Below are positions 1-43,586 of a stretch of 43,586 bases of DNA, piece after piece. The notes under the pieces were generated by a model. That model ran no database searches. It saw only the letters and a program-made list of their open reading frames with translations, and was not told the origin of the DNA. Origin of the DNA: Lachnospiraceae bacterium UBA1818 (GTDB lineage Bacteria; Bacillota; Clostridia; Lachnospirales; Lachnospiraceae); NCBI GenBank assembly GCA_904419285.1, contig CAJFQZ010000021.1, forward strand, positions 1 through 43,586. Direction: 5' to 3'. The number at the start of each line of letters is the position of its first letter. The first letter of the stretch is position 1. Both the position numbers and the translations under genes were made by a program.

Positions 1-32
1 ATCCCGCATTTTATCTTTATATTTTCCCCTGT

Positions 33-773
33 TCACAGCAGCGTCTCCAGTATCTCCAGTGACTTAAACTTCTTATCCACATACCTTTCCGTCAGCCGCT
101 TCATGACCTTCCCCAGCCGGTCCATCACTTTATCCGTCACTGTAAATGTATAAAGTTTCTCTATTTTACTGCTCTCAATATATTGCATGCTATATAAAGT
201 GGAGTTATCGAGGACGATCCCGTCGATCACATCCCCATCACATTCACTGCATACGAGTCCGCCCTTGGCTGCGCTGAACACAGCCGGCCTGTCTGTGCTC
301 CCGCACTGGACACACTGGAACACCTGAGGCGCCTGTCCGTTGATGCACAGTGCTTTCAGTTCAAATATGTACCGTATGAGCAGATTCGGGATATGGGGAT
401 TGATCAGCGCCCGCATTGTCTGGTAGAGCAGCTTCAGCATTTCCCTCTCATCATTGAATTCTTTTGTATAATAACTGGCAAACTCGAGAAAATAAAAGCC
501 ATAGTAAGCTCCGATCACATCTTCTCTGAGCTCGGCAAAATAGTTGGAGATACTTGCTGACTGAATCGTGTATGATGTCCTGCCTTCATACATGGTAAAC
601 TCTCCGAAAGAAAATGGATTCACCGCGCCGACAAGGGGGCTGTTCGGTCTTCTCGCCCCCTTCGCAAACGCGGAAATCTTTCCCTGTTCTTTCGTCAGTA
701 TGACGACCCTTCTGTCATATTCACCAACCGGCGCTGTGGAAAGCACCATCCCTGTAAGTACGATCTGATTCAC
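33..773 (-). CDS. recO: DNA repair protein RecO
   Basis: RecO mediates loading of RecA onto SSB-coated single-stranded DNA in RecFOR recombinational repair. The 246-residue protein has the N-terminal OB fold (starting NQIVLTGMVLSTAPVGEYDR) followed by a helical domain. A four-cysteine zinc site is visible at C154, C157, C175 and C178. I chose the GTG at 773 because GGAAGGAAGGAAC lies just upstream and the family normally begins with this segment; the reading frame stays open to 872 but that extension is not family-like. The start lies inside the 3' end of the YqzL-like ORF, which suggests translational coupling. Length and motifs are normal. Assignment is secure; only the start is inferred. 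Confidence 0.95.
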   Translation of the reverse strand: MNQIVLTGMVLSTAPVGEYDRRVVILTKEQGKISAFAKGARRPNSPLVGAVNPFSFGEFTMYEGRTSYTIQSASISNYFAELREDVIGAYYGFYFLEFASYYTKEFNDEREMLKLLYQTMRALINPHIPNLLIRYIFELKALCINGQAPQVFQCVQCGSTDRPAVFSAAKGGLVCSECDGDVIDGIVLDNSTLYSMQYIESSKIEKLYTFTVTDKVMDRLGKVMKRLTERYVDKKFKSLEILETLL

Positions 774-987
774 ATTGTTCCTTCCTTCCGTCAGAATCTG
801 TATTCCCCGCCGCGGACATTTCCTTCTGCCGGATCCCTGCAGATTCACGGCTGCTTCCTGTCCCGGCAGCACTCTGCTTCTCTTTCAGACCCGCTCCGCC
901 GCCGGACTGCTCTGCCTTCATTTTATAGTTAAGATAATCTTCAATGCTGCCCGTCGCCATGAACTGGTCCCAATATGTTTCTCTCAT
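721..987 (-). CDS. YqzL-like small protein upstream of recO
   Basis: Eighty-eight codons with a strong ribosome binding site (AGAGGTGAG) ahead of the ATG. The first 22 residues (RETYWDQFMATGSIEDYLNY) resemble YqzL, the small protein of unknown function encoded just before recO in Bacillus (pattern W..F..TG.I..YL). The rest is a low-complexity tail rich in Ser, Gly, Glu and Lys. Only the N-terminal segment looks conserved by eye, so the tail may be lineage-specific. The ORF runs 53 nt into recO in another frame. The role is unknown; the fixed position beside recO is the best hint. The family match is from memory of the motif, not from a search. Confidence 0.7.
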   Translation of the reverse strand: MRETYWDQFMATGSIEDYLNYKMKAEQSGGGAGLKEKQSAAGTGSSRESAGIRQKEMSAAGNTDSDGRKEQCESDRTYRDGAFHSAGW

Positions 988-1273
988 CGGCTCACCTCTT
1001 CTTAAGTGTTATACTTTTAGGTTCTCCGATTCTGAAAAGCACTATACCCCTCAAAAAATACCAGTTCTTTTTCTGTACAAGGCCTTGACATTTGCTGCGT
1101 CTGACGTATTCCCGATTTTCTTTTTCTATCTTACCACATCCGGCAGATGTATCAAAGCCCTGCATGACATCTATTATTTTTAAGCCGAATTACTGGAAGC
1201 AGGCAAAATAATCAGGCGGCGTCCGTATCCTCTCAGCCGGCCGGCAGACTTCTATCCATGATTTACATCATCA
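988..1273. other. Leader region of yqzL-recO
   Basis: No convincing gene is seen here. The stretch lies between the terminator of the PadR-linked island and yqzL, so it should carry the promoter of the recO pair on the minus strand. AT-rich candidates occur around 1010-1075, but none has a clear -35/-10 pair at 16-18 bp, so I do not call one. Confidence 0.4.
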
Positions 1274-1321
1274 AAACAGCAGACAGGACCAGCCCCAAAA
1301 GGGCGGTCCCGCCTGCTGTTT
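1274..1321 (-). terminator. Intrinsic terminator of the PadR-linked island
   Basis: Long hairpin: outer arms AAACAGCAG (1274-1282) and CTGCTGTTT (1313-1321), inner arms GGACC-a-GCCC and GGGC-GGTCC around a short A-rich loop. On the minus strand it ends in TTTT. It lies 27 bp past the stop of the small membrane protein gene and separates that group from yqzL-recO. Confidence 0.75.
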
Positions 1322-1347
1322 ACGTTTATCTGTATACCGTATCTCAC

Positions 1348-1683
1348 TTAATTCAGATCCTGAAGCTTCATCTTCTCCAGTTCCCGTCTGCGCTTTCTCT
1401 TCTCTCTGCAGGCAAAATAAATAGCAAGCAATACGATCGTGGGGATATTTACCGTGATAAATGCTGCAGCGATCGTTGTAAATATCTCCCAGCCGCCCAT
1501 CGAGTCCGTGATCACCACGCTGAATACAGCCAGCAGTGAATACAGAAAAGTAAGCAGCGGCAGGAGCAGCCCCGGCCACCAGCTCTCCCGCCTTGAAAGA
1601 AAAATCTGCAGAAGAATGCCTCCCACACAGACCGCCAGTATGACAATCAGAGATATATAAATCATTGCGGTACCTATTACCAT
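1348..1683 (-). CDS. Small hypothetical membrane protein
   Basis: A 111-residue protein with three predicted membrane segments (about residues 8-29, 36-58 and 66-91) and a very basic cytoplasmic tail (CREKRKRRRELEK). I do not recognise the family. The ATG directly follows the stop codon of the DUF2089-type gene (TAA then ATG). Its ribosome binding site GAGGAGGAAC lies inside the end of that gene, so the two are almost certainly co-translated. The pairing of a DUF2089 protein with a small membrane protein suggests a linked envelope or signalling function, but nothing in the sequence shows a biochemical activity. Confidence 0.65.
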   Translation of the reverse strand: MVIGTAMIYISLIVILAVCVGGILLQIFLSRRESWWPGLLLPLLTFLYSLLAVFSVVITDSMGGWEIFTTIAAAFITVNIPTIVLLAIYFACREKRKRRRELEKMKLQDLN

Positions 1684-1986
1684 TTATGTTCCTCCTCTCC
1701 GCTCCTTCTTGTACTCCCCGATCAGAAGCTTCGCCGTCTCCAGATCCAACTTCTCATTGACCGCCAGACGCTTGATCAGTGCAATATACGGCTCGCTCTC
1801 CACATCCTCGCTGATCCTGATTTTCTGGATCAGCTTATCCAGACGCAGCCGTACTGTCGGATAAGTCACGTCGTACTGCTTCGCGATCTCCTTGAGAGAG
1901 CCGGAGGCAAGAAGGAAATTCTTGATAAATGTTACATCTTCCGGGTCAAGATTTACCATCCATTCCGGCACGATCTCTATGGCCAT
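1684..1986 (-). CDS. DUF2089 family protein
   Basis: A 100-residue protein starting MAIEIVPEWM after an excellent AAAGGAGGTG site. The core (LLASGSLKEIAKQYDVTYPT followed by VRLRLDKLIQKI) has the look of a helix-turn-helix: a short helix, a turn around Y..TYPTVR and a recognition-like helix. This matches the DUF2089 family, which is often found in Firmicutes operons with small membrane proteins. DNA binding is therefore plausible but inferred. The longer upstream reading frame is AT-rich promoter sequence and was left out. It overlaps nothing and is followed immediately by the small membrane protein gene. Confidence 0.75.
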   Translation of the reverse strand: MAIEIVPEWMVNLDPEDVTFIKNFLLASGSLKEIAKQYDVTYPTVRLRLDKLIQKIRISEDVESEPYIALIKRLAVNEKLDLETAKLLIGEYKKERRGGT

Positions 1987-2011
1987 GAGAGCACCTCCTT
2001 TAATATAATTA

Positions 2012-2045
2012 AATATAATATTGAATTTTATTAAAGTCAATATTG
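2012..2045 (-). promoter_or_regulatory. Promoter of the DUF2089 gene pair with overlapping dyad
   Basis: On the minus strand, TTGACT (2035-2040) and TATATT (2012-2017) are separated by 17 bp, a good sigma-A promoter. The inverted repeat AATATTG (2018-2024) / CAATATT (2039-2045) spans the spacer and -35 and could be an operator, possibly for the DUF2089 protein itself. The latter is inference. Confidence 0.6.
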
Positions 2046-2148
2046 TAATATATCTTTAATAATATTGTCATCATATGTATTCCTGTCGGCCTGCCCCTGC
2101 CGCCGGACCTTTTTCGACACAGAGATCTCCTTCCATTCGGAAGTCCTG

Positions 2149-2796
2149 TTACAGTGTTTTGTAATCCTGATCTACAATACGGCTCAGAACCACACATACG
2201 ATGATCAGGATGACCTCTGCCGCCGCGACTATATATACAGGAGCAGGAAACAATACATATCCGAACTTCGTAAGGACTTTCCCTGCTAGCACGATCACGA
2301 TAAACACGCCTCCGGTCAGCAGGTACGCAATATGCTTTTTAAAAATCTGCCTTGACATGATCCAGCTGTATACATATCCTGTGGCAAATACGAGAAACGC
2401 CCATGCTGCGCCTCCGCTGGTAACCTTGACTGTTTCGTCCTTTCCGCCATACTGAAGCACCCAGAACGGAAGCCACACTGCCAGGAAAATACAGATATCT
2501 CTTATGACGTTCAGGCATTTTTCTCTGGACGACATTCTCGGCATCTCCGCAAGTACGCTTTCACAGAACGCCTGGTAGTCCTCACCGATCGTATTTTTGA
2601 CGGGGATTCCCCTTTTCTCTCCCTCCAGGATCATCTCTGCGATATCCTGCCGCACTTTTTCCTGCTCATAGCGGCTGATTCCGAAACGCTGGATATATCC
2701 TGTCATATTTCTCAGTACATCATTCGCTTCCTTTGACAGCTGCTCGCATAAAATATCATTTTCCTCTATCAACTTTTTTGTCTGCCTTTTCATCAT
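2149..2796 (-). CDS. PadR-partner membrane protein (DUF1048/HAAS-like helical domain)
   Basis: A 215-residue protein beginning MMKRQTKKLIEENDILCEQL. The first ~95 residues are soluble and helical, with the pattern Y...E..R.DI..M and then IGEDYQAFCESVLAEM. That pattern resembles the DUF1048/HAAS domains commonly encoded right after PadR regulators. Four or five hydrophobic segments follow to the C-terminus. A GGAGGG site precedes the two adjacent ATG codons at 2796 and 2793; either may be used. By analogy such proteins are membrane signalling or stress partners of PadR, but their activity is unknown. Family placement is by motif and context and could be a sister family. Confidence 0.65.
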   Translation of the reverse strand: MMKRQTKKLIEENDILCEQLSKEANDVLRNMTGYIQRFGISRYEQEKVRQDIAEMILEGEKRGIPVKNTIGEDYQAFCESVLAEMPRMSSREKCLNVIRDICIFLAVWLPFWVLQYGGKDETVKVTSGGAAWAFLVFATGYVYSWIMSRQIFKKHIAYLLTGGVFIVIVLAGKVLTKFGYVLFPAPVYIVAAAEVILIIVCVVLSRIVDQDYKTL

Positions 2797-2824
2797 CCAT
2801 TCCCTCCATTCTCTGCCTGTTTTC

Positions 2825-2911
2825 TCAAAAAGTGTCCGCGTATCGGTCTGCAATCCTGTATACCACATACAGGATTACCGCTGCCGCCGCAGCGGCTCCA
2901 AGGTTACTCAT
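2825..2911 (-). CDS. Candidate 28-residue membrane peptide in the PadR operon
   Basis: A short ORF (MSNLGAAAAAAVILYVVYRI, then eight polar residues) starting within the last codons of padR; its ATG overlaps the padR stop region (ATGAGTAA). It has a good GGAGGG site 7 nt upstream and one hydrophobic segment of about 15 residues. Its start context (GGAGGGAATGAATGATG) is almost identical to that of the following gene (GGAGGGAATGGATGATG). It fills the otherwise non-coding gap between padR and the membrane protein gene. Translation is plausible from the site and overlap, but such a short ORF could be chance. Confidence 0.4.
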   Translation of the reverse strand: MSNLGAAAAAAVILYVVYRIADRYADTF

Positions 2912-3242
2912 CATTCATTCCCTCCATATCTGCCTCGAGCCTCTGTACGGCATCCGCCAGTTCCCGATAATTTTTAAAAAAAGTTTTCAGTTCTTCTCTC
3001 CCCGCATCTGTCAGGGAATAATACTTCCTTTTCGGTCCCACCTCGGACTGGCGGTAAACCGCCGAAATGAACTTATTCTTCTCCAGGCGGAGCAGAAGCG
3101 GATAGATCGTTCCCTCCGCGATGTTCCCGAATCCATACTCCTCCAGCTGACGGGAGATCTCATAACCATATGTTTCATTTTTGCTGATGATCGCAAGGAC
3201 ACATCCTTCCAGTGTCCCTTTCAGCATCTGCGACGGTATCAT
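2904..3242 (-). CDS. PadR family transcriptional regulator
   Basis: A 112-residue PadR-type repressor with a winged helix: GTLEGCVLAIISKNETYGYE, then ISRQLEEYGF, GTIYPLLLRLEKNKFI and the wing (KYYSLTDAGREELK). A short helical dimerisation tail follows (FFKNYRELADAVQRLEADME). The start at 3242 (MIPSQMLKG) fits the family and has an AGGTAGGTGAT site; the longer frame runs into the promoter. The promoter carries a large palindrome that is probably its own operator. The gene heads a small operon with a 28-codon ORF and a membrane protein, the classic arrangement of PadR plus a regulated membrane partner. The inducer cannot be told from sequence. Confidence 0.92.
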   Translation of the reverse strand: MIPSQMLKGTLEGCVLAIISKNETYGYEISRQLEEYGFGNIAEGTIYPLLLRLEKNKFISAVYRQSEVGPKRKYYSLTDAGREELKTFFKNYRELADAVQRLEADMEGMNDE

Positions 3243-3245
3243 GAT

Positions 3246-3310
3246 ATCACCTACCTTGTATTGCAATGTAGCTTTGACTATATTGTAATGCAAGGTAGGT
3301 GATGTGTCAA
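3246..3310 (-). promoter_or_regulatory. padR promoter with large inverted-repeat operator
   Basis: The minus-strand promoter is TTGACA (3305-3310) and TACAAT (3282-3287), spaced exactly 17 bp. Two 22-nt arms, 3246-3267 and 3282-3303, form an inverted repeat matching at 20 of 22 positions around a 14-nt centre. One arm fills the -35/-10 spacer and overlaps the -10. The other lies just after the transcription start and overlaps the padR ribosome binding site. Binding to both arms would block the promoter, which strongly suggests autoregulation by PadR. The assignment to PadR is inferred from position. Confidence 0.8.
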
Positions 3311-3450
3311 TAGAGGCTGATGAATATATTGAAAAATAATATACTTTTTACCCGAAAAATATTATGGCGGTAAAATTTCCTGTCACACATAAATCTTTAT
3401 TAACAGATTATCCGAGATATAATCCAACGATCTTCTCCCGCAAAAAAATA

Positions 3451-3483
3451 AAAAGGCGAAACGTTTATCCCGCTGCGCCTTTT
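3451..3483 (-). terminator. Intrinsic terminator of era
   Basis: AAAAGGCG (3451-3458) pairs with CGCCTTTT (3476-3483). On the minus strand the stem is followed by TATTTTTTT. It lies about 100 bp after the era stop. The rest of the 3311-3585 gap shows no gene. Confidence 0.75.
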
Positions 3484-3585
3484 CATTTTCCTTCCAGCCG
3501 CCATCTCCACATGTCGACTCTTTATTCAGTTTTTCAGCCCAAGCTTAAAACAGCTCTCTCGATTCCTTCCCGGAAATATAATCGT

Positions 3586-4482
3586 CTACTCGTCCTCCCG
3601 ATACCCGAAGTTCTTCATCAGATAATCGCTGTCCCGCCAGTTCTTCTGCACCTTCACCCACAGCTTCAGATTCACCTTGCAGTCCAGCATCCTCTCGATC
3701 TCATAGCGCGCCGTGCTGCCGATCTTCTTGAGCATACTGCCCTGTTTTCCGATGATGATTCCCTTATGGGAATCCCGCTCGCAGATGATCGTCGCATCGA
3801 TGTGCATCACCTTCCGCTCCATCTTCATCCGGTCAATCGCCACTGCGATACCATGAGGGATCTCTTCATTTAAGCAGTGCAGAGCCTTCTCCCGGATCAG
3901 CTCCGCCACGATCTGCCGCTCCGGCTGGTCTGTGATCGTGTCCTCATCATAGAACTGTGGTCCATAGGGCAGATATTTCAGGATCACTTTCACCAGCTCG
4001 TCCGTATTGTCGCCGGTACGGGCAGACACAGGAACGATCTCCGCAAAATCATATTCTTTCCGGTAAACATCGATTGCCGGAAGGATCTCTTCCTTCTTCA
4101 CCATATCGATCTTATTGATCACCAGGATGACCGGCGTCTTCACCTTTTTCAGCTGATCGATAATGTGGCGCTCGCCTGCGCCGATGAAAGTGGTCGGCTC
4201 CACCAGCCAGAGCACCACATCCACTTCATTTAACGAGCGCTCAGCAATGTTGACCATGTACTCGCCAAGCTTGTTCTTCGCCTTGTGGATACCCGGTGTA
4301 TCAACGAACACGATCTGGCCTTCCTCTGTGGTGAGCACAGTCTGGATCCTGTTCCGCGTCGTCTGCGGCTTATTCGAAGTGATCGCGATCTTCTGTCCGA
4401 TCAGGTGGTTCATAAGCGTAGATTTTCCTACGTTCGGCCTGCCGATCAGCGTGGCAAAGCCAGATTTAAAATTCTCTTTCAT
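3586..4482 (-). CDS. era: GTPase Era
   Basis: Era is an essential GTPase that binds the 3' end of 16S rRNA and assists 30S assembly. The 298-residue protein shows G1 GRPNVGKST (residues 14-22), G3 DTPG, G4 NKID and a G5-like PVSARTG. A C-terminal KH RNA-binding domain carries IIGKQGSMLKKIG. The start at 4482 (MKENFKSGF) is preceded by AGAAGGAGT; the longer frame would translate the upstream inverted repeat. It lies 84 bp after the M16C peptidase gene and may share its transcript. In many Firmicutes era is followed at once by yqzL-recO, but here about 2.6 kb of other genes intervene. Confidence 0.97.
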   Translation of the reverse strand: MKENFKSGFATLIGRPNVGKSTLMNHLIGQKIAITSNKPQTTRNRIQTVLTTEEGQIVFVDTPGIHKAKNKLGEYMVNIAERSLNEVDVVLWLVEPTTFIGAGERHIIDQLKKVKTPVILVINKIDMVKKEEILPAIDVYRKEYDFAEIVPVSARTGDNTDELVKVILKYLPYGPQFYDEDTITDQPERQIVAELIREKALHCLNEEIPHGIAVAIDRMKMERKVMHIDATIICERDSHKGIIIGKQGSMLKKIGSTARYEIERMLDCKVNLKLWVKVQKNWRDSDYLMKNFGYREDE

Positions 4483-4504
4483 GTTGACTCCTTCTGTGAA
4501 TTTT

Positions 4505-4555
4505 CTGTGAAAGGGGACGTAGTGAAATTGAATTTTACTACGTCCCCTTTCACAG
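4505..4555. repeat. Long near-perfect inverted repeat upstream of era
   Basis: Two 25-nt arms, 4505-4529 and 4531-4555, match at 24 of 25 positions around a single central base. The core is GGGGACGTAGT / ACTACGTCCCC flanked by GTGAAA / TTTCAC. On the plus strand the stem runs into TTTTTT, which looks like a terminator, but no plus-strand gene ends here. In the direction of era it is followed by AAAATTC, so it is a poor terminator for the peptidase gene. The GGGGACG core recalls REP-type elements linked to Y1 transposases. I see no second copy in the window. Confidence 0.8.
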
Positions 4556-4566
4556 TTTTTTAACAT

Positions 4567-7494
4567 TTAGCTGAGTGTTCTTACTTCAAGGAACATGTCC
4601 CTCTGTTCTTCTATCTTCTCCTCGCTTCCGATCACGCAGAGCAGCTTCCGGTCCAGCATCGCCTTCACCACATCTGCCAGCGCACGGATGTCCTCCTGCT
4701 GTGCATCGAGGATCTGCCCGCGCTCGCTTCGCAGCATCTCCTCCGAGACGCGGTTCATATACAGGTTCATGGAGCGTGCGCCCTTCGCCGCCGGGTTCAT
4801 CGGACGGTCCAGGCTGCTCATTGTGCCGATGATGAACTTATTCATGTCTCTGTCGCTCACATTGAAGTTCTTCAGGTAATCGACCACACCCTCGTACACT
4901 TCCATGGTGCGCTCCAGGTTCGGATCACGGTACGAGATAAGGTACGCATCGCCGATCCTGTTGAAATTGCTCATACAGCCGTAGGCTCCGCCCTTCACGC
5001 GGATGTTCTGCCACAGGTAATCATACCCCAGGATGACCTTGAGGATCTGCAGTGTACCGCTGTATTTCTGTCCGCCGTCGATGAAATTGCCGACTCGCGC
5101 CACATACTGCACTTTCGAGGATGTCTTGAATCCCTCGTTGCGTTTCCTGCAGTGGAGGATGCATGCCTCATCCGGGATCTCTCCGCCGGTATACAGGCTG
5201 TCCTTTACCGCTGCAAATGCCTTTGTCATGGGTTCAATTCCTTCTTCTGACGACGTATAGCTGATCATCAGGTTATCCGCCCGGAAGATCCGCCGCGCGA
5301 TCTCCTTCAGATTCCGGATCAGCGTCTCTTTCTGCCCGTCAAAATCTTCTTCAATCTTTTTCACAGCTTCATAAAAACCGATGCCGTCCGTGTCATCCTT
5401 GAACTTTGACATGGGTGACGTGTAGGACAGCGCACGCAGCGCGGCCGTCGTGTGCCCGGATGACAGGAACGATGCCAGCAGTCTGGACTTCAGCATGGCG
5501 AGGATCTCTTTGAGCCGCTTCTCGTCATCCAGCCGTGACTCCATCAGGATCTCCCGCATCATGGAGAAGAGCACGTCCATCTTCGGGTAGAGCGCCTTTC
5601 CTCTCATCTCAAAGGTGGCTCGGAATTCCTTCTCCTTTACCTTCGTCACATCCGTATACAGTTCAAGGGAGGTCCCGATTCCGCCGGTATGGATGTTGAT
5701 CTCGTTGAACAGCTCCCCGTATTCATAATTTGTCGTATCAATGATTCCCAGCACGCTCTGAAGGATCCCCACATAGGGCAGAAGTTCCTCCCGGATGCCG
5801 GACAGATCGAACATCATCGTCACGTAGCCGATTCCGTTCGTCTCTATATTGTGGTGCACAAGCTTCACGCCGCCGATCTCCATCTCATCATTGTAGATCG
5901 GTGCGATCTCCCGGGAAATATCCGTTCTCTTAAGGACCGGGATCTTCGCAAGATCTTCCGGACTGGACTCTTCCTCCTGGTACTGTTCCAGCTCATGCGT
6001 ATCGTCAACCAGCTTCTGTACCTCTTCCGGCGACAGGCTTTCCTTATACGCCTTAAGCTTTTCCGCCAGCTCTCTGTCCATCCTTGCGGTGCGCCCGCGC
6101 TCCGGACGAATGATGACAACGGCGCCATGGGTGTTCTCCAGCAGATAAGTACGGATCAGGTCCTCAAAATATCCTGTATCCACCTGGCTTTTCAGGAACT
6201 CAAAGGTCGGGATCGCCTGCATGTGGATAAACGGCTTCGCCTCATCATACAGCCAGCTGTCGTAAAGCTGAAGTCCGTACATCAGTCCCCGCGGATAATT
6301 TCCAAAATCCGCCTCGCGGAAGCGGAACTCGTGATAATTGATCCCTGCTCGGAGCGCCTTCTTATCCATGCCCTTCTCTGCGATCTCCCGCAGGGTATCC
6401 TCGATCACACGGATAAACTCTTCCTTCTGCTCCACATTTGCATTCTTCGCGATCACAGAAAACAACGGCTGGTACACTCCATTGTCATAGGAGCCCATGA
6501 TATCTTTACCGATCCCCGCATCCACCAGTGCTTTCTTAAGAGGCGCCCCCGGCGCGGACAGGAGTGCATAATCCAGGATCTGGAACGCCAGGTAAAGCTT
6601 CTCGTCCAGGGAGGTGCCGATCACCTTATTCCAGGACAGATACGTCTTGTCCTCCTCACTCTCATCGCTGGTGATAGAATATTCCTGCACCACTTCCCTC
6701 ATCTCACCGAAAGGCTCCTGATACTTGATCTCGGAATCCACCTCCGCGGCGTCAAATTCAGACAGATACTTTTCATCCAGCCATCGAAGCTTCTCCTCCA
6801 TATCCATATCTCCATACAGATAAATGTAGCTGTTGGACGGATGATAATATTTTCTGTGGAAATCCAGAAACTGCTCATACGTCAGCTCCGGGATCACATC
6901 CGGATCTCCGCCGGATTCATTTGCATAAGATGTATCCGGGAACAGAGAATTCAGTATCACCCGGTCAAGTACGCCTTCCGGAGAGGAAAATGCCCCTTTC
7001 ATCTCATTGTAGACAACTCCGCTGATCGTCAGTTCCCCGTCCGGCCGATCCAGCTTATAACTCCATCCCTCCTGACGGAAGATCTCGTCATGCTGATAGA
7101 TATTCGGATAGAACACTGCGTCCATATACACATGCATCAGGTTCTGAAAATCCTTGTCATTGCAGCTCGCCACCGGATACACAGTCTTGTCCGGATAAGT
7201 CATAGCGTTCAGGAATGTGTTGAGAGATCCCTTCACCAGCTCCACAAACGGATCCTTCACCGGGAAATCTCTCGAGCCGCACAGAACGGAATGTTCCATG
7301 ATATGGGGAACTCCCGTGCTGTCGGAAGGCGGTGTGCGGAATCCGATACAGAATACCTTGTTCTCGTCGTCATTTTCCATAAGCAGGACTCTTGCCCCGC
7401 TTTTCTTATGTTTTAAAAGGAAGCCCTGGGATTTGATATCCGACAGGTCTTCCTTCTGAATCACTTCATACGCTGTCAGGTCATAAATACTCAT
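4567..7494 (-). CDS. M16C family zinc metallopeptidase (presequence protease-like)
   Basis: A 975-residue peptidase of the insulinase/pitrilysin superfamily, subfamily M16C (PreP/falcilysin type), expected to degrade short unstructured peptides in a closed two-half chamber. The inverted zinc motif HIMEH gives H64, E67 (catalytic) and H68, with the distal ligand E164 in VVYNEMKG. The order is an active N-terminal half, a helical hinge around the Glu-rich stretch HELEQYQEEESSPEDL, and a C-terminal half including VKGGAYG. The start at 7494 has AAAGGAG upstream, and length from it is typical. There is no signal peptide, so it should be cytoplasmic. It is probably cotranscribed with era downstream. 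Confidence 0.93.
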   Translation of the reverse strand: MSIYDLTAYEVIQKEDLSDIKSQGFLLKHKKSGARVLLMENDDENKVFCIGFRTPPSDSTGVPHIMEHSVLCGSRDFPVKDPFVELVKGSLNTFLNAMTYPDKTVYPVASCNDKDFQNLMHVYMDAVFYPNIYQHDEIFRQEGWSYKLDRPDGELTISGVVYNEMKGAFSSPEGVLDRVILNSLFPDTSYANESGGDPDVIPELTYEQFLDFHRKYYHPSNSYIYLYGDMDMEEKLRWLDEKYLSEFDAAEVDSEIKYQEPFGEMREVVQEYSITSDESEEDKTYLSWNKVIGTSLDEKLYLAFQILDYALLSAPGAPLKKALVDAGIGKDIMGSYDNGVYQPLFSVIAKNANVEQKEEFIRVIEDTLREIAEKGMDKKALRAGINYHEFRFREADFGNYPRGLMYGLQLYDSWLYDEAKPFIHMQAIPTFEFLKSQVDTGYFEDLIRTYLLENTHGAVVIIRPERGRTARMDRELAEKLKAYKESLSPEEVQKLVDDTHELEQYQEEESSPEDLAKIPVLKRTDISREIAPIYNDEMEIGGVKLVHHNIETNGIGYVTMMFDLSGIREELLPYVGILQSVLGIIDTTNYEYGELFNEINIHTGGIGTSLELYTDVTKVKEKEFRATFEMRGKALYPKMDVLFSMMREILMESRLDDEKRLKEILAMLKSRLLASFLSSGHTTAALRALSYTSPMSKFKDDTDGIGFYEAVKKIEEDFDGQKETLIRNLKEIARRIFRADNLMISYTSSEEGIEPMTKAFAAVKDSLYTGGEIPDEACILHCRKRNEGFKTSSKVQYVARVGNFIDGGQKYSGTLQILKVILGYDYLWQNIRVKGGAYGCMSNFNRIGDAYLISYRDPNLERTMEVYEGVVDYLKNFNVSDRDMNKFIIGTMSSLDRPMNPAAKGARSMNLYMNRVSEEMLRSERGQILDAQQEDIRALADVVKAMLDRKLLCVIGSEEKIEEQRDMFLEVRTLS

Positions 7495-7545
7495 GCCGTA
7501 ATCTCCTTTTTTCTCAAATTTCCTGCCGCAGACTGCAGCATAAAG

Positions 7546-7594
7546 AAAGCGGACGCCCCGCATCCGCTTTCCGGCGTTCATACCTCATAGTATA
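7546..7594 (-). promoter_or_regulatory. Extended -10 promoter and leader hairpin of the M16C peptidase gene
   Basis: On the minus strand TGTTATACT (TATACT at 7589-7594) is an extended -10 element without a good -35. Downstream, AAAGCGGA and TCCGCTTT (arms within 7546-7570) form a hairpin followed by CTTTATG. The hairpin may end the upstream PH-domain operon, act as a leader structure of the peptidase gene, or both. Confidence 0.4.
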
Positions 7595-7623
7595 ACACCA
7601 ACCTGTCAACTTTAAAAGGAAAA

Positions 7624-9171
7624 TCAATTCTCACCCAGCATTCCCCGACGGATCTTCTCTGCCGCATCTCCCTTAAAATATGGAATGTCATGTGCCGTAT
7701 TAGCCGATGATGCAAGCAGATGGATCTTCCCCTTCTGTATGCCGCATGCTCTGGCTATAAAGCTCTGCCTGATCTCCGCATACTGGATCTTCTGATACCT
7801 GACGGAGATATAATTTCTCCCGAAATAGCCATGGCAGAGCTTCAGAAACTCCTTATCCGCACCGACTCCGTCCGTCCTGTATTTCAGCAGCATCCCCATC
7901 AGCGCGAGCAGAAGGAGCACACCGGCGCCGCCCCAGATGAAAACCGCATACCGCGGCCAGATCTCCATGCAGACTCCCCCGCAGGCCGCTGCCGCCGCAC
8001 AGTATACTGCCAGCGGCCAGATCCAGGCAGCCCAGGCGCCCGCCGGCATCCTCACTGTCTCCTGATCCACTGTTCCCGCGAATTCCGGGAGAAGCAGAGC
8101 CAGACGCTCCCGGAGCTGCTCCTGCGTCGAGTACAGCACGAGGAAAGAGTTCTGTTCGTCCTTGTCGTCTCCCATCCCTACATTCACGATCTCCGCCATA
8201 TAACGCCCGAAGAGCCGTGCCACAAAGGACTGGCGTACCTTCAGCGCCTGGATCTTATCTACGGGGATCGTATACTCCACTTTCTTAAAAAAGCCATACC
8301 GGATATAGATTTTTTCTTTCCTGCGCTTCGCGCGGAAATCATAATAGCGGACAAAGTCCTTCACCGTATCCCAGAGTGCGGACAGAACGATCGCGCCCGC
8401 CGCAGCGACACCTGCCGCAGCGCTGAGCACAGACGTCATAAGATCCGGCCGTCCAAGTATCCTGACCACTGTCACAACGGCACCGACGATACCCAGGATC
8501 AGGATAATCATTGAGAAAATATTGATCGAGAACAGGCCGTGCTGGAAGATATCTCCGAATTCCGCCCGGAAATCATATGCCCCTTCTTCCTGCACCGCAC
8601 CGCCTTGCAGGACAGTCCCGGGTCTTATTTTTCCATTCTCTGCCCCGGCCATGCCGTCCTGCGCAGCTGCTGCCTGCTCCGCAGCCTGCAGCTTCCGTGT
8701 GATCTCCTGTTTGAACCACTCGGCGTCCGCTTTCTTCAGCACAATCTTCACATCCGTGCTGTCAGCGGTCGACCGGCTGTTCGTGTCCATCTTCACCTTA
8801 CAGGTCCCCAGGAGCATCTCGAACAGATTCTGTTCCAGGTTGATATTGGAAATATTCCTGATCCCGATCGTGTTTTTCTTCTTATTCATCGTCCCCCGCT
8901 CGATCACGACAGCATTTTCTTCGATGCATATGTAGGTCTTCGCCCAGACAAAGATCCGGTTCACAATGCCTGCCGCAAGGATCAGAAGGACCACCGCCAT
9001 GATCAGGGAGCCCCGGTCCGTCACTGCGGACAGATCTTTCCCGGTCAGCTCATCCGCATCCTGTAGGACATTCACCAGAAGCACAGCCGCAATGGCAAGG
9101 ATTCCCCCGCCGACCTGCTCTGCCACGATCGAGATATGATTTCGAAATCTCCTGCTCTTATTCTTTTCCAT
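7624..9171 (-). CDS. PH domain membrane protein, YdbT-like
   Basis: A 515-residue protein with repeated bacterial PH (bPH_2/DUF304) domains set between membrane helices. Paired helices are visible near residues 15-35 and 45-68, again at about 220-270 and again at 385-430. After each pair comes a PH-like beta segment such as ENAVVIERGTMNKKKNTIGI, KIYIRYGFFKKVEYTIPVDK and NYISVRYQKIQYAEIRQSFI. This architecture and the partner gene match the YdbS-YdbT pair of Bacillus, linked there to resistance against membrane-active bacteriocins. Its start overlaps the end of the YdbS-like gene by 14 nt, so the two are coupled. The function here is inferred. Confidence 0.85.
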   Translation of the reverse strand: MEKNKSRRFRNHISIVAEQVGGGILAIAAVLLVNVLQDADELTGKDLSAVTDRGSLIMAVVLLILAAGIVNRIFVWAKTYICIEENAVVIERGTMNKKKNTIGIRNISNINLEQNLFEMLLGTCKVKMDTNSRSTADSTDVKIVLKKADAEWFKQEITRKLQAAEQAAAAQDGMAGAENGKIRPGTVLQGGAVQEEGAYDFRAEFGDIFQHGLFSINIFSMIILILGIVGAVVTVVRILGRPDLMTSVLSAAAGVAAAGAIVLSALWDTVKDFVRYYDFRAKRRKEKIYIRYGFFKKVEYTIPVDKIQALKVRQSFVARLFGRYMAEIVNVGMGDDKDEQNSFLVLYSTQEQLRERLALLLPEFAGTVDQETVRMPAGAWAAWIWPLAVYCAAAAACGGVCMEIWPRYAVFIWGGAGVLLLLALMGMLLKYRTDGVGADKEFLKLCHGYFGRNYISVRYQKIQYAEIRQSFIARACGIQKGKIHLLASSANTAHDIPYFKGDAAEKIRRGMLGEN

Positions 9172-9688
9172 CTTCCGCCCTCTGCTCCTTCACGATCTCA
9201 TTGATCTTTCTTCGCAGACTCTCTGCGATCTGTTCTGCCCGCTCCTCCTCCAGGAAGGAGATCGTCACGTCTCCTCCTCCGGTCGTCACGACTACTTTCT
9301 CCACACCGAAAATCTGATCGATCGGCCCCTTCGTGGTCTGAAGCTTATGCAACCTCTCGATGGGAACAATATTCCGTTTCACGAACAGATATCCTTCTAT
9401 AATATCAATGCACTCGTCATTGATACTGTAGCGGTACCTGTGATACCGGAAATACGGGCTGATCAGCACATCCAGCACAGTCAGCACGGCAAACGCCAGC
9501 GAGATCCATTTCCCCGCGTCGATCTGCTGCGGGAACAGCCAGAAATAATTGACCGCTCCGATCACTGCCAGGACGATAATGCCCGTAACAATATCCGCTG
9601 CATACATACACTGCAGCGCGCGCTTCGGCAGCTTTTCATACCTTACGTTCTCCGCCGCTCCCAGGTTCATTTCATTTTCTTTACCCAT
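9158..9688 (-). CDS. PH domain membrane protein, YdbS-like
   Basis: A 176-residue protein with two membrane helices (about residues 30-50 and 57-75) and one C-terminal bPH_2 domain. The usual pattern YSINDECIDIIEGYLFVKRN, then VPIERLHKLQTTKGPID and GVEKVVVTTGGGDVTI, is clear. ATG at 9688 follows GGAGGAG closely; the next ATG (MNLGAAEN) is an alternative. It is the first gene of a two-gene operon with the larger YdbT-like protein. A strong promoter with an operator-like dyad lies just upstream, so expression is probably regulated. The proteins should sit in the membrane with PH domains in the cytoplasm. Confidence 0.85.
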   Translation of the reverse strand: MGKENEMNLGAAENVRYEKLPKRALQCMYAADIVTGIIVLAVIGAVNYFWLFPQQIDAGKWISLAFAVLTVLDVLISPYFRYHRYRYSINDECIDIIEGYLFVKRNIVPIERLHKLQTTKGPIDQIFGVEKVVVTTGGGDVTISFLEEERAEQIAESLRRKINEIVKEQRAEDGKE

Positions 9689-9723
9689 AATCTCCTCCTG
9701 TGCGAAATAAAATGTCCCGCACC

Positions 9724-9774
9724 ATTGTATTATATATTTAATACAATAGTACGGGGCCAGCTTCTCTTTGTCAA
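9724..9774 (-). promoter_or_regulatory. Promoter and operator-like dyad of the PH-domain operon
   Basis: Minus-strand TTGACA (9769-9774) and TACTAT (9746-9751) with a 17-bp spacer. A perfect dyad ATTGTATTA (9724-9732) / TAATACAAT (9739-9747) with a 6-bp centre overlaps the -10 edge and the expected transcription start. This is a good place for a repressor. The cognate regulator is unknown. Confidence 0.75.
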
Positions 9775-9826
9775 TATGATTTCCGCAAAAACCGCCGATA
9801 TCTCCGCTGATAATTTCTCTTTTCCC

Positions 9827-9850
9827 CGAAAAGCCGATTTCTTCGGCGGC

Positions 9851-9852
<2 letters not shown>
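9827..9852 (-). terminator. Terminator overlapping the enolase stop codon
   Basis: AAGCCG (9831-9836) pairs with CGGCTT (9847-9852). The stem starts within the TAA stop of enolase and is followed on the minus strand by TTTTC. It is a compact probable intrinsic terminator. Confidence 0.5.
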
Positions 9853-11263
<1,411 letters not shown>

Positions 11264-11306
11264 TCGATTAGACAGGCAAAAGATAATTCATAAGAGGGGA
11301 GAATAC

Positions 11307-12152
11307 ATGATGAAAAAAAATATCCGGTATTTTTGTCTTCTGACTTTCAGTACGCTGATCATGGCGTTCGGAACCTATTTTTTCAAATTCACGAACAACT
11401 TCACCTTCGGAGGCATCACAGGCCTCGCCGTCCTCGTTGCCCGGACAGGCCTCGTTTCCGCCAGTGATTTCAACCTCGTTGCAAGCATGATCCTGCTGGT
11501 CATCGGTCTCTTTGTCCTGGGCAGAAAATTTGCGGCGAAGACCGCTTACTGCAGCATCCTGCTCTCCGTTGCTCTCTCCGCCATGGAACGCATCTGGCCC
11601 ATGGACAGCCCGCTGACGGGCCAGCCCATGCTGGAGCTCTGTTTTGCCGTCGCGCTTCCGGCACTCGGATCCGCCATTCTGTTCAATATCGGCGCTTCCA
11701 GCGGCGGGACCGACATCATAGCCATGATCCTGAAAAAATACTCCAGCTTTGACATCGGGCGCGCCCTGATGCTCTCCGATGCGCTGATCACGTTCATCGG
11801 CTTCTTTATCTTCGATATCGAGACCGGACTCTACTCCGTACTCGGACTCGCGATCCGCTCTTTCATGGTGGATACCTTTATCGAGAGTTTCAACCTCTCA
11901 AAATACTTCAATGTCGTATGTGACCACCCGGAACAGATCTGCGATTTCATCGTGCACACGCTCGGGAGGAGCGCCAGCGTATGCCAGGCAAAGGGTGCTT
12001 ACTCCGGCAGAGACAAATATATCATTCTTACTGCCCTGAACCGTGTCCAGGCAGTGAGGCTCAGAAATTTCATCAAGACGAATGACCCGGAAGCATTTAT
12101 CCTGATCTCCAACACGAGCGAGATCATCGGAAAAGGCTTTCACAGCGTATAA
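11307..12152 (+). CDS. YitT family membrane protein (DUF2179 C-terminus)
   Basis: A 281-residue protein with about five or six membrane helices in the first ~190 residues, including the family signatures FTNNFTFGGITGLAVL, LFNIGASSGGTDIIAMILKK and GLYSVLGLAIRSFMVDTFIE. A soluble DUF2179 domain ends the protein (HTLGRSASVCQAKGAYSGRD, then KYIILTALNR and the terminal EIIGKGF). Such proteins are common in Firmicutes, and their transported substrate is not known. The start at 11307 (or the next ATG at 11310) has AGAGGGGAG upstream. topB follows after 31 bp on the same strand, so the two may share a transcript. Confidence 0.88.
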   Translation: MMKKNIRYFCLLTFSTLIMAFGTYFFKFTNNFTFGGITGLAVLVARTGLVSASDFNLVASMILLVIGLFVLGRKFAAKTAYCSILLSVALSAMERIWPMDSPLTGQPMLELCFAVALPALGSAILFNIGASSGGTDIIAMILKKYSSFDIGRALMLSDALITFIGFFIFDIETGLYSVLGLAIRSFMVDTFIESFNLSKYFNVVCDHPEQICDFIVHTLGRSASVCQAKGAYSGRDKYIILTALNRVQAVRLRNFIKTNDPEAFILISNTSEIIGKGFHSV

Positions 12153-12183
12153 TACAGATTAACAGACAGGAGATTTTACATCT

Positions 12184-14382
12184 ATGAAGCATCTTGTGAT
12201 TGCAGAAAAACCTTCCGTGGCGCGTGACATCGCGCGCGTTCTCGGCTGCGGAAAGAAAACAAATAGTTATATGGAAGGAAAAGATTATATCGTCACCTGG
12301 GCCCTCGGGCACCTGGTGACGCTTGCCGATCCCGAAGAATACGGCGAACAGTATAAGAGCTGGAACATGGACACCCTGCCCATGCTGCCGCAGCACTGGA
12401 AGCTCGTTGTCATCCGGCAGACTTCCAGGCAGTACCACGCCGTAAAGGAGCAGATCTTCCGCAAAGATGTCTCTGACATCATCATCGCCACCGACGCAGG
12501 GCGCGAGGGAGAACTTGTCGCCCGCTGGATCCTGGACAAGGCGGGGAATAAGAAACCGCTCAAAAGACTCTGGATCTCTTCCGTGACGGACAAGGCGATC
12601 CGTGAAGGTTTCGCCCATCTCCGCCCCGGAAAGGATTATGAGAATCTGTACCGCGCCGCCGTGGCGCGGGCGGAATCCGACTGGGTCGTCGGCATCAACG
12701 CCACCAGGGCTCTGACCTGCAAGTACAATGCACAGCTCTCCTGCGGCCGAGTCCAGACGCCCACTCTGGCCATGATCGCCGCCCGGGAAGAAGAGATCCG
12801 CAGGTTCCGCCCCCAGACCTACTACGGCCTGAAAGCCTCTGCAGGAGGGATCACATTCACCTGGACTGACAGCAGGACCGGATCGGGCAGGACATTTGAC
12901 CGGGAAAAGGTGGATTCCATCCGCCGCAGCAGCGCGGCGAAGCTTCATATCACAGAAGTGAAAAAGAAGGCAAAGAAAACTTACTCCCCGGCGCTGTACG
13001 ATCTGACCGCCCTCCAGCGGGAGGCAAACCAGCGGTACGGCTATTCGGCCAAAGAGACGCTGAATATTATGCAGCGTCTGTACGAGAACCATAAAGTGCT
13101 CACTTATCCGCGGACCGATTCCCGATACCTGACCTCCGATATGACGGGCACCCTGAAGGAGCGGCTGAAAGCCTGCGCTGTCGGTCCCTATCGGAAGACG
13201 GCAGCACGTCTCTCCATGCAGGAGATTCGCGCGAACAAGTCCTTTGTAGATAATTCAAAGGTGTCAGACCACCATGCCATCATCCCCACAGAACAGTTCG
13301 TTCAGCTGGAGCACATGAGCAGCGACGAACGCCGGATCTACGACATGGTCGTCCGCCGCTTTCTGGCCGTGCTCTCCCCTGCCTGCGAGTATGAGGAGAC
13401 TTCCCTCACCGGGACACTCGGCGCTGAGAAGTTTCACGCAAAGGGAAATGTGATCCTTAAGGCAGGATGGCGGGAAGTCTATGGCACCGGATGGGAGGAC
13501 GCAGACGATGATGCTGACGAAGAATCCGCGGATCTTATATCCGGTCAGAGTCTCCCGGAAGTTAAAGAGGGGACCGACCTTGCCGTCACCGCCCTCACCG
13601 TCACAGAGGGAAAGACCAAGCCTCCCGCATATTTCACAGAAGGAACGCTGATCGCCGCAATGGAAAACCCGGTAAAATATCTGGAGCACAAGGACAAGGC
13701 CGTCATCCGCACGCTGGGCGAGACCGGAGGGCTTGGAACTGTCGCCACCCGCGCAGACATCATAGAGAAGCTCTTCAACAGCTTCCTGATGGAGAAAAAG
13801 GGAAACGAGATCCATATCACCTCCAAAGGGAAACAGCTTCTCTCCCTCGTCCCTGCCGACCTCAAAAGTCCGGAACTGACTGCGCAGTGGGAGCAGCGTC
13901 TGAAGGCGATCTCCCTCGGGAAAGAGTCCGACCGCAGGTTCATGTCCGAGATCGAGAACTACACAAAGTCTCTGATCGATCAGATCAAGAACGCAGAAGG
14001 CACCTTCCGCCACGACAACCTGACAAGGCATAAGTGCCCGCAGTGCGGGAAATTCCTTCTTGAGGTCAACGGTAAGCACGGAAAGCTTCTCGTATGCCAG
14101 GACAGGGAATGTGGATACCGGGAAACGATCTCCCGGCGCACCAACGCCCGCTGTCCGGTCTGCCATAAGAAGATGGAGCTGGTCGGAAAGGGCGACGCTC
14201 AGCGCTTCGTCTGTTCCTGCGGCCATAAGGAAAAGCTTTCTGTCTTCGAAGAACGGAAGAAAAAGGAGGGCAGAGGCGCCAACAAACGGGATGTGGCCAG
14301 CTATATGCGGAAACAGGCAAAGGAGGCAAATGAACCCATCAACAATGCTTTTGCCGACGCCCTGAAAAACCTGAATCTTTAG
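12184..14382 (+). CDS. topB: DNA topoisomerase III
   Basis: A 732-residue type IA topoisomerase that decatenates DNA and resolves recombination intermediates. The N-terminal TOPRIM domain shows EKPSVARDIARVLG and TDAGREGE (103-110, metal-binding acidic cluster). The active-site tyrosine is Y308 in TYPRTDSRYL. The C-terminus carries two zinc-ribbon-like cysteine clusters (CPQCGKF...CQDRECGY and CPVCHKK...CSCGHKE) for DNA binding. An AGGAG site precedes the ATG. Length agrees with B. subtilis TopB. An intrinsic terminator follows at about 14423-14469. Confidence 0.96.
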   Translation: MKHLVIAEKPSVARDIARVLGCGKKTNSYMEGKDYIVTWALGHLVTLADPEEYGEQYKSWNMDTLPMLPQHWKLVVIRQTSRQYHAVKEQIFRKDVSDIIIATDAGREGELVARWILDKAGNKKPLKRLWISSVTDKAIREGFAHLRPGKDYENLYRAAVARAESDWVVGINATRALTCKYNAQLSCGRVQTPTLAMIAAREEEIRRFRPQTYYGLKASAGGITFTWTDSRTGSGRTFDREKVDSIRRSSAAKLHITEVKKKAKKTYSPALYDLTALQREANQRYGYSAKETLNIMQRLYENHKVLTYPRTDSRYLTSDMTGTLKERLKACAVGPYRKTAARLSMQEIRANKSFVDNSKVSDHHAIIPTEQFVQLEHMSSDERRIYDMVVRRFLAVLSPACEYEETSLTGTLGAEKFHAKGNVILKAGWREVYGTGWEDADDDADEESADLISGQSLPEVKEGTDLAVTALTVTEGKTKPPAYFTEGTLIAAMENPVKYLEHKDKAVIRTLGETGGLGTVATRADIIEKLFNSFLMEKKGNEIHITSKGKQLLSLVPADLKSPELTAQWEQRLKAISLGKESDRRFMSEIENYTKSLIDQIKNAEGTFRHDNLTRHKCPQCGKFLLEVNGKHGKLLVCQDRECGYRETISRRTNARCPVCHKKMELVGKGDAQRFVCSCGHKEKLSVFEERKKKEGRGANKRDVASYMRKQAKEANEPINNAFADALKNLNL

Positions 14383-14422
14383 CTCCACGCTTCAAGCTCT
14401 CTCCTGCGGATAAAAATAAACG

Positions 14423-14469
14423 AAAAAAAGCTCTCCATCGGCACAGATCACTGCCGAAGAGAGCTTTTT
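14423..14469. terminator. Bidirectional terminator between topB and the GNAT gene
   Basis: AAAAAAAGCTCTC (14423-14435) and GAGAGCTTTTT (14459-14469), with an inner CGGC/GCCG pair. It has A and T runs on both sides, so it can serve topB and the convergent acetyltransferase gene. Confidence 0.85.
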
Positions 14470-14531
14470 CTCTGTCTGTTCTACGCTGATCCAGTTCTAT
14501 ACTGAATCGATTTCCTGCAAAATCTATGATC

Positions 14532-15023
14532 TTATAAAACGTGATAATGAGGGATGATATCCTCATAATGTCCGTCTTTCATCAGGAACCCGCCCGGAAT
14601 GATCCCCAGCCGGACAAATCCCATCTTCTCGTACAGACGGAGCGCGCGGGTATTGCTCCTTACCACTGCATTGAACTGGAGGATCCGGAATCCGAGCTCT
14701 CTCCCCTTCTCCATACAGTGTGAGACAAGCTTCTCCCCGATCTGCTGTCCTCGCAGATCCGCTCTCACTGCATAGCTGGCATTGCAGATATGTCCGCACC
14801 TGCCCACATTGTTGGGGTGAAGGATATACAAGCCCGCGATCTCACTGCTTTCTGCGTCATAAGCGATTCCCGTAAAGAACTGCCCGGAGAAAAATACCTC
14901 CGCGGTCTCTTCCGTCAGTGTCTCGAGCTGTGGAAATGCCTCGCCGTCCTCCACGATCCGATTCCATATCTCGGCCGCCTCCCTCGCATCAGATGACTTG
15001 TATCCTCTTATCCTGATCTCCAT
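14532..15023 (-). CDS. GNAT family N-acetyltransferase
   Basis: A 163-residue acetyl-CoA-dependent acetyltransferase. The GNAT fold is seen in IRIRGYKSSDAREAAEIWNR at the start, SEIAGLYILHPN, motif A (YAVRADLRGQQIGEKLVSHC, acetyl-CoA pyrophosphate loop) and motif B (VRSNTRALRLYEKMGFVRLG). The end, GGFLMKDGHYEDIIPHYHVL, resembles small-molecule or amino-acid acetyltransferases of the YhhY/phosphinothricin type, but the substrate cannot be named. A GGAGG site lies upstream. The gene stands alone, facing topB across a shared terminator. Confidence 0.88.
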   Translation of the reverse strand: MEIRIRGYKSSDAREAAEIWNRIVEDGEAFPQLETLTEETAEVFFSGQFFTGIAYDAESSEIAGLYILHPNNVGRCGHICNASYAVRADLRGQQIGEKLVSHCMEKGRELGFRILQFNAVVRSNTRALRLYEKMGFVRLGIIPGGFLMKDGHYEDIIPHYHVL

Positions 15024-15086
15024 TCTCCAGTTCCTCCGCCATACTATATCCTTAAAAATTTTCTATCAGTATAGCATATCCGGAGC

Positions 15087-15734
15087 TTAATGGAAATAGT
15101 GATCTCCGATCCGCATCCCCCATCCGCCTGTGCTGAAATAAAGGCAGTCTCCCACCGGGCTGCTTCCCGCAAGGGCTTCCTCCGCCGCCTGCATCGCCGA
15201 TGCCGTATATCCTGCATTCGCACGTACCGAATCCAGCCATCCGGTCATGGCGGGAGTGAACTGTCCAGACTGATAGATCACCTCTGAGATCGTATTCGGA
15301 TAGGCTCCGCTCTTCACACGGTTCATGACGACCGCTCCCACGGCAACCTGTCCCTCATAGGGCTGGTTTCCCGCTTCACAGAAGATCAGAGATGCAAGAA
15401 GTTCCCTGTCGGCCTGTGCAGCCGCCTCAGCAGCCGCCTTCTCAGCCGCGATCCGCGCCGCTTCCTCTGCGGCTTTCCGCTCTTCCTCCAGCTTCTTTTC
15501 ATAAGCCTGCTGCGCTTCCTCAGCTGATGCCTTCGTCTCCTCCAGAATATCCTGCTGGATCCCGCCTGCAATATCAGAGAAATTCCACTCTGCACTTTCT
15601 TCCTTCACACTCTCCGGCCGGCGCACCTTCGTGTCCGCCTCTGCCGCAAGGCTGGTAAAACCGGTCAGTATGACCATACTTACGGCAGCGGCGTACATGG
15701 ACATAACGATCCGCCTGTTTTTATGCTGTTTCAT
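15087..15734 (-). CDS. Secreted SleB-type cell wall hydrolase
   Basis: A 215-residue exported protein. An N-terminal signal peptide (about residues 8-31, ending near SLAAEA) is followed by a Glu/Lys/Ala-rich helical linker (EEAARIAAEKAAAEAAAQAD). The C-terminal domain is of the hydrolase_2/SleB type: LLASLIFCEAGNQPYEGQVA, VGAVVMNRVKSGAYPNTISE, VIYQSGQFTPAMTGWLDSVR. The Glu of FCEAG is the likely catalytic acid for peptidoglycan glycan cleavage. It lacks a separate binding domain. The same linker sequence occurs in the second SleB-type protein at 35564. A role in wall turnover or spore germination is inferred; which one cannot be told. Confidence 0.87.
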   Translation of the reverse strand: MKQHKNRRIVMSMYAAAVSMVILTGFTSLAAEADTKVRRPESVKEESAEWNFSDIAGGIQQDILEETKASAEEAQQAYEKKLEEERKAAEEAARIAAEKAAAEAAAQADRELLASLIFCEAGNQPYEGQVAVGAVVMNRVKSGAYPNTISEVIYQSGQFTPAMTGWLDSVRANAGYTASAMQAAEEALAGSSPVGDCLYFSTGGWGMRIGDHYFH

Positions 15735-15906
15735 ATACTCCTCCTCTTAACTTATTGCAATATCTTTACATATTTCCTTAAGAATATATGTAGTTATTTT
15801 CATATTTATTACAGATATTACAAAAATGTTACGGAGGCTATTCTAATATAAAACTTTCGATTTGTCAACTTTTTTTATTTACAGCCCATTTATTTCCTCC
15901 TGAACA

Positions 15907-15937
15907 GCAAAAAACAGACCCTCAAAAAGGGCCTGTT
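15907..15937 (-). terminator. Terminator of ribU
   Basis: The minus-strand stem AACAGGCCCT / AGGGTCTGTT has a TTTTG loop and is followed by TTTTTGC. It lies about 25 bp past the ribU stop. Confidence 0.75.
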
Positions 15938-15961
15938 CTTCAACTATTCTTCACTTATTTC

Positions 15962-16591
15962 TCAGTGCATCCGGAAGATCGGACTGATCTTCTTATAGAT
16001 CAGAAATACGATAACGGATACAAGGACTCCTTTCAGAAGATTAAACGGCGCAACCGCGAACATTACAAATGTTGTGAGATCCGTAATATGTGAGTTCACC
16101 GCTGTCCCCATGCCCACCAGTGCATCAATCGGCATTCCGAAAGCTGTTGCATATGTCGGAAGCAGAACGAATGCATTGATCAGGCAGCCGAGGACCGTCA
16201 TCGTCACCGTTCCCGCTGCCATGCCGATCAGAGCGTTCTTCCTCGTCCGGTTCCTGCGGTAGATCAGTCCCGCGGGAACACACAGCGCGCATCCGATGAT
16301 AAAGTTCGCGATCTCTCCTACTCCAGCTGTCTGTGTACCCGTAAGCACGAAGTTCAGAAGGATCTTGATCAGCTCGATCAGCGCTCCTGCGAACGGTCCC
16401 ATAGCAAAGCATCCGACAAGGACGGGCACCTCGCTGAAGTCGATCTCATAAAACGACGGTGCAAAGGGAAGCGGTATCTCGAAAAGCATCAGAATGACAG
16501 CGACTGCTGCCAGCATTCCGATCTTGACGATCGCCTTTACCCCAAGCTTAGGTTCTGAGTGAACCACTGTTGTTTTTGTCTCTGTACTCAT
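15962..16591 (-). CDS. ribU: Riboflavin ECF transporter S component RibU
   Basis: A 209-residue substrate-binding membrane subunit of an energy-coupling factor transporter for riboflavin. Five or six helices are visible. RibU signatures include EIPLPFAPSFYEIDFSEVPV in the first loop and FAMGPFAGALIELIKILLNF, then GEIANFIIG. The start MSTETKT at 16591 has AAAGGAGAG upstream. An FMN riboswitch plus terminator precedes the gene, which independently confirms the substrate. The shared energising module (EcfA, EcfA', EcfT) is not in the window and must be encoded elsewhere. Confidence 0.96.
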   Translation of the reverse strand: MSTETKTTVVHSEPKLGVKAIVKIGMLAAVAVILMLFEIPLPFAPSFYEIDFSEVPVLVGCFAMGPFAGALIELIKILLNFVLTGTQTAGVGEIANFIIGCALCVPAGLIYRRNRTRKNALIGMAAGTVTMTVLGCLINAFVLLPTYATAFGMPIDALVGMGTAVNSHITDLTTFVMFAVAPFNLLKGVLVSVIVFLIYKKISPIFRMH

Positions 16592-16736
16592 ATTCCATCT
16601 CTCCTTTTTCTTCCGCTGCATGCGGATAATAATTTCCTGCATCTCTTGGCAGGGACTTATAACAGAAAAGGAAGTCTTCCAGGAAATCCTGTCATATCAG
16701 GCATCGTTTTCCATATTCGGCTGCCGCCGCATACAG

Positions 16737-16764
16737 AAAAACCCCGAACCTTTCGGTCCGGGGC
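16737..16764 (-). terminator. Riboswitch expression-platform terminator
   Basis: Minus-strand stem CCCCGGACC / GGTTCGGGG with a GAAA loop, followed by TTTTT. It sits between the FMN aptamer and ribU, so ligand binding should favour termination and shut off ribU. Confidence 0.85.
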
Positions 16765-16825
16765 TTAAATCCTGCACATTCAATGGCATCTCTCATCAAA
16801 CTCTGCGAGCTTAACAAATGTGGAT

Positions 16826-16953
16826 TTCTTCTCTCATCCAGACTGTACTGTCGGTACCGGAATTCTCTCTCTGAGAGTCACCGGTTCAGCCGCATAAATG
16901 CGGGTCGCGGACTATACCGCCGGTTGGGACTTTCACCCGACCCCGAAGATCCA
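16826..16953 (-). ncRNA. FMN riboswitch (RFN element)
   Basis: The minus strand shows the conserved RFN elements in order: ATCTTCGGGGTCGGGTGAAA, GTCCCAACCGGCGGTATAGT, CCGCGACCCGC, CTGAACCGGTGACTCT, CCGGTACCGACAGTACAGT and GTCTGGATGAGAGAAGA. All are canonical for the FMN aptamer of riboflavin genes. It lies in the ribU leader, upstream of an intrinsic terminator, fitting transcriptional OFF control by FMN. Confidence 0.97.
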
Positions 16954-16971
16954 ATTTCTCTTACAGCTACT

Positions 16972-17000
16972 AATATAACTCTTTAATGCAGGGATTTCAA
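16972..17000 (-). promoter_or_regulatory. Promoter of the FMN riboswitch-ribU transcript
   Basis: Minus-strand TTGAAA (16995-17000) and TATATT (16972-16977) with a 17-bp spacer. The predicted start falls about 10 nt before the aptamer. Confidence 0.75.
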
Positions 17001-17358
17001 GTGCGTTTCACACTTTTTTACACATTTGTTCATAATCCATTCAAACCTTGAACACACTTTTTACACAACTACTTTATATACTATAATTGTTCTTAAATAA
17101 AGAACACTTTTTCATAAACTTTTTCCCCCTTTGAGTCACAGAAATGTGGCTCATTCCTTTTTTACGGATATTTCCGTACAACACAGAAACCGGACTCCAA
17201 AGAGTCCGGTTTCTATAGCATAATTAGATATGTCTAATACCAAAATTTTCTATACTCTAACACCCCTGATACAGATTCTGTTAAAGTATATATACTATGT
17301 TCATCAAACATTGCATGTAAACTTGACCAAATATCTCGGCTCACCGTATAATGTAAAG
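17001..17358. other. AT-rich intergenic region with three hairpins
   Basis: No gene is seen. Three perfect stems occur: GAGTCACA/TGTGGCTC (17133-17152, followed by a T run on the plus strand), TACGGA/TCCGTA (17163-17178) and a 13-bp stem AGAAACCGGACTC (17185-17214). The last may end the small minus-strand gene that follows, though no strong T run is attached. Confidence 0.5.
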
Positions 17359-17523
17359 CTAATTTTCATAGTTCTCGTTCTTAAATCCTGACATGCCGAT
17401 TACATCTTTTCCAGCTTTATATTTATCAATTTCTCCTAAGATTTTCCTGATCAACGTTTCCCCAAAAAACATAACGCATAATCCGCTTACTATTCCTAAT
17501 ACAAGCCACCTTTTCCTGTTCAT
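17359..17523 (-). CDS. Small hypothetical single-pass membrane protein
   Basis: Fifty-four residues starting MNRKRWLVLGIVSGLCVMFF: a basic N-terminus, one hydrophobic helix (about residues 6-22) and a polar tail (KILGEIDKYKAGKDVIGMSG). The ribosome binding site (AGAGGTTGAA) is modest. I do not recognise a family. It stands alone between the ribU leader and the J-domain operon in AT-rich sequence. The layout of a positively charged start and a single helix is coherent with a real membrane protein, but a chance ORF is not excluded. Confidence 0.4.
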   Translation of the reverse strand: MNRKRWLVLGIVSGLCVMFFGETLIRKILGEIDKYKAGKDVIGMSGFKNENYEN

Positions 17524-17593
17524 TTCAACCTCTGATAGATTTAATATCCTGAAAAACAAGTTCACTTACTTCCGTTTTTTCTCACCCCAAAAT

Positions 17594-17636
17594 AAAGGCA
17601 TCGCTCAGTCATAATCCGATGATTTTGCGATACCTT
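17594..17636 (-). terminator. Terminator of the DUF5685/J-domain operon
   Basis: AAGG-c-ATCGC (17595-17604) pairs with GCGAT-a-CCTT (17627-17636). On the minus strand the stem ends in CCTTTATTTT. It lies about 55 bp beyond the last operon gene. Confidence 0.6.
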
Positions 17637-17690
17637 CTTTTCATTTATCTCATTTTATCCGCGGGGATCCTCCGCATACAGTACCCCGTA

Positions 17691-18221
17691 TCACAGGATC
17701 CTCCCCCGCATTTTATTCCATATATGAACCTGCGCATAATCGTACGCCCTGTCATAGATAAACAGCGCCGCCTGTCCGCCGATCACAACCGCTGCCATGA
17801 TCGTCCCGGAGATAGACCGCGTGAAAAGCAGATCACGGAAAACGAATACGATCGGAAGATATATGATATTGAAGATCACGTATTTCGAGATCCAGAAGAC
17901 CGCCTGTCTGTTTCTGATCGCCGGATGCTTCTCAAGATATCGGAACGCAGCCTCTATCCCCCAGATATAAAGCCCCATCGCCGCAAAAGTCAGGACATAA
18001 AACTTGTTCGGTGCGGTGATAAAACCAAGCAGGACCGCCGCGATATAGAATGCAGCCCCCGCCTTCAGTCCGAACTCCCGGATAACGATCCCCACAAAAA
18101 AAGACGCCGCCGCCAGAAGGAAAAGTGTACTCGTCTCTATGACGCTTCCAAGAGCCATGCACACGACGGTCAGCGCAAGGAGCAGGCCGCCGAACGCCAT
18201 CGTCTTCGCCTTTATATGCAT
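17691..18221 (-). CDS. Hypothetical polytopic membrane protein of the J-domain operon
   Basis: About 176 residues with five or six membrane helices (for example [57 protein letters not shown] and [15 protein letters not shown]). The helical pattern is a little like transporter S components or YybS-type proteins, but I cannot name a family. The start is uncertain: ATG at 18221 is 13 nt from the GGAGGAG site, and a TTG codon 6 nt upstream is better spaced. It overlaps the end of the J-domain gene by about 10 nt, so the genes are translationally coupled. A function linked to the J-domain and DUF5685 proteins is inferred from that coupling only. Confidence 0.65.
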
Positions 18222-18883
18222 GAACAAAGATCTCCTCCCATACATTCACAGAGCTGATCTGCGATTATCAGGTCACAGCACATATTTCCAGTCCCACAGG
18301 AGGAGCTGTTCGGGCCGTATCCGCTGCCGTAGGGACTCCCCTGATATCTCCTGCTGCTGAAATCCAGCTGATTCAAAAGCTGTCTGTACTGCAGGTTATT
18401 CGGTTCCATATTCACTGCCTGTGCCGCGTGATCCCTCGCAAGGATATTATTTCCGATGCCGGCATTCGCGCATCCGCTGAGGTAATACCACAGTGCGGAG
18501 CGCTCCGATACCTGATCCAGCGTATTCAGAGCCTCCCGGTAGCGTCTGCTGTTGATATAGTTCGCCGCTGCCTGAAGGCGGGGATCCTGCTGTGCGCTCT
18601 CATATCCGCCATATGACCCGCCTGACGCTCCGCCGTACGAAGAGCTGCCACCATAGGAGTAGCCGCCCCCGCCGCTGCCCGAGCTGCCTGAGGAGCGCTC
18701 ACGCATGATCGTATCATACGCCTCCTGAACCTCCTTGAACTTCTCCTCCGCCAGATCCGCAAGAGGATTGTTCACATTGGCGTCCGGATGGTATTTTCTC
18801 GTCAGGTCGCGATACGCCCTTTTTATCTCATCATCAGATGCATTCGGCGATACGCCGAGCACATCATATGGATTTTTATTCAT
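18212..18883 (-). CDS. J-domain protein with TPR-like and Cys-rich tail
   Basis: A 223-residue co-chaperone-like protein. Residues 1-65 are a J domain with the HPD motif at 32-34 (RKYHPDAN), which should stimulate an Hsp70 (DnaK) ATPase. A Gly/Ser/Tyr linker follows (about 66-95). Next comes a helical TPR-like part ([20 protein letters not shown], then [20 protein letters not shown]). The C-terminal 31 residues are Cys-rich ([22 protein letters not shown]) and could bind metal or join a membrane-proximal complex. It lacks the DnaJ zinc-finger domain. It overlaps DUF5685 by ATGA upstream and the membrane protein gene downstream. Confidence 0.88.
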
Positions 18884-19716
18884 TTTTTCTGTTCCTCACT
18901 TTTCTTCATCTGTATCTTATTATAACGATTCCAGACACCATCATACAATATATTTCTCAAAATGTCCACATCAACAAGGCAGGGCAGACGCTCGAATTCT
19001 GCCGTGCTCTCAGCGATCATCATGCAGAGGATCTGCTGCATCCGCTCCTCATAATCCGCTTCCCCGTATATCTTTTTCAGAGGATTGTACCTTCCTTTTT
19101 CCAGGTCCTCCGGAAGGTCCTCGTACGCATCCATGATATAGATGAATTTCCCCAGAAAAAAGCCCATCCTTCTCAGATTCTTCTCCCAGATATCTTCCCT
19201 GTATACGAAAAGCTCCTCCATCAGACGTCCAAAGCAGCCCGCGGTGCGGTCGATATCCGTACTGCCTTCCTTCTCACAGACGGCAAGCTCTCTCAGCGCG
19301 TCGGCGATCGCCCTGCTCTGCCTGGGATAAGCGGAAATGATCCGCTCCGCTTTTCCATGGAGCATACTTTTCGTCATCAGACTGCTGACCTTCCGCTCAT
19401 CCTGCCAGTCGTCGTCCATATGGTAGTAGGCGAGAAGGACGTTCATCGATGCCGCATAAGATGTGATCTCATTTCTGAGCATCAGCTGCTTCTTAACCGG
19501 GTGTACCTTGCATCGGTGCAGTTCCGTCTCTGTCTCGCTCTCATAGAGCGACGACAGCAGGATCACGGCAAACGTCATATCATAAGTCAGCGTCAGCTGC
19601 CCCATAAAGCCGTATTTCTCCTTCAGGACATGGCAGAGGCCGCAGTAATATCCTCTGTATTTTTTCAGATCCTTCACCTTCAGCTCAGGCTCGCAAATCG
19701 TAACATAACCAAACAT
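18880..19716 (-). CDS. DUF5685 family protein
   Basis: A 278-residue, mostly helical protein starting [20 protein letters not shown], the hallmark of DUF5685. It contains CGLC (C25, C28) and two acidic clusters: MDDDWQDE (100-107) and [17 protein letters not shown] (196-212). The second resembles the metal-binding motif of class I isoprenoid synthases (acidic cluster followed by G.YNP), but no product can be assigned. AGGAG precedes the ATG. It is the first gene of the operon, and its stop overlaps the J-domain start as ATGA. No biochemical role is established as far as I know. Confidence 0.85.
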
Positions 19717-19824
19717 GATTTTCTCCTATTGACCGACTCTTTTTTTCTGCATTGTAACGACATTATATCATGCACGATTCTGCCTGTTTATAATATTTTT
19801 GTGAAATATCCGTCTCGCCCTCCA

Positions 19825-19878
19825 ATTGTCAACTATATTTAATATTTGGTTGACAATCACTTCATGCAAAAGTATACT
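19825..19878 (+). promoter_or_regulatory. bioY promoter with BirA operator
   Basis: The dyad ATTGTCAAC (19825-19833) / GTTGACAAT (19849-19857) with a 15-nt spacer matches the bifunctional BirA repressor box. TTGACA (19850-19855) inside the right arm and TATACT (19873-19878) form a 17-bp-spaced promoter, so bound BirA would cover the -35. This predicts biotin-dependent repression of bioY. Confidence 0.88.
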
Positions 19879-19931
19879 TGTACCAGAAACTCGGATACAC
19901 TGAGAAAGAACCAGAAGAAAAGGAGATCAAA

Positions 19932-20489
19932 ATGAAACCCATGACTACCAGCCCCGGAAACACAAGGACCAGAAAACTTACACTGATCGGACTGATGTCC
20001 GCGCTTCTATGCATTCTGGGACCGCTTTCCATCCCTCTTCCTGTCAGCCCGGTCCCCATCACGCTGACCAACTTTGCCGTTTACATCATCGTCTATATCC
20101 TCGGGATGCGCTCCGGGACTGTCAGCGTTCTTATTTATCTCTGCCTTGGCACCGCCGGACTTCCTGTATTTTCCGCCTTCAGCGGCGGGCTGGCAAAACT
20201 TGCCGGCCCCACCGGCGGATACCTGGCAGGATTTCTGTTTCTCGCGCTGATCCAGGGTTTTCTCATGGAACGTTTTCCCGGAAAGAATGCCGCCGCTGTG
20301 ACCGGCATGATGCTGGGCCTTGCCATATGCTATCTCTTCGGCACCGCATGGCTTGCGGCACAGATGAATCTTACATTTTTCGCCGCCCTCGGGATCGGAG
20401 TCCTTCCATATCTTCCGGGCGACGCTGTAAAGATCATCCTGGCAGCGGTCGTCGGTCCCAAGCTGCGCGCAGCCGTAAACCGGCTCTGA
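19932..20489 (+). CDS. bioY: Biotin transporter S component BioY
   Basis: A 185-residue ECF-type biotin-binding membrane subunit with about six helices. BioY signatures are IPLPVSPVPITLTNFAVYII, then LCLGTAGLPVFSAFSGGLAK, LAGPTGGYLAGFLF and GIGVLPYLPGDAVKII. The start at 19932 has AAAAGGAGAT upstream. A BirA operator overlaps the promoter, which supports biotin as substrate. No biotin synthesis genes or ECF energising subunits are present nearby, so this looks like a stand-alone scavenging gene using a shared ECF module. It converges with tex, leaving a gap of only 17 bp. Confidence 0.95.
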   Translation: MKPMTTSPGNTRTRKLTLIGLMSALLCILGPLSIPLPVSPVPITLTNFAVYIIVYILGMRSGTVSVLIYLCLGTAGLPVFSAFSGGLAKLAGPTGGYLAGFLFLALIQGFLMERFPGKNAAAVTGMMLGLAICYLFGTAWLAAQMNLTFFAALGIGVLPYLPGDAVKIILAAVVGPKLRAAVNRL

Positions 20490-20506
20490 CAGATTTTCTG
20501 CCTAAA

Positions 20507-22657
20507 TTAAATTCCTCTCATCGTGAGCTGGATCCTCTTTCGCTTCAGATCCACGCTCATGACCTTCACATCCACGATATCCCCCACGCTGACCGCTTCA
20601 AGAGGATGCTTGATATAGCGGTCCGTGATCTGTGAAATGTGGACCAGACCGTCCTGATGCACACCGATATCCACAAACACGCCGAAATCGATCACATTTC
20701 TCACGGTTCCCTTGAGCACCATCCCCTCCTTCAGGTCCTTCATCTCGAGCACGTCCGTGCGGAGGATCGGTTTCGGCATCTCATCGCGGGGATCCCTGCC
20801 CGGTTTCTCCAGCTCTTTCACGATATCTCGAAGCGTGATCTCACCGGTTCCCAGCTCCTGAGCCAGCTTCTTATAATCCCGGATCGTCAGGGACAGCCCC
20901 GTCAGATTATGTTCCGTGATATCCTCCGGCTTGAATCCCTGTCGCTTCAGCAGCTTTTCTGCCGCCTCGTAGGATTCCGGATGGACCCCCGTGGAATCGA
21001 GCGGATTCGTTCCCCCCTGGATCCTCATAAAACCGGCGCACTGCTCGAACGCCTTCGGCCCCAGCTTCGGCACCTTCAAAAGCTCCCTTCGGTCCGTAAA
21101 GCGTCCGTTCTCTTCCCTGTATGCAACGATATTCTTTGCAATGGTGCTGCTGATTCCTGAAATATAGGACAGAAGAGGAGCTGACGCAGTGTTCAGATCC
21201 ACTCCCACCTTATTGACACAGTCTTCTACAACTCCGGTCAGCGACTCGCCCAGCTTCTTCTGATTCATATCATGCTGATACTGTCCCACGCCGATGGACT
21301 TGGGATCGATCTTCACAAGCTCCGCCAGCGGATCCTGCAGACGTCTGGCGATAGAAGCCGCGCTTCTCTGTCCGACATCAAACTTCGGAAACTCCTCGCT
21401 GGCCAGCTTGCTGGCAGAATAGACGGAGGCCCCCGCCTCGTTCACGATCACATACTGCACTTTCTCCGGAATCTCCTTCAAGAGCTCCACAATGAACTGC
21501 TCGGATTCCCTGGATGCAGTCCCGTTCCCCAGAGAGATCAGAGAGATGTTGTATTTAGGTATGATCTTCTTGAGCAGATCCTTGCTCGCCTTGATCTTCT
21601 GGGGCGTGGTAGGCGCAGTCGGATAGATTACCGTAGTGCCCAGGACTTTTCCCGTCGGATCCACCACGGCCAGCTTGCAGCCTGTACGGAAGGCAGGATC
21701 CCAGCCAAGTACCACTTTCCCCGCGATCGGCGGCTGCATGAGGAGCTGGTGCAGGTTCTTGCCGAATACTTCGATCGCCCCGTCCTCCGCCTTTTCCGTC
21801 AGCTCGCCCCGGATCTCACGCTCGATAGCAGGCGCGATCAGACGATGATAGCTGTCCGCCGTCGTCTCCTTCAGGACCGGTGTGGTATAGGGATTATCCG
21901 ACCGGATGACCTTCCGTTCAAGCCAGCCGATGATCTCCTCCTCCGGCGCCTCGATCTTCACTGTCAGGAACTTCTCCTTCTCTCCCCGGTTAAGGGCGAG
22001 CACGCGGTGTCCCGCCAGCTTCGGCACAGCCTCCTCGAATTCATAGTACATTTCATAGACTGATTCCGCTTCCGGATCTTTCGCCGCGGAAATCAGTTTT
22101 CCCTTCTTCATCGTCGTCTTTCGGATCCAGCTCCGGTAGTCCGCATTATCTGATATCATCTCTGCAATGATATCGGCGGCTCCCTTGACTGCCTCCGCCG
22201 CTGACGCCACCTGCTTCTCTTCTGATATGTATGCCTTTGCAGTCTCTTCCAGAGGCTCATGTGTCTTCTGCAGCAGGATCAGCGCCGCAAGAGGCTCAAG
22301 CCCTTTTTCCTTGGCAATCGTCGCCCTTGTCCGGCGTTTCGGACGATACGGACGGTACAGATCTTCCACCGTCACAAGCGTCTCGGCAGCAAGAATCTGG
22401 TTTTTCAGTTCCTCTGTCATCTTCCCCTGCTCCTCGATGCTGGAGATGACCTGCGTCTTCTTCTCCTCAAGATTTCGCAGATATACTAGCCGCTCATAGA
22501 GCTTCCGAAGCTGCTCGTCGTTGAGCGAGCCTGTCACTTCCTTCCTGTACCGCGAGATAAATGGTATCGTATTTCCTTCATCTATGAGCTTCACCGCCGC
22601 ATCGATCTGCCAGCGCTTTACTCCCAATTCTTCCGTCAGTCTCTGGTTAATGTCCAT
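20507..22657 (-). CDS. tex: Tex family RNA-binding transcription accessory protein
   Basis: A 716-residue protein of the Tex/Spt6-like family. The order is a helical N-terminal domain (NTIPFISRYRKEVTGSLNDE), a YqgF-like RNase H fold (KVVLGWDPAFRTGCKLAVVD), helix-hairpin-helix motifs (SYISGISSTIAKNIVAYREE, then VPKLGPKAFEQCAGFMRI) and a C-terminal S1 RNA-binding domain (GMVLKGTVRNVIDFGVFVDI). Length and order are canonical. It binds nucleic acid in the cytoplasm; its exact role in transcription or RNA quality is not fully defined. GAGAGGAAC precedes the ATG. The protein is complete, with no truncation. Confidence 0.97.
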   Translation of the reverse strand: MDINQRLTEELGVKRWQIDAAVKLIDEGNTIPFISRYRKEVTGSLNDEQLRKLYERLVYLRNLEEKKTQVISSIEEQGKMTEELKNQILAAETLVTVEDLYRPYRPKRRTRATIAKEKGLEPLAALILLQKTHEPLEETAKAYISEEKQVASAAEAVKGAADIIAEMISDNADYRSWIRKTTMKKGKLISAAKDPEAESVYEMYYEFEEAVPKLAGHRVLALNRGEKEKFLTVKIEAPEEEIIGWLERKVIRSDNPYTTPVLKETTADSYHRLIAPAIEREIRGELTEKAEDGAIEVFGKNLHQLLMQPPIAGKVVLGWDPAFRTGCKLAVVDPTGKVLGTTVIYPTAPTTPQKIKASKDLLKKIIPKYNISLISLGNGTASRESEQFIVELLKEIPEKVQYVIVNEAGASVYSASKLASEEFPKFDVGQRSAASIARRLQDPLAELVKIDPKSIGVGQYQHDMNQKKLGESLTGVVEDCVNKVGVDLNTASAPLLSYISGISSTIAKNIVAYREENGRFTDRRELLKVPKLGPKAFEQCAGFMRIQGGTNPLDSTGVHPESYEAAEKLLKRQGFKPEDITEHNLTGLSLTIRDYKKLAQELGTGEITLRDIVKELEKPGRDPRDEMPKPILRTDVLEMKDLKEGMVLKGTVRNVIDFGVFVDIGVHQDGLVHISQITDRYIKHPLEAVSVGDIVDVKVMSVDLKRKRIQLTMRGI

Positions 22658-22978
22658 CTGATTTGTTCCTCTCTGCTATTTTTCTTTTCCTGTTACCGTT
22701 CGCACTCCGCTTATGGATAGAAAACTTCTGTACCATGACTGCATATAAGAGACAGTTTCCTATTCACGGACGCCAGTGGAACTCATAACCTAATCGGCGG
22801 CAGCGCCGGCGATTTCCTATCATTCTACCACAAAATCGCACCTGGAATCCACAGTTATCTCCCGTTTATCGGTTTCCACTTCCCTTTCTTCCCGTCTTCT
22901 GCTATGATGTTACCGGCAGAAAACAGCAAGTTTCAGAAACAAGGGAGTTACTGTTCACAGTAACATGAAGGAGAAAAA
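22658..22978. other. Divergent intergenic region between tex and the RluA-type gene
   Basis: No gene is seen. It must carry both divergent promoters; a TATGAT candidate for the plus-strand gene lies near 22901-22910 without a good -35. A palindromic GC-rich stretch (CGGCGGCAGCGCCGGCG) lies around 22796-22812. The 12-mer TATAAGAGACAG at about 22744-22755 is discussed under rejected items. Confidence 0.4.
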
Positions 22979-23878
22979 ATGGAACGGATCATCACCTATC
23001 AGATTCAAAAGGAAGACGGCGGTCTGCGCGCAGAGCAGTATCTCCGCCGGAAGGGTTACTCTTATCAGAATCTCACCCAGCTGAAAAAGATGCCGGAGAG
23101 CCTCCTCATCAACGACGTCTGGTCCTATATGCGGACCGTTCTTCGTGAAGGCGACACCCTCACCGTACATATCCGGGAAAACGAGTCCTCGCCGAATATC
23201 CCTCCGGTAAAACTGCCCCTGGATATCGTCTATGAGGACGGGGACATCCTCGTCGTCAATAAGCCGGCCGGCATGCCGATCCATCCGTCCCTTAACAACT
23301 ACCGTAACTCCCTGGCAAATGCACTTATGTACTACTTCAGCGAGCAGGGCGTGCCTTTCATCTTCCGCTGTACGAACCGCCTTGACCGTGACACTTCCGG
23401 TCTCACCGTCATCGCAAAGCACCTGGTCAGCTCCAGCATCCTCTCCGGCATGGGCGTCCGTCATGAGATCGAGAGGGAGTATCTGGCTGTCGTACGGGGC
23501 AGCGTGACGCCTCCCGAGGGAACGATCTGTGCGCCTCTCGCCCGCGCCGGCACATCCCTGATCGAGCGGAAGGTGGACTTTGAACATGGAGAGCACGCAG
23601 TGACACACTACCGTACCATAAAAGAAAAAAACGGGCACAGCCTCGTCTCACTCATACTTGAGACAGGCCGCACCCATCAGATACGTGTCCATATGAAATA
23701 TCTCGGTTTTCCCCTCATCGGCGACTATCTGTATAACCCCGACACAGAAAACATCACCCGCCAGGCGCTTCACTCACACCGCCTGCGCTTCCGCCACCCG
23801 ATCACCGGAGAAGAGCTGGTATTCACCGCCCCTCTTCCTGACGATATGGCTTCTGTTCTTAAGGGAGATCCGCGGTGA
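22979..23878 (+). CDS. RluA family RNA pseudouridine synthase
   Basis: A 299-residue pseudouridine synthase of the RluA/RluD family, which isomerises uridine in rRNA or tRNA. The N-terminal part resembles a degenerate S4-like domain (LRRKGYSYQNLTQLKKMPES). The catalytic domain shows the motif I region VYEDGDILVVNKPAGMPIHP, motif II RLDRDTSGLTVIAK with the catalytic aspartate, and the motif III region LETGRTHQIRVHMKYLGFPL. Position -1 of motif II is Asn rather than the usual His, a mild variation. A GAAGGAGAAAAA site precedes the ATG. The target base cannot be inferred. Confidence 0.93.
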   Translation: MERIITYQIQKEDGGLRAEQYLRRKGYSYQNLTQLKKMPESLLINDVWSYMRTVLREGDTLTVHIRENESSPNIPPVKLPLDIVYEDGDILVVNKPAGMPIHPSLNNYRNSLANALMYYFSEQGVPFIFRCTNRLDRDTSGLTVIAKHLVSSSILSGMGVRHEIEREYLAVVRGSVTPPEGTICAPLARAGTSLIERKVDFEHGEHAVTHYRTIKEKNGHSLVSLILETGRTHQIRVHMKYLGFPLIGDYLYNPDTENITRQALHSHRLRFRHPITGEELVFTAPLPDDMASVLKGDPR

Positions 23879-23926
23879 TCCTGTTTCCCCGGTCTCCCCG
23901 CAGTCATTGTACTCATCCTTCTGCTG

Positions 23927-24694
23927 TTATACACTCAGCTTTTTATCCGCAACAAGAGAGGACGCTGTGAAGAGGATTCCACAGACCACCAGATAGTACA
24001 GGACGTCAAATACACTCAGACCGGTCAGGTTTCCTGATCCGAACATCGCTGAGATCGCAGGAATGCTGCACAGCAGATCATATCCCCGCTCTACCACAAA
24101 ATTGATGACAAAGAACAGGATCACTGCCATAAGACCGGCAAACCTGGACTTTACCAGCACAGTTCTTGACAGGATGACCGCAAAGAAACCGATCATGATC
24201 ACAAGGGACCATGCCAGGAAAATAAGGAAGGCAATCTGAACCATGTCTGTCCAGTGGATCCCGCCCTCCACAAATGCGCTGGAAAGTATCCGAAATGCAT
24301 CCAGCAGGGACGCAAATCCGTCCACCTTAAGTACCGCCGAGGCAAGGCATGCTCCTCCTGCCGCTGCGAAAAGCGCGAACATGATCAGCATCTGCAGGAT
24401 CGATGAAATAAATTTTGCGCCCATGATCTCCCAGATCGACTTCGGGACCATCCACAGCATATAGCTCTGCTTCGTCCTCAGGTCCTTGTTCAGCACCAGA
24501 ACTCCCTCGATTCCCGAATAGAAAAGCACCAGGATCGCAGCGCTGAACATCAGGGCGATCGTTACTCCCATCACCTGCTCTTTGTCAAATAACAGGCCTC
24601 CCCAGAACACAAGGAGCCCGACTGCGAGGGCTGAAAGGATCACCAGCCTTGCCGTCCTCTGTTTTCTCACTTCATATTTGATCAGTTTTCCCAT
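23927..24694 (-). CDS. ABC-2 type transporter permease
   Basis: A 255-residue membrane protein with six helices (for instance LVILSALAVGLLVFWGGLLF and FAGLMAVILFFVINFVVERG). The start MGKLIKYEVRKQRTARLVIL is typical of small ABC-2 permeases. It follows the ATPase gene by 13 bp and completes a GntR-ATPase-permease operon of the YtrA type. In Bacillus such operons respond to cell-wall-active agents. The substrate is unknown, and export or membrane-stress sensing are both possible. Confidence 0.85.
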   Translation of the reverse strand: MGKLIKYEVRKQRTARLVILSALAVGLLVFWGGLLFDKEQVMGVTIALMFSAAILVLFYSGIEGVLVLNKDLRTKQSYMLWMVPKSIWEIMGAKFISSILQMLIMFALFAAAGGACLASAVLKVDGFASLLDAFRILSSAFVEGGIHWTDMVQIAFLIFLAWSLVIMIGFFAVILSRTVLVKSRFAGLMAVILFFVINFVVERGYDLLCSIPAISAMFGSGNLTGLSVFDVLYYLVVCGILFTASSLVADKKLSV

Positions 24695-24707
24695 CTCATA
24701 CTCCTCC

Positions 24708-25394
24708 TTACATGATCTCCATATAGATATCCGTGATCGAACGTCCGCTCGCGATCCGTTCTTTTTCGAGGTCCACCACTCTCAGCAGTTCGCCGTTCTT
24801 GATAAACATTGCCTCATCCACAAAACTCTCGATCTCATCGAGCAGATGTGTGGAGATGACAAATGTATTTCCTTCCCCCGCAGTCTCAAGGATCAGAGAG
24901 ACAATCTCCTCCCTCGCCTTATAATCCACTCCGTTCAGCGGCTCATCCAGCAGATAGAGCTTTGCCTCCCTGGCAAGCGTCGCAATGATCTTAAGCTTGG
25001 CATTCATTCCGCTGGAGAGTTCCCGTACTTTCATAGAATCTTCCAGCCCCATCTTCTTCATCATGTCATTGAATCTGTCCGTGCTAAAATCATCAAAGAA
25101 ATCCTGATAGTACTTCCTCACATCGGCAGCCTTCATATAGTCGTAGAAAAACGGCTCCGTGGACATATAGGCAATCTGCGCCTTGTCACTGTAGCACAGC
25201 CCGTGTCCCTCATAGATGATCTTCCCGGAAGTCGGCTTGGTCAGCCCTGCGATCATCTTCATCCACGTTGTCTTCCCGCTGCCGTTCTCTCCCAGAAGAC
25301 CGTAGATCTTCCCTTCTTCAAGACGGAGCGAGATCCCCGCGACCGCCTGTTTCATCCTGTATGTCTTACTCAATCCTATACACTCCAGCATCAT
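24708..25394 (-). CDS. ABC transporter ATP-binding protein
   Basis: A 228-residue ATPase with Walker A GENGSGKTTW, a signature-like ELSSGMNAKLKI in place of LSGGQ, Walker B KLYLLDEPLNGVD and the switch histidine in ISTHLLDEIE. The altered signature (SSGM) is common in YtrB-like ATPases. A GGAGGAGCAGG site lies upstream of two adjacent ATG codons. The gene overlaps the end of the regulator gene (positions 25391-25394) and leads into the permease gene. It should energise the membrane partner encoded next. Confidence 0.92.
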   Translation of the reverse strand: MMLECIGLSKTYRMKQAVAGISLRLEEGKIYGLLGENGSGKTTWMKMIAGLTKPTSGKIIYEGHGLCYSDKAQIAYMSTEPFFYDYMKAADVRKYYQDFFDDFSTDRFNDMMKKMGLEDSMKVRELSSGMNAKLKIIATLAREAKLYLLDEPLNGVDYKAREEIVSLILETAGEGNTFVISTHLLDEIESFVDEAMFIKNGELLRVVDLEKERIASGRSITDIYMEIM

Positions 25395-25753
25395 TCCTGC
25401 TCCTCCTTATAATCTGTGATTCGAACAATGATATCGTCCTTCTTAAAACCGAGATCTTTCATCTCCCGCATAAAATTATGAAGCACCTCTTCCGCCATCT
25501 CTTTTTTCAAATTTTCAAACATACTTTCCTCCTCTGACACGAACGTGCCGATCCCCCGCTTTGTATAGCAGTAGCCTTCACTCTCCATTTCACGGTATAT
25601 TCTCGCTGCAGTATTCTGATTCACTTTATAGAGCACTGCAAGTTCACGGTTTGAAGGCATCTTATCACCTGGTTTAAGCTCCCCCTTTATCATCTTCTTC
25701 TGCAGTTCACGTATCACCTGCAGATAAATAGGGGTTCCCGCACTGTATTCCAT
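25391..25753 (-). CDS. GntR family regulator, YtrA subfamily
   Basis: A 120-residue regulator starting MEYSAGTPIYLQVIRELQKK, with the GntR winged helix (GELKPGDKMPSNRELAVLYK, then VNQNTAARIYREMESEGYCY and TKRGIGTFVSEEE). Only a short C-terminal helical extension follows, which defines the YtrA subfamily that commonly controls ABC transporter operons. GGGAGGGATGAT precedes the ATG at 25753; the upstream frame is promoter sequence. A dyad overlapping its promoter is the likely autoregulatory operator. It is cotranscribed with the ATPase and permease. Confidence 0.92.
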   Translation of the reverse strand: MEYSAGTPIYLQVIRELQKKMIKGELKPGDKMPSNRELAVLYKVNQNTAARIYREMESEGYCYTKRGIGTFVSEEESMFENLKKEMAEEVLHNFMREMKDLGFKKDDIIVRITDYKEEQE

Positions 25754-25789
25754 ATCATCCCTCCCCGGATCTTCTGATCTTGTGTGTAT

Positions 25790-25833
25790 TAGTGCTATAG
25801 TTAGATAGTACACTAGTTTTCTATTTTTGTCAA
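25790..25833 (-). promoter_or_regulatory. Promoter and operator of the GntR-ABC operon
   Basis: Minus-strand TTGACA (25828-25833) and TACTAT (25805-25810), 17-bp spacer. An imperfect dyad AGTGCTAT (25791-25798) / ATAGTACACT (25805-25814) covers the -10 and start. It resembles YtrA-type operators, so autoregulation is likely. Confidence 0.72.
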
Positions 25834-25906
25834 CCATATATTTCTGGTTCATTCAAAAGGGAAGGGCTGAACCGTTATATTTTTTCACATATTTCCAAAA
25901 AAACTG

Positions 25907-25935
25907 TTGACATTCCAAGAAAAATACCATATAAT
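25907..25935 (+). promoter_or_regulatory. Promoter of tRNA-Arg
   Basis: Perfect consensus: TTGACA (25907-25912), a 17-bp spacer and TATAAT (25930-25935), ending 30 bp before the tRNA. As expected for a stable-RNA promoter. Confidence 0.9.
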
Positions 25936-25965
25936 AATTTTTGCTGTGAGTGATACAGCTTATAT

Positions 25966-26039
25966 GTGCGATTAGCTCAGCTGGATAGAGCGTCTGGCTA
26001 CGGACCAGAAGGTCGGGAGTTCGAATCTTCTATCGCACG
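25966..26039 (+). tRNA. tRNA-Arg (anticodon ACG)
   Basis: A 74-nt cloverleaf. The acceptor stem GTGCGAT pairs with ATCGCAC, the D arm contains AGCTCAGCTGGATAGAGC, and the anticodon stem TCTGG/CCAGA holds the loop CTACGGA with ACG. The T arm contains the TTCGAAT loop. CCA is not encoded. The A34 should be edited to inosine by TadA to read CGU, CGC and CGA. A consensus promoter and an intrinsic terminator flank it, so it is a single-gene unit. Confidence 0.96.
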
Positions 26040-26047
26040 TACTTAAG

Positions 26048-26075
26048 AGATGCCGTTGAAGCGGCATCTTTTTTT
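26048..26075 (+). terminator. Terminator of tRNA-Arg
   Basis: AGATGCCG / CGGCATCT stem followed by TTTTTTT, 9 bp after the tRNA. Confidence 0.9.
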
Positions 26076-26140
26076 GTCCAAAATTTTCGAGAATCTGTTG
26101 TGCTGTTTCCGCCAGCTGCAGGATAAACTCTCCGGCATCT

Positions 26141-26194
26141 ACACACAGAAGGACCCGTTCCTGCAGTGAGGCAGGAACGGGTCCTTCTGTGTGT
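26141..26194. repeat. Perfect 24-bp inverted repeat downstream of trpS
   Basis: Arms 26141-26164 and 26171-26194 are perfectly complementary over 24 bp around AGTGAG. The core contains GAAGGACCCGTTCCTGC. Neither side has a T run, so it is not a standard intrinsic terminator. It lies 60 bp past the trpS stop on the minus strand and about 65 bp past the tRNA-Arg terminator, between the two converging units. An 89-codon ORF crosses it but has no good start signal and runs into the tRNA, so I do not treat it as coding. Confidence 0.85.
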
Positions 26195-26255
26195 AACAAT
26201 GCTCCGGCCAGACTGATCACCGGCACATTCTTCTCTTTCATATTTTTACTCTGCT

Positions 26256-27341
26256 CTACTGTGCGAAGCGTTCTTTCTGAGCTTCGATCAGCTCCTGATC
26301 ATCAAAATAATTGATCTTCATGGCAGCTTTGACCTCGCGGAGTGTCTCAGCGGCAGCTTTTTCAGCTTTCTCGCTTCCCTTTTTCAGGATCTCATACACC
26401 GCGGGGATATCCTTCTGGAACTCTTTCCTTCTGTTCCGGATCGGCTCCAGTTCCGCCTGAAGGACATTGTTGAGGAAGCGTTTTACTTTCATATCTCCCA
26501 GTCCGCCTCTCTTGTAATGCTCCTTCAGTTCATCCAGATTCGCATACTCCGGCAGGAACTCCGGGAAATACTCCGGCCTGCAGAACGCATCCAGATACGT
26601 GAAGACCGTGTTGCCCTCCAGTTTTCCGGGATCTTCAATCCTGATATGGGTCGGATCCGTAAACATGCTGAACACTTTCTTCTTGATATCCTCCGGCTCC
26701 TCCGACAGGTAGATGCAGTTTCCAAGAGACTTGCTCATCTTCGCCTTACCGTCAATCCCCGGAAGACGCATACACGCCTCATTCTCCGGGAGAAGGATCT
26801 TTGGATCGACCAGTGTCTCGCCGTAGACAGAGTTGAACTTATGAACGATCTCTTTCGTCTGCTCGAGCATTGGCATCTGATCCTCGCCCACCGGTACTGT
26901 CGTCGCCTTAAAAGCCGTGATATCCGCCGCCTGGCTGATCGGATAAGTGAAGAAACCTACCGGGATACTGGCCTCAAAATTTCTCTGCTGTATCTCTGCT
27001 TTCACCGTAGGATTTCGCTGAACCCTGGAGACAGTGACCAGATTCATATAGTAAAACGTAAGTTCACACAGTTCCGGGATCTGGGACTGGATAAACAGCG
27101 TTGACTTCTCCGGATCAAGGCCGCATGCCAGATAATCCAGCGCCACCTCGATGATATTCTGACGCACCTTCTCCGGATTGTCCGCATTGTCCGTGAGCGC
27201 CTGCGCGTCCGCGATCATAATATAAATATCGTCAAAATCTCCTGTATTCTGAAGCTCGACCCTCCTCTTCAGAGATCCCACATAATGTCCTACATGCAGT
27301 TTCCCTGTCGGGCGGTCTCCCGTAAGCATTATCTTCTTCAT
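26256..27341 (-). CDS. trpS: Tryptophanyl-tRNA synthetase
   Basis: A class I aminoacyl-tRNA synthetase of 361 residues that charges tRNA-Trp. The start is [20 protein letters not shown], where KLHVGHYVG is the HIGH-type signature. KMSKSLGN is the second ATP-binding signature. The middle shows [20 protein letters not shown] and [20 protein letters not shown]. An AGGAGG site is 12 nt upstream of the chosen ATG; an ATG 27 nt further upstream is in frame but lacks a site. It is slightly longer than the common ~330 residues. I see no T-box leader; the upstream gap holds only a terminator of the previous gene. Confidence 0.95.
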
Positions 27342-27420
27342 ATCGCTCGTAATCCTCCTAATCGTCATTTCTCGTGATCTTTTCCCATTATAACACCATC
27401 CCGCAGGCTTTGCTATAAGA

Positions 27421-27454
27421 AAAAGGCAGAAAACCCGGCCGGGTCTCTGCCTTT
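27421..27454 (-). terminator. Terminator of the PAP2-type gene
   Basis: AAAGGCAGA (27422-27430) pairs with TCTGCCTTT (27446-27454), with an inner ACCCGG/CCGGGT stem; on the minus strand it continues into TTTTTCTTAT. It lies 21 bp past the stop. Confidence 0.85.
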
Positions 27455-27475
27455 GCAATGTAACTCTGCAATTTC

Positions 27476-28159
27476 CTATTTTGTATTCTGGAGCACCGGA
27501 CGTTTTGCATAACGCGGCGCTTTTTTTCTCTCCGATGCGTATACGAACTGGTACAGCACGTATGCCATAAGGAATGCCGCCATCACATCCATCACGGAAT
27601 GCTGCTTCAGGAACATTGTGGCCAGGATGATCAGACCGCCCAGTATATATGCCCCGATGCATATTCCCCTGTGCTTCTTCAGCGCCTGGCCCTCATGGAT
27701 CGCGATGCAGACACTCAGCGAGTTAAATACATGCAGGCTCGGAAATACATTCGTGCACGTATCCGCGCGGTATAGCACTCTGACCATATCCACAAAAATG
27801 TTGTCTCTCTCAAAGACGACGGGCCGCAGATCCTGTCCGTTCGGGAACACCGTTGATATGATCAAAAAAATGGTCATTCCCGTGAACATCAGTTTTGCCA
27901 TTTTATAAAATCCCGGTACATCCGTAAAGAAGAAGTACAGGAATGCCGCCGCAATAAACACAAACCACAGCAGGTACGGCACGATAAAATATTCAATAAA
28001 CGGTATATATTCATCCAACGGTATCTGGATCACATGGTAATGCGTGGTCACATGCTTCTCCAGATACAGAAACCACGGCATGTAAATGAGAATATACAAG
28101 AATACCCATCCGTGTTTATACTTTTTCGCCAAATCAGTGAATCTCTTTTTCCACTTCAT
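27476..28159 (-). CDS. PAP2 superfamily membrane phosphatase-like protein
   Basis: A 227-residue protein with six membrane helices. Phosphatase-like residues are present: LRPVVF in the third loop, FPSLHVF (motif 2 with a histidine) and [11 protein letters not shown] (motif 3 His...Asp). The PS-LH and HSVMD forms match the PAP2 branch related to phosphatidate/inositolphosphorylceramide-type enzymes rather than classic PSGH. It should act on a lipid phosphate at the membrane face. The ATG at 28159 has GGGGAGCG upstream. The gene stands alone between trpS and the TetR gene; the substrate is unknown. Confidence 0.82.
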
Positions 28160-28305
28160 ATGTGACGCTCCCCTTGGATTAATGTTATCAGCCTTCCATC
28201 CTGTTTCCGGCTGAAACCTGTTTTCTGACTCGACTCGATTATAGCACGAAATACCGCCGGCAACAACCAGCTTCATAAAAGGTTAACAAATCTTTAGATA
28301 TTCTA

Positions 28306-28929
28306 TTATTTTTCTTCGGTTTCTGCCGGACAGAGCGTACTGTCAAGATATTTTCCCAGAGATCTGCTCATATTTCCCTCGAAATCCACCTGTCCGCTCC
28401 TGACACACCATTCGAATACATTGCCGATCACGATCATTCGGATATCTGTGGTAAACTCTTCGATCTTCACATTCAGCCGCAGTACTCCGGCCCGGACCGC
28501 CTTCTCAATATAGGTCTGCACTGTCACGATCGGATACGGGCGCTCCGTCCTGACCGCCGCATTCAGGGCCTGGTTTTTCGTATCATAATATCCCGACATG
28601 AACTCCACCCCCAGCTCCCTGCAGTATTTCACATAGTTCATATATACCTGGATGATTCCCTGTTTTGCTGCCTCCACATCCTTCGGCGTCTCCAGAAGAT
28701 CCGGATTGATGCTCGGCTGGTCCTCAATATAGTAAGAGAGAAGATCGTCCTTTGTCTTAAAATGGTGATAAAAACTTCCGTTGGAAACTCCCGCCTCCTC
28801 ACAGATGTTTTTGATCGACAGTTCTTCATATCCTTTCTTCTGAAGGATTCTCTTCGCCGCCTGGAAAATCTTCTCCTTTGTCTCTCTTGACTTCTGCTGC
28901 TGTCTGGATAATTCTGCTTTTTCGCTCAT
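28306..28929 (-). CDS. TetR family transcriptional regulator
   Basis: A 207-residue regulator with a TetR DNA-binding domain at the N-terminus (RETKEKIFQAAKRILQKKGY, then ELSIKNICEEAGVSNGSFYH and HFKTKDDLLSYYIE). The helical C-terminal ligand domain contains EFMSGYYDTKNQALNAAVRT and a TetR_C-like end. AGGAG lies about 12 nt ahead of the ATG. No adjacent gene shares its transcript, so the target cannot be told from context; the neighbours are the PAP2-like gene and the SfsA-MutY gene. Both the ligand and the regulon are unknown. Confidence 0.9.
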   Translation of the reverse strand: MSEKAELSRQQQKSRETKEKIFQAAKRILQKKGYEELSIKNICEEAGVSNGSFYHHFKTKDDLLSYYIEDQPSINPDLLETPKDVEAAKQGIIQVYMNYVKYCRELGVEFMSGYYDTKNQALNAAVRTERPYPIVTVQTYIEKAVRAGVLRLNVKIEEFTTDIRMIVIGNVFEWCVRSGQVDFEGNMSRSLGKYLDSTLCPAETEEK

Positions 28930-29107
28930 TGGTAACTACGCTCCTGTATTCGCCGGGAAACGCGCTCCCGCCGCTCCCCTTATTCAATGCCCACAGTATA
29001 CCATATTTCTCCTGGGGATTCAAGAAAACAGAGCGGGCTCTATAGTTTCCGCAGAACAGCTGTCACTGTCTGTCCGAACAGCGGAATATATACCCAGACT
29101 GTCCCGC

Positions 29108-30877
29108 TTATACCCCGGGCAGCTGCCCCCTCTTCTTTTTTCTTTGCGCACCCACGGCGGCGAGATATGTTTCAAACGCAGAAGGCATGGGATATTTTTC
29201 TTCCAGTTCATCCCTCCCGGCAAAGATCACATTATCCTTCATCTCTTTTTCCAGTTCATCTACAAGGATCTCATACCCGGTCATATGCCATTCCACATGA
29301 CTGAAAATATGCTTAGCGCTCTCAAGTTTTTTCACCCGCACCGGTGCAAGGCCGAGACTACGGGCGTAATCAATAGCCTCCTGGCGTTTCAGATGCCCTT
29401 CCACATTCGGGAACTCATACATCCCGGCCAGAAGTCCGGTACTTTTCCTTTTTCTGATCGCCACTGCGCCGCCATCGCAGAACAGAAAGACTGTCCGCTT
29501 CTCGATCCGCCGTTCTTTCGCTTTCTTCTTCACCGGATACTCCATCTGCGTCCCCTCAGCAAAAGACCGGCAGAGATGCCTCACCGGACACTCTGCGCAC
29601 TTCGGCTCCCCGTTCGGAAGGCACACGATCGCTCCAAGTTCGATCAGGCTCTGATTAAAATCTCCTGCCGCGTCCCTGGGGATAACTTCCTCGAGCAGCG
29701 CCTCAATCTTCGTTCGCGTTGACGCCTTTGTAATGTCATCCGGATCCGCCAGAAGCCGTGTCACAACTCGGAACACATTGCCGTCCACCGCCGGTTTGGG
29801 AATATTGTAGACAAATGAGGCGATCGCCCCCGCCGTATAGCTTCCGATCCCTTTCAGAGACCGGATCTCCTCATACCTGTCCGGGAATCTCCCGCCAAAC
29901 TCCTCCATGATCTGGACTGCCGCCGCCTTCAGGTTGCGTGCCCGGTTATAGTACCCCATTCCTTCCCACAGTTTCAGGAGCCGTTCCTCCGGGACTTCCG
30001 CCAGGGCCTTCACGTCCGGAAGCTCCTCCAGAAATCTCTCATAGTACGGTTTGACCGCTTCAACCCTCGTCTGCTGCAGCATGATCTCCGAAATCCACAC
30101 ACGGTAAGCGTTCATCCGCCTGCGCCAAGGCAGGTCTCTCCTGTTTTCCCGGAACCATTCCACAAGCGGCCCCGCCGCCTCCTTCAGCTCCGGGCTTCCG
30201 AGGACTATGTCCACCGGACTGTCGATCTCTATACTGTCCGGGGAAACCGTACAGTCGTATGCCAGAATATGGACTCCCGCAGCGGCAGCACGCCTCAGCG
30301 CCTCAGCAAACGCAGGATGGGTATCCGTGTTAGGCGTAAAATACCTCACATCCTTCATCTGGATCACGAAAAACACATAGGTTTCATATCCCTCCTGTTT
30401 TGCAAGTATCAGTTCTTCCAGATGCTTGACCGCACGCTCGCTGGGCGCATCCGGAAAACGGCAGACGCCGTTTTCCTCCAGCGTCACTCCCTTTACCTCA
30501 ATGAATATCCGCTTTCCCTCCGCTTCCACATAGAGGTCAAAGCGGGAATTGCCATAGGTTGTCTCCGGTCTCACAAGCGTCACATCCCGGAAGAGATGCC
30601 CTCCCCTGATCCATTCCTCGACCAGACGGTTTGGAATCTGGGAGTCCATATTGATCATCCGCTCCCCTTTCTCCACACTGATCAGATCCCATTTCGTCTT
30701 CCTGTCCGGATTTGCGCTTCTCTGTATATAGACAGAAGCGCCCGGGACAAGAAGTTCCGCACAGCGCCCTGTATTTTTCACATGTACAGTCTCCTTCCGG
30801 CCATTCAGCTCAGTGTATGCGATGAACCGGTTGGGCCTCTCAAGGAATACCGCTTTTTCTATCCTCTCATATCTCAT
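29108..30877 (-). CDS. SfsA-MutY fusion: nuclease-like domain plus A/G-specific adenine glycosylase
   Basis: One uninterrupted 589-codon frame holds two complete proteins. Residues 1-228 are SfsA (LERPNRFIAYTELNG, VHVKNTGRCAELLVPGA, RPETTYGNSRFDLYVE, IFIEVKGVTLEENGVCRFPD), a family with a reported DNA/RNA nuclease-like fold. Residues 231-575 are MutY, which removes adenine opposite 8-oxoguanine: catalytic E264 (SEIMLQQTR), D365 in KPAVDGN, GIGSYTAGAIAS, an iron-sulfur loop C419-x7-C427-x2-C430-x5-C436, and a C-terminal Nudix-like domain with FSHVEW for 8-oxoG recognition. Neither half is truncated and the join is short. The fusion may couple excision to end processing, but that is inference. 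Confidence 0.93.
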   Translation of the reverse strand: MRYERIEKAVFLERPNRFIAYTELNGRKETVHVKNTGRCAELLVPGASVYIQRSANPDRKTKWDLISVEKGERMINMDSQIPNRLVEEWIRGGHLFRDVTLVRPETTYGNSRFDLYVEAEGKRIFIEVKGVTLEENGVCRFPDAPSERAVKHLEELILAKQEGYETYVFFVIQMKDVRYFTPNTDTHPAFAEALRRAAAAGVHILAYDCTVSPDSIEIDSPVDIVLGSPELKEAAGPLVEWFRENRRDLPWRRRMNAYRVWISEIMLQQTRVEAVKPYYERFLEELPDVKALAEVPEERLLKLWEGMGYYNRARNLKAAAVQIMEEFGGRFPDRYEEIRSLKGIGSYTAGAIASFVYNIPKPAVDGNVFRVVTRLLADPDDITKASTRTKIEALLEEVIPRDAAGDFNQSLIELGAIVCLPNGEPKCAECPVRHLCRSFAEGTQMEYPVKKKAKERRIEKRTVFLFCDGGAVAIRKRKSTGLLAGMYEFPNVEGHLKRQEAIDYARSLGLAPVRVKKLESAKHIFSHVEWHMTGYEILVDELEKEMKDNVIFAGRDELEEKYPMPSAFETYLAAVGAQRKKKRGQLPGV

Positions 30878-31008
30878 GCTCTTCCATCCTGCTTTCCTTC
30901 CTGTTTTCTGTCACTCTCACAGCTGACTGTCCGACACTGCATCCCTCTCCCGACTGCTGCCGGCGGAGAATGCCGCATTGTCCGCAGACATTGTAGCATA
31001 TCTGCACA

Positions 31009-31041
31009 GAAAAAGACCAGCCCCCTTACGAAAGCCGGTCT
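31009..31041 (-). terminator. Terminator of the amino-acid ABC operon
   Basis: The minus-strand stem AGACCGGC / GGCTGGTCT (imperfect) is followed by TTTTTC. It lies about 75 bp past the ATPase stop and before the SfsA-MutY gene. Confidence 0.75.
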
Positions 31042-31115
31042 CTCTGTACTCCTCACAGTTCTGCGCAGCCGAATGCATCCTTTCTGACACACGTCCCGGA
31101 CTGCGCCTCTTCTTC

Positions 31116-31940
31116 CTATAATATCTTTGATAAAAATTCCTTCAGCCTCGGATCCTTCGGATGATCGAAGAATTCCTCCGGCGGCGCCTCCTCTTTGATC
31201 TGGCCGTCGTCCATGAAGATCACACGGGAAGCAACCTCCCTGGCAAATCCCATCTCGTGGGTCACGACCACCATGGTCATGCCGTCCTTCGCCAGTTTTT
31301 TCATCAGGTCAAGCACCTCTCCGACCATCTCCGGATCCAGCGCTGACGTAGGCTCGTCGAACAGGATCACATCCGGATTCATCGCCAGAGACCGGATGAT
31401 CGCAACTCTCTGTTTCTGTCCTCCGGAGAGAGTGGACGGATACGCATCTGCCTTATCGTCCAGGCCGATCCTTTTGAGAAGGTTGAGCGCCTGTTCCTTT
31501 GCCTCCTTCTTGATCTGATCCTTTGTCGTATCGATCGGGATCAGTTCTTCCTTGCTGCTTCTGAACAGGTTCTTGAAACGGGTAACAAAGTTCTTTCTTT
31601 TCGCTTTTCCCAGATCCTTGCAGCGCAGATATGCCGGCGCCATCATAACATTCTGCAGCACGGTCTTGTTGTTGAACAGATTAAAGTGCTGGAACACCAT
31701 TCCCATGTGCCTGCGGTGAAGATTGATATCCACCTTCATATCCGCAATGTCCACGCCGTTGAAAATGATACTGCCGCTGGTGGGGTCTTCCATACAGTTC
31801 AGGCACCGCAGGAATGTACTTTTTCCGGAACCCGAAGGTCCGAGCACCGCGACAATATCACCCTTGTTGATCGTGATATTGATCCCCTTGAGGATCTCAA
31901 GCTGTCCGAAGCTCTTCCTAAGATTAATTACGTCTATCAC
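31116..31940 (-). CDS. Polar amino-acid ABC transporter ATP-binding protein
   Basis: A 274-residue ATPase of the GlnQ/ArtP/HisP class. Walker A is GPSGSGKS (34-41), Q-loop Q84 (VFQHFNLF), signature LSGGQ (171-175), Walker [12 protein letters not shown] (around 192-202) and the switch histidine in [10 protein letters not shown]. It is about 30 residues longer than normal because of a basic insert at about residues 107-146 ([20 protein letters not shown]). That insert lies between the Q-loop and the signature, in the helical subdomain. It overlaps the end of the permease gene by 17 nt and is the last gene of the operon. Confidence 0.92.
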
Positions 31941-32634
31941 TCTTCCTCAGGCTCCTTTCCAAAAGTTTTACCAGCAGGCTGATCACCAGCACCAGTACAA
32001 TGTAGATGACCGCCATGACCAGATACGGAACGATAAAGTCATAGCTGTTGCTGCCTATATAATTGAACGCCATGTAGAGATCCGCCACAGCCACAAAGCT
32101 TACCACCGATGTCTCCTTGACCAGGGTGATGAACTCATTTCCCAGCGTCGGGAGGATATTCTTCACTGCCTGTGGAATCACGATCTTGCACATACTCGCA
32201 CTGAAGCTCAGTCCCACTGCGCGTCCTGCCTCCATCTGCCCCGGATCCACAGACTGAATACCGCTTCGCATGATCTCCGATATGTAGGCTCCACTGTTGA
32301 GGCCGAACACTGCGATGGCAACATTCAGACCGCTTGTCCTCACGCCCAGCAGCGGCAGCAGTACATAATAGCCGACCAGGAGCTGGACGACCATCGGGCT
32401 TCCTCGGAACAGCGCCACATAGAAGCTGCAGAAACCGTTGAGCACTCTCGGAAGCAGTTTATATTTCGGCACCACCCTGACCGTAGCGATCAGCGTTCCG
32501 ATCACAATACCGATGAGCAGGCCGAGCACTGCGATGAGAAGCGTGTTCTGCAGGCCTTCCACCACCCGGACATAACCGTTCTGATCGATAAATATGTCGA
32601 TAAATTTATCTACTCTCTGACTTAAATTACTCAT
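31924..32634 (-). CDS. Polar amino-acid ABC transporter permease
   Basis: A 236-residue permease of the HisM/GlnP family with five helices. The conserved region [24 protein letters not shown] motif is present as [20 protein letters not shown]. The EAA coupling loop for the ATPase reads [31 protein letters not shown] is typical. It follows the binding-protein gene after a 111-bp gap with a long hairpin, and overlaps the ATPase gene. The protein forms the membrane pore, probably as a homodimer because no second permease gene is present. Confidence 0.93.
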
Positions 32635-32650
32635 TTTCTTCCCTTCTCAA

Positions 32651-32699
32651 AAGAAGGAAAATGCCTGCATCCGGACCGGAATGCCTGTATTTTCCTTCT
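32651..32699 (-). other. Intercistronic hairpin between binding protein and permease genes
   Basis: The minus-strand transcript can fold GAAGGAAAAT with ATTTTCCTTC, plus an inner GCATTCCGG / CCGGATGC pair. The stem is imperfect and is followed by TTTTG. It may protect the upstream binding-protein mRNA or partly terminate, giving more binding protein than permease. That effect is inferred. Confidence 0.65.
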
Positions 32700-32745
32700 C
32701 CCACAGTTTGCGTCTCTTTATTGCTCTTCTTTTATATCAATCCGA

Positions 32746-33621
32746 TCACTGCATCTCATTGATGGACTCGGTGATCGCTGCTGCCGGAGCTGCGTCAATG
32801 ATCACATAGTCAATGTTTCCATTGATCATATCCTGAACGGCAAGAGAACCGTTCTTGTATGTCTTGCATGTCGCCGGAAGCCCTTCGAAGCCCATGTCTT
32901 CGCTTCCCTCTACGTAGTAGTTTCCTGTCGTTCCCTGCTGCACGCCGATCGTTGTGGATGAGCTCAGCTTGCCCAGCAGTGCCGCCACGTCATCTGCAGT
33001 CTTGCAGTCGTCAAATGTGGTGTCCGTGCTCGGTACGATCAGTCTCTGGGAAGCCTGATAGTAGGACTCGGAGAATGTAACGAACTCTTCCCTCGCCTCA
33101 CTGACTGTAAGTCCGGCCATGGCGATATCACACTTCTGCTGGCTTACAGACAGGCAGACCGCGTCGAAATCCATGTTCTGGATCACCAGCTCTTTGCCCA
33201 GCTCGTCTGCAAGGAGTGCCGCGATCTCCATATCGATTCCTACATAGGAATCACCTTCCATATACTCAAACGGCTCGAATGCGGCGTTCGTAGCCACAAC
33301 AAGCTGATCCTTTGACTCGTCGAGCGCTGCGGACTCTACCGGCGTCGGGTCGCCGCCGCCGAAATATTTCTCGCAGATCTCATCCAGCGTACCGTCTTCC
33401 TTGATCTTATCAACAAACTCATTCACCTGATCCAGGAGCTCCGGCTGGGACTTATCCACTCCGAATGCGTACTCTTCGTTGGTCAGATCGATATCGATCA
33501 CCTTCGCAGTTACAGCGCCGCTGCCTGAATCGTTATCTTTTCCGCTGCCGCTTCCGCATCCGACGATCATTCCGGCTGTAAGAGCCGCCGTCAGGCAGAC
33601 TGCCAAAAACTTCTTCATCAT
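32746..33621 (-). CDS. Amino-acid-type ABC solute-binding lipoprotein, apparently circularly permuted
   Basis: A 291-residue lipoprotein with a signal peptide and lipobox VGC (C22). Residues 105-291 form the usual SBP_bac_3 core from its first strand (QLVVATNAAFEPFEYMEGDS) through GIDMEIAALLADELGKELVI, LTVSEAREEFVTFSESYY and GVQQGTTG to NGNIDYVIIDAAPAAAI. The normal C-terminal segment, a strand-helix of the type VIDIDLTNEEYAFGVDKSQP, ending in TLDEICEKYFGGG, is missing at the end and instead lies at residues 40-90, between the lipobox and the core. This is the layout of a circular permutation. The gene heads the operon with permease and ATPase. GGAGG precedes tandem ATG codons. Confidence 0.88.
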   Translation of the reverse strand: MMKKFLAVCLTAALTAGMIVGCGSGSGKDNDSGSGAVTAKVIDIDLTNEEYAFGVDKSQPELLDQVNEFVDKIKEDGTLDEICEKYFGGGDPTPVESAALDESKDQLVVATNAAFEPFEYMEGDSYVGIDMEIAALLADELGKELVIQNMDFDAVCLSVSQQKCDIAMAGLTVSEAREEFVTFSESYYQASQRLIVPSTDTTFDDCKTADDVAALLGKLSSSTTIGVQQGTTGNYYVEGSEDMGFEGLPATCKTYKNGSLAVQDMINGNIDYVIIDAAPAAAITESINEMQ

Positions 33622-33672
33622 TCATTCCTCCATTTTGTTCTAAATTGCATAATCATACAGATTATCTTCCTA

Positions 33673-33700
33673 ATTCTAACACGTTTCCCTTAAATTACAA
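33673..33700 (-). promoter_or_regulatory. Promoter of the amino-acid ABC operon
   Basis: Minus-strand TTGTAA (33695-33700) and TAGAAT (33673-33678), 16-bp spacer, about 50 bp upstream of the binding-protein ATG. Acceptable sigma-A match. Confidence 0.5.
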
Positions 33701-33727
33701 GCCCCAATATTCAACAAATACGCATTT

Positions 33728-34555
33728 TTATGCCAGAAGCGCCGTGACCCCGAAATAGAGGAGCACGATGATTCCGAGAACGATCCGGTAGTAGCCGAAC
33801 ACCTTGAAATCATGCTTTTTGATATAGCGCATGAGGAACTTGATCGCAACGATAGACACGGCAAAGGAAACGACCATTCCGAGGATCAGCAGGAACAGCT
33901 GCATCGCCGTAAAACTCAGGCCGAAGTGGATCAGTTTCACTGCACTCGCGCCGAACATTGCAGGTATCGCCAGGAAAAATGTGAACTCTGTGGCAACCGC
34001 TCTGGACACGCCCAGCAGAAGCGCTCCGACGATCGTCGCGCCCGAGCGTGATGTCCCCGGTATCATTGCGAGCATCTGGAAGACACCGATGATAAGGAGC
34101 ATCGGTATCGTCAGCTGAGATATCTTTTTCACCTTCGGTTCCCGGTCCTTCTGGTAGTTCTCGATCACAATGAACAGGATACCGTAGACGATCAGCATAG
34201 CCGCAACAACATAGGCATTGTTAAACTTTTCCTCAATAAAATCGTTGAACAGGATACCGATCACTCCGGCCGGGATCGATCCGATCAGGACTTTGATCCA
34301 GAGCCGCCATGTCATCACCTTCTGCTTTTCCGTCTTTCTCGGCGAGAACGGATTCAGCTTATGGAAATAGATCACGACTACCGCCAGGATCGCGCCCAGC
34401 TGGATCACCACGTTGAACATATCAAAGAACTCCTTGCTCTGGTCCAGCTTCAGGAATTCTTCCATCAGGATCAGATGTCCCGTACTGCTGATCGGAAGCC
34501 ATTCTGTGATGCCTTCCACGATTCCAAATATGATCACTTTCAATGCATCTAACAT
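33728..34555 (-). CDS. uppP: Undecaprenyl-diphosphatase UppP
   Basis: A 275-residue integral membrane enzyme that recycles undecaprenyl pyrophosphate for peptidoglycan and other envelope polymers; overproduction of the family gives bacitracin resistance. The BacA signatures [20 protein letters not shown] (near the N-terminus) and [20 protein letters not shown] are intact. About eight helices are visible. It overlaps the HAD phosphatase gene by 7 nt and is translated from within its end, so the two are coupled. It is followed by the amino-acid ABC operon, which has its own promoter. Confidence 0.97.
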
Positions 34556-35397
34556 ATTCTCTCTCCTCCTCCAAGGACAAATTTTTCAATTGCTTTTGCC
34601 ACTCCGTCTTCCTCGTTGCTGTCTGTTATGTAGTCTGCAGCCTCCTTTACCTGCTCCTCCGCATTCGCCGTGGCGACTCCGAATCCGGCCTCACGCAGCA
34701 TGACAGTGTCATTGTCGCCGTCGCCGCAGGCCATGATCTCCTCTCTCCGGATCCCCAGAAGCTCTCCGAGCCGGATGAGGCCGCTTCCCTTGTTGACCCC
34801 CGCAGCATTGATCTCAATATTATATCTCAGAGATCCGACAAGAGTAAGTCCGTCCACCTGCGCCAGTTCTTCCCATGCCCTTTTCCGCTCTTCCATATCT
34901 GCAAAAAGCGCCTGCGCCTTATCCATTCCCCGGTTTTCCTTCTTCAGCAGTTCCATGAGATCCGGCACCGGCTTCCGGGTTGTTCTGAGATATTCCCACA
35001 TATTGGGGTTCCTGTGATACTTTTCCACCTGAGCCATCTTCTCTTCACATACATAACCCTGCCCGTCGAAATATATCTCTTGTAATGTATCATATTTTCC
35101 ACAGATTTCCAATGCTCTTTTTCCCAGCTCCGGAGACAGCAGATGCTCTTCCAGCACGCTCCCGTCCGCGGTGTTCACGATCCGCGCACCGTTGGAAGTG
35201 AGCGCATACCGCATTCCCGGAAAGTTCCTGAGTTCCTCCGGCACCCCCATCCAGGGGCGGCCCGTAGCCACAAGAACGACAACGCCGGCATCCAGAGCCT
35301 TCCTGAGGGCCAGCCTTGTACGGGGCGTCAGCTCTTTCTTTTCATTCAGCAGAGTTCCGTCCAGATCCAGCCCGATCATCTTTATCCTACGTTCCAC
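34549..35397 (-). CDS. HAD family hydrolase, Cof-type (class IIB)
   Basis: A 282-residue phosphatase of the Cof/YidA group acting on small phosphorylated metabolites. Motif I is DLDGTLLN (nucleophile and general acid aspartates), motif II is VLVATGRPW, the lysine motif lies in [15 protein letters not shown], and motif IV is [10 protein letters not shown]. The C2-type cap lies between. The frame opens at a GTG (35397) with AGAAAGGA upstream; the ATG at 35379 (MIGLDLDG) is an alternative. It overlaps uppP by 7 nt. The substrate is not predictable from sequence. Confidence 0.92.
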
Positions 35398-35489
35398 TTT
35401 TCCATTTCCTTTCTCTGTGAATCCCTATTCCGCCGCTTCCTGTATAATAACTGAAACTCTAAATTTTTTATAATTTATTGTAACAGAGT

Positions 35490-35518
35490 TTGCCTAATAA
35501 AGCAATTTATAGTATAAT
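35490..35518 (+). promoter_or_regulatory. Promoter of the coiled-coil SleB-type gene
   Basis: TTGCCT (35490-35495) and TATAAT (35513-35518), 17-bp spacer, 45 bp before the ATG. Confidence 0.7.
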
Positions 35519-35563
35519 AAACACTCGGTAACTGCAAACCATATCAAGAAAGGAATTGAGTTT

Positions 35564-36676
35564 ATGGGAATCTGCAAAAAAAGCCGGATAATAAGAGGCG
35601 CTGCTCTGCTCTGCTCTCTTACCCTTGTTTTGTCCGGCCTTCCTGCATGGGCAGCGGATGACATAGAGGAACTGGAGGACCAGACCTCTGCCCTGGAAAG
35701 TGAACTTGAAGGGATCAACCAGGACATCCTTTCCTTAAGCGAAGATATCTCTTCTACGGAAATGCAGGTAGAAATTCTTAACGGGGAGATCCTCAGAACA
35801 TCTGACGCCCTGGAAGAAGCTGAAAACAACGAAGAAAAGCAATATGAAGCAATGAAGATCCGCATCAAATATATGTACGAGCACGGCAATGCATCCCTGC
35901 TGGAGCTCCTTTTCTCTGCCGAAGACATGGCAGACTTTCTCAACAAAGCGGATTTTATAGAAAGTCTCAGTGAATATGACCGGGATGCACTTGACCAGCT
36001 GCAGGATGTCCATCAGGAGATCGCTGATCAGAAAAGTGTTCTTGAAGAACAGCAGGCATCGCTTACTGAACTTCAGGCAAGTCTGAAGACACAGCAGGAA
36101 GAACTTCAGAAAAAAGCGGACGAGACATCCACTAATCTGGAAGAAGTCAATGCGAAACTGGAGAAAGCTCGGAAAGAAGAAGCCGCGCGGATCGCAGCTG
36201 AGAAAGCCGCGGCAGAAGCCGCTGCGCAGGCAGCAGCGCAGGCCGGCTCTTCCGGCGGAAGCGGGAACAGCGGAGGCGGAGGTTATAATAATTCCGTTGT
36301 GAACGGCGGATCGATCAGTGCCTCCACCAGCGAGACCACTCTGCTGGCAGCTCTGCTCGACTGTGAAGCCATCCACAATTATGACGCTATGCTGGCTGTC
36401 GCCACAGTGATCATGAACCGTGTGGAAAGCCCCCGGTTCGGGAACAGCATCACTTCCGTCATCTACGCACCAGGTCAGTTCGAGCCTGTCTGGACAGGCC
36501 GTCTTGAAAGCCGGCTCAATGCCGGACCTACAGATCTGGCCGTGCAGGTTGCTCAGGACGCCATCAATGGCTCACGGCTTGCAGCAGTAGCTGACTGTTA
36601 CTATTTTCTGTATGCAGGCTCAACGAACCGCGACGGTGTGAATATCGGCAACAACCTGTTCTTTGTGAGCTGGTAA
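35564..36676 (+). CDS. Secreted coiled-coil (CwlO/PcsB-like) SleB-type wall hydrolase
   Basis: A 370-residue exported protein: signal peptide (about residues 1-31, ending PAWA), then a long coiled coil (about 32-210; DIEELEDQTSALESELEGIN, IKYMYEHGNASLLELLFSAE) like the regulatory part of CwlO or PcsB hydrolases. An Ala/Glu linker (EEAARIAAEKAAAEAAAQAA) and a Gly/Ser/Asn stretch follow. The C-terminus is a SleB/hydrolase_2-type domain (LLAALLDCEAIHNYDAMLAV, ATVIMNRVESPRFGNSITSV, IYAPGQFEPVWTGRLESRLN). CwlO and PcsB normally end in NlpC/P60 or CHAP, so this pairing is a variant. FtsEX control of such coiled coils is known in relatives but only a possibility here. Confidence 0.87.
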   Translation: MGICKKSRIIRGAALLCSLTLVLSGLPAWAADDIEELEDQTSALESELEGINQDILSLSEDISSTEMQVEILNGEILRTSDALEEAENNEEKQYEAMKIRIKYMYEHGNASLLELLFSAEDMADFLNKADFIESLSEYDRDALDQLQDVHQEIADQKSVLEEQQASLTELQASLKTQQEELQKKADETSTNLEEVNAKLEKARKEEAARIAAEKAAAEAAAQAAAQAGSSGGSGNSGGGGYNNSVVNGGSISASTSETTLLAALLDCEAIHNYDAMLAVATVIMNRVESPRFGNSITSVIYAPGQFEPVWTGRLESRLNAGPTDLAVQVAQDAINGSRLAAVADCYYFLYAGSTNRDGVNIGNNLFFVSW

Positions 36677-36688
36677 AATATTTTTTAT

Positions 36689-36733
36689 GAAGAACCCCCG
36701 GAGCAGCGCTTTACCGCTCTCCGGGGGTTCTTC
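36689..36733. terminator. Terminator of the coiled-coil hydrolase gene
   Basis: GAAGAACCCCCGGAG (36689-36703) and CTCCGGGGGTTCTTC (36719-36733) form a perfect 15-bp stem. It lies between convergent genes and can serve both; no long T run follows. Confidence 0.85.
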
Positions 36734-36757
36734 ATTCTGCATCTTACAGGAGGCATT

Positions 36758-37513
36758 CTACTGATAATCGATCACATCGATCCATTTCATCAGGAAATCT
36801 TTCTCCAATTCATTATCCTTCGTCAGCTGTGCTGCCGCCACGATCGGAAGCCACTGCTGTACATACTGCTTCGCCGTATCGCTCTTTTTGCAGAAAATTT
36901 TCATATAAAGATCCGCCGTCTCCTGATCCTTCAGCGCAAAGAGCAGATAAGTCATCGCTGCATCAGCGCTTGCATTTCCCTGTGTCGCATGAGCCCAGTC
37001 AACAACCGTCATCTTTCCGTTCTTTCCGACGATAACATTGCTGGGATTAAAATCACCATGGCAGACTTTATTATGCTTCGGCATGCTCTCAAGACGTGTC
37101 AGCAGCTCATATCTGGTCGTCGCATCTACTTCCTTGAGGCTGTTGATCTGACGGGACAGCTTATCCTTCATGCCTTTGAGCAGCGGAGAAGTCTTACTGT
37201 GCACCTGGAGCTGAAGATCAACGAAATCTTCCATATATTTCTCCATATTTTTCCGGTCAGACATCATCATTTCTTCCAGCGTCTTCCCCTCTTTATACTC
37301 GATGGAGATCGCCCATCTGCCGTCGATCTGAGTAACCTCTTTTACTTTCGGTATATCAAGACCTGTCTCCTCGATCCGAGCGGTGATCAGCGCCTCGTTG
37401 AAAACATCGGATTTCGGATGTGTCTCGCTGAAGATCTTAACAATACAGTCATCGCATCTGTAAACTTCTTTGTACGCGCGTCTCACGATAAGATTTTTCT
37501 CTTCAAACTTCAT
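36758..37513 (-). CDS. APH-like small-molecule kinase (aminoglycoside phosphotransferase fold)
   Basis: A 251-residue protein with the eukaryotic-kinase-like fold. An N-lobe with a lysine and acidic region (DDCIVKIFSETHPKSDVFNE) is followed by the catalytic loop HGDFNPSNVIV (Asp and Asn) and the DFG-equivalent VVDWAHATQG. C-terminal helices complete it. The family phosphorylates small molecules such as sugars, choline or antibiotics. There is no resistance-gene context here, so a metabolic role is more likely than resistance. A GGAGGAAGA site precedes the ATG. It is monocistronic and converges with the hydrolase gene. Confidence 0.85.
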   Translation of the reverse strand: MKFEEKNLIVRRAYKEVYRCDDCIVKIFSETHPKSDVFNEALITARIEETGLDIPKVKEVTQIDGRWAISIEYKEGKTLEEMMMSDRKNMEKYMEDFVDLQLQVHSKTSPLLKGMKDKLSRQINSLKEVDATTRYELLTRLESMPKHNKVCHGDFNPSNVIVGKNGKMTVVDWAHATQGNASADAAMTYLLFALKDQETADLYMKIFCKKSDTAKQYVQQWLPIVAAAQLTKDNELEKDFLMKWIDVIDYQ

Positions 37514-37551
37514 ATCTGTCTTCCTCCTTACGGCGATTTTTCGATGGACCT

Positions 37552-37580
37552 ATTATACAATACAAACGGGTGAAATGTAA
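37552..37580 (-). promoter_or_regulatory. Promoter of the APH-like kinase gene
   Basis: Minus-strand TTACAT (37575-37580) and TATAAT (37552-37557), 17-bp spacer, about 40 bp before the ATG. Confidence 0.7.
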
Positions 37581-37634
37581 CCCCGCCGGCACATTTTTGT
37601 GCAATTTTTAACAATTTTTCTATGCTTTATTTTA

Positions 37635-37652
37635 TTGTTATATTTTTAACAT
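37635..37652. promoter_or_regulatory. Isolated Rex-like box upstream of the kinase gene
   Basis: TTGTTATATTTTTAACAT matches the Rex consensus TTGTTAA-N4-TTAACAA at 12 of 14 fixed positions. It lies about 55 bp upstream of the kinase promoter in very AT-rich sequence, so chance similarity is possible. Confidence 0.3.
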
Positions 37653-37714
37653 TTATGGTACATATTGCACATTTTCATTTTCCTATCCAGCTCTGATCAT
37701 GACCAATCCGCACA

Positions 37715-37762
37715 AAAACGTACGGGATTCCGCACCATATCTCTTATGATGCAGAATCCCGT
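37715..37762 (-). terminator. Terminator of adhE
   Basis: ACGGGATTC (37722-37730) pairs with GAATCCCGT (37754-37762), with an inner CACCAT/ATGaTG pair. On the minus strand it runs on to ACGTTTTTG. It lies 22 bp past the adhE stop. Confidence 0.8.
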
Positions 37763-37783
37763 TTTCTTTTAGTGATTTATCGA

Positions 37784-40402
37784 TTATTTGCCGTAATAGC
37801 ACTTCAGATAGATCTCTTTGATCTCTTTGATCAGCGGGTATCTCGGGTTTGCTCCTGTACACTGATCGTTGAATGCCTGCTCGCACATATCATCCAGTGT
37901 ATCCAGGAAGTACTTCTCATCGATACCGTAATCTTTGATCGTCTTCTTGATACCGATCTTCTCTTTAAGATCTTCCAGTTTTGCGATAAAGTTCTCGAAT
38001 ACTTCCTCATCTGTATTTCCCGTGCAGCCTGCGAAACGTCCCAGTTCTGCGTATCTCTGCAGCGTATGCGGATACTGATACTGGGAAAATGTTCCCATCT
38101 TTGTCGGAACCTCTGCCGCGTTGTATCTCATGACCTCTGTCAGGATGACGGCGTTCGCTACGCCGTGTGGCAGGTGATGGAATGCGCCCAGCTTATGAGC
38201 CATGGAGTGGTTAACTCCCAGGAATGCATTCGCAAATGCCATACCTGCCATGCAGGAAGCATTGTGCATTGCCTCGCGCGCCTTCGGATCCTTCGCACCA
38301 TTCTCATATGCTGACGGCAGGTTCTCGAATACCATCTTCACAGCCTTCATTGCGAGACCGTCAGTAAAGTCTGTCGCCATGATAGAGACATATGCCTCGA
38401 TCGCGTGTGTCATAACGTCGATACCGGATGCGCTTGTCAGACCTTTCGGAGCCGTCATCGCATTGTCAACATCCACGATCGCCATGTTCGGCATCAGCTC
38501 ATAGTCCGTGATCGGCCACTTGATTCCTGTCTCAGCGTCTGTGATGATCGCGAACGGAGTCACCTCCGAGCCTGTTCCTGAAGATGTCGGGATCGCTACG
38601 AAATATGCCTTTTCTCCCATCTTCGGGAATGTATATACTCTCTTGCGGATATCCATGAAGTCCATTGCCATGTCTTCGAAGTTTGCTTCCGGATGCTCAT
38701 ACATCAGCCACATGATCTTGCCGGCATCCATTGCGGAGCCGCCGCCCAGCGCGATGATCGTATCCGGCTCAAAGTCTCTCATCTGCTCTACGCCCTTCTG
38801 TGCGCACTGCAGTGTCGGATCGGGAGCTACATCGAAGAAGCATGTATGCTGGATTCCCAGTTCGTCCAGTTTCTCCTCGATCGGTTTTGCGTATCCGTTC
38901 TTGTAAAGGAAGCTGTCTGTCACGATGAATGCTTTCTTCTTGTGCATCACCTTCCCGAGCTCATCCAAAGCTACCGGCATACAGCCTTTCTTAAAGTATA
39001 CTTTTTCTGGTGTCCTGAACCACAGCATATTCTCTCTCCTCTCGGCAACTGTCTTCACATTCAGAAGATGTTTAACTCCAACGTTCTCTGATACAGAGTT
39101 TCCGCCCCAAGAACCGCATCCAAGCGTCAGCGACGGAGCAAGTTTGAAGTTGTACAGATCGCCGATACCGCCCTGGGAAGAAGGTGTATTGATCAGGACA
39201 CGGCAGGTCTTCATCGCCTCATAGTGTTTCTGGATCTTCTCTGTCTCCGCCGGGTCAATATAGAGAGAAGACGTATGTCCGTATCCGCCGTCCGCTACAA
39301 GCTGAGCGGCTTTCTTAAGCGCCTCATCAAAGGTCTTTGCTCTATACATAGCGAGTACAGGAGATAATTTTTCATGGGCAAATTCCTCGGAAATATCAAC
39401 GGATTCCACTTCACCGATCAGGATCTTTGTGTTCTCCGGTACATCAACGCCTGCCAGCTTTGCGATCTCGTAAGCTGATTTTCCGGGGATCTTGTTGTTC
39501 AGGGCTCCGTTGATGATGATCGTCTTGCGCACTTTGTCGAGCTCTTCACCGGGTTTCAGGAAATAGCAGCCTCTGTACTGGAACTCCTTCTTTACTGCAT
39601 CATATACGCTGTCCAGAACAGTAACGGACTGCTCAGACGCGCAGATCATACCATTGTCAAATGTCTTGGAATGGATAATGGAGTTAACCGCCAGCCTGAT
39701 ATCCGCTGTGTCGTCGATAATAACAGGTGTGTTTCCTGCGCCGACGCCGAGGGCCGGTTTTCCGGATGAGTACGCTGATTTTACCATTCCCGGTCCGCCT
39801 GTGGCAAGGATCAGATCAGAGTCTCTCATGACTGTCGTCGTCAGCTCAAGGGAAGGAGCGTCGATCCATCCGATGATTCCTTCCGGAGCGCCAGCTTTCA
39901 CCGCTGCATCAAGTACGACCTTGGCAGCCGCGATCGTACACTTCTTTGCCGCCGGATGGGGGCTGATGATGATCGCGTTTCTTGTCTTCAGACAGATCAG
40001 CGTCTTGAAGATCGCCGTTGAAGTCGGGTTTGTTGTCGGAATGACTGCTGCGATCAGTCCGATCGGCTCAGCGACCTTCTTGATCCCGTATGCCGGATCC
40101 TCTTCGATCACACCGCAGGTCTTTGTATCTTTGTACGCATTGTAAATGTACTCTGCCGCGTAGTGATTCTTGATGACCTTGTCTTCCATGACGCCGCGCT
40201 GTGTTTCTTCCACAGCCATCTTTGCAAGCGGGATACGCTGCTTGTTGGCCGCCATAGCCGCCTCAAAAAAGATCTTGTCCACCTGTTCCTGGGTGAACGC
40301 AGCGAAGATCTTCTGTGCCTCGCGCATTGCTTTCATCTTTGCCTCGAGGGCTTCTACACTGTCGATGATCTCCGGCACAACTGCTTTTTCTTTCTCTGCC
40401 AT
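37784..40402 (-). CDS. adhE: Bifunctional acetaldehyde/alcohol dehydrogenase AdhE
   Basis: An 872-residue fusion enzyme that reduces acetyl-CoA to acetaldehyde and then ethanol, reoxidising two NADH in fermentation. The N-terminal aldehyde dehydrogenase domain has catalytic C254 in GMICASEQSV and NAD-binding ATGGPGMVKSAYSSGKPALG. The C-terminal iron-dependent alcohol dehydrogenase has GGGSAMDAGKIMWLMYEHPE, PTSSGTGSEVTPFAI, the histidine in GIDVMTHAIEAY, and the ligand run NHSMAHKLGAFHHLPHG. Length is canonical and both halves are intact. AGGAGGAATTATC precedes the ATG. Two Rex-like boxes sit at its promoter, predicting repression at low NADH/NAD+. AdhE is known to assemble as spirosomes. Confidence 0.98.
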   Translation of the reverse strand: MAEKEKAVVPEIIDSVEALEAKMKAMREAQKIFAAFTQEQVDKIFFEAAMAANKQRIPLAKMAVEETQRGVMEDKVIKNHYAAEYIYNAYKDTKTCGVIEEDPAYGIKKVAEPIGLIAAVIPTTNPTSTAIFKTLICLKTRNAIIISPHPAAKKCTIAAAKVVLDAAVKAGAPEGIIGWIDAPSLELTTTVMRDSDLILATGGPGMVKSAYSSGKPALGVGAGNTPVIIDDTADIRLAVNSIIHSKTFDNGMICASEQSVTVLDSVYDAVKKEFQYRGCYFLKPGEELDKVRKTIIINGALNNKIPGKSAYEIAKLAGVDVPENTKILIGEVESVDISEEFAHEKLSPVLAMYRAKTFDEALKKAAQLVADGGYGHTSSLYIDPAETEKIQKHYEAMKTCRVLINTPSSQGGIGDLYNFKLAPSLTLGCGSWGGNSVSENVGVKHLLNVKTVAERRENMLWFRTPEKVYFKKGCMPVALDELGKVMHKKKAFIVTDSFLYKNGYAKPIEEKLDELGIQHTCFFDVAPDPTLQCAQKGVEQMRDFEPDTIIALGGGSAMDAGKIMWLMYEHPEANFEDMAMDFMDIRKRVYTFPKMGEKAYFVAIPTSSGTGSEVTPFAIITDAETGIKWPITDYELMPNMAIVDVDNAMTAPKGLTSASGIDVMTHAIEAYVSIMATDFTDGLAMKAVKMVFENLPSAYENGAKDPKAREAMHNASCMAGMAFANAFLGVNHSMAHKLGAFHHLPHGVANAVILTEVMRYNAAEVPTKMGTFSQYQYPHTLQRYAELGRFAGCTGNTDEEVFENFIAKLEDLKEKIGIKKTIKDYGIDEKYFLDTLDDMCEQAFNDQCTGANPRYPLIKEIKEIYLKCYYGK

Positions 40403-40452
40403 TTTGATAATTCCTCCTGTAATTGAATTATTCTTTGTTTCTCACAGTTCAC

Positions 40453-40508
40453 AGTATAGTCATATTGTTAAATATTTGTCAACCCTTAATTCGTTAATAA
40501 TTTAACGT
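40453..40508 (-). promoter_or_regulatory. adhE promoter with two Rex-like boxes
   Basis: Minus-strand TTGACA (40477-40482) and TATACT (40453-40458), 18-bp spacer. Box 1, minus-strand TTGACAAATATTTAACAA (40465-40482), matches Rex consensus at 12 of 14 fixed positions and contains the -35. Box 2 (40491-40508, TCGTTAATAATTTAACGT) lies just upstream, with the core GTTAA-N4-TTAAC perfect. Control by the redox sensor Rex is therefore likely. Confidence 0.75.
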
Positions 40509-40701
40509 TATTTTTTTAACATTTATTGTGCATTTCTGACAATATTCTTTTTCTCCTATTCCTCCTTTATCCATTTTATACTACACTGTGCTGCATGTTC
40601 CCTGCATTTCACGTCATTTTTACTATATTCAGCCCTGGAAACATCTATATTTTCTTACTATCAAGAATAGCACTTTCTTCCAGTATCCACAACAGAAAAA
40701 T
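40509..40701. other. AT-rich intergenic region between adhE and rplQ
   Basis: I see no gene here. The strand holds the upstream side of the adhE promoter and the downstream side of the rplQ terminator. Weak ORFs lack ribosome binding sites. Confidence 0.5.
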
Positions 40702-40735
40702 GCCGCCTGTATCCGGTTTCCCGGATACAGGCGGC
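40702..40735 (-). terminator. Terminator of the alpha ribosomal operon
   Basis: GCCGCCTGTATCC and GGATACAGGCGGC form a long perfect GC-rich stem with a short loop; on the minus strand ATTTTTC follows. It lies 24 bp past the rplQ stop. Confidence 0.92.
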
Positions 40736-40758
40736 GCTTATATCACAATTTTCTGTTT

Positions 40759-41295
40759 TTATACGAGCTCGATCAGCACTTCCATCGCTGCATCGCCCTT
40801 ACGCTGGCCGATCTTGATGATTCTTGTGTAACCACCGTTGCGGTCCGCATACTTCGGAGCGATCTCTGTGAAGAGCTTCTCAACCATGTCTACGTTCTTT
40901 GTGTTTTTCTTCTTTCCGGCGCCCTTTGCAGGAACTTCTTTCACCGGATAGAGAACTTTCAGCATCTCACGTCTTGCGTGAAGTCTGCTCGGCTGATCCT
41001 TCTTGATCTTCTTCTCAACTTCATCGTAAACAGTAACTTTCTTGCCATCTACAACTTCTTTTACTCTCTTGCCGTCTTTGTCCTTGCGGGCAACCTTAGC
41101 AGTAACAGTAACTTCATCGTAGTTGTCTTTCTCTCTGACTGCCATTGCAATGAGGCCTTCTGCGATCTTGCGGATCTCTTTTGCCTTAGCCTCTGTGGTA
41201 ACGATCTTGCCGTTGCTGAGCAGAGCTGTTACCTGGTTTCTTAATAATGCCTTTCTCTGGCCTGCTGTTCTGCCGAGTTTTCTATACTTTGCCAT
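40759..41295 (-). CDS. rplQ: 50S ribosomal protein L17 (extended)
   Basis: L17 is a large-subunit protein near the peptide exit tunnel. The N-terminus is canonical ([20 protein letters not shown], then [20 protein letters not shown]) and so is the end ([20 protein letters not shown]). At 178 residues it is about 50 longer than common bacterial L17, with a lysine-rich insertion in the middle (about residues 68-98, [20 protein letters not shown] region) and another short one near 120-135 ([19 protein letters not shown]). It is the last gene of the alpha operon and has its own ribosome binding site after the 272-bp gap from rpoA. Confidence 0.95.
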
Positions 41296-41567
41296 TTTAA
41301 TTATTCCTCCTAAATTTTTCCGTTCAGCCGCGCCAATCGCAAAGCCGCACTTACGTGCTTACTGCGGCTGCCGCCGCTCTTTGCTCATGAGCAGGCGCTC
41401 ATCCCATGTATACGCCCGCCCCCAAAACCATGCGAGCATGGTTTCTGAGTCCGGTCAATACATGGCTGAACCAGAATATCACATTTGGTTATGCATCTTC
41501 GGTCTTATTAATCAAATGCTCCTGCCGCGCTCTTCGGTCTTACCGGCAGGATATTTGTTTTCGGCGC
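41296..41567. other. Unusually long structured spacer between rpoA and rplQ
   Basis: A 272-bp gap, longer than usual for this pair. It holds a direct repeat TCTTCGGTCTTA (41496-41507 and 41531-41542), a palindrome ACCATGC-ga-GCATGGT (41428-41443) and a CCTGCCG/CGGCAGG stem (41521-41550). No ORF with a ribosome binding site is seen. It may be a degraded small repeat element or a leader structure of rplQ. Confidence 0.55.
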
Positions 41568-42527
41568 TTACTCGTCGCCGTGGTTTAACTCAAGATTAAG
41601 CTCTTTCAGCTTCGCCAGAACCTCTTCCAGTGACTTACGTCCAAGGTTGCGGACTTTCATCATGTCCTCAGGTGTCTTATTCGTAAGCTCTTCTACTGTA
41701 TTGATTCCAGCTCTCTTCAGACAATTGTATGAGCGGACAGAAAGCTCAAGTTCATCGATGCTCATCTCAAGAACTTTCTCTTTCTCATCATCCTCTTTCT
41801 CAATCATGACTTCAGCTGCCTGTGCAACCTCGGACAGATCGATAAAGAGCTTCAGGTGCTCGCTCAGCACTTTTGCCGCAAGGCTTACAGCCTCATCAGG
41901 AAGCATTGTTCCCTTCGTCCATACGTCCAGTGTCAGTTTATCATAATCTGTGATCTGACCTACACGGGTATTCTCCACAGAAAGATTCACACGCTCAACA
42001 GGTGTATAGATCGAATCGATCGGAATCACACCGATCGGCATGTCTTCCGTCTTATTCTTATCTGCACTTACATATCCTCTTCCCTTTGTGATGGTGAGTT
42101 CCATGTAAAGCTTGCTCTCTTTTCCGCCGCTCAAAGTAGCGATGACCTGATCCGGATTCACGATCTCAATATCGGAATCTGCCTGAATGTCAGCACCGGT
42201 CACAACTCCTTCGCCCTCGAACTCGATATATGCAGTCTTTACTTCATCAGACTCGGATGTGTTTTTGATCGCCAGGGACTTCAAGTTCATGATGATCTCT
42301 GTCACATCTTCCTTCACACCGGGGATGGAACTGAATTCATGCAGGACACCGTCGATCTTCACGGAGCTGATGGCTGCTCCCGGCAGAGAAGAAAGCATGA
42401 TTCTTCTCAGGGAGTTTCCAAGAGTTGTTCCGTAGCCTCTCTCCAGCGGCTCTACAACAAATCTTCCATACTTTTTATCATCTGAAACATCTGTAATCTC
42501 AATATTCGGTTTATTAAAATCAAACAC
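41568..42527 (-). CDS. rpoA: RNA polymerase alpha subunit
   Basis: A 319-residue subunit that dimerises to nucleate RNA polymerase assembly. The N-terminal domain includes [32 protein letters not shown] [20 protein letters not shown] and [20 protein letters not shown]. The C-terminal domain ([20 protein letters not shown] and [20 protein letters not shown]) contacts UP elements and activators. It sits in the standard alpha-operon order after rpsD. The family match and length are complete. Confidence 0.98.
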
Positions 42528-42611
42528 TACACAGACCCTCCTTATGGGCTAAAATATGTTGAGGGGGTACGATGTTACATCTAATTCTCTGCGTATTAAA
42601 TGCAGCCATTA

Positions 42612-43205
42612 TTATTTAGAATATAACTCGACGATTAACATCTCATCAACCGGAACGTCGATTGCTTCTCTCGCCGGCAGCTCTTTCACTACACCTTTCA
42701 GATTCTCAGAATCCACATCAAGCCAGTCCGGAATCATGTTTCCGCCTGTCACTTCCAGGATCTCTTTGTATCTCGGTGAGCTCTTCTTAGCCTCTTTGAT
42801 CTCGATCGTGTCGCCTGCTTTTACAAGGTAGGACGGAATGTTCACCTGCTTGCCGTTTACCAGCACGTGCTTGTGGTCAACGATCTGTCTTGCCTCTTTT
42901 CTTGTTCTTGCGAATCCCATACGGAAAACAACATTGTCCAGTCTGGACTCCAGAAGTCTCATCAGGTTGTCACCTGTCATACCTTCCATCTGTTTTGCTT
43001 TCGCATAGTAATTTCTGAACGGTTTCTCCAGAACGCCGTAGATGAATTTTGCTTTCTGCTTCTCACGGAGCTGAAGGCCGTACTCGCTCATCTTTCTGTT
43101 TGATCTCTTTAACTGTCTGTTAGATTTCTTTGTGACTCCCAAATAAATCGGATCCATTCCTAAGGAACGGCATCTCTTAAGAACAGGAACTCTGTTTACT
43201 GCCAT
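42612..43205 (-). CDS. rpsD: 30S ribosomal protein S4
   Basis: A 197-residue primary 16S-binding protein that nucleates 30S assembly. The start MAVNRVPVLKRCRSLGMDPI at 43205 has a strong TAGGAGGATAGAA site. The S4 RNA-binding domain is clear (LLESRLDNVVFRMGFARTRK, then EARQIVDHKHVLVNGKQVNI). The N-terminus lacks the CxxC zinc motif of some paralogues. It lies between rpsK and rpoA as in other Firmicutes. S4 often represses its own operon in Bacillus through a leader; a similar control here is possible but not shown. Confidence 0.97.
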   Translation of the reverse strand: MAVNRVPVLKRCRSLGMDPIYLGVTKKSNRQLKRSNRKMSEYGLQLREKQKAKFIYGVLEKPFRNYYAKAKQMEGMTGDNLMRLLESRLDNVVFRMGFARTRKEARQIVDHKHVLVNGKQVNIPSYLVKAGDTIEIKEAKKSSPRYKEILEVTGGNMIPDWLDVDSENLKGVVKELPAREAIDVPVDEMLIVELYSK

Positions 43206-43306
43206 TTCTATCCTCCTATATTCATACATGTCAGCGGACATCATCCGCTGTCTCTACAATCTTGTATTCTATAAGTTTACAGATTTGATCTTCCGAAAAA
43301 ATCAAA

Positions 43307-43586
43307 TTAGACTCTTCTGCGTTTCGGCGGACGGCATCCGTTGTGCGGAACCGGTGTTACGTCCTTGATGCTCACTACATCAATGCCGCATGCCTGAAGC
43401 GCACGGATCGCTGCTTCTCTTCCTGATCCCGGTCCTTTTACGAATACATCTACCGACTTAAGACCATGTACTAATGCTGCCTTAGCCGCTGTCTCAGCTG
43501 CCATCTGTGCTGCATATGGAGTAGATTTCCTTGAACCTCTAAATCCCAGACCGCCTGCACTTGCCCATGAAAGAGCATTTCCCTGT
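43307..43586 (-). CDS. rpsK: 30S ribosomal protein S11 (partial, 5' end beyond window)
   Basis: The C-terminal part of S11, a platform protein of the 30S subunit. The minus-strand frame is open to the window edge; visible residues include [20 protein letters not shown], then [35 protein letters not shown] and the conserved end [18 protein letters not shown]. The start lies outside the window. The gene is followed by rpsD after 101 bp, matching the rpsM-rpsK-rpsD-rpoA-rplQ order. Confidence 0.96.

Follow-up and report, generated by a model that had tools for sequence, protein, structure and literature searches.

The window, i.e. the whole stretch of 43,586 nucleotides from Lachnospiraceae bacterium UBA1818 that was analysed, contains on its minus strand the genes for a binding protein, a permease and an ATPase in this order, which together form a complete importer operon (Table 1). 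The permease gene adjoins the binding-protein gene in all 57 operon loci that were read, and the ATPase gene does so in 56, the contig of the remaining locus ending first. The 291-residue binding protein matches the Pfam family SBP_bac_3 (PF00497) with 112.3 bits, compared with a curated cut-off of 26.4, and it does so in two stretches. We are highly confident that this lipoprotein binds the substrate of an otherwise ordinary ABC importer for polar amino acids and that its topology is naturally circularly permuted. The segment labels used here are T for the relocated segment, N for the N-terminal half of lobe 1 together with hinge strand 1, and M for what remains of lobe 2; instead of the canonical order (N-terminal half of lobe 1, lobe 2, C-terminal part of lobe 1, with both termini on lobe 1), the order T-N-M was found.

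Table 1. The permuted binding-protein gene, its segments and the adjoining importer genes (window coordinates).
Feature	Position	Strand	Details and basis
Permuted SBP_bac_3 lipoprotein gene	33621..32746	-	ATG start, 291 aa; segment order T-N-M
Signal peptide and lipobox (..IVGC), residues 1-22	33556..33621	-	Sequence; Cys22 invariant in 49-row alignment
Gly/Ser-rich tether from anchor Cys to first domain strand, residues 23-38	33508..33555	-	Sequence; pLDDT <50 over residues 17-33
Relocated C-terminal segment T, residues 39-89	33355..33507	-	Aligns to AncQR 183-232 and GlnBP 174-223; last lobe-2 strand of the model at 39-42
Join linker GDPTPVESAALDES from old C-terminus to old N-terminus, residues 90-103	33313..33354	-	14 aa
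Segment N, former N-terminal half of lobe 1 and hinge strand 1 (182-190), residues 104-198	33028..33312	-	Alignment, piece profiles, model secondary structure
Segment M, lobe 2 up to last helix 277-290 (new C-terminus), residues 199-291	32749..33027	-	Alignment, piece profiles, model secondary structure
Single permease gene	32634..31924	-	PF00528; HEQRo_perm_3TM over cut-off
ABC ATPase gene, GlnQ/HisP-like	31940..31116	-	GTG start; 17-bp overlap with permease end

The first-pass annotation had claimed a permuted order for the gene at 32746..33621, and this was borne out by inverted alignments and by a rotation scan. The alignment to canonical binders that it had proposed as a check yielded two stretches in swapped order with both references: phmmer against PDB chains paired residues 106-284 with residues 11-175 and residues 39-88 with residues 183-232 of AncQR (4zv1; i-Evalue of the second stretch 3.4e-05), and it paired residues 106-210 with residues 4-108 and residues 40-89 with residues 174-223 of GlnBP (1ggg), the latter match being weak when taken alone (i-Evalue 0.019). 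Among the alignments listed, the relocated tail also pairs with the canonical tail in other solved binders. The placement of the C-terminal type of segment that ends in ICEKYFGG at residues 40-90, directly after the lipobox, was thus correctly read, as was the missing C-terminal segment of the core, which matches residues 11-175 of AncQR only. In a six-frame Pfam search of the genome, SBP_bac_3 positions 97-131 were found upstream of positions 1-98 in one frame. The same search revealed no second copy of the segment near the operon, in agreement with the earlier statement that none lies between the gene and the permease; the genome-wide SBP_bac_3 matches amounted to four stretches, two of which belong to this gene and two to other contigs.

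In the rotation scan, the mature protein was re-cut in steps of four residues and scored globally against eight canonical proteins. The score peaked at 386 when the protein was re-cut at residue 68 (approximately residue 89 of the open reading frame, at the linker), compared with 286 for the unrotated protein and a median of 260 over the rotations. The best of 20 shuffled sequences reached 30 under a coarser scoring (four references, steps of 12), and four of four canonical test proteins peaked at zero rotation; the peak is more than chance. An AlphaFold2 model (pLDDT 85.4, pTM 0.72) has the expected strand-strand-helix-helix arrangement over residues 39-87, comprising the last strand of lobe 2 (about residues 39-46), hinge strand 2 (49-55) and the C-terminal helices of lobe 1 (60-75 and 78-87). 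VIA-align matched residues from about 100 to 291 of the model to the first 170-180 or so residues of ArgBP, AncQR and GlnBP in 44 of the 50 rows shown, and the other six begin at residues 57-60; structure aligners follow the chain order, and segment 39-89 falls mostly outside their matches.

The lobes were assigned by alignment to GlnBP, with domain limits from the literature. On this basis, the cut would be located in the lobe-2 loop between the last helix and the last strand, and both new termini would lie on lobe 2. The old termini, both on lobe 1, are bridged by the 14-residue linker, which connects the former C-terminal helix to the former N-terminal strand. In the predicted chain, the lipid anchor and the tether lead into the last lobe-2 strand and hinge strand 2, followed by the C-terminal helices of lobe 1, the linker, the N-terminal half of lobe 1, hinge strand 1 and finally the remainder of lobe 2; both hinge crossings would be kept, and the membrane anchor would have moved from lobe 1 to lobe 2. 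It had been proposed that the anchor is now joined to the former C-terminal helix, which does not hold, as in the GlnBP alignment the anchor is followed by the Gly/Ser-rich tether and then by the last strand of lobe 2. The related expectation that residues 40-90 represent the missing C-terminal strand and helix of lobe 1 would hold for the lobe-1 helices, but the segment also includes the last lobe-2 strand and hinge strand 2.

The protein would most likely work as a normal Venus-flytrap binder that passes an amino acid to a homodimeric permease, a homodimer being assumed because there is one permease gene. The ligand would be held between the lobes by a conserved arginine and a conserved aspartate, the closed lobes would dock on the permease homodimer, and uptake would be driven by the ATPase, the tether running through lobe 2, not lobe 1. 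Lobe closure, docking, the amino-acid ligand and any benefit of the moved tether are all deduced here. R177 is kept in 94 of 95 and D276 in 95 of 95 rows of the permuted class with the order T-N-M (class I), and their equivalents are found in 24 of 24 canonical rows each; they are the counterparts of R75 and D157 (GlnBP numbering), the carboxylate- and amine-binding residues. Judged by these positions, the ligand cradle of class I is the same as that of the canonical relatives. A search of 11 sources for an RNA regulator that could hint at the substrate gave no Rfam match at the operon; an FMN riboswitch at 16822-16954 of the window (minus strand, 95.8 bits) is unrelated to the importer operon. 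The ATPase (31116-31940, minus strand) has an apparent extra stretch of about 30 residues before residue 140, which corresponds to position 106 of the GlnQ profile, and searches with this ATPase were split into two stretches in the ATPases listed from operons outside class I and remained whole in those of class I operons.

A search for homologues with the same order, likewise proposed in the first-pass annotation, showed that the arrangement recurs. The genome scan yielded 307 relatives from 383 stretches, and the best 80 of the 307 are all T-N-M; the uniform order of the kept loci is partly expected, because the closest relatives were kept. In the protein database, 119 of the 120 matches listed (of 7993) have the order T-N-M, and the one exception, P0089 with 383 residues, seems to be an assembly stutter. 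Named holders of class I proteins include [Ruminococcus] torques ATCC 27756, Coprococcus catus, Mediterraneibacter massiliensis, Faecalicatena contorta and Sporofaciens musculi. The few listed relatives with a name carry only the generic title 'transporter substrate-binding domain-containing protein', which illustrates that annotation can hide such rearrangements. These genome counts are lower bounds, as the scoring covered a limited number of candidates in each genome (8 to 16 in the large searches, up to 8 in those of the phylum). Full-length class I matches (E <1e-95) were found in at least 15 of 150 genomes of the family (one per genus, own included), and at least 18 of 25 genomes of the same genus (own included) carry the permuted order, two of them partially. 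At the level of the order, at least 11 of 196 genomes match at E up to 1e-40, comprising nine strong full-length class I proteins, one protein of a separate group with class I order (class Ib, G266) and one canonical protein (G259, L177), while in the phylum class I was detected in at least 2 of 299 genomes, both of the same family.

The class I gene is under strong purifying selection. Comparison with 12 relatives, after exclusion of pairs with saturated dS (six of 12 for T, three for the linker and three for the core), gave dN/dS values of 0.060 for T, 0.139 for the linker and 0.087 for the core, the relocated segment having the lowest value of the three. It should be noted that low values of this kind show that the gene is functional, not that its permutation is beneficial.

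The class I profile also matched shorter spans within the family in which lobe 2 is followed by T and then by N (M-T-N). These proteins, designated class II, end just after hinge strand 1, at approximately GlnBP residue 95 within lobe 2, which points to a second cut in another lobe-2 loop; both termini would thus lie on lobe 2 in both permuted classes, in contrast to lobe 1 in canonical proteins. A class II profile gave 32 near-full-length matches (E <1e-100) in at least 29 of 150 genera, and the kept locus of each of these 29 genomes was re-read as M-T-N. At least 12 of 196 genomes of the order match this profile at E up to 1e-55, among them ten new M-T-N loci, the M-T-N locus L178 that was already known, and the class Ib gene of G266. 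In the phylum, class II occurs in at least 2 of 299 genomes, one of them in another class. Piece profiles over 179 loci identified 108 frames with the order T-N-M, 46 with M-T-N, 26 with the canonical order N-M-T, one with N-T and one with M-T-N-M-T-N (L115); several loci repeat one gene (the window's own three times), and the distinct rotated proteins number 98 for class I, 35 for class II (two from L115) and 26 for the canonical order. A lipobox was recognized by pattern in 104 of 108, 40 of 46 and 23 of 26 of the T-N-M, M-T-N and canonical frames, respectively. The join linker has a median length of 14 residues over the 108 T-N-M frames, in which the gene of the window is counted three times, and of 17 in class II.

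Class I main and class II share none of the 150 genera, in which they occur in 15 and 29 genomes, respectively (expected overlap 2.9, P 0.033), and because they do not co-occur, it is suggested that they may fill one role. A further class II subfamily (L055, G017) does co-occur with class I. In the three class II loci tested for this (L103, L104 and L107), the binder runs into the permease, yielding proteins of 518-527 residues with PF00528 at the C-terminal end, and further class II matches sit in frames of similar length. One of the three, L104, has an N-terminal lipobox, and none was found by pattern in L103 and L107; in L104, lobe 2 would therefore carry both the lipid anchor and the permease. 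Genome G012 encodes a single-chain importer of 1149 residues (L115:2088-5534, plus strand) that comprises M-T-N-M-T-N (with weak piece scores), a permease and an ATPase. When the class II model was used for structure searches, the top rows were OpuAC, LysR effector domains and MetQ, and the top row of Foldseek was the GlnPQ tandem 6h30; these matches are probably helped by the pseudo-symmetry of the lobes, and hence no claim about family is made.

Both classes probably originated when a canonical gene was duplicated in tandem and in frame and the product was then trimmed at its two outer ends, whereby an SBP-linker-SBP precursor would have been reduced to T-linker-N-M in class I or to M-T-linker-N in class II. 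An intact tandem-duplicate precursor of class I was not found. In G112 (C48:57923-59683, plus strand), two class II genes are adjacent, an arrangement from which a new permutation could start. Among the matches to a class II protein, the 120 listed comprise 59 M-T-N proteins and also 50 M-T-N-M-T, ten N-M-T-N and one T-N-M-T-N protein (e.g. P0124, P0143 and P0197); for most of these hybrids, in which a permuted protein is linked to a canonical one via a shared segment, the listing gives a single contig. They would be missing links if real, but no such hybrid was present among the 182 frames read in genome loci (which include only the M-T-N-M-T-N frame of L115), and we regard them as probable assembly chimeras and not as duplication precursors.

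In the literature searched (top-ranked matches, with few subscription journals), we found no report of a permuted SBP_bac_3 protein. The window protein shares homology, cradle residues, operon type and the nature of a Gram-positive lipoprotein with canonical polar-amino-acid binders such as GlnH, ArgBP and AncQR, and differs from them by the swapped segment order, the location of anchor and C-terminus on lobe 2 and the 14-residue join linker. The glycine-betaine binders of the OpuAC type, with halves swapped relative to ProX ('domain dislocation'), are a putative precedent; a passage search in two open articles did not find the swap mentioned. These binders have 12% identity and belong to a different ligand family; the window protein has no match to PF04069, and it was only with the class II model that OpuAC came up as a structural match.

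Naturally permuted binding proteins are already known, although few cases from transporters were found. The sugar binder TpMglB-2 (Tp0684) of Treponema pallidum has been designated 'Type Ic / Cluster Bc' and is, like the window protein, a naturally permuted, tethered binding lipoprotein of an ABC importer, with relatives in Gram-positive gut bacteria (PMC4990184, available part). According to the same part of that article, TpMglB-2 is a type I (cluster B) protein in which the first three strands of the N-lobe have become C-terminal and a fourth crossover has been added; by contrast, the window protein belongs to the type II amino-acid binders and has its cut in lobe 2, and the alignment predicts that both usual crossovers are kept. 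It is a permuted and tethered binder, and by sequence it belongs to the amino-acid binders of PF00497, not to a type I sugar family; it would thus work like Type Ic / Cluster Bc without being a member. TpMglB-2 was published as one fold rearrangement, and in the portion of the article available the authors could only speculate on tethering (PMC4990184). GlnPQ of Lactococcus lactis has canonical tandem SBP domains that are fused to the permease and not permuted. Its interdomain linker includes the stretch 248-261, and linker length affects transport (PMC8025302, available part); the class I join linker of 14 residues is equal in length to this stretch, and the class II linker of 17 is about as long.

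The permutation is not a one-off: there are several permuted lineages with two cut points, and the window protein is a member of a widespread one. A tree of rotated binding proteins, for which the 98 class I rows had been reduced to 34 and later to 16, recovered class I main as one clade (100/99) and class II main as one clade (96/98). Class Ib (L100 and L176) was nested among canonical proteins (99/86), and four class II rows ('IIb') grouped with the canonical L150 and L156 (94/82). Both units of L115, L116, the canonical protein of L071, the class II protein of L055, L001 and later L179 had been excluded as long branches or members of another subfamily; L115, L116 and L179 are too divergent to be placed, and the T-N-M label given to L116 (410 aa) was discarded as unreliable, its scores being weak. 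In a tree of permease and ATPase from 57 operons including that of the window, class I main stood apart (100/100), Ib grouped with five canonical operons (99/98) and IIb with six (99/99). Class II main did not form one clade in this tree, and the two Ib rows were not mutual nearest neighbours; therefore, these operon genes and the binding proteins do not have one simple shared history. The clearest separate event is that of the L055 subfamily. The second binding protein of L055 is M-T-N, and the genome of the window encodes a canonical protein with which its two halves share 67% and 59% identity. Matches to it at E up to 1e-35 occur in 22 of 150 genera (five full-length, 17 partial). The sequences support at least four separate events, namely class I main, class Ib, class II main and the L055 subfamily, and IIb is probably a fifth.

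Against this stands the explanation that there was one ancient permutation, or one tandem ancestor trimmed in two ways, and that the nested canonical relatives arose by reversion or gene replacement. With the rotated alignment of the binding proteins, AU tests rejected neither a single class I clade (p 0.212) nor a single class II clade (p 0.283), and the similar lengths of the join linkers (medians 14 and 17) would also fit a single origin. The permease and ATPase alignment, however, rejects both unions (p 0.021 and 0.003), a result that exchange of operon genes could also cause. The identity of class Ib reaches 66% with a canonical protein and no more than 43% with class I main, and the class II protein of L055 shares 65% identity with a canonical protein and no more than 33% with class II main. 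Moreover, the 13 loci of its subfamily that were read (12 and L055 itself) comprise six permuted and seven canonical ones, all of which match one canonical protein with 55-85% identity per half. We thus consider a single origin improbable. Far less credible is the proposal that residues 40-90 are an unrelated insert with a chance likeness to an SBP tail and that the core is truncated: single PDB chains match the tail modestly (see the i-Evalues for AncQR and GlnBP), but its pairing with canonical tails in other solved binders, the low dN/dS of the relocated segment and, above all, the inverted phmmer alignment and the rotation scan refute it. The least probable of all is an artefact of assembly or rearrangement, or a decaying gene. 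Many relatives are metagenome bins and chimeric-looking hybrids occur in the protein database; yet T-N-M is also found in named strains and in the one-contig genome G035, which refutes an assembly artefact, the open frames are full-length, and dN/dS values near or below 0.1 in both domain segments argue against decay.

Accepting several real permutations, it is about an even call whether they are neutral, in that surface loops and close termini tolerate them, duplication causes them and the moved anchor is without consequence. The unchanged operon and cradle residues, the expected secondary structure of the model and the ligand binding and conformational change of the permuted TpMglB-2 (PMC4990184, available part) are in line with neutrality. 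However, every permuted class found has its new termini in lobe 2, though the searches used profiles of these very classes (I and II) and permutations at other places may exist unseen, and the strong matches concentrate in one order, each class reaching at least 2 of 299 genomes of the phylum. A more tentative interpretation is that at least four permutations in the Lachnospirales, in two loops, have always brought the anchor (and, in some class II proteins, a fused permease) to lobe 2, that this convergence reflects an importance of the tethered lobe for delivery to the homodimeric permease, and that pseudo-symmetry of the fold eases the swap. Between an advantage of lobe-2 tethering and a tolerated accident, we lean slightly towards the latter. 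The permuted proteins of the L055 subfamily, whose halves are 55-73% identical to the canonical one, form matched natural pairs in which the tethered lobe would be the main difference; therefore, the control of substrate delivery by the anchor and the spread of permutations become directly testable.

Elsewhere in the window, SfsA is fused in frame to a MutY-type glycosylase in an open reading frame of 589 residues (29108-30877, minus strand; SfsA_N, SfsA, HhH-GPD and NUDIX_4). In 12 genomes of other families, no place with both halves was found, seven having one half at a place and two (G150 and G156) matching both halves at different places, and near-full-length matches to the fusion are present in 17 of 19 genomes of the same genus, own included.
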